Shown in pieces: positions 1-64,000 of a stretch of 64,000 nucleotides of DNA. Every line of letters begins with the position of its first letter. Positions within the stretch are counted from its first letter, which is position 1. A model generated the notes under the pieces. The model did no database searches. It was not told where the DNA came from and worked only from the letters and a program-made list of their open reading frames with translations. The translations under genes were made by a program, and so were the position numbers. This stretch comes from Sanghuangporus weigelae (taxonomy: Eukaryota; Basidiomycota; Agaricomycetes; Hymenochaetales; Hymenochaetaceae): positions 1,302,001 to 1,366,000 of the forward strand of contig CP137326.1 of NCBI GenBank assembly GCA_033182465.1, in the 5' to 3' direction.

Positions 1-418
1 TTTAGCCCCGACCGCGCTGGCGCTTTCGATGTCTTTGCTGTCCTCCCTGACTCCTTCCGAATGTCGGAAGCACCTTGCCGCGTTCAGCGCTGCAACGCCT
101 ATCGGTGCTCTGGTCGTCTTTGCTATTCTGAACATACTTGGCGGCGATATCGAAGGAGAGTGGACGGGGATCGCTTTACTCTTATCCGTGCGTTCTGCGA
201 TCTCTATCATGTACACTTCGTCTGACATGACTTTCATTCTGCAGGGAGGCACGTTTTTATACGTCGCCACTGTCCTAGCGCCCGTATCCAAGCCGGAATC
301 GTCGCGATCATCAACATCATCGTCCACCGAGATGGGCGAAAGGCTGCGAATAGGCCTGATTTTACTGGGGATGTTCATCCCGTTGTTGATTTCTCTCGTT
401 ACTGGACATGAGCATTGA
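1..418 (+). CDS. ZIP family zinc transporter (ZIP9-like), 3' end
   Basis: Partial gene; the 5' part lies left of the window. Exons 1-187 and 245-418, with the first full codon at base 2. The reading includes a hydrophobic stretch, then GIALLLS joined directly to GGTFLYVATV, which matches the conserved metal-site helix of the ZIP9 (SLC39A9) group, where the motif is followed by a last membrane helix (MGERLRIGLILLGMFIPLLI here). ZIP proteins move zinc into the cytosol; ZIP9 members act at the Golgi or plasma membrane. The 57-nt intron (188-244, GTGCGT...CTGCAG) is a multiple of three and lacks stops, so a retained form would carry 19 extra residues in the helix. The family call is firm; the subfamily is inferred from one motif. 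Confidence 0.8.
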   Translation, partial: LAPTALALSMSLLSSLTPSECRKHLAAFSAATPIGALVVFAILNILGGDIEGEWTGIALLLSVRSAISIMYTSSDMTFILQGGTFLYVATVLAPVSKPESSRSSTSSSTEMGERLRIGLILLGMFIPLLISLVTGHEH

Positions 419-770
419 AAATAGTCGATAATGGTAATCTCTATCCAACTTGCTGTATCATTGAATCCCTAGAGATGTATAGACTCTGCAAAAGAAAAGA
501 AATTCTGCATTTTGTAATCGAAGTGTGAGATTATACGCGACGTGTCACAACGCGTCGGTCCCGTCGATTTCGGGGCGCGCGTGCCTGTATCTCGCAATAA
601 TTATGCGTCGAGTCAAAGCGACTCAGACTTTGACCTGAACCTGCGACAATATCGTTACTAACAACATTGTCCAGAGGCGATAGCTCGTGGCCATTTGTAA
701 ATACGAACGTTTCCGCAAACCAATCACAACTTCAACCGTTCCTGTCTCTTGCTTCGTACTTACCTATATC
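419..770. other. Intergenic: ZIP 3' flank and ligase promoter
   Basis: No gene seen. AT-rich 3' flank of the transporter, then the upstream region of the DNA ligase. One ACGCGT box is at 550-555. An upstream start codon in frame with the ligase is not needed by homology. Confidence 0.5.
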
Positions 771-2731
771 ATGTCCTCCAACGACGAACTTGCTGAAATA
801 AACGGCGTCAAGCCGAAGAAGTACCTTGCTGATGGCGAAGAGTGCGAGGCTCGGTCGCATACGAGGTCGGTTGGTTCGGTCAAAGATTGAACGGAGCCAC
901 TAATGAGTTGAATGAACGTCTGCCTGTAGTACAACCATTTACAAGATCAAACGAACCTGGGATCATTACTACTGGTATGTTGCATTTACATCCTTCCAAA
1001 CGACCGTGAATGCTGAATTGCTGTTTATTTTTCATTGTTTCAGTACATGTCCTGTACGTTATCCGAACAATAAAATGAAAATTTCATGTTTTTTGAACCT
1101 GCTTTCGTTTCAAGGCATGGAGAAATCAATCTCGCGTCCCTGTGAATGCGCGCTCGTGCAAGCATCTTCGCAGTGTCCTCGGAGACGCGTACGAAGACGC
1201 GCGTGTCGGGCATATGAACCCCGGCGCTGCGAAAAACGCCAAGAAGAGTAGCAGCAAGACGAGCAAGAATAAGAGTTCGGCGAAGAGGAAGAAACAAGAT
1301 GATGACGACGATGATGGTGAGGAAGATGCTGCTGCAGGAAGCCCGAGGAAGAAACCAAAGTCTTCGAAGAGTAACGGTGAAGCAATCGATGGTGATGAAG
1401 AAGCAGACGAAGAGGATAGTGAGGAGGGAGGGAAAGCTGTGGTTGAGGTGTTGCTCGCGGTTAAGTGGGACCTCGAGAAGGGCATTGATCCCACTGGTTG
1501 GTGGGTCTCTGAGAAACTCGACGGAGTTCGGTGAGCATATTGCCCCACAAGATTCGAGTGCGCTTGACCTCTGACGGAATGTTAGTGTCTTCTGGGATGG
1601 AAAGAGGATGCTGAGCAGGCTAGGCAACCCGTTCACTCCTCCGAAGTGGTTCATCGAGAGTATGGATTCATCTTTGAATGAAATAAATCAATGTTGATGA
1701 CTCTTTGCATCTGTAGAGTTACCGAAGGACGTAACTCTCGATGGAGAAGTACGTCGCTCTATGCGTCCATCTACTCCAATACTTCTGATCTCACTCTGAT
1801 CAATCTACAGCTTTTCGGCGGACGGGGCCAGTTCCAAAGCACCGTCTCCATCGTAAAGACACCCAACTCCCCGCGCTGGCAGGACATAACTTTCCAAATC
1901 TTCGATGTGCCCTCCTTGGGCTCCGAGCCGTTCGAAGAGCGTCTCAGCTGGCTCAGGTCCACTTTCCTTAAACTCTCCGGAGAGAGGAGGGAAAAACACG
2001 TTGCGGTCGTCGAGCATCTGAAAGCCAAGAGCCGTGAACATGTGTTTGAGTTGTTGAAGGAGGTAGAGAAGGAGGGTGGAGAGGGGCTTATGTTGAGGGA
2101 GCCAGGATCGTAAGTTGATGTTGTTTTCAGATGCATTCTTAGGTGTATGCTGATGCAAATTGTTACAAGTCAATACGCGGGTCAAAGGTCTTTTACGTTG
2201 CAGAAAGTCAAGGTCAGTCTTGTTCTTTGATACCGGCATCGCACTCCAAACTCATGTTATGATTTAGAGATTCTACGATGCGGAAGCCAAGGTGACCGGC
2301 TACGTACCTGGCAAAGGAAAGCACGACGGCGTCATGGGCGCACTGAAATGTGTCATGGCTTCAGGAAAGGTGTGTGTATTCATAACTTATCAAAAAGTAA
2401 TACTGCTAATGCGAATTTTGTCTGCCTCTCACTTGCAGACTTTCAGCGTTGGAACGGGATTCAGCGACAAGCAGCGCGCAAAGCCTCCGAAGATCGGCTC
2501 GATTATCACGTACAGGTTCCAGGAACTTACTATGGATGGAGTTCCCAGGTCAGAAATAGATGTTTTGATTACATATGAGAATTTTTAACCGAACTGGAGG
2601 AATTCTTTTGAACTAGGTTCCCATCGTATGTCGGTGAAGCGCTGGATAAGGATGAGCCGACAGATGCAGTTATTCCAAACGCAGACGCAAAGAAGGTTAG
2701 GAAGAAGACCGCTAACAACGACGAGGCTTAG
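771..2731 (+). CDS. ATP-dependent DNA ligase with N-terminal SWIM zinc finger
   Basis: 446 aa in 11 exons: 771-865, 930-974, 1044-1053, 1115-1530, 1586-1659, 1717-1748, 1811-2109, 2170-2212, 2268-2369, 2439-2548, 2617-2731. Residues about 30-65 form a SWIM finger: YYCTCPAWRNQ followed by SCKHL, i.e. CxC...CxH. A Lys/Asp/Glu-rich linker follows. The ligase core has motif I EKLDGVR (nucleophile K184), FWDG (III), LDGEL (IV), EGLMLREP (V) and a C-terminal OB-fold region. It seals nicks through a lysyl-AMP intermediate. The small adenylation+OB architecture is that of minimal viral/bacterial-type ligases, not LIG1 or LIG4. The two finger cysteines of CxC sit on a 10-nt exon. The start at 771 was chosen because the downstream text (GVKPKKYLADGEE) begins a conserved N-terminus; ACGCGT lies about 215 bp upstream. 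Confidence 0.9.
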
Positions 2732-3344
2732 GCGTAAGAATGTGGGCATTGCGCTGCGGCATGTTGGAGTGCATGCATCTTCCTTAGCCGACGGACTTCT
2801 TGAAATTTTACTGTATGCTTTTGCCTAACACACCCGTACGAGAACTCAGGAATAATTCACGCGTGTAGCTTTGTAGCTAATATTTATATCCGTAGGCTTC
2901 GCTGATAAGTAATTCTCATTTGGTTTTAGCGACAGCTCAGGGTAATTCTAAATTCGCATGGTGAGAGTCAATAAACAAAAAGCGAAACTTGCGGGAAGTG
3001 CTTTTTCTTTCGGGTATGTAGATCTCTAAAGTTCTATCACATAAAGGTTAGGTAAGGAGGGCAAGCGGACCGAAGTGAACTGAGTTATTTTCAAGAAGAC
3101 AGTGGGCGACTGGGAATGCGCAGAGGCAGCAGAGAAGCACCCAAGCATCACTTGACCTTGCACAAGGATTCGTCTGAGACCGAGAAGCGGAGAGGCTCTT
3201 CGGACTGTTGCCAGCGCAGAGAATCCAGACCAGTCACATACTTACAACAGTAGAAGAGATGCCCGGGCAGCTTGATATAGTCAATGCCCGCGATTCAAAT
3301 TGGCTTCTAGATGCGATGTTGTAAGTGTACAATTTCTATGGAGT
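2732..3344. other. Intergenic, no gene seen
   Basis: About 610 nt between the ligase stop and the stop of the ARC1-like relic. No reading frame with recognisable protein features, no tRNA arms found. Confidence 0.4.
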
Positions 3345-4900
3345 TTATGATAGTGAAGCACCGATGAGCGTGCGTGCAACGCACACGTCGTTCGCGGTGC
3401 GAATCTTATGTACGCTTTTTGTGACTGGATCTACCCAGGCTGCCTCTTTTGATTCTGGTGTTGTAAAGCCTAGAGAAACGGGCAGGGGAATGAAAAAAAT
3501 TAGCGTAACGATAAGATGAGAAACGCTGAAGATACGAACCCGGTCGGATAGTCTCGAATATTTTCTCTTTAGGGTTGAGCTGAGAAAGAGGCGTTGCGTC
3601 TATGGCCCCATACGCTTAACCAGAACATGCCCAAGAAAGTTAATTTATCTTACTTTCGAACTTCTCTCCCTCGAAGTACACTCGATCACTCGGTTTAGAT
3701 CCTGGCGGAGGTTGTACAAGTTCGATGCCAGCCTCCTTGCCGTCTATTGATGTTGCCTAATGGAGCCACTTTCAGCACACAGAACACCATCGCGAAGCTT
3801 TTCATCCCTCGCATGTTCGCTGGCTTCAGGTTACACTATTTGAAGGGTCAAATAGATGACACTGAAAAGCGGGAAAGCACTTACTACGATGATTATATCC
3901 CTGTCCCGCATTTGCTCAAGGGATATATAGTGTACGAGTCCAGAAAACGACAGTTCGAGGGCCGGTCTCCTCGCCAATATCGATTTGCTACAAAGCAAAT
4001 CAGTCGATTAAACCAAGGTTGGCATATGATGGGAATTATTACCTCGACATACAAGCCATCAGCGTCGGGATGTTTCTTGACTAGAACTCGGATTGAGAAA
4101 CTTGTTAGCCACTTGTCAAGATCTTTACTCGCTGTCGACAATATGCCCGACTCGAAGATCAATCGTCGAAGGTACGGGCTCTACGGCATCTTCAGCAGCA
4201 GCAGGAGCACTATTTCTTTGATGCACATCCTTCCGCATTGGCAGCTTTGTCCTTAGCCTCCTTCTTTTCCTTCCTCTCCCTCTTGGGTGCGGCGTCACTG
4301 GAGGATGCAACGAGCTCTTCGGCTTTGCTTGATATAGCAACTTGCTTCGCTGTCCGCTGCCTTGTATCAGCTGAAATTTTCTGAGCCTCCTCTTTGTTCT
4401 TCGGCGGCACAGCCTTGCGTTCAATCTTGGGCATATTGTCCAAGTCGAAAGTCACAAGAGCAAATGCTGGGGCGAGAGCATTCGCAGCTTTTCGGACAGA
4501 GGGACGGGTGATCGAAGTAGCGAGTAACAGCGGAGTGTGAATAGTACTGTGGAGGTTGCAATTGGGACTGTAAACAGTGTTTAAACTACAAGCGCATATG
4601 CATAGAACAATATGACTCACGAATGGGATGAAGGGCTCCATACAGTGACACAGTGCAACATCAGTCGTTGTCGGATAATTACTGACGAGGTATTTTTTTT
4701 TGTGTCAGAGCTGCATCTAGTGTCTTCACGGCTGATGGCTTCACAATACCGCCCTTTGAAATCCATTCAGAAATCTCTGCCTTGTCCTCTCGTTTACTTC
4801 AAAGTCTTCATCACGGCAACGACCAGATCGCGCAATGGGGATGGTAAAGCAGATATGACAGCGTTGTCTATGCGAATAGGAACTCGATCTGAACAATCTC
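3345..4900 (-). pseudogene. ARC1: ARC1/AIMP1-like tRNA-binding cofactor, decayed
   Basis: Read on minus from about 4900 to a stop at 3345-3347; the 5' limit is approximate. In order the remains show a GST-C-like N-terminus (EDKAEISEWISKGG), a Lys/Glu-rich linker (KIERKAVPPK, KREKKEAKDK-like), then an EMAP-II tRNA-binding domain: IDLRVGHIVD, KKHPDADGLYVE, SGLVHY, CNLKPANMRGMKSFAMV, LNPKEKIFE and a terminal GASLS. Arc1/p43 proteins deliver tRNA to aminoacyl-tRNA synthetases. Homologous pieces sit in different frames: near the T9 run (4693-4701), near 4501-4515, near 4205-4225, and at the A4 run 3943-3946 (one extra base before SGLVHY). A short insertion also splits the segment before the first intron near 4645. 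Introns at 3470-3539 and 3600-3653 are still intact. Either a recent pseudogene or a locally poor assembly; two breaks are at homopolymers. Confidence 0.72.
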
Positions 4901-5072
4901 GAGGAGCGCGACCAGGGAGTCGAAAAAAAAAAAGAGCTTTGCTGACTAATCAGATTGAACACGATATTCCTTCCGTATTTAGTTAGTGGCCTTTCCCGAC
5001 AGTCAACAACGCGACTGGCGGTGGCCGTCGGTCGACAACGCTCTACTTCGTCGCCAGCGACGATGAGCAAGA

Positions 5073-6927
5073 ATGAGAGTGCCACTGTCGCGCGCATCTT
5101 CAATGCGTCCGCTGCCAAAGCCACCTTCTCGCTTTACTCTCATGACACCTTCTGCCTCCCGTGCAGTGACCGTTGACCCGTCAGTCGACTTTAGCAAAGA
5201 AACACAGAGTATCTCGTACGCCATCCGTTCCCGTGCCAGGCTTACGGGACTTTTCAGTCGCGTCAGAATTCTCCGGCTTTCAACTTTGACCCGCCTGGGG
5301 ATCCTGGAGAAGAGCTGGACGCCGCGCGACGCACCAGTTCATTTCGCGTCCTCAACGTTCGGTCGCAACTAGCCGAGAAATATGCCAGGAGGCTGGACGA
5401 AGATGATGTTGTGGATCTCGGGAAAGGTACCATCATTAAGGACTGCTGAGTTCTCAGATCTTCAGAAGGCATGTTTGAAATAGGCTACTTTGCTGAAGAA
5501 CGCGAAAAAGCTGAACTTCTGGACTATGATCAGCACCTGACCCCTGCTGTTGATGAATCAGACGAAATAGATGCCCTTACAGACGTACAAAATAACGTGT
5601 CGCGTTCAGAAATGGATGGGGACGACGAGGATGGGTTTGGACTGACTCAGCACACACAGCGCTTACCTCCGGTGCGGGAGATAGACCAGCTGACGCGACA
5701 GATCTAGCAGAGCTCCTGAGAGCAGAGCAGTTGAGAAGGAAAACTTTCGGTGACCCGGACGACGACGACGGTGAATACGAATCGGAGGAAGGTGAAGAAG
5801 ACGAAGTAACTGAAGATAACGCGCTAGAAGGTGAGGAGCAAAAGAATGTCGCACAGTTGAGAACTCTAATGTGACACTGTTTTACCAGAATCGGACGCTG
5901 CTGAGGATGTGGCCGAATATGAAGCGCATACCTCTGGCGACGAAGAAATGATTTACCAGGAGAGTATTCATGAATCAGATGATGAGAAGCTAGAACAACG
6001 GGATTACTCGAGATTCTCTACGCCTTCAGGTTCTCCGGAAATTGATACGCTTGACATATCGGAGGAATTCGACAATGATGAACTCGTTGAGCCTGTAACG
6101 GAGGTAAGAAGCACTAGATGGGATCGCGACGAAGGAAACACCCTGTACTCTGTGGCTGACTTCAGCGAGGAACCCCCTGACGGAGAAGAATAACGAACAA
6201 GGATTGGCTTCAACTTCTATAACTCCAGAGCCACCATCGAGGTTACGGAAGAAGAGCCAAGGAAAGACTCAAAAATCGGACCCTTCGGATGAGTCTACAG
6301 TGACCCGTCAATCCTCCAAGTCGCCGATTAAGAAAGGAATTGCTGCTCCTTACGTTCTCCATCTGTCACTCAATTACAGACACCTCCACGCTCTGCGTCT
6401 TTTGGACCTGAGGCTCGTGATATCTAGTTTACGGCGACGTACTCGCGGAAACGACGTGAAGCCTCCTCGAGTTCGAAAAGAGCACCGATGAGAATACAAT
6501 CGACAATCTCAGAAGGTTCTGCTTCTGAGACAGAAAATATTTCTCTTTCAAAGAATAGGAAGTAGAACCAGTCTGCGTCCTTGGACACATCTCCGACTAA
6601 GAAGGTGAAGCTTGTTCCAGAGGTGTATATTGACGTCCTTCCTCTGTCCCCATCAAAGAAAGCTCCGAAGACCGAACCAGCAGTTGAGAGCAATGATCTT
6701 GACTCCTCATCCAAATCTGGCCAACCTGTGACTTGGGAACGGACTGCGAGATTGAAGGGTAAAGCTAATATAACTGATACGGAGCACTTTGCCTCCCATC
6801 ACTCCGACAGAGAATTAACCCCCCTCTCGCAACCCGAAGAACCCGAACTCCCTACGTCTTCCTGTTCGCGTGAATCAAAGGATTCCATGCGAGCAGGATC
6901 CTTTAAAAAGGTTACCTTCCTTGCATA
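5073..6927 (+). pseudogene. Decayed acidic nuclear-type protein, possibly Scm3/HJURP-like
   Basis: Homologous-looking coding text runs across this span but is broken. The best block reads LAEKYARRLDEDDVVDLGKG, then TIIKD, an in-frame TGA (5447-5449), then VLRSSEG, and is followed by long Asp/Glu-rich and Ser-rich parts ending KKVTFLA at 6925. There are frame changes near 5640-5700, near 6190 and near 6350, and in-frame TAG at 6425-6427 and 6563-6565 with protein-like text on both sides. One normal intron remains (5832-5888 region). The DD-x-VDL-x(3)-G-x-I-x-KDxGxLR pattern resembles fungal Scm3, the CENP-A chaperone, but I recall this pattern only loosely, so the identity is tentative. The first exon is unclear: a frame from an ATG at 5073 must join the frame used from about 5258. 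Confidence 0.55.
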
Positions 6928-8013
6928 ATTCTAATCATCTCAGTCCCCGAGCACATGGACGCATAAATCAACATACCTAGCACTCGCATTCGTACTCGCC
7001 TCAAAGCGTGACATACGATTCGCATTCAACATTTCGTCCTCGCTTGTTTTAGGGTTTGAATGTGGTGCGGGATTAGGCGGGAGGAACCTCTATATATATC
7101 ATGGACCCCGACCGGGATCGAAAGACGTCTGGGCCAAACAGAGCTTGTTGAAAGTGAGTGGAGGGCCTTCGGGGGCTTTGCTTGGTGTTGGTGCGTTGAC
7201 AGGGGAGATAGTGAGGAGGGTTTCATCTTGCTTTGTCTGAGTGAGAATGAGTTAATCGTGGTGAAGGATTTGGTATGAAGATGAAATACTAGTATACAAT
7301 GTATTGTAGTAGCTTGAGCGCATAAAGCCCGTATATCAATCGATTCAAGAGCCACTTGATCTTCATGTTTTGATGGTGTCTAAAGGCTGGTCTATTCAGC
7401 TGCACGACTACACTCGAGCTCGAGCTCAGCTGGCCTGAGTTCGTCCGTACACTACCTTGGACATCCAATCATGCAACCACGTCGAATATAGGTGGAAGAA
7501 TATTGGTAAAACAGGTGAAAGGAAAGGAAAAGAAGAAAAAGGTTCAACCTGAGCTTGAAACGACTCGATGGAGTGGGTACAGTAGTTTTGATTCGATGAC
7601 AATGATTAAGACGGATAAAAGAAGAAACAGAAATGAATACAAAAGTGCTTCTCTGAACACTCGAACGGAATAAGATATGTGTGAATGCCTAGAGAGTTCG
7701 AACGTCGTGAAAGTCAAGCATCCAGTGGCGATAGGGAGAAGGAACGAGAAATGAAAGACGAGAAAGATGATATGGGATTGAGAAAGTCAGCGTATGAGGA
7801 TGTACAGTCTATGTGGGAGGCAAATTTGACCGCGATCCCCTGTATGTGAAAATGACGGAAAGCGCGTCATGGAGTAGAAATCATCGAGTCCCTATAGCCT
7901 TTTGGTCGTCAAACATCCGTAATGCAGGACATGAACTTGTACTCTCATGGACAATGCATCGTCTCGCCACACCAACGACAAAGCCAAATGCAAGAGGACT
8001 CGAAACCACGCAA
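6928..8013. other. Intergenic between convergent units, no gene seen
   Basis: About 1.1 kb downstream of both the relic gene and the histone-fold gene. Purine-rich in part. Short frames here look like chance; nothing recognisable. Confidence 0.4.
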
Positions 8014-10483
8014 TCACCGCTTCGAATAAATCGTCCTCCCGGTGTTGGGAAACGTCCCATTCCGACTGTCACGCATACTCGCCTTGCTAGAAGAGGACGA
8101 TGCACCCGAACGCTGTCGATGGCGGGCCCTCTTTGCCGGACGCATATCTTCAGGTGTCACCTCACCATGAGCATTCTTGTCACCAGACTCCGACCCGCCA
8201 CTCGAAGGGGAGTCGATATGACCAGTCTCCGCATGGCGCCCATAAACTCTTTTATTAAGCACCTCCGGAGATGTTCCTTCAGAGAGAGGAGGGCGCCGCA
8301 AAGCTAATCCACCATTCTCGGGTGGTTTCTCCCTCCGACCATCCTTTATCGAATGCTCCTCGGGCTGCTGTGACTCGGCTCTATCATACGGTTGGAACTG
8401 TTTTGGTTCGATCTTCGGCCCGTCCTTCGCAGTGTCAGACATATTTTTACGAGCCACGAGCCGCTCATGGTCTTCCCCACCATTCTCGGGCGGTTTCTCC
8501 CTCTCGCCATTCTTTGTCGTATGATCCTCAGGCTGCTGCGGCTCGGGTCTACCATACGTTCGGAATTGTTGTGGGTCGGTCTTCCGCGTGTCCTTCGCAG
8601 TGTCAGAAATATTTTTACGAGCGACAAACCGCTCACGATCTTCCCCTAACTCCTTCGTTCCCACCATTTCCTCGGCAGATAGAACTTGAATCGACGGCTG
8701 CTTCGGCATAGATGACCTTTCTTTCTCCTCGCTCGGCTCGTCGACCGCTGTACTGCTCGCAACCGGTTTACCATTATCTCTATTGGCAGCTTCACGTGTC
8801 GTACCGCCCTTTTGTGTTTCGTCCGCTTTAACCTTACTAGTGGATTGCGGGGGAGGTAAAGGCGTGCGCGTCCATAGTGGTTGACCGGCCGTATCCACGC
8901 CCACAGGCGCGAATTGTACAGGCCTCCCGTTCGCATTTGGGTTCTTCACACCACTCTTCTCATGTTCTTCAAACACGATCGCGGGTGCGTCGGCTTCCTT
9001 CTCCTTGCCACCGTGCCGTGATGAATAAACTTTGGAGGAACGTCGAATAGATTCACGGTCTTTAGAATGCGTGGACGTAGACTGGGAGGACGGCGGACCG
9101 AGAGGCAGAACAGGAGGTGGTGGGGCTGGAGAATTAGCTGGTGCGGCTGATCTTGATGTAGAGGAGACGCGGTAGCGTATCTTGATCTTCACGCTACCAA
9201 TCTTATTACTGGTAGTCGAGCCATTGACAGTAGCATCTTCCGACTTATTTCCCTTTTCGGCGGGTGATGGAGGCGGAGGCATATGTCCGTTCGCACTCGA
9301 CTCGTTCGCCGCTTGAGATTCACGAGCTTTCTTGAGCTTCTGTCGTTCGCTTCGAATGACGGGAGTATTCGTGTTCGCGGTAGAACTCTTCGACTTTGAA
9401 GAGAATTTTCCATTTGCACTTGTATTCAGTGTCGGTACCGGCTTGCTTAGCCTGGGTACGGGCGTTGATACCTTAGACGTCGATGCAGACGCTGGCATTT
9501 GAGTGATTTTGGATTTGGTCGCAAAGACAGAGTCAGCACCTTCGACACCGACACCATGAAGAAGGGCTTCCTGGTCTTCAAGAATGCGTTTGCGCTCGAC
9601 AAGAGCGGCCTTCGGCGTCAGCGGCCGGGGTATCATTTCTGTATTATTCAGAGTCAATGTCAAGTACACCAACGGAGACGTGTAACGAAGAACACATCAT
9701 ACCTTGGAGAAAATTGTACTCGTCGAAATAGAAAGCGGAGTCCGCTAGAGAAGCTCGGTTAGTTTCTGAGCTGGCAGATCGACAAAAGGTAAGCGGCATA
9801 CCAATGTCATTATAGGTCGTAAGAGACCGTTTGTCAAGTCGAGAACGGGAATGGGCAACCCGTGTTAGTCGACGAATGAACTCCTCCTAGCGGGGAAAAA
9901 GTGAGCGCTACTGTCAGAGGTAAAGTAAGAGCCACGTACGGTGGCCAGGGAAACGAGGTACGAGGCCTCTTTCGAGTGAGCGCCACTCTGGCCCGCTGAA
10001 CTCGACAGGTTAGCGCGAGGAGGTAGAAAAGAAGCGAAGATACATACCATCAGCGGATAGGATAGCTTCTATTCGGGACATGGGGACAATGGTCTGGCCC
10101 GGGACGCGAGTCGTGGGTGGCTTGGGACGTGGCTTCTTTACGACGGGAGCTGGTTTTGCGGGTGCAGCACCGCTAGCAGCAGAAGCAGCGCGCTCAGGAG
10201 GAAGGCGATAGATGGGGTGCCATTGCGGTCTGGCTTCATCATAGTCGGATTCGTCGAGTTCGTCCACTTCTACTGTTTCAGCGGATGTATCGTCAGAGTA
10301 CTCGTCGCCCTCGTCCACTTCCATCCCTGTCGTGTTCTCGTATACGTTGTCCTTACCGTTGACATGCACGATTGTGGGGTGCTGGAGAGGCACAGAGGAG
10401 GTGGATGACGAAGAGGCTTTGGAGATTGTGGAGTTGTTATTGGTGCCAGAAGAGACGGGGTGGATAGTGATGCGAGGCGCCAT
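8014..10483 (-). CDS. Histone-fold (CBF/NF-Y type) protein with long Ser-rich tail
   Basis: 747 aa in 5 exons: 10048-10483, 9940-9995, 9802-9886, 9703-9744, 8014-9638 (minus). After a Ser/acidic N-terminus, residues about 130-200 form a histone fold: VPMSRIEAILSADAGQSG, SKEASYLVSLATEEFIRRL, then RSRLDKRSLTTYNDIA. Position and sequence suit the DPB3/Dls1/CHRAC-15/NF-YC-like class, which pairs with a second histone-fold subunit in DNA polymerase epsilon or chromatin remodelling complexes. The remaining 500 residues are low-complexity, rich in Ser, Pro and Lys, with a 56-residue direct repeat near the C-terminus and basic clusters (KRARHRQR) that could be nuclear signals. The large tail is far beyond a normal 15-20 kDa DPB3, so the specific role is open. 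Confidence 0.85.
8309..8644 (-). repeat. Two-copy 168-nt coding tandem repeat
   Basis: Two adjacent 56-codon units within the tail of the histone-fold protein. Both contain VARKN-x-SDTAKD near the start and end REKPPENGG. The units differ at about a third of residues but have no length change. Confidence 0.85.
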
Positions 10484-11882
10484 TCAGGCGAGAGCAAGCG
10501 AGACGACGAGATGAGGCCGCGTAAAAACGGACGCCCAGGAGGAAGGGTGGCGTCGGGAGACGGGACGGGCAGCAGACGATGAGGTGGATGCGATGGACGA
10601 CGAGGAGGAAGTGGAAGGGGATAAGTGGACTGTGATGGGAGAGTGAAAGGAGTGGCGAGACGAGAATCGATGCTGCTTAGTGCTACCCGTCCCTACCCTG
10701 TGAATACATCCATACCAAAGTACCCGTGTCCCCTCTCTTCTGCGTCTTGCATTCATACATTGCATTCGGACTCACCGCGTCTTCCCAACGCGTCCATGAT
10801 CATCTCCTCTTTCCATGCAAAAAAGAGACCAGAAAGATCGAGGTACAGGACAAGAGCAACCTGAAGTCCAGCTGCAGGACAAGGTCGTGTCTCTCCACAT
10901 TTTCTCATTACTTTCACCGTTCTTTCGTCGCCACTCGCAGACAACAGAAGATCATTTTCAATCAACTACAATATATCGAAATTTAATTCATATTTTATTT
11001 ACTCAAAAATGCTGAAAATGCACCGTGTTCGTCATCTCCAAACGCAAAGTGAGACGCGTCCAAATGCGTGTTGATCGGCGTATTCCGTATGCGGTAATAG
11101 CCTGTCCCCATCATCAAATCAAACCGTAACTTTACAATATTAATTGTATTTTATTCTATGGAGCCTGGACACACGCATTCAAGTCAACTCACTGAACAAC
11201 ATATTTATTCACTTGTGAATATCATACAGTCTATTCAGTATACGTCTCAAGCTTGAGCACCTACTAATGGCTCAAACTAACAGTCATCGTAAAGCGTTAC
11301 AGATCGATTGATACGGCAACACTGGGTCTCAGCGCGCACTCCGCAATGATCTGAGCCCTTGAGGAGGGGCGCACAATGTTTTGATGATGAAGACTGCAGA
11401 TTACGGATAACTGTATTCGTAGCAGTGTAAGCTGGTTGACACGTATACGTCGTATAGGCCCGAACAACGGAAGCAAGGCCGTACAGCAGCGCACGAGCCT
11501 GATACAGGCCAATTAACCTGATTGTCGCACAGGTTGTACGGATTTGTATCCTCAGATTGTAATCGCTTTTGTTGAGATAGAACAGCTTTTTGGCAGTTCA
11601 GAGAAAAGAGTAATGGAAATGGAAAATAAAATGAAATATGTGTGACTCGGTGAGTAAGGCGATGCGTTACGGCCCATACATACAACCACTGGCCGTGCTG
11701 CTCTCGTCTCGTCCTCATTTACAGTCCGCATCTCCTCATCTCAAGCACACGACCACCTATAAACATCTCTCCCTACCAGTCCACTACGCATAATCCTCTC
11801 TCTTCTCTCCTTCACCATCGTGCGCGCTTAAAGTCAGCCGTCTTACCCGCGCATACATTCCCTGGTCCCCTGACTCCCAACC
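10484..11882. other. Divergent intergenic region
   Basis: About 1.4 kb between the histone-fold gene and the phosphatase. No gene seen. ACGCGT occurs near 10793 and 11051. A CT-rich tract (about 11760-11820) lies just before the phosphatase start, as is common in fungal core promoters. Confidence 0.45.
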
Positions 11883-14560
11883 ATGGTTCGTTTTTCCTTC
11901 CTCAAAATTTTTCCTCTCTCTTTCTGCAGAGGCATGCATGCTGAAATGGATCTTGTTACCTTAGGGTCAAACTCTGTCATCACCCGGTATGCGCCCACTC
12001 CATTAATCTGTCGTCCTGTGCTCGAAAACTTTCCGGGCAACATTTCTCGAGGACGCGTCACTGATTAGCTTCCATCTTTGTTGCCCCAAACCTTCACAGA
12101 TACCGAAAAGCACTCAGATGCAGGCCAGGATGATCGCTTTCTCTTCGGTGTGTCCGAGATGCAGGGCTGGCGAATCTGTGAGTCCTCAGCACCTTCGTAT
12201 ATCCACTCGGAAGTTTTCTTCGACATTTTTGGTGGGAGTCAACGACACCTCTATTACTTTGTCCATGTTATTGCTTGACCAGTGGTTCAGGGCATCCGAA
12301 CCTTGGGCTAGCGTTTTCGTCATTGCATGCTGCTTGCGCTTGTGTCATTTCTGCCCTTCTACGCAGATGCTGACGTCGACAAGCTGATGTACATGAGTCA
12401 TCGCACTTCCGGTTGTTGTGGCGATCATTCCCCCTCGGCTTTTGATGCTCCTTTCCTGTGCTTTTGGAAGTTACGAGGCTAATCTTCCTGGATATGATCT
12501 GCAGCGATGGAAGATGCGCATGCCATCGAGCTAAACTTGGAAGGCAAGAGTGGAGGGCATAACGCTTTCTTTGCAGTATATGACGGGCATGGTGGTACGC
12601 CTCTTCTCTTTCTTTCTTCATCGCTATTTCTTAGTTTCTCTGTCTCGTTACTGTTCTTTTTAGGTGGCACGGTGGCAAGATTCTCAGGGCAGAATGTACA
12701 CAAGCGACTCATCAACGAGCCGATGTACGCACAGCATCAATGGAAAGATGCTCTCAAACGCGCCTTCCTCGGTACGGATGACGACATCCGTGCGGGTAAG
12801 TTCTGGTCAGTAGTCATTTGTCGATTCCCATCGACTTATCTATTCCTTGGATTGAGTGATAGAACAACGATTTTTCAGGGATCCGTCGGGGTGCACCGCT
12901 GTTGCTGCTTTAGTAACGGATGACGGCTGGATCGTCGTGGTAGGCATCCGTCTCTATTTGCTATCAGTTTGGATGTGTATCTGAATGTGTCTTCTTCCTA
13001 GGCAAATGCGGGTGATTCGCGAGCGGTACTTAGTGTGAAGGGCGAGGTCTTGCCTTTAAGCTATGACCATAAGCCAGTAAATGAATGTCAGCAAGCCCCT
13101 TCCCTTAATAGTGAATTCATACTGAACTTCGTCTTTATCTAGTGGAACTCTTACGTATTCGGAATGCCGGTGGGTATGTTGAATACGGTCGAGTGAATGG
13201 TGCGCACTAGCTCCACAGGCTGTGGGGGATCTACGAGCCTTGACATTGCTATTACTTTTTTTTAGGTAACTTGGCGCTCTCCCGAGCTATTGGCGACTTC
13301 GAGTTCAAGAAGAATGCAGCCTTATCCCCCGAGGAGCAAATTATCACCGCAAATCCTGATGTGACAGAACACAAGATTACCGAGGAAGACGAGTTCTTCG
13401 TACTTGCATGTGATGGTGCGTCATGTGCATTTCTCAGGATAAACTTATCTTAATGGTTTTTTTGCGAAGGCATTTGGGATTGCCTTACTTCACAACAGGT
13501 CGTCGATATTGTTCGACTGCAAGTCTCTCAACGCAAGGAACTCACACAAATTGCCGAATTCCTATGCGATCACTGTCTCGCACCAGACACCACTTCAGGT
13601 GCTGGTATCGGTTGTGACAACATGACTGTTCTGATTGTGGCGATTCTCAACGGGCGCACTAAGGAGCAATGGTACGACTGGATGGAAGACCGCGTGAAAC
13701 GAAACTACGGCTACCCTACACCCGTGGTGGTCCCGCAACTGTGGTCTGCCAGCCGCATTAATGCTGCGTTCCATGCGAGGAGGGCAGCGCAAGAGGATCG
13801 CCGAGCACGCGATCTTCTTGCCAAGGATGAATCCGGCTCGGAGGACGGCTCGGAAAACGGCGTCGAAGGTGGCCTCGCCAGTGTATTTGGCGGACGCGCG
13901 TTAGGTCCTGGAGGTGCGCTGAGTGGGTTCGCGCGCAGTATGCTCGGAACGGGTATTACGTTCCACCCGAGCTCAGGTATCAACTCTGACGATGGGTCAC
14001 TGATGTTCGCGCCCGACGATTCGGACGAGGATAGCGATGATGATATGGATACGGGCGGCGACCCTGCTCCAGAGGGAGGAGACTTATTCGACGAGAACTC
14101 GACTGAGCATCAGTTCCTTACCGCATTGGGTCTTCGCCCACCTGTGTCGGACATGACGAAGAGTCTGCGAGCTCAACTTGAGGAGCTCGAGGAGAACGAC
14201 GAGCATCCCGGGACGTCACGCATTGAAGAGGTCGATGGGACGACTTCACCTAAAGAGCAGGGATCGCCAGACGACGAAGACAACGAGGAAGATGACGACG
14301 AGGACGACGAGGATAATCTCTTGAGTAATCCTGGTGACGAAGCGCAGCAGGCATTTGGCGCCGCCCAGAGATCGAATCTGTCGAACGGGCTATGGACAAA
14401 GGTAGTACGGTCGGGTGAGACGCCGCCTCCGCCAGCTTCCCTAGTGAATGGAGACATAAAGGTGAAACAGCTATCATCGACTCCTGGCGGAGATGAAGCA
14501 CCTCCGGTCGTCAAAGCCGAGGGCCTAATGGACGGCAGCGAGTCTCCATTCAAGGGTTAA
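11883..14560 (+). CDS. PTC2: PP2C-type protein phosphatase (Ptc2/Ptc3-like)
   Basis: 592 aa in 10 exons: 11883-11885, 11965-11986, 12100-12177, 12505-12594, 12664-12805, 12879-12939, 13002-13086, 13143-13199, 13266-13415, 13470-14560. The N-terminus MGQTLSSP is typical of Ptc2/3 (possible myristoylation Gly2). Metal-binding and core motifs: [51 protein letters not shown]. These Mg/Mn-dependent Ser/Thr phosphatases counter MAPK and DNA-damage kinase signalling. A 250-residue acidic tail follows the domain. The first exon is the ATG alone and the second only 22 nt; both are set by the MGQTLS homology. Intron 3 is 327 nt, much longer than the 50-70 nt seen elsewhere in the gene. The donor of intron 5 is chosen by phase (adds GKFW before DPSG). 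Confidence 0.9.
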
Positions 14561-15818
14561 CTCGGAACCGTTTTTCTTTATCATCCCTATTGCGACGCAA
14601 TAATAACTTTTTGCTTCCGTCGGCATTTGTCGGTTGTGTGCTGAGCACTTCTGTCTCCTGCGCGCGATATTTTTGTCGTTCATCTCCGTCTCTCTCATTC
14701 CCACCCTCATCCTCCTCTTTTCTGTCGTCTTGTCTTCTCGCATCCCGATTTTCCCGACTCGTCTGCTCTTAAGGTATATTTCCAGGCTCCCCTGGACCGC
14801 ATGCATACAGGCTTCCTTCTGTCTCCTTCCTGTGTCTGGTGTTCCCCGTTTGTATGCTACATAAGTAAGTCGTGGTTGATACGTGTATGCGCACCCGAAC
14901 CCAAACCCGTATACCTCATCTCACTCCTCGCGCATCCCCAAACAAGTCCCGTGCAATCCTCGTTTGTCTTTCCCTTTCGGTATTCCTTCGTGTATACACA
15001 GCGTGCCATTACCGATTAGTGTTTGGCTGGTTGTTGTTACGACGTTCTCTGTACTTTTTGTGTTTCTGTGTTTCTGTGTTTGTGGTGTAGTGCGTCGTTG
15101 GAGGTGGTGGTGGTGGTACTTACAGTAATATATAGCCCGGGCCATATCCCGTATCCCTCTGTATCATCTTATCAAATTTTCCTTTTTCTTTGTCTTCTTG
15201 GTATCTATCTGCGTCTGATTTTTCCATAGAGTGCCATGAGCTCTGCTGTTTGGGATTGATATTCAGGTGGGTAGGTACTGCACTTATTTATATACGGACT
15301 TTCGATACTGGTTGCTATGTTTCTTTATTTATTTTCTGTTCGAAGTGGACCAAGCCGATGAGCCAAGGTGTTCAGGGTGTATATAGCCTTCAGGTTTATT
15401 GTACAGTACTGAGGAGCGATATGCATGTCGTTCCCGCACCTTGAATCATTCTTTTCCATGGCTACTATTCCATCTTGATATTTGTTGTAATAATTTCATC
15501 ACGATTTTTCATGTCTTTCTCACAGTTCCTTCTGTCCGAGGTCGACCGAGATGATAGTAGGAAAATCAATATTTACGGGGCATAATTATACCTCGAGTCC
15601 GACTCCGACGGCGGTGACGGCACGAACGTGCTCCGAGCAAAGAGGCGTATATATACAAGTCTGCCTTTCACCTGGGCGCCGATCAGTAGAGATATAGAGC
15701 ATACAGCACAACACCTCCTATACGTTAGGCACCCGCATAGACTAGTCCAAGACTCTTGGTCTCCCCCGCCTTACCCATCACTATCATTACTGCAGCGACA
15801 GCGAGCACCGTATCAGCG
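14561..15818. other. Intergenic, no gene seen
   Basis: About 1.26 kb: pyrimidine-rich 3' flank of the phosphatase, GT-rich stretch near 15050-15120, then the upstream region of the oxygenase. No coding or RNA gene recognised. Confidence 0.4.
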
Positions 15819-17967
15819 ATGCCTTCATCATCGCACTCACCTGCGCACTTCAAACTCCGCTCCCTACCGGTCATCGATATCGCGCCCTGGATTGCGCCCG
15901 TCTCCGCCCGCGTACGAGGCCACAACGGTGGGCGCCGCTCGACAGCCGCGGCGCTCCACGCGGCGTGTCTGACGTATGGGTTCTTTTACCTTGATGTTTC
16001 GAGCTATGTCGAGAAGGAGGAGATGGAGGAGCTTTCCGAGCTTGCGAGGTGCGTTCAAGTTGAGAACGAGCGATATATAGGGAGAGAAGTACTTATCTGT
16101 GTCGTCGGTGCTGTTACGTAGGCGCTTCTTTGCGCTACCTCAGGAGGAGAAAGATAAGATCGGATTGGCGAATCAAGACGGTGCAAGGGGTGCGTTTTTT
16201 TTTGTATCCTCCATCCTTACTCGGTCTCTCTCTAATCCCTCACTAGGTTACCAACGATTGAAAGAGAATGTAACGAATGGCAAAGCTGATAATCACGAAG
16301 GAATAGACTTCTACGCTCCCGTCGAGCAACCAGATAAGAATAAGCCTCTGCATGGCGAGAATCAGTGGCCCTCAGATGCGATTGTACCAGGCTTCCAGGA
16401 AAAGTACGAGAGGTGGGTTGAGAAGATGAAGAAGCTTGGGATGATTGTAATGGAAGCGTGAGTGTGCTGAGTGGTATGTACTGTCGTGATGTGGAGTTAA
16501 CTTATCTTTTTGGCAGGATGTCGGTTGGCCTGGGTATGACGACTGAAGAATGGTTGGATTTGAAGGGCAAAGTGGACAACTCGTTCTGGGTTATGCGCGT
16601 AATTGGTGTGTGCATCCTTGCTTCGTAAAGAACATAAGGACTTTGTTGACTGTGCCTGCTCTTAGGATACCCACCTCTACCGAATGATTTCGACGGGTTC
16701 TCATGCGGAGCACACAAGTCAGCGGTGTTCGTTCCGTGAATAAACATCTATACTGATGTTCTATCTTGCAGGGATTATGGCTGCCTAACGTACGCCATTT
16801 CACTCGCCACACGCGAAATCGGACAAATGTCATTCTGAATTTGTTATAGCTTCCTATATGCAGATTCAACACCGAACGCACTCCAAGTCTTCCTCCCTCA
16901 GACTGGGATTCTAGACGATGCCGCCACGACGCCGGTCCCTGCGGCTTCAACAACAAACCTCGCTCCAAGTGCTGCAAGCGTGCTCATCGGAGGTGTCGAA
17001 CCTTCAGACAAACCACGCCAACCGATGAATACCGAGAAAGATAGTGAGTTAGCACTCGATGAGGCGAATGGTGAGGAGGGCGTTTGGATCAATGCGGATC
17101 CATTGCCAGGGTGTATTGTTTGTAATATTGGTGAAAGTGAGTTGGGACCTTTTTCATTCTCGTTCGGAGTGGCTATTGATGAGATATGATTGAATTCAGT
17201 GTGGGAGATTTGGACAAATGGCTTGTATAAGAGTACTTTACATCGTGTTGTCCACACAGGATCAAACTATCGGTATGTTTCGAGCAGTCTGTCTCTATAA
17301 TCATACGAGAAGCTGACTGATATCTTTTTTTTTTTTCATTTGCTCAGCGTCTCGTGAGTATCCCGGTTCCTTTCGCTGACTTGCTCATCAACCGTTCTCC
17401 TATACTAGAATCCCTTTTTTCTTCGAGCCGAACTTCGACGCGCAGGTCGCACCCCTCGCCGCTGCTCTTCGTCTCCAGAAAGACTCCATCCAACCCGCAT
17501 ACGCATATCAGCCGCATACTCCGCATATACCTTATCCGCATTGCCATCACAATCAAGGCGAGCCGGCTGAGACCCTCGCACAAAGGCTCAAGGAATTGGC
17601 ATTGATGGAGCGCCTAAGTGCCCCATCATCATCTGCCTCGTCAGATAGTTCGTCTGTATATTCGATGCCTCTGAAGAATGGGAAAGATAGTGGTACCAAT
17701 AGCGGAGGGGAAGATGCAGACTCGGACAAGGCCACGACGGGCTCGATGAGCGTCCGCAGTACGCTGTCGGCTGTCTCGAACGAGACGAAAGGAGCGGACA
17801 AGAGCAATCCTCACACCCCTCGAACGCCTTACACACCCATCTCGCATACACATGTCGAGTATAAACCGATTAGCGTTGAGAAGCACTACGAGCCTGTTGT
17901 GTATGGTGAGTTCTTGATGAAGAAGGTCGGGAATAATTTCGCTACTGGAAAGGGGAAGTACGATTGA
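15819..17967 (+). CDS. 2-oxoglutarate/Fe(II)-dependent oxygenase (isopenicillin-N-synthase-like)
   Basis: 530 aa in 10 exons: 15819-16048, 16122-16189, 16247-16457, 16517-16605, 16666-16717, 16772-16789, 16850-17136, 17200-17272, 17348-17353, 17409-17967. The N-terminal DIOX_N region begins LPVIDIAPW and has CLTYGFFYL and ALPQEEKDKI. The catalytic barrel has H216-K-D218 (GAHKDYG), distal His at about 333 (STLHRVVH) and R343-V-S345 followed by IPFFFEP, the 2-oxoglutarate carboxylate site. The substrate cannot be told; such enzymes hydroxylate or cyclise small molecules. D218 lies on an 18-nt exon and R-V-S is completed by a 6-nt exon (CGTCTC), both flanked by good splice sites. A Ser-rich insertion of about 90 residues precedes a conserved C-terminus (EKHYEPVVYGEF). 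The start is the first ATG before the DIOX_N motif. Confidence 0.9.
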
Positions 17968-18495
17968 TGCTGCGACGATTTTGAATGTCCGTTCATGCTT
18001 TCCACTTGTCAAGTTCTCATTTGCCAAGAAGTTCGACTTAATATCTCTAGCAAGGCTTGCATACATATTGTTTTCTCGAGTATTATAGTATTGGGTTTCG
18101 ATCTTGATTTTTTCTTGTACCACAACTAACGTCATAGACTATTACGCGTTGTTATAGCTTTTATTATGCTATCTGCACATGTGTTCATTCACTTAGGACG
18201 ATGCGTAAAAGCTTCTTTCTTCTCTGACTTCAGTCTGGCATCCTCCAGTTCGTTGTTTATTATAAAAATTGGAATAGATTTACAATTTTGTGCTGTTATT
18301 ACACTAATACATGCATACAGTACTGTTCCTACGATGGGGCGATTTTGCAGACGTGACATGACGATGCAAGAACATTTCAGAAATGAGAGTAAATGTATAA
18401 CAAATGGCTTTGAGCTTGAATTCGAGAGCTTGAGCGCTTTTGGCTTTGAAACTGAGAAACCAATCCTTGTTTTTAGTCGTTTCGTTTCCATGCGT
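17968..18495. other. Intergenic between convergent genes
   Basis: About 530 nt of AT-rich 3' flanks. No gene recognised. Confidence 0.4.
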
Positions 18496-19152
18496 TTACT
18501 CGATGTTGACCTTGACGCTCTCCTGGTCTTCTGCTTTTGGGACGCGGACCCTCAGGATGCCGTCTTCAAGTTTCGCAGAGACGCTCGACGGGTCGACGCG
18601 CTTTGGCAGCCAGATCGTGCGAGAGAAGGAAGAGGTGCCAGTGAAGGTACGCTCATTCGTGAGCTGCGTCGATTGGTTATTCGTCTGCGTTACGGCTTTT
18701 GCTTCGTCTATTAGACCGAGCGTCAGTAACATATTAAAAAAATGCTGAACTGGAGAAAACGAATATCGCTAACCGTTTGCCGGCGTGCCTTCAGAAGAAC
18801 TCTGAGCAGTCGCAGTTGCACCGGCCTCAGAGGGCTGAGGAGACTGGATGAACGTCCTCCCTTCAATGGTCAAGCTTTGTCCATTGTCCCCTATCCTCAG
18901 TTCAATGTTCTCCTTCTTGACACCAGGAAGCTCTGCCTCAACGACGAAGGCGTTAGGCTCCTCGGAGACGTCGACGGCGGGGACGCTCATGCCCGATACG
19001 GAGGGGAAATTGTTATTGAAGAACGGGTCGTTGAATACGGAGAATGGCGAGCCCGCGCTACGTCGGGGGTACCCTACTTGTCTACCAAAGGGCTCTTCGA
19101 GCATGCGGAAAAGAGGACGAAACTCGCGCAGAAATTGGCGGGTGAGCGACAT
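18496..19152 (-). CDS. Small heat-shock protein, Hsp20 family
   Basis: 196 aa in 2 exons (18774-19152, 18496-18707 on minus). The alpha-crystallin domain starts near residue 52 with VPAVDVSEEPNAFVVEAELPG and ends with LPKRVDPSSVSAKLEDGILRVRVPK, including the A-x(3)-DGIL motif in place of the usual NGVL. Hsp20 proteins are ATP-independent holdases that form oligomers and keep unfolded clients soluble. A Thr/Gln/Asn-rich insert between the two halves of the domain spans the intron. A TATA box and a near-perfect heat-shock element lie upstream. Confidence 0.92.
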
Positions 19153-19267
19153 TGTTGTCGATTACGAGATGGTTGGATTGGGACGGCGGGTGCGAATGAG
19201 AATGACAGCGCTAGCAACGTTATCAGACAGTAACTCGATAGGATCGTCTGTGTATTGCGCACGGTCA

Positions 19268-19309
19268 TTTTATAGTCTTCACCGTCTGTCGGGTCGAATG
19301 ATCCAGAAT
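19268..19309 (-). promoter_or_regulatory. Hsp20 promoter: TATA box and heat-shock element
   Basis: On minus, TATAAAA covers 19274-19268, 116 nt before the Hsp20 ATG. Just upstream, 19295-19309 reads on plus GAA-tg-ATC-ca-GAA, i.e. three alternating pentamers of a heat-shock element with one mismatch in the middle block. A weaker TTCcaGAG pair is at 358-365 of the 19,300s (19358-19365). Confidence 0.6.
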
Positions 19310-19626
19310 GGAGAGCACGAGTGTCCTTACAAGTCCTTACGGGCGTCTCCGAGAGGGTTCCAGAGACGTCGATCGTCTGCCTGTTTTTGGCAGTTCACAG
19401 ATCACATGCCTATTTCCGTCGATCTTTACTTAAAATGTCACACTTTTGACTCACCACACTTTACCAAATGAACAAGGTCTAGTGGTTCAATCTATGAGGT
19501 ACGTAGAATCAAAATACAAAAAATAATAATTAAACAGTACAGCAAAAGATAGGGCAATCACGATATGCTAAAAAGACAACAACATCCGGGGGAGAGATAG
19601 ACCAAGTTGATAGCTTTTTGTGGAGG

Positions 19627-21002
19627 TTACGAGCCGGGCCATTCAACGACCCACTGTGATTTGACAGTGTGTACTTGATCATCATCGTCTTCAAACCGTA
19701 ATCGATACGCTTGCTTCGCTGAACCAACCTGTAGCCTGTGGTCAATCATTCAGTACAATCAGCGAACCACGAGCAACTTACCCTGCCCTCACGTGGTGCA
19801 TCGACAACTTCAATGACTTCTGCACGGTAGAAGCAACTCGTGTCCGGATATAGAGCCATGACTGTTGAACCACTACTAAAGATAGGATATGCGTTTGGAT
19901 GGGATGGACTATTCGGAGGAGCATCAGGATCAGGAAGGGGAATCATAGTTTTCAAGTTAGAAGAGTAGCGTCTATACAGGAATCATATGGGGTTAGTCGG
20001 CCTATTAAAGCAAGCACAGTACGTACTGTCCAGGCTGTCCATCTTCTTGCGGCTCTGCATCTTGAACCTCGTATCTGAAATCCTGTGAGTACTATGGCTA
20101 GCACTAGTCTCTGAGATCTACCTATTCTTTTCTTGACTTATACATCGCGTTACGACAGCAAGTATCCAAGTATTCTCGTCCGCTTCTGCACCGCCTGTAC
20201 TCGGAGGGTGGAAAGCCACTTTACGGCCTTCCTGAAGCGGAAGTTGCTTCGCATAGAACCTAGCTCTGGCCTTAGAATCGCCTTTGAAAGGCTGTGGAGG
20301 AGTCACAGCAGGGCCCTCAGATGCCCGATCGCGCTCCATTTTGACGTTTAATGTAACTTTATTGACTGGAGTCGGCGTAGGCGTTCCCGGAGCAGATAGT
20401 GGCGACGAGCCACGATGCCTTTTGTTGCGCTTGTCTGTTGATTCATACACGTTATGACGAGAAGGAAGAGTATCACTTTGCTGTAATATACCTTGATTTG
20501 CCTGGTTCTCAGGTGCTTTGCGAATCGCTATTAGGACCGAGAGCGATTCCATAGCTTCGTCGATAGCCCTAAAGGTTCCGCCATTGAGATGTAGTCCTTA
20601 TTGACTGACACATTTGTTCTGCGGCTTACTTGGCTTCGATTTCGGCGGCCTCCTTTATTTCGGTGAGGCCGGAACTCAGTTTCTTATAGGTCGTCTTGAT
20701 AGTCTCAAATGATTCGAGTGGTTCTCCGTTCTCGCCATTACTAAAAGGCCACGCTGCAATGGAGCGATTTACACGATTCATCGCGTCCAAAGTCGCAGGG
20801 TTCTCATAGGTTTCTCTGCAGGCATTAAGTTTCGCCATGGCATGTGTCCAGCATTGAAGTTCTTCGGAAGATTACCCGAAAAGGAAAGATTGGATGAGTA
20901 AAGGGACACATCAGCGCGTGAGAACAGACGCCAAGTAATAGAACAGAACAACATACCTTCAGTTGAGGCTGGGCGTTGCGTGAGTGCGCGACGACGATCC
21001 AT
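19627..21002 (-). CDS. SGF29: SAGA complex subunit SGF29
   Basis: 335 aa in 7 exons on minus: 20957-21002, 20630-20861, 20492-20568, 20122-20434, 20027-20074, 19782-19971, 19627-19728. An N-terminal helical part contains the ESFETIKTTYKKL-type coiled-coil. The C-terminal tandem tudor domain runs from EGRKVAFHPP through WILAVVTRCI, YRYSSNLKTMIPLP, GSTVMALYPDTSCFYRAEVI to YRLRFEDDDDQVHTV and WVVEWP, all hallmarks of the SGF29 domain that reads H3K4me2/3 and helps SAGA acetylate H3. Intron 3 (20435-20491, 57 nt) is stop-free and in frame, so unspliced mRNA would still encode protein. Confidence 0.93.
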
Positions 21003-21277
21003 ACAAGAGAATTATGACTATGCGTTAGAGAAGAAAATGAGATGAACAAAAGAAGGTAAGTAAAGAGGAGGAAGTGGCGGAACCAAGGCAAGCGAGATGA
21101 CTGATCAGGCGGCGAGTCTTGTTCCGTCTTTTTCAAAGTCCGCGTAATGGTTGTACTAAATATGGAAACCATGATCTTTCTCGATGATGTAATACATACG
21201 ATGTTCAAAATTTGTTGCAGAATATGACAGGCACGACAGTAAAGACTCTAAAAGCACAATATAGCGAGTTAAGTACG

Positions 21278-22343
21278 TTAGTCGATTTCTTTGGGATCGG
21301 CCAATTTTCGTAATGATACATCATAGACAACTGTACAAGACCAAGTTCAGCCAGGTGATCATCAGCAGAGCAGAACAGGAGATCTAGAGAAAGGTCTGAC
21401 CTTCTTCGATCTTCTTGATGTCGTATTTGAGGCTGTCGAATCGCCGACGAAGCGCGTCATTTTTCAGGTTGAGCTACGGCAAAGAGATATTAATTTTACC
21501 CGGTCCAGAAGCATTCTTCTGAGCGTACCATAGTAAACCCGGCAAATAGATTCTTAACAAAAATGCTGATGCGGATAGGTCGCTCAAAGTCTCCAAGAGT
21601 GACAGCATTCACTGCCCATCGCGACTGAGAAAGGCAGGTTTGACGGGCGTATAGAAGGCGACGCATATATCAATACTTACCAATTCGTTTACCAGTGTGA
21701 TTAAGCCATGCAAGTAATCTTCTGCTTGTATCATCATTCTGGTGTTCACATCATCCTTGGCTATAAAGGCATCAATACTGCACCTTAAATCGCATCAGAG
21801 AAAGTAAATTTACCACAAAGGACCTCTGCTACGCCTACTTGAGATAATAGCCTGCCGCTATCGAGGTACTCAGTAAGCAGTGTGGCGAATACTGCGGACC
21901 GCAGCGTATTCGTCCACATGAATGACCAACGCCAGTCTGTGGTAAAGTAAGGTATGCGAAGTTATACTGAATAGTGAGCGAGAAACGGACACTCATTCTC
22001 CGGGATGAGTGTAGCTATCGATGCAATGCAACCTGAGCACTCCTTGAGCATTGGATACACACCATCGAGTAGCGGTGGAACTAAGGGTAAGTTAGGTTGT
22101 CCATAGTTCGATGGGTGTATATGGTACGCACTTGAGTCAGAAGGAGTGCCGTGTATCTTGCTCAGCGCTCCCATCATAGACCGAGTCTTCTTCTCGAATT
22201 CTTGGACACTGTCTTTAATTTTCTGCTCAATCCGTCCGATTAGTATTTTGCTCTCAGTAATCTTGTGATACACCTCTTACCTCTCTGGTCTCTATATCTC
22301 GATCCAGAAGGAGGTTGAGGTGCTCTAGCTCGGTTTGTTCCAT
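21278..22343 (-). CDS. TSN: Translin
   Basis: 222 aa (human translin 228) in 8 exons on minus: 22281-22343, 22132-22222, 21991-22080, 21814-21936, 21681-21760, 21529-21624, 21401-21473, 21278-21330. Diagnostic text: QAEDYLHGLITLVNELSRWA, VTLGDFERPIRISIFVKNLF and LNLKNDALRRRFDSLKYDIK followed by KIEEVVYDVSLR. Translin is a single-strand DNA/RNA-binding octamer that with TRAX forms the C3PO ribonuclease. Its start faces the Sen1 gene across a short divergent promoter. The fourth intron was placed so that E-V-L-C joins A-K-D-D; a nearer acceptor would break the frame. Confidence 0.94.
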
Positions 22344-22600
22344 TGCGAAGAGGTGCGAGTGAATTACGAAGACAAGTAACGGTAGTGAGTCAAGACGCGT
22401 CCGTTACAAATTCGTCGAAAATTAGAGTTCCCTTCAAACTCTGACGCGACGCGTCGTGAGCGGCTGCTTTTCTCTCTCCTCTCCCTCCATCTCCTAGGGG
22501 CAAGGTGCGAGCTTTTATCCAACAGCATCTTTTGCAGAGCTCAGATGTGTTGCGTGACCCTAGCATTGTCTTCCCCGGACTTTCTTGTGATCACATTCGA
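22344..22600. promoter_or_regulatory. Divergent promoter, translin / SEN1
   Basis: 257 nt between two start codons on opposite strands. ACGCGT at 395-400 and 449-454 of the 22,000s (22395-22400, 22449-22454). A CT-rich tract (about 22465-22497) precedes the SEN1 side. The SEN1 frame is open upstream of 22601 without an ATG. Confidence 0.5.
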
Positions 22601-25600
22601 ATGCAATCAGACCCCACTGCGCCATCCAGGCATGAACTCGAAGCTAGACTCGAACAGCTACGCGATGTCCCCGTTAATACAGCGGGCTCTCAGGATAGGG
22701 ACATGGTTCCTATGCACAATGCTCTTATGAGGGTGGCACCAGGTCCAGATGGAGTCCTTCATTGGTTCTGCTCTCATGCAGATCCTCTCACTTGCGAACT
22801 TGCAACGTTTCTACTGCGTCTGCATGCTTACAAGAATGACAAAGTGGACGAATGGCGAAAACGAATAGTCCAAGTCTGGAGAGGATGCGCGGATTGCATA
22901 AAGTCGATGGATGAGGCGAAGAAGACGTCGAAGACTACGTGAGTATGTACGCTTTGGACAAAGGCGCTCCTGTTACTCAGTGGCTCACCTTCGCAGGTAC
23001 TTCGGCGCGTTCTCAGATATAATTCTAACGAAGTTTTGGATAGACTTCGAAAACTATGAAGTCAAGTCAATCGTTGAAGGATTAATTGCTGCGGATATCA
23101 CACCGGGCTCGGGCAAGTCCCTGGCGGATGTTTCGGTACCCTTGTTCTACCATACCATATCAAAGCCCGCTGCACTCGCCGACCCCTTCATACTCAGAAT
23201 CATCTCTTCCGAGCCGTTTATTCCACGTGCAGTCGATTGGTCTATGGAGCCTCCTCCATCAGGCTATTTCTTACTCGTTGCGCACGAAGACCAAGATATC
23301 CGAGAGTGGGCCATTGAGCATGTAGGGAAAGCCAAACCAATTCCTCTAGAACAATTCGGGAGCAATCACGAACTGTCCCTTCATATCCTTCTTAATCGCA
23401 CTGCGGAGGATGTTGGTTCAGATGCATTTGGCATTCTCGGGGCTCGGGGCTCTTTAGCAAGGCATATTGATTCTGCATATCCTTTCTCAAAATCTCAGGT
23501 CTATATCTGGGCTGGATTGGGGTCTATTTTACAACTTATACCTGTCGAGATCTACGAGGCCTCCGGATCGCATCGGACGATTATGAATCACCTTCATGAC
23601 AACGCTGCGCGTGAGTCATCTTTGGAATTCCAGTGAAATGTTAAAGATACTTATTTTGCACCTGCTTTCTCATGTTCCAGATTTCCGCGCAGTCCTTCGT
23701 TGTATGCTTCAAGCGACGAAGAAGCTCAGCAAGAAACTTTGGACAGGGGAGAGTGCCGATTACCCGCAGATCGTCTTCGACTCCATCAAGGACAATCCAA
23801 GCTACATAGATATGATACTGGCTTATGATGTTCAGAAGGAACAGCCTTGGTTTCTGTTCTTCTTTCTTGAGTATCTTAGAAGCGTTTGGGATATGCAGGT
23901 CTTTGGAGACGTGCTAGCAAGGTTTGCTGCTTTCACATACGACGAGTTACAGCATGATCGTTTTGCGAAGAAACGTCCATTTGTAACGAGCATTGCCATG
24001 CAGGTAATTAGCATGACTGGCTCATAGAAATGTCACTAATATACTTCGCCAGATCTTGTCTGCTGCTCTAACAAGAGCAAATAAGCTCAAATCTCCATCG
24101 CATCGTAACGCTATTCTGGACGTGCTTGACATTCATTTCGATTTGATCGTAGCCATATCTTTCTCCAGCGAATACGACGCATCGGAATGGGCAGCTGCGC
24201 GCTCTCAAGCGGTCTCCTTGATCAAGAATGTGCTGAGTTCTGACGTCGAACAATTGGAGAAAGCCTCTCAAGCCCTTTTGGCGTTAGATGCTACTGCCAG
24301 TAGTGACAACGTCAAAAGGCTTGCTCAGCCTGTACGACGGCAGCTATGGTGGAAGGTGTACGTAAACATCACGAACAAGAGCGTTCAAGGAACGTCATTG
24401 CTTCTGCAACTCGCTGCGCGCACAGCACAATTGGACAGACTCTCTAAAAGAGTTGTATCACGGGCAATTTGGAAGCATTATGACGCGAGAAAAACGAAGC
24501 CTCCCCAGGATCTCCTTGAGGCAATAGACACTGCAGTGGATTCCGTGAATGCCTCTCTTGCGGTCACCCGAGATGGATTCCTTGACGCCGTGACAAAATT
24601 TGCGAGTCTCAATTCATCTACGGTTTTAGAGGAAGCAATCCTGCAGAATGACCTTGCGAGACAACTCTTTCCCCTCATGCTTTCCTCCGTGGAAGATCTG
24701 CATGTTGCTGCGCAGACATTGATCGGCCAGGCGTACGATGTCGACGTCCGCACAGATTGTTTCCGTGCACTTCTTAAGGCGACACCGGAATCGTCGTTCC
24801 GCGGTCTTCATAGCTGCATCTCTGACTTCAACTCATACTCGTCCAAGGTGGTCGAGGCATGCAACGTTTCAAAAGCATTCGTGCGATGTATGACAGACAT
24901 CATCGACGTCTTGGGAAGATCTCCTCATGGCCTATTAAAAGACGCAGACTACATCAAGAGGAATGTGACCGACAGCTTCTCTTTGAAGGATGAGTTACCG
25001 AAGCTGTGGAAGGCTATGGCTACCTCCATCGCCGTGATTTTTCGACGCACGCCGAAATGGGCTGTTTATTTCGACAACAAGACGATGACGGAATGGATGC
25101 GGGATGCTTTGATCTTCGCTCGAGAACTCCTTGAACATTGGAGGACCTTCAAGGCGGCGAGTCTCGCGATTTCAGATAAAGGCACCATAGATTCACCGAG
25201 CAAACCTTCGCCAATTGGGAAGGCATTGGTAGAGGATCTGCAAGATGTCCTTCTGGAACTGCAAACCTGGCTTCGACTGACAGATACGGAGCTCCTCTAT
25301 CAATCCTTCTCCCTCTTGAAGTCGTTGTTTGAATGTTTTCGCAGTGTTGGCGTCAAACCTTCTGCAGAGGCTCTTACGAAACTCTGGAAGTTCATCGAGC
25401 AAAACAAGTCGACCACGAGATCCAAAGTCTCTTCGTACTTAAACCAGGCAGATTTAGCTGAGCTGGAAGTTGCCGTCGCAGATTTCAACGAAGATCAGGA
25501 TGAGGTGGAGATCTTGTCGGTTAGCTGGAAAGGAAAGAGAAAGCGGAAATCGACGGATAGAATATCATCACCAGAGGTGGAGGAAGGCGATGACGCGCCA

Positions 25601-28600
25601 GTGCGTAAGAAAATAAAGACTGAACGGAGTCGGGTACGCGATACTAGAGCCGTTCCGAAAAGTACGAAGCAGACCAAGCTCCCTTTCTCGGAACAGTCGG
25701 CTGTGCGAAAGCCTGTCCAGAAGCCAGTTCCAGGACCGTCTGCCAAACGTGGGCCGAAGTTTGAAGGCTCGTATGGACTTAGCTCTGCTGCGAGTGCATC
25801 AAGCCGTCCGTCATCATCTTCATCGGACTCATCAACGACGAGCGAGTCCGATGATTCGGATAGCGATGGGCTTGGATACTTGGTGAGGCCTCCTAAACAG
25901 CCATCGCCCAAGAAGTATGTCAGGCGACCTTTTAAAGCGAAGCGACCTGTCAAGCGAATTGTTGCGGAATCTAACAAAGAGCGTATTGATCGACCGAAAG
26001 CGCAGCTCATTGTGGATCCGGAGGTTAAAAGGCAACAGCGTGAAGCTGAAGAAAAGCGCAAGCAATACGAAGAGGCGAGGAGAGCTGCGATGCGTCTCAA
26101 ACCAGACATAAGTTCTCTTCATTTTGCGATTTTATCCTGGAATTACGATCACGACGGTCCAACTCCTCCGATGCAGCTGTCAGCGCTTTCTCATGTTCCA
26201 GACACGTTCAGGAATCATGATGAGTATCTGCGCATATTCCGACCCCTGCTCATGCTCGAAGCTTGGGCGCAGATTGTGAAGTCGAAGGAAGAACCGCCGA
26301 ACGAAATCTTGCAGGTCGAAATCGTGTCTCGTAGTCTACAATATCCTTGGTTAGATCTGGACACGCTACTCAAAGCGGAATCGGCATCACCTGATTTGCG
26401 TTTGATTCCTGAGACCGATATCGTGCTTTTGCGTCATATTTCAGAGAAGCGTTGCATAATGGCAAAAGTTACGAACTTCAGAAGGGGTCACTACGGCTGG
26501 GAAATCTCCTTGAGGTGCTGCACAAAAGCCCTCAGCGAGGATCCCGGCCTTTCGCTTGGTTCAAAATGGAATGCTCAACCCATATTCAGGTGCGCTGATT
26601 GCTCAGAGTACTTATAGCGAGTCTGACCTCTTCGCTTTCGCAGTCTCGCCACCCTTCACCGAGAGTATGCGGCCCTGATTGCCCTTGAGTATTACGACAT
26701 GATGGATATAATTTTACGACCTAAGCTTTCGGATCCAGTCAATGCAAGCCCACAGGAAGTCCGACAGGCAATGGAAACATATAGGCTTAATGAGCCACAG
26801 GCGAAAGCGATCATCTCTGCAATGAAGACGGATGGTTTCTCTCTGATACAAGGGTAAATTTCTCTGCTTTATTTCGATTGCCAGTGGCTAATTTAATTGT
26901 AGGCCTCCGGGTACCGGAAAGACTTCGACTATTTGCGGTTTGGTCGGCGCATTCATGTCCTCGCGACGCTCGGCTCCTGTCAGGATTCAGGTTCCTGGCA
27001 CATCGGCAAAGCCGATCCAGAATGCTCCAGCACAGAAGCTGCTTATTTGCGCTCCAAGCAATGCGGCTATCGACGAAGTAACGAAACGTCTCATCGAAGG
27101 AGTCTATGGCTCTGATGGTCAGCGCCTTACGCCGAAAGTCGTCAGAGTTGGAGCCGAGTCGCAGATCAATGCCAGTGCTAAGGAGGTTTCTCTTGATACG
27201 CTTGTTGACGCAAGGATGAGCGCCGAAATAGGCACTGCTGGAGAAGATAATACCTCCAGAGTCAAGTCTCTCCAAGAAGAGATTGAAGCACTGAGGGCAG
27301 CGAGGCAGAGAAAGCTGGAAGAAATTCAAGCCACTCTCAATAATACATCTAGGACTCTGGTCCTGGAGAATGAGGTCAATACGATTAACAACAAGCGAAT
27401 TGTCCTCTCTCAGCAACTTGATCGATTGAGAGACGAAATGAAGTCCCAGAGCCGATCTAATGATGCGATTCGTCGTAAATGCAGGCAGCAGATTCTAGCT
27501 GATGCGGACGTTATTTGTAGCACATTGTCGGGTGCTGGTCATGAGCAGCTTGCCTCATTCGATTTCTCCATGGTCATAATTGACGAGGCTTCGCAGTCGA
27601 TTGAACTGAGCTCACTTATCCCCCTCAAATATCAATGTATCCGGTGTGTCATGGTAGGAGGTGAGAACTTTGCCTTCTATAACTGCCAACAATATGCTCA
27701 TGCACAATCTGCCAGATCCTCAGCAGTTACCGCCCACCGTCCTATCTCCGGAAGCATCGAAATGGGGCTACAATCAATCACTCTTTGTTCGCTTGCAAAA
27801 GCATAGGCCTGAGGCTGTGCATCTGTTAAGGTGAGGATATGCATTGTGCACACTTCCAATTTCTGACCGGAGTGCAGTATCCAATATCGTATGCATCCAG
27901 AAATCAGTCTGTTGCCGAGTAGGATTTTCTATAGCGGACGGCTCAGAAATGGTCCTGATATGGACAAGAAGACTGTCCAACCATGGCATGTGGATCCACG
28001 TTTCGGACCTTACAGATTCTACAATGTCGCACATGGTCGAGAAGAAATGTCGAATAAAGGCCATTCACTCCTAAACCGTGACGAAGCCAGGATGGTTTTG
28101 GCCCTATATAATGGACTGCTTCGGCAGTTTCCGTCCATCAATTTCGACTATCGAGTAGGAATTGTTTGCATGTATCGAGCCCAGGCTCAGGAGCTACGGA
28201 ACTTATTCAAGAGGAATCATGGTCCGCAGATCCTAAAGACCGTAGATTTTAATACGGTCGATGGTTTTCAGGGACAGGAAAAGGACATCATAATTCTGTC
28301 ATGTGTACGTGCCGGACCTTCGTTATCAAACGTTGGGTTCTTATCCGGTATGCACTTTTATATTTCAACCCTGAAGCTGTGATTGACAGTTCCTCTCGCT
28401 AGACATTCGACGTATGAATGTCGCAATTACTCGCTCGAAATCGTCACTGTTCATTTTTGGCCATGCGCCGACTTTAGAGCGCAGCGACAGAGTATGGAAG
28501 GATATCGTCGACGATGCTCGTTCACGCTCGTGCTTCGTTGAACTCGTAAGCCTCTGTTACTTTTATGACGATTACATTTACTAATACGCTCCATAGCGCG

Positions 28601-29133
28601 ACACATCGTTTTTCTCAGTAAATTCGGTTAGCCTTCTGCAGGCAGCCAATCTTTCCCAAGTTCCCGAGAAGAAAAATAAGGAAAAGAACCTATTGCAACG
28701 TACGGTCGGCGCCGCGCCTCTAGAACCGAACAAACCTGAACCATCACAGGATGAACCGAAGCTTTACTCTCCCAAAGCCGTAAAAAGCACGTCAGCGCAA
28801 CGCAGGCTGCCTAAAGGCGTCAAGATTGTGGCTAATGAGCGGGCTGCCAACGGCGTCGGCGCGTCTTCAGCACAGAGTAACGCACCGTCGGCCGGGCAAA
28901 GTTCGGCATCCAAGCTACGACAGGAGACTGATTCCCAGAGAAAAGATGGAACCTCTGAGAAGAACGGAATCACTCCCGTTACGCCTGCCATACTTAATCA
29001 ACGCGTTTCTACGCCTCAAAATCGGCCGTCGATCTCGAATGGCAAAGATGTTCTCTCAGCATCAGCTCAGAAAGAATACGAAGCATTTATGAAACGCAAG
29101 AAACAATCAAGCGATCCTTTTATTAAACGTTAA
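22601..29133 (+). CDS. SEN1: Sen1-type RNA/DNA helicase (SF1B)
   Basis: 2014 aa in 10 exons: 22601-22938, 22997-23610, 23681-24003, 24053-26589, 26644-26853, 26903-27660, 27716-27830, 27878-28347, 28403-28545, 28597-29133. The N-terminal 1000 residues match the Sen1 N-terminal domain (LHWFCSHADPLT, TYFGAFSDIILTKFW). A charged Ser-rich linker follows, then an SF1B core: GPPGTGKT (about residue 1341), APSNAAIDEV, IIDEASQS, VGDPQQLPPT, IQYRMHP, VDGFQGQEKD, MNVAITRSK. Sen1 unwinds R-loops and ends transcription of non-coding RNAs. A basic Ser-rich tail (about 170 aa) ends DPFIKR. The start is the first in-frame ATG; a further upstream exon is possible because the frame stays open to about 22480. 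Confidence 0.93.
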
Positions 29134-29315
29134 TCCACACCTTTTCGGAATGCTTTCTCACAACACAGATTTTGTATGTTCTATGGCTGTTCATCACATA
29201 CTCTTGCATACAATGCTTTCCCATTATCATATGGATGTAATTTGTATTCTAGATTATCATATTTTGTTATCTATCAATAGAATCAATATTAATGACTTTG
29301 ACATTTCGCAGAGGT

Positions 29316-32300
29316 TTAGCTGATGGTCTCGGCCTTGACTGCAGGAAGTTCCCAGCCTTCAGGCCCGAAACGTGGTATAACCATCGATTTTCCGGAGCTG
29401 TTTTTCGTTGGCTTACTGTATGTGCACATAGTCTCTTTACCCAGCGTGGACAGCCAAGTGGGATTAATGACGGTCAAATCTATCGCGTGGAAGGTGGGAT
29501 CAGCGAAACGTTAGAAATGAACGAGCCTGACGTACTTTTTAACCATATTTGACTGGTGTGTACAGCCTCCTGGAAAACGACGAAGTCCGGAGGGTCCCGG
29601 TTGTAGAGGACCGATGAAGGGTGAATAAAAACGTCTTCACTGATATCCAAAGCACGGTATGGTATGCCCCTAGTCGAGGAGTACCTGTTTCCAGACATGG
29701 ATGTCGTCTGAACTATATCTTTCCTCACAGCGACCTGGTCGATAAAAGCAGAACATATGAGCTGCCTCAGAACCTTGACCTTATTGTGCGAAGTCAGTAT
29801 GAATGATTCCAGTGAACATGAGTGAATAGTAAGACCTGTAGGTCGCTTGGTGGCTTAAGTTTGTCAACGAGGCTGACACCGACACCAGGGAAGTTGGTAG
29901 ACACGATGCTACTGATCTGTGCCCGAAGTTTATGGATCTCTTCCATGGCCTAACATATTGACTCAAAAAGGCTGTAGATCGGAAAGCTCCAGAGATAGCT
30001 TACTTTGGGTCGGACGAAGTGCTCCTGACAAAACTGCAGTCCGCCACCAGCAAATTCATACGCGCCGACGACCGAAAGAAGCCGAAAGACATCGCTCAAA
30101 CATTTTCCCAGTCTCGCATGGACCTGAGAGTGCAATATAAGACTTCTTACTTGCGCAGAACTTTGTTCCGAGCCTTACCTCCTGTGACTTGTAGAATGCG
30201 CGTCGGCGAAGTCTGTTCGATTCTTTCGCTTTGGCTTCTTCATTCCGGATGAGATTTAACCCCTCTCGCTCATTTGGGACGACTCCATCATCTCCTTGAA
30301 GAGCTTCTTCATGAAGGAACGGATCGCCGACAGACAAAGCAGCGACAATGGTAATCACATACGGTAGGCAACCATGTTGACGTCCCGCAACGAGCATCTT
30401 TGAAAACCGAGGCAACAAAGGGAAAAGTGCCATTGACTTTCCAAGTTCCGTGATTGGTCCATCTGCAGGCGTTGCCAATGGCCGCGACAAGGGACTCGTA
30501 TAAGCCAGTGCCCCCAGCCGAGTCAAAAGAACTTCTGCTTTGTGCAAACGTGTCCTGTCTGGAGATGTGGGAAACGGGAAATTAGTCACTGTATCAATGT
30601 GCATGCTCTTCATCTGAAGCACGATCCCGTCTATAGGCATCTTCAGAATCTCCGGCGAGGCAAATCTCTCAAAGTGATTCTCGAAGAGAGCCGAGGAATA
30701 CAGACGGTAGCAATGTCCTGGTCCCGTTCTTCCGGCACGTCCTGCTCTTTGATCCGCAGAAGCTTTAGAAATCCAGTTGACGCGGAAAGACTGGACTCCT
30801 GTCAATACGTCGTAGCATCTCTACTCCCCTGTTGTTAGCCGACGGTATCAACGCAGAAAACATGTACGGACCTCTTTAGCTCTTCCGCAGTCAATCACAT
30901 AACGTATCCCAGGTATCGTCAATGATGTCTCCGCGACGTTCGTTGCAATTACTACAAGTCTCGACCCTTCCGGCGGAGCCTGGAATACTCGCATTTGCTG
31001 TTCCGTTGGAAGTATCGAATACAACGGAAGTATGTGCATGGGAACTAACGCGTTTTAAACATCAGGTTACGGTAGCTTGCTGGACCTTTATAAACCTACC
31101 TTCGGTGACCTCGAAATCAATGCCTAGGACTTTGTTTTCCTCATCCTCTTCATCCGTTTCCAGAGCCTCAGGGTCAAGATCTTTGGGTGGAGTACCGTCG
31201 TCAATATCTTCAATATCTCGATCGAAATCACCAAGATCCATCTCTTCAACTTCCACGTCGGCTAGTGCTCTCCTTTGAATAGAATTAAGACCAGAATCGA
31301 AATTGCATACGTACCTAGTGCTGGGGCGACCTTTGGAATTTGTGATGAATCCTCTGATACACTATTCTCCTTCACTCTATGAGCCGCTGACTCTCCACGA
31401 CGCTTCCTTCGTGCCGTAATCGCTTCTTTCCCATACCGAGCCTGGAGCTTCCTGCACACACCCGTAATCTCATTTTGTCCGGTCAAGAAGATAAGTATTC
31501 CACCAGGTGGTAATCGCGCGTGAACCTTGCTGGCCTTTCTGACAGCTTCATTGACATAGTCGGGGTAAGTTCGTCTAGAGAAATGAATTGCGACAGGGTG
31601 TTGACGAGCATCTACGCGTAAAATCGGAGGCGGGTTGGGGAATAATGTAGAATTCTCGACGAAGTCGGAGACTCGAAGTGTTGCAGACATGATGACAAGG
31701 CGTAGTGGCTAGAAAGCATGACAAGTATATCAGAATTGTGCAGAATCCAAGTACGAATCCCGCAGACCTTTGACCCATCTTTGCCCTCTTTCCACATCTC
31801 CTCACGTATACGTATCACTCTGCTGAGCACACCGATGAGAATATCCGTGTTCACGCTTCGCTCGTGAGCTTCGTCGACAATGATGACGGAATACTTGCTT
31901 AACGAGAAATCGCTGGCAAGCTCACGCAATAGGACACCGTCTGTCATGAATTTAATAACTGTAGACGGCGCTGTCGTCGCATCGTAGCGTACTTGATAGG
32001 CCACCTGTGGTGTTGGGAGAGAAAGCTCATAGCTGACACGCGAAGCCATAGACATGGCTGCTACTCGGCGAGGTTGCGTTATGCCAATCATACCCGGATT
32101 ATCTAGCAAGCAAGGATGATTCGTCAATATTTGTCGATTGTCTAACGAGGAAATTACACAACACACCGCTTCCAGGAGAACCAAATCCAGCTTCATAGAG
32201 AAACTGTGGGACTTGAGTAGTCTTTCCACTGCCTGTTTCACCACAGAGAACAACAACAGGGTGCATACGAATAGCTTCAACTATCGGCTGCTCCTCCGCA

Positions 32301-33850
32301 AAAATCGGAAGTTCTAATCGCGCCGCCTGAACATCCTCGAGACGATTGATCGCGACAAACTTCTGACTGGTCTTCTGAGAACTGGATGGAGAATTGTCCG
32401 ACGGAGGCTTGAATTGCTGCGCAAGCGCGGTCTCTGGAAGTTGTAGCTCTTCTCCTAAGGGACCTCGTATTTCTCGTCGACCTCCGTCAGTGACTTCAAG
32501 TTTTGGTATTTTTGCTTTTGAAGGTGCCAACGGGACACTCGCAGCATCTGTTTCGTCGTTTCTTGGAGGATCCACATATCCCTTGGCCGCACTGAGCTGT
32601 TGCATTGCCCAATCCTTGAATCCACCGCGCTTGCGCTTCGATGGCGCAAGCGAAAATCCCTGCTTTTCTTCGGAGCTTGATTCGCCTTCATCTGGATGTT
32701 CACCGCTCGCACTTTCGACGGCGTCGTCGTCTTCGATGGCATCCTCCTGATCCGAATCCTGCATGTCCCGGCTATCGGACGAATCGTATGCAGAATCAGA
32801 ACTATCAAAAGAACTTTCGCTCGCGGCCTCTGGTTCACCCGCGGTCGTACGCATTCGCTTTCCCCAAGCCTTGAATGATGTCTAGTTGAAAAGAGTCATT
32901 ATAATCTGTAAGAGGAAATTAAATATTCACATACTCGAGGACCCTTCGCATGGCGCTTCACTACGGATAGCTCTTGCACTGTCCCATCTTCCTTCCTTCT
33001 TAAAGCACTGCCGAAAGTAACATCTGCAGATACTTTCTGTTTCTGGTTCAGCTCGCTCGTGGCGGTCCCTTCGTCGCGAATGATAATTGGAGACGATTCC
33101 GAACTGCCGGGCTCTTCTTGGAGACCATCTTCTTCATTTTCATGATCTGAATTTTCGCTTTCGTCATCCACGCTCCCGTCGTCTGTGTCCATGTCCATTC
33201 CCGAAAATTGATTTCTCCTACGGCGCCTACCCTTTGTTCTTCCTTCCATCAAACGGCGGACCTCCTTATCTTCTTGCGTCGACTGCAGGTCTTCATGCGT
33301 TTTCGCTTTCCGTGAGCCTAGAGTGGATGAAGGCTGCAGATGTAGCAGAGTCGGTAGTTGAGCTTGAGTTTGTCTGTAGACATAGCAAATGAGAATAAGA
33401 ATACGAATGGGGTGAGAGGACATACGCTAGCTTCTCAAGAATCTCGACGCGTTCCTCTTTCTTCAATTTCTTGTCCTGAGGGAGAAGAGTCCATCGGCTT
33501 GAAAATACAATTAGTGATATTAAGACACGAACAATGTATTTCTCGAGCCGGCGTTTCTTTTTCGAGGTGACCTTCGAGTTTGCCTGTTGCTCAAGCAGCT
33601 ATTGGACAAGAGATATCGTCACCATATTATTCAAAACTAAAATGAGAAAGCTGCGCACCTCCTGTCGCATTCTTTCTCTACGCTCCTGGTCTTTCTGTTC
33701 TTTACTTTTCGGCACATGGATTAGTGCATTCGGGTCATTGTTCTCTGCGGCAGGTGCAGGTTCGACGGCCGGATGTGTATGTTTAGTACGCTTTGCGGGA
33801 CGAGAGAAGCGACGCGCTTTTGCGTTGAAGCGTTCTCTGAGGTGGCCCAT
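29316..33850 (-). CDS. DHR1: DEAH-box RNA helicase Dhr1/Ecm16 (DHX37)
   Basis: 1269 aa in 14 exons on minus: 33659-33850, 33533-33598, 33426-33475, 32935-33373, 32167-32881, 31768-32102, 31315-31708, 31100-31261, 30872-31044, 30179-30820, 30004-30123, 29836-29949, 29536-29779, 29316-29479. N-terminal basic and acidic region ([32 protein letters not shown]). Helicase motifs: [76 protein letters not shown]2/OB region and [19 protein letters not shown] at the end. Dhr1 removes U3 snoRNA from pre-40S ribosomes in the nucleolus. An acidic insert between motifs III and IV is usual for the family. The gene is convergent with SEN1 and divergent from MDE1. Confidence 0.94.
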
Positions 33851-34205
33851 TTCCGTTTATTGGCCGTGGTGCTGTATTTGCTGAAGCTGAAGCTGGTCCC
33901 TGGAGGGATCTACAAGACAAACAAGAGGAACAGAAATTTTGAGTTCGTTCCTGAGGTCATACCGATCGACAGATCGACATTTTTTCTCGGTCTGGTTGAA
34001 CCATAATCAGTACAGCACGAAATTTTGGTTCTCAATTGCGAACAAATTATCCTTCATTTTGACAAATTCCGATGCCTCTCCCTTGATCAAAGGTCATCTC
34101 CATCGATTGTCTAAGAAAGTATTTACCGGTAAAGTAAAAGAGCTTTCACGTTAACCAACTACCTGACTTAACCGTGATAAATCTTAATTCAGGTTCCATT
34201 CAACG
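33851..34205. promoter_or_regulatory. Divergent promoter, DHR1 / MDE1
   Basis: 355 nt between start codons on opposite strands. AT-rich centre; no motif that I can name. Confidence 0.4.
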
Positions 34206-35314
34206 ATGGCGAATGTTAACGGCAGTTCAGACGCTTTGGTCATCTCATCTGATCCTAATCACGTATGCAACCAATCGACGCAACTATGACTCTTGGATCT
34301 GCTAATTGGTGCTCCATACCAGCCAGCAAACTTGATCCCAGAGTTATGCAGACAGTTCTATCATCTCGGATGGGTCACTGGTACAGGAGGTGGTATTACC
34401 ATTCGTCAAGGGTAAGTTCCCTCACTGCCGACTCATTATGCTATGCTATCTAACGTTTTCACTTGCCCAGTGATATCGTATATATCGCTCCTTCCGGCGT
34501 ACAAAAGGAGCGCATCGAGCCATTGCACATCTTCGTCCTTCCGTACCCACAACTCTCCTCTCATACAGATCGCGTCTTTCTTCGACGCCCTCACGTTCAA
34601 CTGAAAGAATCAGCATGTACGCCGTTATTCTGGAATGCGTTCGACCTGCGTGACGCAGGCTCGTGCATCCACACTCATTCGCAACATGCGGTTATGGCAA
34701 CGTTGCTTTGGCCAGGAAAGGAGTTTAGAATATCCCACCAGGTACCTTTTTTTGCTTCACACAATCGTGAACTGTGTAGCGGAATGACATTTTTCTAGGA
34801 AGTACGTCATATGCACGTATGAATTGATCATTCTCATTCATTCCTTTGCCAGATGATCAAAGGAGTGCGAATAGCGGGTACAGGTGCAGCTCTATCTTAT
34901 CTAGACACGCTTGTCATTCCCATCATCGAGAACACTCCCGACGAGGAGGATCTGAAGGATAGTATGGCAGAAGTTAGGCTGGTCCGCATCGTTACTTTGA
35001 GCACAAGCTAACACAAATCTTAAGGCGATGAAAGAATATCCTGACGCAGCTGCTGTGCTTGTAAGGCGACACGGAATCTATGTCTGGGGTAAGATTTTAT
35101 CACTGATCCAGAAACATCGGCTAATCATCGTTTAGGTCTTGATTGGCAAAAGGCGAAGACTCAGACAGAAGTGCGTTGACTGCATTGCTTTTTACCTCTG
35201 ATGAACATTAATTCGTGTTCATTTTCTTAGTGCTTGGATTATCTATTTGAAATCAGCGTCAAGATGAAATTAGCAGCACTTCCAACGGTATTAAATGATG
35301 ATACAAGTAAATAG
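34206..35314 (+). CDS. MDE1: Methylthioribulose-1-phosphate dehydratase
   Basis: 240 aa in 8 exons: 34206-34262, 34323-34411, 34471-34741, 34799-34801, 34853-34972, 35025-35088, 35136-35170, 35231-35314. Class II aldolase/adducin fold of the methionine salvage pathway: [22 protein letters not shown], zinc ligands in [11 protein letters not shown] (H-x-H) and RRHGIYVWG, then [13 protein letters not shown]. It dehydrates methylthioribulose-1-phosphate to the diketone. The conserved HQEMIKG segment is split so that Glu140 alone is encoded by a 3-nt exon (GAA, 34799-34801) between introns of 57 and 51 nt, each with consensus ends (GTACCT...TTTCTAG and GTACGT...TTGCCAG). Its position, 22 residues after the second zinc His, equals that of the catalytic Glu of human APIP as I recall it. 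Confidence 0.93.
34799..34801 (+). other. MDE1: 3-nt microexon (single Glu codon) of MDE1
   Basis: GAA between acceptor TTTTCTAG and donor GTACGT. Inclusion gives HQ-E-MIKG as in family members; joining the flanking exons directly gives HQ-MIKG with no frame change. Confidence 0.8.
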
Positions 35315-35390
35315 ATAGTAAGCATACATCGAAGTCAATAAAAACATTTCAGCGTTCTCAAGAAGTCTATGCACCCGCCTGATTTTCATT

Positions 35391-37043
35391 TCATGTCCGC
35401 TGGTTTTGCTTGCCACTAAGTTGCTGTGGCCCTCCGTCAGACATTCTCGCTTCATTCTCCCTTTCTTTCTCAGAAACAATCCGTTCTACCTCGCCACTGC
35501 TCAGCTTCCTTCCATCGACTCGGATACTGCTCGTGCTCGAACCTGAGCGTCTTACCTGCTGCCGTTTCGACAGCTCTCCTCCTGCCAATTGTTTTTTCAG
35601 CTCTTTTCGCTGCTTCTTGAGTGCCTGTAGCTTTTCATCAGAACAATGCATCGCAGTGACACGTCCCAGAGCGCCGAGTCGGTGCTTGTCTTCCAACCAA
35701 GTCTGCAGAATTGGCAATGTAGATTCTGGAGGTCGGTATGTACCAGAGTCGTTGTCGATCACGAGCTCGTAATGCGATGGATCATCGTCGTCGTCCTCAG
35801 CAGGATATTCACCTCCTTTCTCCATATCTTTACGCCCTGCTTCATGCTGCAACTCTCCGCCGTGTGATTCTGCTATTCGCCTGACAAAGAACTCCCCTGC
35901 ATAAGCAACAATCTGCTCGCCATCCGCATGCATCATGTGTTTACTGAGAAAGTCGATGGCGAACTCGTCTCCAGTTTCGCAGAAGCGCCACTGTGCGTCC
36001 AGAGTAAGAACGTATGTCTGCAAGCGTCCGCCTTTACCATAATTCGTCATCTCGAGGAATTGCTTCGCAAACGCTTGCGACTGGGTTTCTGAGTTCGTGG
36101 AAACATAGCCGCTGTCAGATTCGTCGGATTCTTTGGCCTCCACAGTGCCATATAAGGTACTTTTATCGTAGGAATAAACCGTGCGATACTGTCTTCGTAA
36201 GCTGTGAAATAGTAGACGCCCAGATAGTCCCCGCCTCGAGTAAAGCATTTTGATAAACCAGTTGTAACCGACGTAATGATGGTGTAATTCCTTTGGCACA
36301 GGCCCTGTGAGCTGAAGCTTGCACGCTACGAAGGTCGATGCAGATGCTGGTCTCTTTTCATCCCCGGTCGGCTTGTTAGGCTGGTCTTTTGTAGCTCGGT
36401 TTCCTCGATTTACGACAGAACCTATCATAGGTGAAAAGTGCAAGCTGTACGTATCTAGAATAGAATCAATACTGCGTCGTGATTAGCGAGGTCTGGGAAA
36501 GTGCGCACTTGGCCCAATTGTGTGAACTCGGAAATCATCTTGATCGTTTGTCTTTCCGATGATTTTTGCGCTGATGACGATTCGGTTGTGCTTCCTGACT
36601 TTGTGCCCCGGCAAAATACCCTCCATATAAGTCAGAATGTACGGTACAATACTACCTCGCCGCTTCTGGACCTTGAGTTCTCGTTCTTTAAACTCGAATC
36701 CTTCGCGCATCATGTCGCGAGTGAAAGCCATTACTGCTCTTCCGAGCCGATCATCACGATCTTTCGCATCCTCGTCAATTACGGCTAGCTTGAGGATAAA
36801 GCCATCCTGCGGCGCGCCTCCAATCAACCAGCGGTTGTTGAAAACGGGATCCCGCGTTGCGCGAACTGTCGGCGTTCTCCAACGCAATCGCGGCTCCTCT
36901 GGCGGCCGCGGGCGTGATGGTGCCTTTAGTGTTGCGAGAATATACGGGTCAGCGGAAAGATTGTGAACATCAGCAGCTGGAATATTCGCAGCACGGTGGA
37001 TTGTGATGAGGACATTATACGTGTCCATCGATGGACTGGACAT
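35391..37043 (-). CDS. C2-domain protein of unknown function
   Basis: 532 aa in 2 exons on minus (36509-37043, 35391-36454). Residues about 8-140 form a C2 domain: YNVLITIHRAANIPAADVHN, SADPYILATL, TPTVRATRDPVFNNRW, LKLAVIDED, DDRLGRAVM; Asp residues at the loop positions suggest calcium or lipid binding. The second half has a conserved fungal block (ELHHHYVGYNWFIKMLYSRR, LLFHSLRRQYRTVYSYD, LDAQWRFCETGDEFAIDFLS) that I do not recognise beyond this, then a Lys/Ser-rich coiled C-terminus (QALKKQRKELKKQLAGG). Probably a peripheral membrane protein. The gene is convergent with MDE1 (76 bp apart) and lies just downstream of RecQ. Confidence 0.85.
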
Positions 37044-37197
37044 TGTCGTGGTTTAGATCTAAGGAGTAGGAGTATTCAGACCCTTATATATATGCGCTTA
37101 CTATATGAGCGCGTCTCTATTTTCGGCTGCGGCAGCATTGTCTCGGTTACGTCATAACTAATTTTATCACATCCCACGTGAATAAGGTACACAAAGA

Positions 37198-41123
<3,926 letters not shown>

Positions 41124-41272
41124 GGTATTGTAGTTGATATATCTAGTCCGTCACGGTGTCGGCGATCACGACGCGACTTCGGGTGAACTGAATCACGTGC
41201 TACGCGTCTGTCAGTCACAAACAGGCGCGTCACGGTGTTCCAATCAATGAGCTCGCTCCGAGTTGAGTTGAT
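41124..41272. promoter_or_regulatory. 149-bp divergent promoter, RecQ / RAD4
   Basis: Only 149 bp separate the two start codons. It holds an E-box CACGTG (41194-41199) and ACGCGT (41202-41207), the consensus of MBF/DSC1 cell-cycle sites, 3 bp apart. Both products act in DNA repair. Confidence 0.6.
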
Positions 41273-44126
41273 ATGGACTCCAGTATGGCGGGATCCGGCG
41301 CAGACGTTGACAGCGATGAGGAAATGGACTGGGAAGACGTTTCCATGCGTCCTAATACAACGACAATAGCCGCTGAAAGCGTGCCCGACTACAAGCTCGG
41401 TGATCAAGTAGTTGAATCGTCCTCTAGCAAGGGTGGCAAGGCTACAGCAGGAAACATTGAAATTACGCTGAAGACGGCGCAAAAATCCGATCCAAAGCGA
41501 AAGTAGGATAAATGCGTCTGTCCATCTTGCGCTGCGCAATCTTACTCCGATCACAGGAAGCAAGCGGAACAAAATGCTGAACTGCGGGCCTTGCGCCTCA
41601 CCTGCCACAAGATACATACCGTGGCTTTGCTAGCAAATGCAATAATTCGCAATCGGTGGCTGAACGACGCTATTTTGCGAGTGTGTTAGAATTCCTAAGT
41701 GTTGTATGAATTGGATTAATGACTTTATTTTAGGCACGTCTATTATCTCTAACCCCAATGTCGATTCAAACGTCTTTCGGTATGATTATTAAGAAGCGCC
41801 ACCCAGATGCTGCAAAACGTGGCCGTCTTTTCGAATCAGCTATGATGCGTCTTACTCAGTGGTGGTACGAAGAGTTCTTTGAAATCGAGAGTAATGGTCA
41901 CATCCGATCAAGAACGTTCGACGAAGTGCAAAAAGTACTGTTTGAAGTGGACTTCGAAGATAACGACGGCGAAGTGATCAGGAGCCCGAAGAGCTTGATG
42001 AAACACGCACTTAAGCGCCGTGGAAGCAGGGATATCAGTTCCCAGCTCTTTACAGCTTTGTGTAGAGCTCTCGACATTCCTGCTAGGCTTGTTGTCAGCA
42101 TCCAAAGTGTCCCTTGGCAAGCGCACGTAGGAAAAGAGAAGCCACCTGGGAAAAAATTGAAGAAAGGGAAGGAAAGAGCGGATGAAACCTCGGACTTCGA
42201 TCCAGAAGAAGGCAATCCTGACCTCGAGAGAGCTGATGATGATGACGATGATGATGATATGGAGGAAGTCTCTATTCCTGTGTTTCGAAATGGCGACACA
42301 GACGATAGTCCTAACCGTTTTCCGGGTGAGGGACAGACTCTGTCGGGATCCATGGTACCAAATGGCAAAGGAAAAGAAAGGGCGCTACCAAAGCACATCG
42401 TCAAATTACGCAAATCGAAATCATCCGGACAAAGATTGGGTTCAAGTTCTAGCTCAAGACAAAGCAGTAAGAACACCTTCCCCAGTTTTTTCTTACGAAA
42501 TTCAACATGCTGAGCCTTGATAGCACCTGCACCCTCGATAGGTGGTTCTCCACCTGTGTTTTGGACGGAGGTGTTCTCTAGGCCAGATGGAAAATGGATG
42601 CCTATCGATCCAACCCGATACATAGTCAATAAAGGCAAGGTATTTCAGCCTTCTTTAAACGACAGAAACAACAGAATGGTCTACGTTATTGCCGTTGAGG
42701 AAGATGGTTATTGCCGAGATGTCACTGCGAGATACGCCAGGGATTATGGCACCAAGACTACGAAAGCGCAACTTGGAGGAAAAGGCCGGAAGGAATGGTG
42801 GGAGTCCGTAATGAGACTCGTGACTCGTCCATACAGGCTCGTTCGCGACGACGTCGAGGACGACGAATTCGAGTATTTCAAGTTTACAGAAGGTATGCCG
42901 ACCTCAGTTGCAGGATTCAAGAATCACCCGCTGTACGTACCTCTCGCTTGCTCCCGAGCAGTTTTCTGAGCTGACTACTTCAATCTTTCAGCTATGTATT
43001 GGAGCAGCATCTGAAGCGGGAAGAAGTGGTATTCCCGAAGGCCGAGATCGGAAAATTCAGGGGCGAGTCTGTCTATCCACGGTCGAACGTAATCACACTG
43101 AAGACAGCAGAAAACTGGATGCGTGTTGGTCGTCGGGTGAAAGAGGGCGCTCAGGCGCTGAAATGGGTTAAGCAACGTGCAGTGACAGTACATCGCCGGC
43201 GCGCAATGGAACTTGCGCAGCAGGAAGGTGACGAGATGCTTCAAGGGCTTTACTCAGAAGCGCAAACGGAACCGTACGTTCCTGATCCGGTCGTTAATGC
43301 AAGTGCTTTCGTCGTAGTAGATCTTGCGGAATTTGACTGACATTGTTCATTGAATATTTATAGGGTATTGTACCAAAGAATGACTTTGGGAACATTGATC
43401 TTTACACGCCTTCCATGCTACCGAAGGGAGCCGCGCATATCCCGTGTAAGTACATTCATTCTAAAGGCAAAAATAACACCTTATTATTATCCGGTGTTAG
43501 ATAAGGGAGCCGCAAAAATTGCGAGGAAACTTGGTTTTGATTATGCCGAAGCGGTGACGAGTTTCGACTTTAAAAAGGGCCGTGCATTCCCCGTTGTTTC
43601 TGGGATCATCGTTGCAGCCGAAAATGAAGAAGCACTGCTCGAGGTGAAGCTTCACATCATCTTTACAATTTCAATCCAATTTAACTCAATTTACGTCAAT
43701 CGTCAGGCATGTTGGGCCGCTGAGCGTGAGAAGGAAGAAAGGGAGCAGATCAAACGCAGAGAGCGTGTCATCAAACGCTGGTCAAGGCTTATTCAAGGGT
43801 TGCGCATACGGCAGCGCCTGCAAGAGCAATATGCGAGCGGAAATGAACTTTCAATCTCGGGTTTACGGCATACTGATGATGAATTTGCGGTAAGTGTGCC
43901 GTACAAGCGGAGCTCACAGTTTTCTCATATTCATCCCCAGCAGGAAACGGAACAGCCAGGTGGATTCCTCACGGAAGCGGACGCAGTAGTTCAACCTTTT
44001 CATCTCCCACGTTTTGAGCACAATGCATACCAACCGGCCGCTGATGTTGGGACCGCTGCTGAACGAGACGAAGTCCATGACAAATTCGCGTCAGATAGCG
44101 ATGTTCGCGAGGTCATCGCTGATTGA
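41273..44126 (+). CDS. RAD4: DNA damage recognition protein Rad4/XPC
   Basis: 798 aa in 9 exons: 41273-41502, 41557-41680, 41734-42466, 42524-42932, 42992-43298, 43364-43445, 43501-43643, 43707-43889, 43941-44126. Transglutaminase-like domain parts: RSPKSLMKHALKRRGSRDIS, LFTALCRALDIPARLVVSIQ, PVFWTEVFSRPDGKWMPIDP. Then beta-hairpin domains BHD1-3: FKNHPLYVLEQHLKREEVVFP, VYPRSNVITLKTAENWMRVG, NDFGNIDLYTPSMLPKGAAHI and GFDYAEAVTSFDFKKGRAFPVV. Rad4 opens damaged DNA for nucleotide excision repair. An acidic Asp-repeat linker splits the first domain. Intron 5 (43299-43363) has a GC donor (GCAAGT), phase-consistent at G-I-V-P-K-N. Introns 7 and 8 (63 and 51 nt) are stop-free multiples of three. 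Confidence 0.95.
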
Positions 44127-44274
44127 GTTCATCGGATTCTCCTTCCCTTGTAACAGTATGGTAACTTTATTAGGAGGATCGCGTTAGCTTATGACCTATT
44201 GTAGTCACATTTATCCTAAATCGAAATAACGTACCAAACAAAGTATGGTTTATATTATTTTGAGGATAGTTAGG

Positions 44275-46239
<1,965 letters not shown>

Positions 46240-46716
46240 GCTCGGTTCAGTGCCTCGCGGACGAGCGTCGTTCTATCTGCGTTGTCGAGACTGTCGTAGT
46301 GATGGACCAGTCTAAGAGACGAAAGAGCAGAAAAAGGAAAATTGTTACTAATATTTAAAATTATATTCTCAACAGAATACTCCAAATAAGGGAATTGAAA
46401 ATATCAGGGAGATCTGGATCTGGAGATCTGCCTGACCATATGTGCTGGTGTTGGCCTCACAGCTATCACAGTCGGCGGAATTTACACCTACCACCTTCTC
46501 ACCACAATTCACTTGAAACTGCTCTCTCCGCTCCCTTCGTCGCCCTTCTTGCTTCTTTGGAATACTGAGAGTCCATTCTTGTCCTCTGGGGTCGGTCGTT
46601 GTCCTATTAGTCTCCGCGGAAGTCTCCTTGTATTTCACTTTGCCGCTCGTCAGCTTTCAGATCCAACAAGATTCAGATCTCCCTCGTTCATTCTCCTATT
46701 TCTATCTCGCATATCG
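46240..46716. promoter_or_regulatory. Divergent intergenic region, TRM61 / PAS gene
   Basis: 477 nt between start codons on opposite strands; pyrimidine-rich toward the PAS gene. No RNA gene seen. ACGCGT at 46814-46819 lies just inside the first predicted intron of the PAS gene and could be promoter if the true start is downstream. Confidence 0.4.
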
Positions 46717-48633
46717 ATGTCCACCTGGTCTGCTATTCGACCAGATCTCATCCACGCGTGTGCCTGTGTTCTGAGCGACCTGCTCTATATCAGTCCGAGC
46801 GTCTGATTTTTTGACGCGTCAATTTTAGCTCCTCAACTCTTACCCCTCCTTAAAACCTACTCGCTTCCTACGACATATAAACATATATCTGCTCTTCTTC
46901 TCGCTCTTTCGTTCAACTTGTACAGGTCACCAAACTGGATCTCTCTAAAATCATTGACCCTCCTGAGGCTCTCGGGGACGCAAGGACTCCCCGCTCCGCC
47001 TCACCTTTTGTGAAACCGGGTGATGATGATGACGGTGTGGTCGAAGACGAACCCAATGCACCATCTATATCTTTCAGTAAGGTATTCATTCAAGTCGTAT
47101 CCGACACATTACGCTTAGTTCGCACGGTCCAGTTGTAGCAATAGAGGCATGGAAAGAGGTAAAACCTTAATCATCAAAACAGTTGTATTACGCAAATCAC
47201 GACTAATGACCTTCTCAGGGAAAGACAAGCTATGTGTCCGAATCCGTTTCCGATATTTTGGGTGCGTCTTCAAAGAAATTAATCATCAGACAGACTTGTC
47301 ATTAACCTGTTTCCTCCCAAAGGCTTCGAGGCACACGAAATCATTGGCACACCGGCATACGATTTTTGCCATCCAGAAGATGCTCCCCATCTCTATCGTG
47401 CTTACCAGTATGATTCCTTTTCAGAGTTAAACTGCCTCGTTTTGATGCATTCCAGAGAGATGATTTCCGAAGACAAGGCCGCCTGTTTACTGTACCTCCG
47501 TGTGCGACACAAGAATCCTAAGAAGCGCTTTGTTCTAAGCTCAATCGTGAGTATCTCACTGTTCATGGTTCGATTTAGCTTTGAAAATCTTGATTTTTCA
47601 GTCATGTTCGAGAGTAGGGGACCATCTTATTGGTGCAGTATCAGTCGCGTCGTCCGCTACAAAAGCCATGCACAACGCCTCTACTGCGCAGGAGGTTATT
47701 GTAATTGCCCCGGAAGCAGCACATTTGGAGTTTCGGGTACGTCTTGTTTGGAAAGAAACTATCCGTTGTGCGCTCATCAGGGAGCCAGCGCTGGAACGAT
47801 CCTCCACCTATCACTGCACCGACATCACCGGTGTACGGATCTTCATCAGGTTCGGGCTCTCCTCAGTCTCGAGACAGTTCCTTGGAACCTCCGTCGCCTT
47901 CGCCTCTGAGGAGTGAGCCCGAAGAGATCTCAAATTCCTTGCATAGCCTTAGCTTATCGCCTCCCGCGCGGCCAACATCAGCAAAACGCGTGGCTTTTGT
48001 TCTTGATAGATTCTCAACGCAAGTTCCCGTCACCTATGTCACGAATGATGACATTATTCCGCGATCTCTCATCCTGGGCCGATCATTCTATGATTTCGTT
48101 ACTCCAGGAGATGAAAATCGGATTCGTAAAGCCATAGAAGCCGTAAAGTCATGGGGAGCAAATGATAGCGGAGGTCCGAGCGACGGAGGTTTCGCTTTCA
48201 ACCGATTTCATATGTACCTGAGGGGACGGGATTCTTCGTACGTTGATATTTCTTCCGTGCTCTCTCCTCATGCGCTTCTGCTTCTGAAGTTAGATTGAAG
48301 CTAATCATAAGACCGTCATTTTAAAAATATAGAATTCGTCCGGAACCTTCATCCCGCAACCGTCGTAAATCGCACGCGCACGCCGATCGTCCACCGTCCG
48401 GCGCCCGTACTCCTACCACTCGAGATGGACAAACAAGCTCTTCGCATGCTTCACCGGGTGCGACGAACGACACGTCCATTTCGTCGTCGAGCCGTAACCG
48501 AACAAAGCCGCGCACGCCCTCAGAACGAGGCGTTAGCGCACCAACACGAGACATCCAGCTTGTTGACGTGATCTTTTCGCCTCAATCCGATGGGATCATC
48601 GTTATCATCCGACCGGCCCTTCCTACCGGATAA
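46717..48633 (+). CDS. Tandem PAS-domain protein
   Basis: 454 aa in 9 exons: 46717-46800, 46926-47076, 47133-47158, 47219-47261, 47323-47407, 47456-47546, 47602-47736, 47789-48237, 48333-48633. PAS 1: IVAIEAWKEG, KTSYVSESVSDILGFEAHEI, YDFCHPEDAPHLY, RVRHKNPKKRFVL, then ALHNAS-like AMHNASTAQEVIVI and FRRWNDP. PAS 2: RVAFVLDRFSTQVPVTYVTN and GRSFYDFVTPGDENRIRKAI. No kinase, LOV cysteine motif or DNA-binding domain is visible; the rest is Ser/Pro/Arg-rich. It may be a sensor or adaptor in light or redox signalling (inference from PAS alone). The splice frame from exon 3 on is solid; the first exon and the 125-nt first intron are the weakest part, and translation could begin elsewhere upstream. 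Confidence 0.78.
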
Positions 48634-49069
48634 ATAAGACATTGCGTTTTGTGGATAAACATCTGGGTTTACGACTTCTCATGCCAATCTCTTCCCGAGT
48701 TCTCCGTGAGCTTTGCAGAAGACAACGAGCTTTGCTATATCGGGCAACATTTGTTTTATGACATTTCATGTTATTTCCGCCATGTCTTGGCTGCCTTACC
48801 CTGATCTAACGGGGAAGAATGAATATTTACGTCTTCGATCGCGATCGAAAATGAGATAGACATGCCTTGCACGTGCTGTTGTTTATCCTGGCATCCATCC
48901 TGAACTCCGCGTTGATATCACAGGTCGATCACCGGATCAAGTGATGCAAAGTACTGATATGCTTCCGACAGTCTGCCAAGGAAAGGCTAATTTACATGAG
49001 CATTAAGTTACAATGTACGTAGATGGCAAATACGAGTCATGGAACACAAGCTCAGACCCCCTAATGCAT
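48634..49069. other. Intergenic between convergent genes
   Basis: About 435 nt of 3' flanks. No gene recognised. Confidence 0.4.
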
Positions 49070-50811
49070 TCACCATACATACTCTTCATTGCCTTTCTCG
49101 TACTTCGCGGCCGGTGTATACCGAAGAGACGCATCGTTCATGCGCATCTGTACCGTCTTGTGAAGCAATAGCGGACCTGTATGATCTACAGATCGGCCCC
49201 TACCAAGATGGAACTCCCATTTCTTGTGCCAGATGCCTTTCGCGTCTTGCCACGAGAACGGAAGAGGGATTATCTCGAGGGTCCACCAAATCGGCATTAT
49301 ACGAAGTTCATCATGCAACGGTTTTGTTGCATCAACCTCGTCTGCTGTACAATCTTCCTTGGATGGACGCGGGCCAGGCGTGCCCTCAGCAGCGGAACCG
49401 GCAGCGGCGTAATACTCCGGCGTTTGCAATGAAGCATGTACATGAAGACTCTCCATGACAGCCGCGTCGAACTGGATTCCGCACTGCGATGCGATGACTT
49501 CGCGGACCATCCAGCGTAATGGAATATCTGAAAGTGTGTCTTCCACGGAGTTCTTTACGGCTCCTCCGCCCACATCTATGCGACATCAATCCCATGCACA
49601 GCCTTTGAGAACTGCGTATGAGCCTACCGCTATGACACCCAGCGAACCAGACTTGTTTGACATCAGTCGTGTCCAAATCACATTCATGAGAGCCAACATC
49701 ATTCGTCTTGTACTTCATCTTACTGCTTCTGAATTTCATCCATGATCTCTTGCTTTTCCTGGCTTTCCCATTCGCCTTCTCCTTCGAGGAAAGTAATTGT
49801 GCTGTATGACCCCTCTCGGATGTACCCGCATCCTTATGCTCATCCTGAGATTTCTTAGCGGTCGACTTCAACGCAGCCGGTGTGGTAATCTGTCCGGGCT
49901 CTGGTGTAGGCGGCTGAGGAGTTGAAAGCTGCCAGAAAGTTGGGACAAACTTTGCTCGTCGTTCATCCAAAGCTAGCGCATGCCTGAAGGTCTTGATCAT
50001 ACTGTTGTTGGTCGTGAACGGCAAGTTGCGGCTCATAAGTATACCTGTGCTGGCCACAGTATCCCTGATGAAGAGATCAATCATTTGATATAGTGGAACA
50101 GAAGAGCTCGTACCAAACACCAAGAAATTCAATGTTGACAGGACGACAGAAAGTCGCTTTAAAACCAGCGGCAAGGACAAGTCCGTCTGTATCTGTTCGT
50201 TTATACATCTTATACGCGAAGGTGACTTGTTCTTCATTGTCTCGTGGCAAGAGACCGATCTTCGTAAGGAAGCCAGCAAGAGCACGGGCTGTATACGCTC
50301 CGCGGGAGAATCCGAAGATAGTGATTTTGTCGCCAGGTCGGTAATTCTGCATCACGAACCGGTAACCATCCATGACGTGGGCATCAAGATACCTGAAATC
50401 AGTGCGTCAGTCGCACGAACTGTGTCTGTCTTTGTGAACAAACCATGCAACGGCTTCGTCCATAATCTTGGCAATCCACATTCCCACCGAGGACCACGTA
50501 CCAGGAGGCAAGTAGGTTCCTACTCCAGTCTGATAGTAACAGAGTTGCTCGTCGTCGCAGTCTTTTCGCAACCTAAGGAAAATAGTGAGAAGAATAACTT
50601 TCGACCAGTGCCGCAGAACTGACATGGCAAAGAACTTGACGACATTCGTATTCTTAGGAGTACAATATCAGCAATCGTACCACAGTCATACACAGGAATA
50701 TCTGCTCACTTCACCATCATACTGGTTAGACGTTCCATCGAAACAGAGAACTAACACCCGAGGTTTGTTAGGCAAAGGCTCAGTTGCACCGGGAGAAATG
50801 GGAGTAGACAT
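49070..50811 (-). CDS. DUF2235 (Tle1-like) alpha/beta hydrolase
   Basis: 493 aa in 6 exons on minus: 50710-50811, 50624-50652, 50444-50572, 50114-50392, 49628-50064, 49070-49575. RVLVLCFDGTSNQYDGE, NTNVVKFFAMLRKD, LCYYQTGVGTY, the nucleophile elbow FGFSRGAYTARALAG, GVWDTVAS and WFAGCHSDVGGG are the hallmarks of DUF2235, the fold shared with bacterial T6SS Tle1 phospholipases. Fungal members are widespread and uncharacterised; lipase/esterase activity is inferred from the Ser-Asp-His type motifs (GFSRG, VWDT, CHSDVGG). A Lys/Ser-rich insert of about 100 residues sits between the Asp and His regions. No signal peptide is evident. Confidence 0.9.
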
Positions 50812-52589
50812 TAGACAAGAGGCAAGGTGGTCAAACGTGCGCAGTCATAAACGGGGGTCTATCACTCTACAGGAGGCTCCTCTTGTTTAACTTAAATATT
50901 AACCATAGGGGAGATCAGATTGGTCGGCTTCCATATTAAAGCTGGAAGAGAATCGACGTGGAACGCCAGTCACTTGACCAGCCCAGAGTATCACACAGAG
51001 ACCAATTTGGGCACGGATATTGTTCTGGACGTGACGCAACTGATATTGAGCTGCATGCGGTCGTTTCGCACAAATAGAGCTGTTATCGAACAGAGGAAGC
51101 CAAGTGTCGAAGCGAAGATACCGGAAATTCGCGGTGGAAATGGATTATATAACGTTGCCTTTTCCGTATGACGATCGTACGGTAAACGCCACAACGTCCC
51201 ATTTCAGATTACCTGGACCATCCGGCACTTGGTCCCTTGTATCGGCGCATAAAATGCTCTCTTCCGATTGGTGGATCAATATTAAATAGATCTTCTTCCA
51301 GTTATAAAAAGACCTTTATCCGCAATTGCTGTACATGTACTCTCCTCAAAGAGAAATAGGTAGCTTGCAAGATCACCGGAACTATCAGCTTGGCTTCCTC
51401 TCACCATTAGCTTCGGTATATATCTTGTGCGGCCGCGCTTCTCACGATTCTCGTCGCTAATGCTCGTGCTTAGTATCAGTGTGGACTGGGAACTTGAGAA
51501 ACTCGAAATTCGGGCCAACCTCTTTCACTTCACAGGACCAGTAATCTGATGAGTACGATCAGTGCCCCAGGAGCCTAACATTCTCGATCTGTACACCCAG
51601 AAGTATTCGTAGGGCTTCGAATTTTACTGCAGTAATCCCGACGCGCGAATGTTCACTAATTAAGGAAAAGAATTAGAGCCTGTTCGGCTGCAGCGTGATG
51701 TGAGATCGTCACAACATGCAAGTGTGCAAGTTGAGGCACGTTGAGTACCTCTACCGTGGGAATGTTTTTGCACCCCCCGTCTCGCGGCAACCCTGAGAGC
51801 CCATAGCACCACATTGCAGGCATGTAAAAATTCAATTTCAACTGGGGAGCAGTGTGCCCATATGGATAGATTATTTTTGTAAATTTTAATTAATTTTTTT
51901 GTGTTGAGTTGTTGTGTATGGATGAGATACTCCGAACGCTCACCTCAACTTCAGATCATCATCTCAAATCACGCGGCATTTTTTGGCAGGGCAGGGAATA
52001 TCTCAGATCACGCTGCAGGCCCTAAGGATTTCTACTATAAATAGAATCAAGACGCGTCTGTTCCAAGTCAACAAAACTTTCTCACTAAGGGAGGTCCCAT
52101 CAGCTGTCTTTTAAGTTCTTCTGTTACTGAAAATGTGCTCATCAAATCCCCATGCAAAGGTTAGGTCAGTGATCTCGATAGTTCATGTGCTTTCGAACGA
52201 CACCGATTGATTGACAGATTTCCACATTGAAGAGAGAGAACGTTCTTTTCATAAACAAGGAACAATTTTTATGGATCACTAGGATCCGACGTTATTCGCT
52301 CTCGTTGGGTGCGGAATCCAAAAATCTATAAGATACATACATGTTGCTTCACATCATTTACTTTGGCACAAAAAAGCTTAAAGCAAGCCGGTAGAAAGGA
52401 AAGGAAGAACATCAATCGCGCGCGCGACTGACGAGGCAGGGGAAATAATGTGGAAATTGCCGCTTTCTGCTACCACCCATCTCATTTGTTCTTAGTGTCA
52501 TGTCCTACTACTGACGGACAAGTGGGTATAAGAGAGCGAGAGGCAAAGTATTTGAAATGCGTCATGAATTGAAAGGAGGAACAAGGACG
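50812..52589. other. Long intergenic region, no gene seen
   Basis: About 1.78 kb, the largest gap here, upstream of the DUF2235 gene and downstream of the MAPKK gene. It has AT-rich runs (about 51870-51900) and ACGCGT near 52051. Frames on either strand are short and lack conserved features. A non-coding RNA or poorly conserved gene cannot be excluded. Confidence 0.4.
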
Positions 52590-54327
52590 CTAGAAAGAGT
52601 TCGCCCAAGCTTCCAAGTCGACTGGAGAGTTCCGAGAGCGTTCAATCCAGGAATGATTCTGAAGTATACTACAAGTGAGTGCCTTGTCAATTACTGAGTA
52701 TGTCTTTACTTACAAGGAGATCTTTCGGTGTGGGCCGCTCGTCCGGATCCTTCAGGAGACAGCTGTCCACGAAGTTCTCGGCTTCCTTCGGGAAGCGACC
52801 TTCGGGGGTAAGACGCGGAGCTGGTTCATTCACGATATGTTGAAGAAGCTCCAGTATGCTCATGGTCATCCCACCACCCTGCAAGCTGACACCCTTGCTC
52901 TTCCGCTTATCCTTCTTGTTCGCCTTCTCACTCTTCTCTTTTCTACGCAACGATGGACCAGGAATACCTAGCAAAGAGCCGGGTCGCTGTGGTGAGAGTG
53001 TTCCTTCGAGATCTTCAAGATCAGATAAATCAGAATCGGAAGCATCATCCTCTGAGAACGGGAAGCGGCCCAATGCCAGTTCAATCAATGATATGCCAAG
53101 GGACCACACGTCGGACTTCACGGTGTACTGGGCACCCTGTATACGTTCAGGCTATACGGGATGCACATGGCAGAGGTAAGAAGTCGACAAAGTGAATATA
53201 GCTGTATTCGGACAACACTCACGCTCATGTAAGTTGAAGTCCCGACGAAAGTGTCCGCAATAGAGTTGATTAATTCCCCAGAGACACCAAAGTCACAGAT
53301 CTTGATTTGCCCCGAGGAGTTGCACAGTATATTTGAGGGTTTGATGTCTAGTCGCACAGTAAGTCACTAATAAGTAAGAAATTGAGGTCCAAGCGCACCT
53401 CTGTGAATGATCCTGTGAACATCGTAGAGGTAGGTCAGGCCTTCCAGAACGGCCAGCGCAACTCTGCCAACAACTTCGATATCGATGGCGCCGATGCGCT
53501 TGTATATGCCATCCAGAGAACCTTTGTCCATAAATTCCATGCATATGCATATATTCGGATCCGAAAGGAAGGCACCAAAGAATGAGATAATATAATCGGA
53601 GTGGCAGTCATGCATAATCTGCAGTTCACGCAGAATTTGTTTTCGCACAGACGGCTTCGCATCAATCAGAACAATCTGCAGGTTGTGTCAGCGATAGTCA
53701 GCCAAACATTGCATAACCGATGCGCATGTCAGGAATCGTTATGAGACGGAAATAACTCCGTAAGACAGCGAAACGCAGAATCGATACTGCTGCCTCCAAC
53801 GAAGCGAACAATATAACGAAATAAAAGCGATGGGAAAGAAATATGAAAGAGACAGGAAAGGGCTGTTGACCCACCTTCTTAGCCATGATCTTGCCTGTGG
53901 GTACGTGCCGGACCTTCTTCACGCTTCCCCCGTTACCCTGGCCAAGTTCCTGTAGCTCCTTCAGATCCTCATTCCGCAAGTCATACTTCGTTTCTGCGTT
54001 CATATCGAGATTCGCCAGTTTTTGCGTCAAGTCATTGTGATAAGGACGGGTCGCCGACAAGGCGCCCGTTGCGGGTGCTGAATTTGACCCGACTCCGTTG
54101 ACTGTGAGGAGATTATCTTCTACAGGCGGTGGGTTCGCGGTCACTTTCGGTGCGGCGAGCTTCATAGGAGGAGGACGCCTTTTTCCATTGGCCTGAGGTG
54201 GCGGTCGTATCGCAACTGGTTCTGCATTCAAAGGCGGCTGAGGAGGCGGGGGTTGCGCCGATTTGGTCACGTCCAGCTGCAGCGCCTTGAAGTTGCGCTT
54301 CTTGCGCACGATTGGTGTGGTCGACAT
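52590..54327 (-). CDS. STE7: MAP kinase kinase, Ste7/Fuz7 type
   Basis: 453 aa in 5 exons on minus: 53875-54327, 53399-53675, 53223-53347, 52714-53151, 52590-52658. Pro-rich N-terminus starting [19 protein letters not shown], then a kinase domain: [14 protein letters not shown] (P-loop), MAKKIVL (Lys), [35 protein letters not shown], activation loop S-x-A-x-T in [19 protein letters not shown], then [20 protein letters not shown]. These match the pheromone/filamentation MEK of basidiomycetes, which activates a Fus3/Kss1-type MAPK. A basic Ser-rich insert (about residues 330-380) is usual in the group. The first intron is 199 nt, unusually long here. The final acceptor is chosen so that the C-terminus reads [12 protein letters not shown]. 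Confidence 0.92.
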
Positions 54328-54857
54328 AGACAACAAACTGCTTGAAGAGTCTAAAAACAGACCCAACCGTTATGTCTCACGACGACGGTGAGATGTCTGA
54401 TACACGTCAAGTGAGTCGGAAGCTACAAGGACGGACTAGCAGATAGAGGGCTACAACTTACACAAGCACCAGTACGAACCAGAAAAATTCCCACGATTAC
54501 ACTCTGCGGCGGTCAAAAAACAAAGAATGTGCTCGTCGTCAATGTGCTCGTCGTCTACAAACATGCCGTCTACTCAACACAGGAATACAAATACGAAATA
54601 TACAGCGATTGATTGCCGAGTATGCATTCGCCACGGACATTGAAGATCGCTTAAGTACCAGATGGATCCATACCTGTCCAAGCCGCAGCAACGCCGACGC
54701 CCCCGCGAAACCTACTCAGTCTCTCTCTCAACCCTCGGCAGAAGTAAGAAGCTTCCGCTGTCGATCCGATCCTCATAGTAGATTTCGGCATCTTGTTCCT
54801 CCCCACACTCTTCTCCCGACACTTTAGGAGTGCAATGAACGAAACTGGATCCCATGC
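54328..54857. other. Intergenic: STE7 upstream, NTA1 3' flank
   Basis: 530 nt with no convincing gene. A 72-codon plus-strand frame (from 54609) has no recognisable feature. Confidence 0.4.
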
Positions 54858-56091
54858 CTAGACAGTGAAAATTTCTACACCTTCCTCGCGACGACTTAAC
54901 AGACCGACGATCTCAGGTTGGCCCGCACCTTCGCGCAACCGAAGCACAGCTGACGTTCCGGCGAACAAGGTATCTCAGAAACCACTAGATCAGTTGCGTT
55001 GGGCAACCAACTTTATGAGAGCGCTCACCGTTGTCAAGACCGCATCGGTTGCAAATGACGACGATAGTTTCTTTGGCTTCTACTCCATTCTCGGATAGCC
55101 CCTTTCCATGCTCAATGTCCCAGAGGGGTCGCAACCTCGCAACCCAGTAATCAAGAGTCCGCAAATCCCATTCCGATCCGACATCCTCTTTGGAGTCCAG
55201 CCATGCATTCAGCAACAATAGGATATCCGTGCGGTCCTTGCCTTCCGTGCTGAGACAGTAATCAGCCATTTCGTAAGGCCCATCTGCCGAGGTCCACAAT
55301 GCTGGTGGACGCGGATTGAGATCCATGCAAATTCCTATGCTTAGAGTCTCCAGTTCGCCGGGAAGTCCGACTAGCTTCCAAGACTTAAAACCGTTTCCTG
55401 AGACCAATCAACGTTAGCGAATCTATCTTTGGAGCATGCTCATTGTCGAAGTACCTGGTTTTGCCCACGATCTATCTGTCTCAAATAAATGGCTCTTTCT
55501 GTAACCACCCAGGACATCGCCTCGCTTATCGTATATAATTGCACTATTCGCGCCTACCATCGGCGTACCATCATCATGAATTCCTCGTTCTTCTGACTTA
55601 AGAGCTTCCGGGTAGCCAGCGGCGACGTAGCATTTCAGTCGACGCGCCAGTGATGCACAGAATTGGGATGTTGAGCCATTATGAGGCTCCTCCAGATACG
55701 GAATAATAGCTTCTGCACTTGGAAAGGCATATCCTGGAGTTGACGATTTAGTGATCGTGAAGAATGTAGATCATCATCGATTGTCTGAGGTCTTACCTGT
55801 GAATATCATCTCCGGAAGACAGACGATGTCCACGGAATCCGGCTCCAGTCTTTGCATGATATGATTGTACATGAGAAACAAATCATGAGCTTATCAGAGG
55901 CCACCGACAACATGGACTATATTCCAGTGGCCATACTTGGAGCAAATATCCCTTGCCTTCTTCAAATTTGCTTCAACTTGGCCTATCTTTGTTTGAGAGA
56001 AGGTTTAGCTCAACACGATTCGCGATACGGAGAGAACACGGACAGCAGGGGCGAATTGGACAACAGCGACCCTTAGCTTGGATCGCGGCAT
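54858..56091 (-). CDS. NTA1: Protein N-terminal asparagine/glutamine amidase
   Basis: 304 aa in 6 exons on minus: 56044-56091, 55937-55986, 55797-55849, 55455-55733, 55029-55397, 54858-54973. Nitrilase fold: LRVAVVQFAPA, IGQVEANLKKA, CLPEMIFTGYAFP (catalytic Glu), YRKSHLFETD (catalytic Lys), SIGICMDLNP (catalytic Cys), CNRCGLDN, and DTLFAGTSAVL. The CMDLNP motif is that of Nta1, which deamidates N-terminal Asn/Gln in the Arg/N-degron pathway. It faces APC2, itself a ubiquitin-system gene, across 228 bp. The second intron (55850-55936, 87 nt) is long for the gene. Confidence 0.92.
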
Positions 56092-56319
56092 TAACAATGT
56101 TCGTGACCGATAATAGTTGCTAGCTTTGAAGAGAGGGAGAAGCGGGCAAGACAAATTGAAGTATTTCACTTTGGATTTATTACTTGGTGAGAGGCCTGAA
56201 GGAAGTGGTTTGTAAAGTCACTAGGACCGACCGTGGGACCTCAGGTCATGCGGCGTCGACGCGTCCATCCTCCGCGACGCGTGATGATGTTAACCGAAGG
56301 AACTTGAATCTGAACTACA
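56092..56319. promoter_or_regulatory. Divergent promoter NTA1 / APC2 with two ACGCGT boxes
   Basis: 228 bp between start codons. ACGCGT occurs at 56259-56264 and 56277-56282, 18 bp apart, 38-61 bp before the APC2 ATG. ACGCGT is the MBF/DSC1 box of G1/S genes in fungi; use here is inferred. Confidence 0.55.
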
Positions 56320-59300
56320 ATGGCCGAAGTTACGGGTACAGACCCAGCAGCAAGCGAGGCGTTCAAAGCGACTGTTCGCGAGAAGTGGGAACACGCGTTT
56401 CGACGTATGAACGGCGACCAGCCAGGAGCGAGTGGGCTGTTGAACTTTACTAAAGTGCGTCTATCCATTCAAAGCTTACATGAAGTACTCGCACATTGAT
56501 AATGCGAAATCAGGCATGGGATCTTGCGCAGAAGTTTCTTTGGCCTCGAGACATCCGGGTGCAACAGACTCGCGACTTTGGTGAGAAGTGCGTCTTGTAA
56601 CTTGTCAATCCAACTAAATGCAGTTCAGACCCGGTTGCTCTGAAGGCCGCATTTCAGCTGATCGCGAAGACAAAAATGCTCTGGATCCTTGTTGAATGTT
56701 TCGTCCGTATGTATCTTCTCTGTAGCATGACACAGGCTTGATGCCATCTTTTTCTGTCGTAGAGGACCTGCGAAACCAATTTGGTATCATTCAAGAAGAG
56801 ATCGAGCAATTCTTGGTACAATATATGGAGGTACGAATTCGTAGTTAACCACCTTATGATTTCTAAAAGTGAAGGTCACAGTCTAACGAAGATGTAAAAG
56901 TTATCAAGAACATGATCTTCCGTCTAACCGAATGGTACAGCGCATGGGCACCTGTTCCAGAGTCCGTTTATGTATTCCCTACTCATTGCTTCTATCTCAT
57001 GTTTGCTTTGATAGGTTAGGCTCTCTTCTGAATACGACATTCACTACCGAGTTCCAGACTCACCTCTTTTCTTCTCTTCCAATCTCCTTTCCCGGAGCAT
57101 TCAAACGTCTATGCGAGTGGTCTGTTGGTGCATCTCAAGATGAACGCTTGTGGAAAGCCTTTGAAGTCCTTGGATTGCTGGATCGCTATGAGAACCTCAT
57201 CGCAAGTGTCTGCTACGAGCAGATTGAAGCACAGACGCAACAGATGTGCGCCGGAAACTGGAGTGAACAGATGTTACCTACCATGCGGAGCTGGATGCAA
57301 GAGAAGATTGTCCCATGGATGATTCATCCGTATGGACGAAGTGCTAGGACGAGTGAGTCTCATTGGATCCACAATGCATGATGATGGTGCTCAGATAACT
57401 TCCAGACGATGATATGCACAACATGGTGGCTGGTATAGGCACTCGCTTTGACTTCCATGTCTGCAAGTCTCTCTGCGAATTGCGGTAAGTTATCAGGCTC
57501 TATGCGTTTAGTGCTTCACACTTACCAGAACATCGTTAGGATAACAGAAATCTTCGATATCATCGTTGATTATCCGGACTCTAATCCAGCTTTAATAGAT
57601 CTTCGGGTGAGCATACATGAGTTCTCTACGGTGAATATCACTGAATCTCAGTAGGACTGCTTGCAACGGGTCGACCTGCGAGGAGATTTGGTCTCTACTC
57701 TCCGTCGTTTGTGAGTGCCAGCCCGTCGCCTGTTGTAACCTTTCACTGAACGTTCTCAGAATTCGAAAACGTCTCCTCCATCCGGGTGCCGACACAAAGG
57801 TCATTCTGACTCAATACGTATCTATGATCAGATGCTTGCGAGTCATTGACCCGCCCGGAGTGCTCTTGCACAAAGTAGCGGATCCGGTACGGAGATATCT
57901 CAGGTAGTTATCCTTGTTTAGTTTGTTGAAGACACTGTCACAACTTTTTATAGAGAACGACCTGACACCATTCGAAGCATCGTTGCAAGCCTTGTGGGGG
58001 AGGGGGGAGACCTTGTTGATGAAAACGAGCCACCACAACCTCTTCAGATGCAAGTTGAGGACTATTCTGATGCTAATTGGGAACCCGACCCAATAGACGC
58101 CGGTCCTGGTGCGTCATCTATTCCATTCTCGGTGTACTTATCTGAAAGACATTACAGAATTCCGAACCAATAAACCGAGCGATGTTATAAGCACACTCGT
58201 TAGCATCTATGATTCCAAGGACCTCTTCGTCAAGGAGCTTCAGGTCCTGCTTGCGCAGCGACTGCTTGCAATTACTGATGGGAAGTTCGAAAGAGAGGTA
58301 AACCCTTGTTTCTTTGGTTGGCTGTCTGTTTCTCACCTGTAGAAATTAGCGGCGAAACATTGAGATCCTGAAAGTGAGATTTGGGGAAGCACCGCTTCAG
58401 GTCTGTGAGGTCATGCTACGAGACATGACTGACTCGAGACGAATTGATCAACATGTACAAGCACAAAGGCCGGTATGCTAAGTTTCGCCATGTCCCGTCT
58501 TTTGAGTTTCTAATGACCTCTTGAAGTCTGTATTGCACCCGACTGTCATTTCAAAACACTTTTGGCCTGCCCTGCAAACAAGCCAGATGAAAATGCCTGG
58601 TCAGTTTAAACGGTAAGCATTTAGTTTACCAGTTAATCAGCCTTTATGATAATCTTGCCGTCAAGAACAATGGAAGAGTACGCCAAGGAGTTCGCTAAAT
58701 TCAAGCCGGATAAGAGACTTCGTTATCTTCCGCAGCTTGGTACTGTCGATCTTTCAGTTGAGTTAAAAGATCGCACCGTGGACGTCACCGCGCCACCTCT
58801 TGAAGCTGGTATCATTGAGTTATTCTCCATTAAAGGTACGTACTTCTAATATCCACCGAAAACAAGAAACCTTATACCATGTGTAGATACATGGCTCGTC
58901 GATGACCTTGCCAAGGAGCTGAACGTTGATTCGACTTCGGTTCGGAAGGGTCTCGATACATGGGTCGATCATGGTGTGGTCTGCGAGACCGAGAAAAACG
59001 TCTTCGTCTTGTTAGAAGAAGCCAACGGCGCAGCTACTGCTCCTATACGAGCTACAACTTCACGACATGGTATGTTCTCCATTTTGTCATTATTAACTAG
59101 ATTACTTGATGATAATTCCCTGTAGGCATTATTGAGGAACAAGAACCTGTTGTATCTCCTGCGCAACAACAAGAAGCCGAGCAAATGCGGGTGTACTGGA
59201 AATTCATTCAGGGCATGCTCACGAACGTCGGCGCTCTGCCGCTGGATCGAATCCAGACGATGCTCAAACTTGCGCCTAACTATTCGCGCACAATCGAGCA

Positions 59301-59379
59301 ACTCGGTGCATTCATGGAAGCAGCTCGGAGGGAGGGCCTCGTAACTGTAAATAATGGCTTATGGAAGCTGAACCGGTAG
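56320..59379 (+). CDS. APC2: Anaphase-promoting complex subunit 2 (cullin)
   Basis: 740 aa in 17 exons: 56320-56454, 56514-56580, 56629-56706, 56763-56830, 56882-56961, 57015-57352, 57406-57484, 57540-57606, 57655-57710, 57760-57903, 57954-58108, 58158-58297, 58350-58472, 58527-58612, 58666-58835, 58887-59069, 59126-59379. N-terminal helical repeats; cullin-homology part has DVISTLVSIYDSKDLFVKEL, LLAQRLLAI, NIEILKVRFGEAPLQVCEVM, MLRDMTDSRRI, FWPAL; winged-helix end has EAGIIELFSIKDTW and the APC2 C-terminal block VYWKFIQGMLTNVGALPLDR. APC2 is the cullin of the APC/C ubiquitin ligase that binds the APC11 RING. Intron 2 is set as 56581-56628 (48 nt); an alternative 36-nt intron with a stronger donor (56589) is also in frame. 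Confidence 0.94.
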
Positions 59380-59593
59380 AGATAGCTGTATTGTATTGAT
59401 CAAGCAAACCGCTATCTATCTCTTCTTCAAATTCAATGAGATTACATAATGGCACCACGATTATCTATCCGTGATAAGATAAAAGTTCCTCACGTGGTGT
59501 GTAGCATGTAATTTTATAAAGTGGTTGATCTACAAGTTATACAAATACCATTAGCACGCACGTTTCACACAACTCTTCCAGGTCGTCTTGGTC

Positions 59594-62500
59594 ATGGTGG
59601 GTGCACAAGATGGCATAGAAGGCCACTCCGGTGAATCCTCCACGCCACAGAACGGCGAAAAAGAATTCTTTACCCCGCCGGGATCATCGGCGAACGATCA
59701 CCCCTTGAACGAGGCAAAACACGGCTATTTCCCATACAACGAAGAGAAGACACTTCAGCATGTACGTTTTCCGCGCACACTACTCTGACTTTTGCCGTGA
59801 TGGCTACTGATGATGTCGAAGATCGAGGAGAAAATGGCTGCGCATAGACGCCTTTCGCAGGGAACACCTGTTTCGGCACTCTCGCCTCTCAGTGACCGCA
59901 TGACACCGCATGTATCTCCTCTCATCCTCCCCAGACAAGCTCAACAGCTTACCGATGACCTTTCTACGCTTCATCTTGCGCCTGATGACGAAAGTGAATT
60001 GAAAGTAGAAAGTCATGTAGGAGAAACTGAAAGTCAGCACCGTCTCTTTCTTCTGAAGAGTCGAAATTTTATTTTAATTTGATGGTAGATGCAGCGTTTA
60101 CCCATGAGTTGCAAGTACTCTATCAAAATCTTCAAAAATGCTTGGATCTCCGCGATAAATATATGCGGCTATCCAGACAGAGGCTCGGTGACGACCCGCG
60201 AGATCACGACGAGGTGTTCATGGGCCTTGACGAGCAAGTCCAGGGCGTCGGTGGTGTTCGTCCTGATGCGAAAATCTCGGATCGGAAACCTATTCTTAGG
60301 AAGTTCGAACCATGGAAAGTTTATCCGAAGCCCCCTCCGCCACATTGGCACTGGAAGGATAAAAAGCCCGCTGTCCCAAATTCTCTAGACTATGTTGACG
60401 AAGAATTTGACTTCTCAAAATGCGAAATCCCTACTGCTGATAATCGTGGATTCGAACTGGATGACAAAGGAGTATATCAAGTCTTTGAGGATGTAACTGG
60501 TATGTCATGCAAGTGTTCTAATCGATTGTCTGACAATCTATTTTTGATTCGGTATATAGCCAGCGATAAAAGGCCGATATTTGAGGTTCCGTCGATCAGA
60601 GAATATTATATGGATCTGGACTTTGTTCTGGGTGTCATATCCGATGGTCCGACCAAGAGCTTTGCGTTCCGTCGTCTCAAATATTTGGCTAGTAAATGGT
60701 CACTTTACAGCCTTCTTAACGAATACAGGGAGGTCGCAGACATGAAGGTGAGTGGCGAAATGATGGGTCGAAAGCAATGCCATTGTCTTAAAGTTTCTTT
60801 CCTATTAGAAAGTACCTCACCGGTGAGTCCTGTACTTGTCCCGGAGCAGCGAATACTCAATTTTTGTTCAGCGATTTCTACAACGTACGGAAAGTAGACA
60901 CGCACGTGCATCATTCGAGCTGCATGAACCAGAAGCATCTTCTGCGTTTCATCAAGTCCAAAATGAAGCGTTCTCCTAACGTTCGTGCCCCTTTTGGCAG
61001 TTCTGATTATCACTCACGCGACAACAGGATGCCGTGATCATCAGAGATGGTCAGAGGCTCACACTTGCTCAGGTGTTTGAGTCGCTTTGTCTCTCTGCTT
61101 ACGATTTATCGATCGATACTCTCGACATGCACGCTCATTCTGATTCCTTCCACCGGTTTGACAAGTTCAACTTAAAGTACAATCCGATTGGGGAATCACG
61201 CTTGCGAGAGATTTTCCTAAAAACAGACAACTATATAGAAGGCAGGTATCTGGCGGAGCTGACAAAAGGTGAGTTCTAAGATCGGTGTGCTTGGACCGTA
61301 AATCCTGATGTGCGTCCATTCCAGAGGTGATGAGTGACCTTGAGCAGAGTAAATACCAGGTGACTTTGAGATGATATGATTGCCGGACCCTCTAGCTCAT
61401 GATCATGCAGAACGGCGAATGGCGAATCAGTATCTACGGCCGGAATATACAAGAGTGGGATAAAGTTGCGAAATGGGTAATAAGAAACAAGCTCTTCTCC
61501 CACAACGTCCGGTGGCTTGTCCAGATTCCTCGTCTGTATGACACTTTCAAGCAGAACGGGTCTGTGAAAAATTTCGAGAATGTCATCCGAAGTGAGCGGC
61601 CTGACGTGTTATAAGGCGCGGCAACTAAACTTATCTGGTATTTCAGATGTGTTCTATCCTCTCTTTGAAGTTACGAAGGACCCAAGCGCATATCCAGAGC
61701 TGCACGTCTTCCTCCAGCGTGTCGTAGGATTTGATAGCGTGGATGATGAATCAAAGCCCGAGAGGCGTATCCATCGGAAATTTCCCTTCCCTCGTGTCTG
61801 GGATTCAAATCAAACACCTCCGTATTCATACTGGTAGGCGGGCATCCCAGATCCTCCTATGGGTTGCGACTCACACATCCGCAGGATCTATTACCTGTAT
61901 GCCAACCTGACTAGTCTCAACAACTGGAGACGAGCACGCGGATTCAGTGAGCACATTCACATCGTGAGATGGCCTCAAATTTACGCCAGAATAGATACTT
62001 TTGTTCTGCGTCCGCATTGCGGTGAAGCGGGTGATCCGGACCATCTTACGTCTGCCTTCCTTACCTCACACTCTATCTCACACGGCATCTTGCTACGTAA
62101 AGTGCCCGCGCTCCAATATCTTTTTTACCTGAAGCAGATTGGTATCGCCATGAGCCCCTTGAGCAATAATTCCTTATTCCTTACGTATGAACGAAACCCA
62201 TTCCCGGATTTTTTCAAAATCGGCCTTAATGTCAGCTTGAGTACAGATGATCCGCTTCAATTCCATTTCACCAAGGTCAGAGACATTCACATTGATTATC
62301 CGCGGGGAAGATTGATCAGACTGCGGCCTTTTAGGAACCACTTCTTGAAGAATACAGTGTCGCAGCGCATGTAGGACCCATCCATTAGTCTTCACTGAGC
62401 GTCAGATTAAACAGTTATTTCAGATATACAAGTTCACTCAGGCCTCTCTTGCCGAGCTTGCCCGAAACTCTGTCATCCAAAGCGGTTTCGAAATGGAAAT

Positions 62501-62815
62501 CAAGCGACATTGGCTTGGCAGAACATGGTATCTTCCCGGTGCTGAGGGGAATGATATCAATAAGGTCTGCTGTTCCATCTTTGTATGAGATGGAATTGGT
62601 CTCGCTCATTTTGCATCCATCGCATGCAGACTAACGTACCGGATATCCGTCTTGCCTATCGTCACGAGACTCTGCTGGAAGAGCTTCAGATAATACGCAC
62701 CAGCCAACAAATAACGTCTCCCGTTGCAAATGTAACAGCGCTGAATCCCACCAGCGATCTGATTGCGGCCAAGGCTATGCGTCCATCTTCTGAAATTCCC
62801 GCTAGACATAGATAG
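59594..62815 (+). CDS. AMD1: AMP deaminase
   Basis: 816 aa in 15 exons: 59594-59761, 59822-60032, 60089-60499, 60560-60747, 60809-60822, 60872-60980, 61028-61268, 61325-61359, 61411-61591, 61647-61833, 61885-61946, 61995-62275, 62335-62370, 62424-62564, 62630-62815. Converts AMP to IMP and ammonia in purine interconversion. Motifs: [52 protein letters not shown] (zinc His pair), [24 protein letters not shown]-region [48 protein letters not shown] (near residue 683), and [12 protein letters not shown] near the end. The KVPHR part of the first active-site block comes from a 14-nt exon. Tandem to APC2 with a 214 bp gap. Confidence 0.95.
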
Positions 62816-63054
62816 CGCTACATGTGCGCGAAACACCAGGAAAATAAAACCAAGGTGACGATGGACTCATTTTATACTGTCGGTCTTGCATAGAATTGCT
62901 TTTGATTTCTATTGAAAAGATGTGTAGCGATCCTGCCCTTTTCATCTGATACCTCTCAACTCAGCCATTAACTTGTATCAAGCATTATTAGATAACACTG
63001 TTCTCAAAATCAATATAGATGAGCTAATGATAGTCTGCATGCAAGAGAGAAGCC

Positions 63055-64000
63055 TTAATCATCAGCAACCTCTCGCCAGTCGTGCGTTGACTCCTTGAGA
63101 AAAAGTGTTATAAATGCCCCCACAATGGCGATGATTAGCTGGATAACGTATACGAGATTTCCGTTCAATATAGCTTCATGCTTGATTGAAAACGCGAAAA
63201 TACTGGTGATGAATGCAGGTGCAACAGCATTAGGAAGCGTGAGCGCCATTTGCCCGATACCCTAGCGAAGGTGGAAAGAGGGAGGAAAATGTCAGCTCAG
63301 TAAGCATCTTTGGAACTCGACGCAAGAACATTAGTCTCACGTTGATGACCGACAACGCTTCAGCAGAAGGGGAAGCATTATTGATGACAATCGCCGAAGC
63401 AGCTAAAAGCGTATTCTTTAGCATAGATAATCATCCTCGTCTTGATCTAGGTACTTACTCCACGAGAGGCACGCGAAACTCCAGATCGTAACAAATATTC
63501 CAAGAGCTGCTTGAAGGACCCATGTTCCGTCATAACCAGACCGCGCCAATGCATTCAAGAAGGGAAAAAATGCCATGGATATGGGCCAAAAAGCCATAGT
63601 CAGCTTAAGCGTTGCCAAGGAACCAATTCGACGTTCTATTGGTGAATAAAGGAAAACGATGAGAATGTTATTTATCGAACGGAAGCCTAGCTGAGCGCCG
63701 ATTTGCGCTTCGCTGAAACCGAGCCCTCCAGATTCAATTGGGGTGAATGCAAACAGGGGGAATCTGCGGCATGTGGGAGGATTCGTCAACAAATACAAAG
63801 GGAACTTTACGGAAGACTGACAATGCAAATATCATTTCGGAAGAAAATGACAGTAAGGAGCTGCTGATCAATGCTCCAGTGACTTGTGGTGTGAGCATGG
63901 AGAGCACTGAAGGTCGGGTTCGTTTGCGAGATTCAGATGCAACTGGCACTTCGGGCTCAGCCGGTGACATAGTTCCATAGTTGGACGGTCTTTTCTTTTT
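63055..64000 (-). CDS. MFS transporter, 3' part
   Basis: Partial: the 5' part lies beyond the right edge. Exons on minus: 63822->64000, 63459-63763, 63341-63402, 63055-63261. The text PSNYGTMSPAEPE at the edge is coding and continues outward, so no start lies in the window. Membrane segments include MIFALFPLFAFTPIESGGLG, a long second helix pair around SINNILIVFLYSPIERRIGS, FWPISMAFFPFLNAL, the NNASPSAEALSVINGIGQM loop and VYVIQLIIAIVGAFITLFL. This is the second half of a DHA1-like or ZIF-like facilitator family of fungi; substrate unknown. The donor of the first visible intron (GTCAGT, 63821) was chosen so that FALFPLFAF is in frame. Convergent with AMD1. Confidence 0.85.

Follow-up and report, generated by a model that had tools for sequence, protein, structure and literature searches.

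A probable one-codon exon for the catalytic glutamate in an MDE1/mtnB gene of Sanghuangporus weigelae

The MDE1/mtnB gene and its family

The window analysed here, a 64,000-nt stretch of Sanghuangporus weigelae contig CP137326.1 (positions 1,302,001 to 1,366,000; assembly GCA_033182465.1), carries on its forward strand a gene for a methylthioribulose-1-phosphate dehydratase (MDE1/mtnB; 34206..35314), recognised as such from its spliced model by TIGR03328 and PDB 4m6r. The model runs in an intact frame from an ATG at 34206 to a stop at 35314, with eight exons encoding 240 amino acids and seven introns of 47–60 nt. Exon 3 (34471..34741, +), which carries Cys98, His116 and His118, ends in ISHQ; it is followed by intron 3 (34742..34798, +; 57 nt, CAG/GTACCT...TAG/GAA) and intron 4 (34802..34852, +; 51 nt, GAA/GTACGT...CAG/ATG), which leave between them only the triplet GAA, exon 4 (34799..34801, +), as the codon of Glu140, before exon 5 (34853..34972, +) begins with MIKG. 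Both introns are in phase 0, and retention of either one produces an in-frame stop. This layout, from the coordinates and lengths of the introns to the intervening GAA and the reading frame, is exactly that described in an earlier note on this DNA. For introns 5–7 the model relies on homology; the gene finder described below read through intron 5 and stopped the gene at 35011 in both of its versions.

Against TIGR03328, the MtnB equivalog model, the predicted protein scores 198.7 bits, above the curated cut-off of 137.05. Among solved structures, its best relative is PDB 4m6r (E 1.3e-87, 63% identity), which we take to be human APIP; the motif HQEMIKG is identical in the two proteins, and the stretch from the zinc histidines to the glutamate aligns without a gap. 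His118 and Glu140 are separated by 22 residues, the same spacing as in APIP, as the earlier note had claimed. In this alignment Cys98, His116, His118, Glu140 and His196 match C97, H115, H117, E139 and H195 of APIP (numbered as in PMC5008309), the whole of the active-site set of one Cys, one Glu and three zinc histidines, and it is from the same alignment that zinc-binding roles are assigned to His116 and His118. Judged by sequence, the gene is a member of the MtnB/MDE1/APIP family, with a predicted function as the enzyme.

Aldolase_II has three matching places in the genome. One is the window gene, whose exons reach 51.3 and 26.3 bits with the MtnB model; at the remaining two places the same model gives 25.2 and 23.9 bits. 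These two aldolase-II genes (L001 and L002) have open frames that are alike, and neither GTGGG nor HQEMIKG was found in those frames, which were read directly and unassembled; they are therefore taken to belong to another subfamily, one that is apparently separate from MtnB. The window gene is the sole MDE1/mtnB recognised in the genome, which also contains a gene for acireductone dioxygenase, an enzyme of the same pathway.

Conservation of the glutamate and evidence for the GAA exon

Searches of bacterial/archaeal and viral contigs with the single protein gave 26 and 4 pattern matches, respectively, none of which was confirmed as a relative. Querying with an alignment, through patterns that left out the region of the glutamate, yielded 393 prokaryotic relatives from 489 pattern matches; the best 80 of these 393, together with the window protein, 4m6r and a chain from Aquifex, make up an alignment of 83 rows. 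Glutamate occupies the position of Glu140 in all 83 rows, that is, in 82 of 82 besides the window protein, and His116, His118, His196 and Lys143 are each invariant across the 83. The position of Cys98 is not universal, holding Cys in 15 of the 83 rows (including the 11 closest loci) and Glu in 68. In APIP, the conserved glutamate has been described as important for substrate deprotonation (PMC3532061), and mutants of C97, H115 and E139, residues called essential for MtnB activity, are reported not to have restored cell proliferation in a salvage test (PMC5008309). Taking out the glutamate lowers the TIGR03328 score from 198.7 to 188.1 bits. The spliced model, the family score, the match to 4m6r, the conservation and the published mutants together support the view that a one-codon microexon supplies a glutamate essential in the MtnB family.

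How this codon enters the message was examined by enumerating splice paths over the region of introns 3 and 4, with GT or GC donors, AG acceptors, either a single intron or a pair, and a minimum intron length of 35 nt. Of the 234 paths, 12 stay in frame and leave the downstream protein unchanged, and HQEMIKG arises from a single one, the path through GAA, which bears out the earlier proposal that this codon restores the conserved motif; a search for another acceptor or donor that might lead to the glutamate, which that note had suggested, found none among the 234. Nested introns (stwintrons), known in several fungi (PMC9024468, PMC12403724), or non-canonical introns could in principle deliver the glutamate by a different route. 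We consider this scarcely credible, for no other GT/GC–AG path within the bounds of this enumeration yields the motif, and introns 3 and 4, as resolved by the enumeration of non-nested GT/GC–AG paths, are each complete, with their own donor and acceptor and one codon between them, which is not a stwintron arrangement.

A single intron of 111 nt, joining exon 3 directly to exon 5, also stays in frame and gives HQMIKG; skipping of the triplet thus keeps the frame and drops the glutamate, as had been predicted. The glutamate might then be truly absent, the gene being a dead or changed relative of MtnB, and the protein without it still reaches 188.1 bits against TIGR03328, beyond the family cut-off. 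Against such a loss, His116, His118, His196, Lys143 and Cys98 are all present in what is the only MtnB candidate recognised in a genome that retains acireductone dioxygenase, the glutamate is invariant in the alignment, and the single-intron path has the lower splicing score (below); we judge it very improbable.

This score comes from a gene finder whose training sequence, 264 kb in all, comprised the window plus 20 further stretches of 10 kb from this genome, the two focal introns being excluded from splice-site and length training and the five other MDE1 introns helping to seed it; it imposes no minimum exon length and searches introns of 36–250 nt only. Both versions selected introns 3 and 4 and the 3-nt exon. 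With the focal introns left out of training, the two-intron path scores 4.36 nats and the single 111-nt intron −2.50, or 6.87 lower. When the intervening sequence was put through 5000 dinucleotide shuffles, some AG-NNN-GT appeared in 321, whereas AG-GAA/GAG-GT with both introns of at least 36 nt appeared in 2, one of which beat its own single intron; the score of the real two-intron path was reached in none of the 5000, even with any codon allowed.

The 211 predicted introns have a median length of 57 nt (quartiles 53–63), with 191 falling within 45–75 nt and 7, none of them verified, reaching at least 111 nt. At 57 and 51 nt, introns 3 and 4 lie in the body of this predicted distribution and so are of normal size, as previously stated. 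The companion claim that all four splice sites fit the local consensus is fair, but the first donor is weak: among the 211 predicted introns, GTACCT of intron 3 ranks at the 15th percentile and GTACGT of intron 4 at the 67th, while the acceptors rank at the 49th (TAG, intron 3) and 93rd (CAG, intron 4). In the earlier version of the model the corresponding percentiles were 14th and 75th for the donors and 28th and 85th for the acceptors. A YTRAY branch site was not found near the end of intron 3, which is not rare here, because YTRAY occurs in only 91 of 177 predicted introns. The GAA exon is internal, falls within the size range of microexons (about 3–30 nt) and is bounded by two complete introns of normal size with canonical ends; as a one-codon exon it is very probably real. 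Introns 3 and 4 resemble each other no more than shuffled sequences do (local score 10; shuffle mean 12.7, 95th percentile 17), and intron duplication was rejected as the origin of the pair.

Tiny exons and the splicing of GAA

Eleven of the 149 internal exons predicted by the gene finder are of 18 nt or less. Homology backs six of these (3, 6, 12, 15 and 18 nt, and one of 14 nt that was called as 10). The predicted 9- and 16-nt exons in L020 are false, both being parts of one continuous exon, and three more lie outside the homology check: one of 10 nt (window 1044-1053), one of 17 nt on the minus strand of L020 and one of 17 nt in L025. The gene finder is weak, with at least 2 of 11 tiny exons wrong, and the intron statistics drawn from it are predictions; its first version also called a 0-nt exon in L024, which was gone in the second. 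The possible 10-nt exon at 1044-1053 stands upstream of a gene that by eye resembles an ATP-dependent DNA ligase.

Those backed by homology include two in a 2OG-Fe(II) oxygenase gene (window 16718-17408). There, an 18-nt exon (16772..16789, +) supplies the rest of a divided Lys codon as well as the Asp in the motif HKD, and a 6-nt exon (17348..17353, +) lies within RVS, supplying the last base of Arg, the Val codon and the first two bases of Ser, its flanking introns splitting both the Arg and the Ser codons. These two oxygenase motifs presumably bind iron and 2-oxoglutarate. In a Pol kappa-like gene (L020, 3078-3269), a 12-nt exon (3131-3142; MLAK, with a GC donor) is followed by one of 15 nt (3206-3220; ICSDK), and in an AMP deaminase gene (window 60748-60871) a 14-nt exon (60809..60822, +), encoding KVPH and part of R, sits between introns of 61 and 49 nt and would shift the frame if skipped. 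Judging by the window, tiny exons would seem to be common in this genome. That several are seen in conserved motifs is at least in part an effect of detection, as a missing piece is revealed only where residues are conserved.

The earlier note had gone further, proposing that methionine salvage could be switched on and off by the splicing of GAA, with regulated skipping giving an enzyme that lacks its catalytic glutamate. The exon is indeed frame-neutral, a property of all but one of the six tiny exons that homology backs (a small number, four of which come from two genes), a weak upstream donor and a strong downstream acceptor would favour skipping if paired directly, and a regulated microexon has been reported for Xlr2 of Trichoderma virens (PMC11121469). 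But the intron required for skipping, at 111 nt, would be of unusual length here, and the weak donor would have to span all of it before intron 4 leaves. Across 23 fungi, moreover, intron retention was reported to make up 61% of alternative splicing and exon skipping an average of 3%, with intron definition proposed by the authors (PMC3925392), and since the 14-nt exon of the AMP deaminase gene would break its frame if skipped, tiny exons in this genome need not be switches. We therefore regard such a switch as very unlikely. One elaboration of it would have skipping occur conditionally and the Glu-less subunits join and poison normal ones, giving dominant-negative control of salvage. APIP is reported to be tetrameric, its zinc-site mutants still multimerising (PMC5008309), and by analogy a Glu-less MDE1 subunit may still fold and assemble; the elaborated scheme nevertheless strikes us as less probable still.

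We instead favour, with considerable confidence, a constitutive one-codon exon of MDE1/mtnB, included through removal of its two short introns one after the other. As the acceptor of intron 3 and the donor of intron 4 are 3 bases apart, both introns could hardly be engaged simultaneously; they would be excised sequentially via intron definition, probably beginning with intron 4, the one with the stronger signals (GTACGT...CAG). With intron 4 out, the competing acceptor would be gone too, leaving TAG/GAA as the only junction open to the weak upstream donor; skipping would become impossible and the spliced product would carry the glutamate needed by the dehydratase. The sequence itself shows how the gene is laid out, that one of the enumerated paths leads to the motif, that the residue is conserved and that further tiny exons lie in the same window. 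Constitutive inclusion and this order of removal are what we infer, along with an origin via intron gain, in which the arrangement would be a by-product of dense short introns and the GAA exon would have been retained by selection, because loss of the codon should kill the enzyme. Some points count against the constitutive reading: the weaker member of the pair is the upstream intron 3, with its weak donor and no YTRAY near its end; a skipped mRNA, being in frame, would have no premature stop; most of the homology-backed tiny exons are frame-neutral; and the gene-finder statistics are predictions from a program that got at least 2 of its 11 tiny exons wrong.

The gene would illustrate cleanly how one codon, specifying a catalytic residue that is essential, can stand alone on its own exon. 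Gene predictors with a minimum exon length would merge its two introns and report an enzyme without the glutamate, and since tiny exons are apparently frequent in this genome, automatic annotation may miss parts of other conserved motifs as well.

Comparison with known small exons

Very small exons have been described in other fungi. Many one-codon exons, and also shorter ones, are reported from Phlebia radiata, although the case described is that of a first exon with the start codon (PMC6540522), whereas the GAA exon is internal and lies at an invariant residue. P450 genes of P. chrysosporium have exons as short as 6 bp (PMC1184071), and the authors of a study on Fusarium point to one of 8 nt within a conserved P450 motif from Phanerochaete (PMC12940212). 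The Fusarium case itself, a 1-nt exon in CYP621A found in 20 orthologues and supported by 18 reads (PMC12940212), is like the present one in that the tiny exon lies in a conserved motif and is needed to rebuild the enzyme, and in that an apparent intron of about twice the usual length betrays its presence. The two differ in that the GAA exon has 3 nt, is frame-neutral, and is predicted from the DNA of one gene. In Trichoderma virens, the microexon of Xlr2 is, as reported, regulated by glucose (PMC11121469), whereas that of MDE1 is proposed here to be constitutive. A literature search for papers dealing with both microexons and methylthioribulose, made beside general searches on microexons, found none.

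Beyond the fungi, the 3-bp micro-exon of Drosophila homothorax is of the same size and likewise comprises one codon, but it is alternatively spliced from a longer exon and falls between two domains rather than at a catalytic residue (PMC7392893). The constitutive 1-nt exon of Arabidopsis APC11, from a plant gene and tested by transcription and translation assays, shares with our proposal the model of sequential removal: its authors considered simultaneous removal of both introns unlikely, suggested intron definition with one intron leaving after the other, and cited potato invertase, in which the second intron leaves first (PMC4674806). With exons of 1 nt reported in both Arabidopsis (PMC4674806) and Fusarium (PMC12940212), the suggestion that 3 nt is close to the lower limit for the spliceosome needs correcting. 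Exons as small as GAA are already known, and MDE1/mtnB of S. weigelae adds to them another example, which by itself implies no new mechanism.
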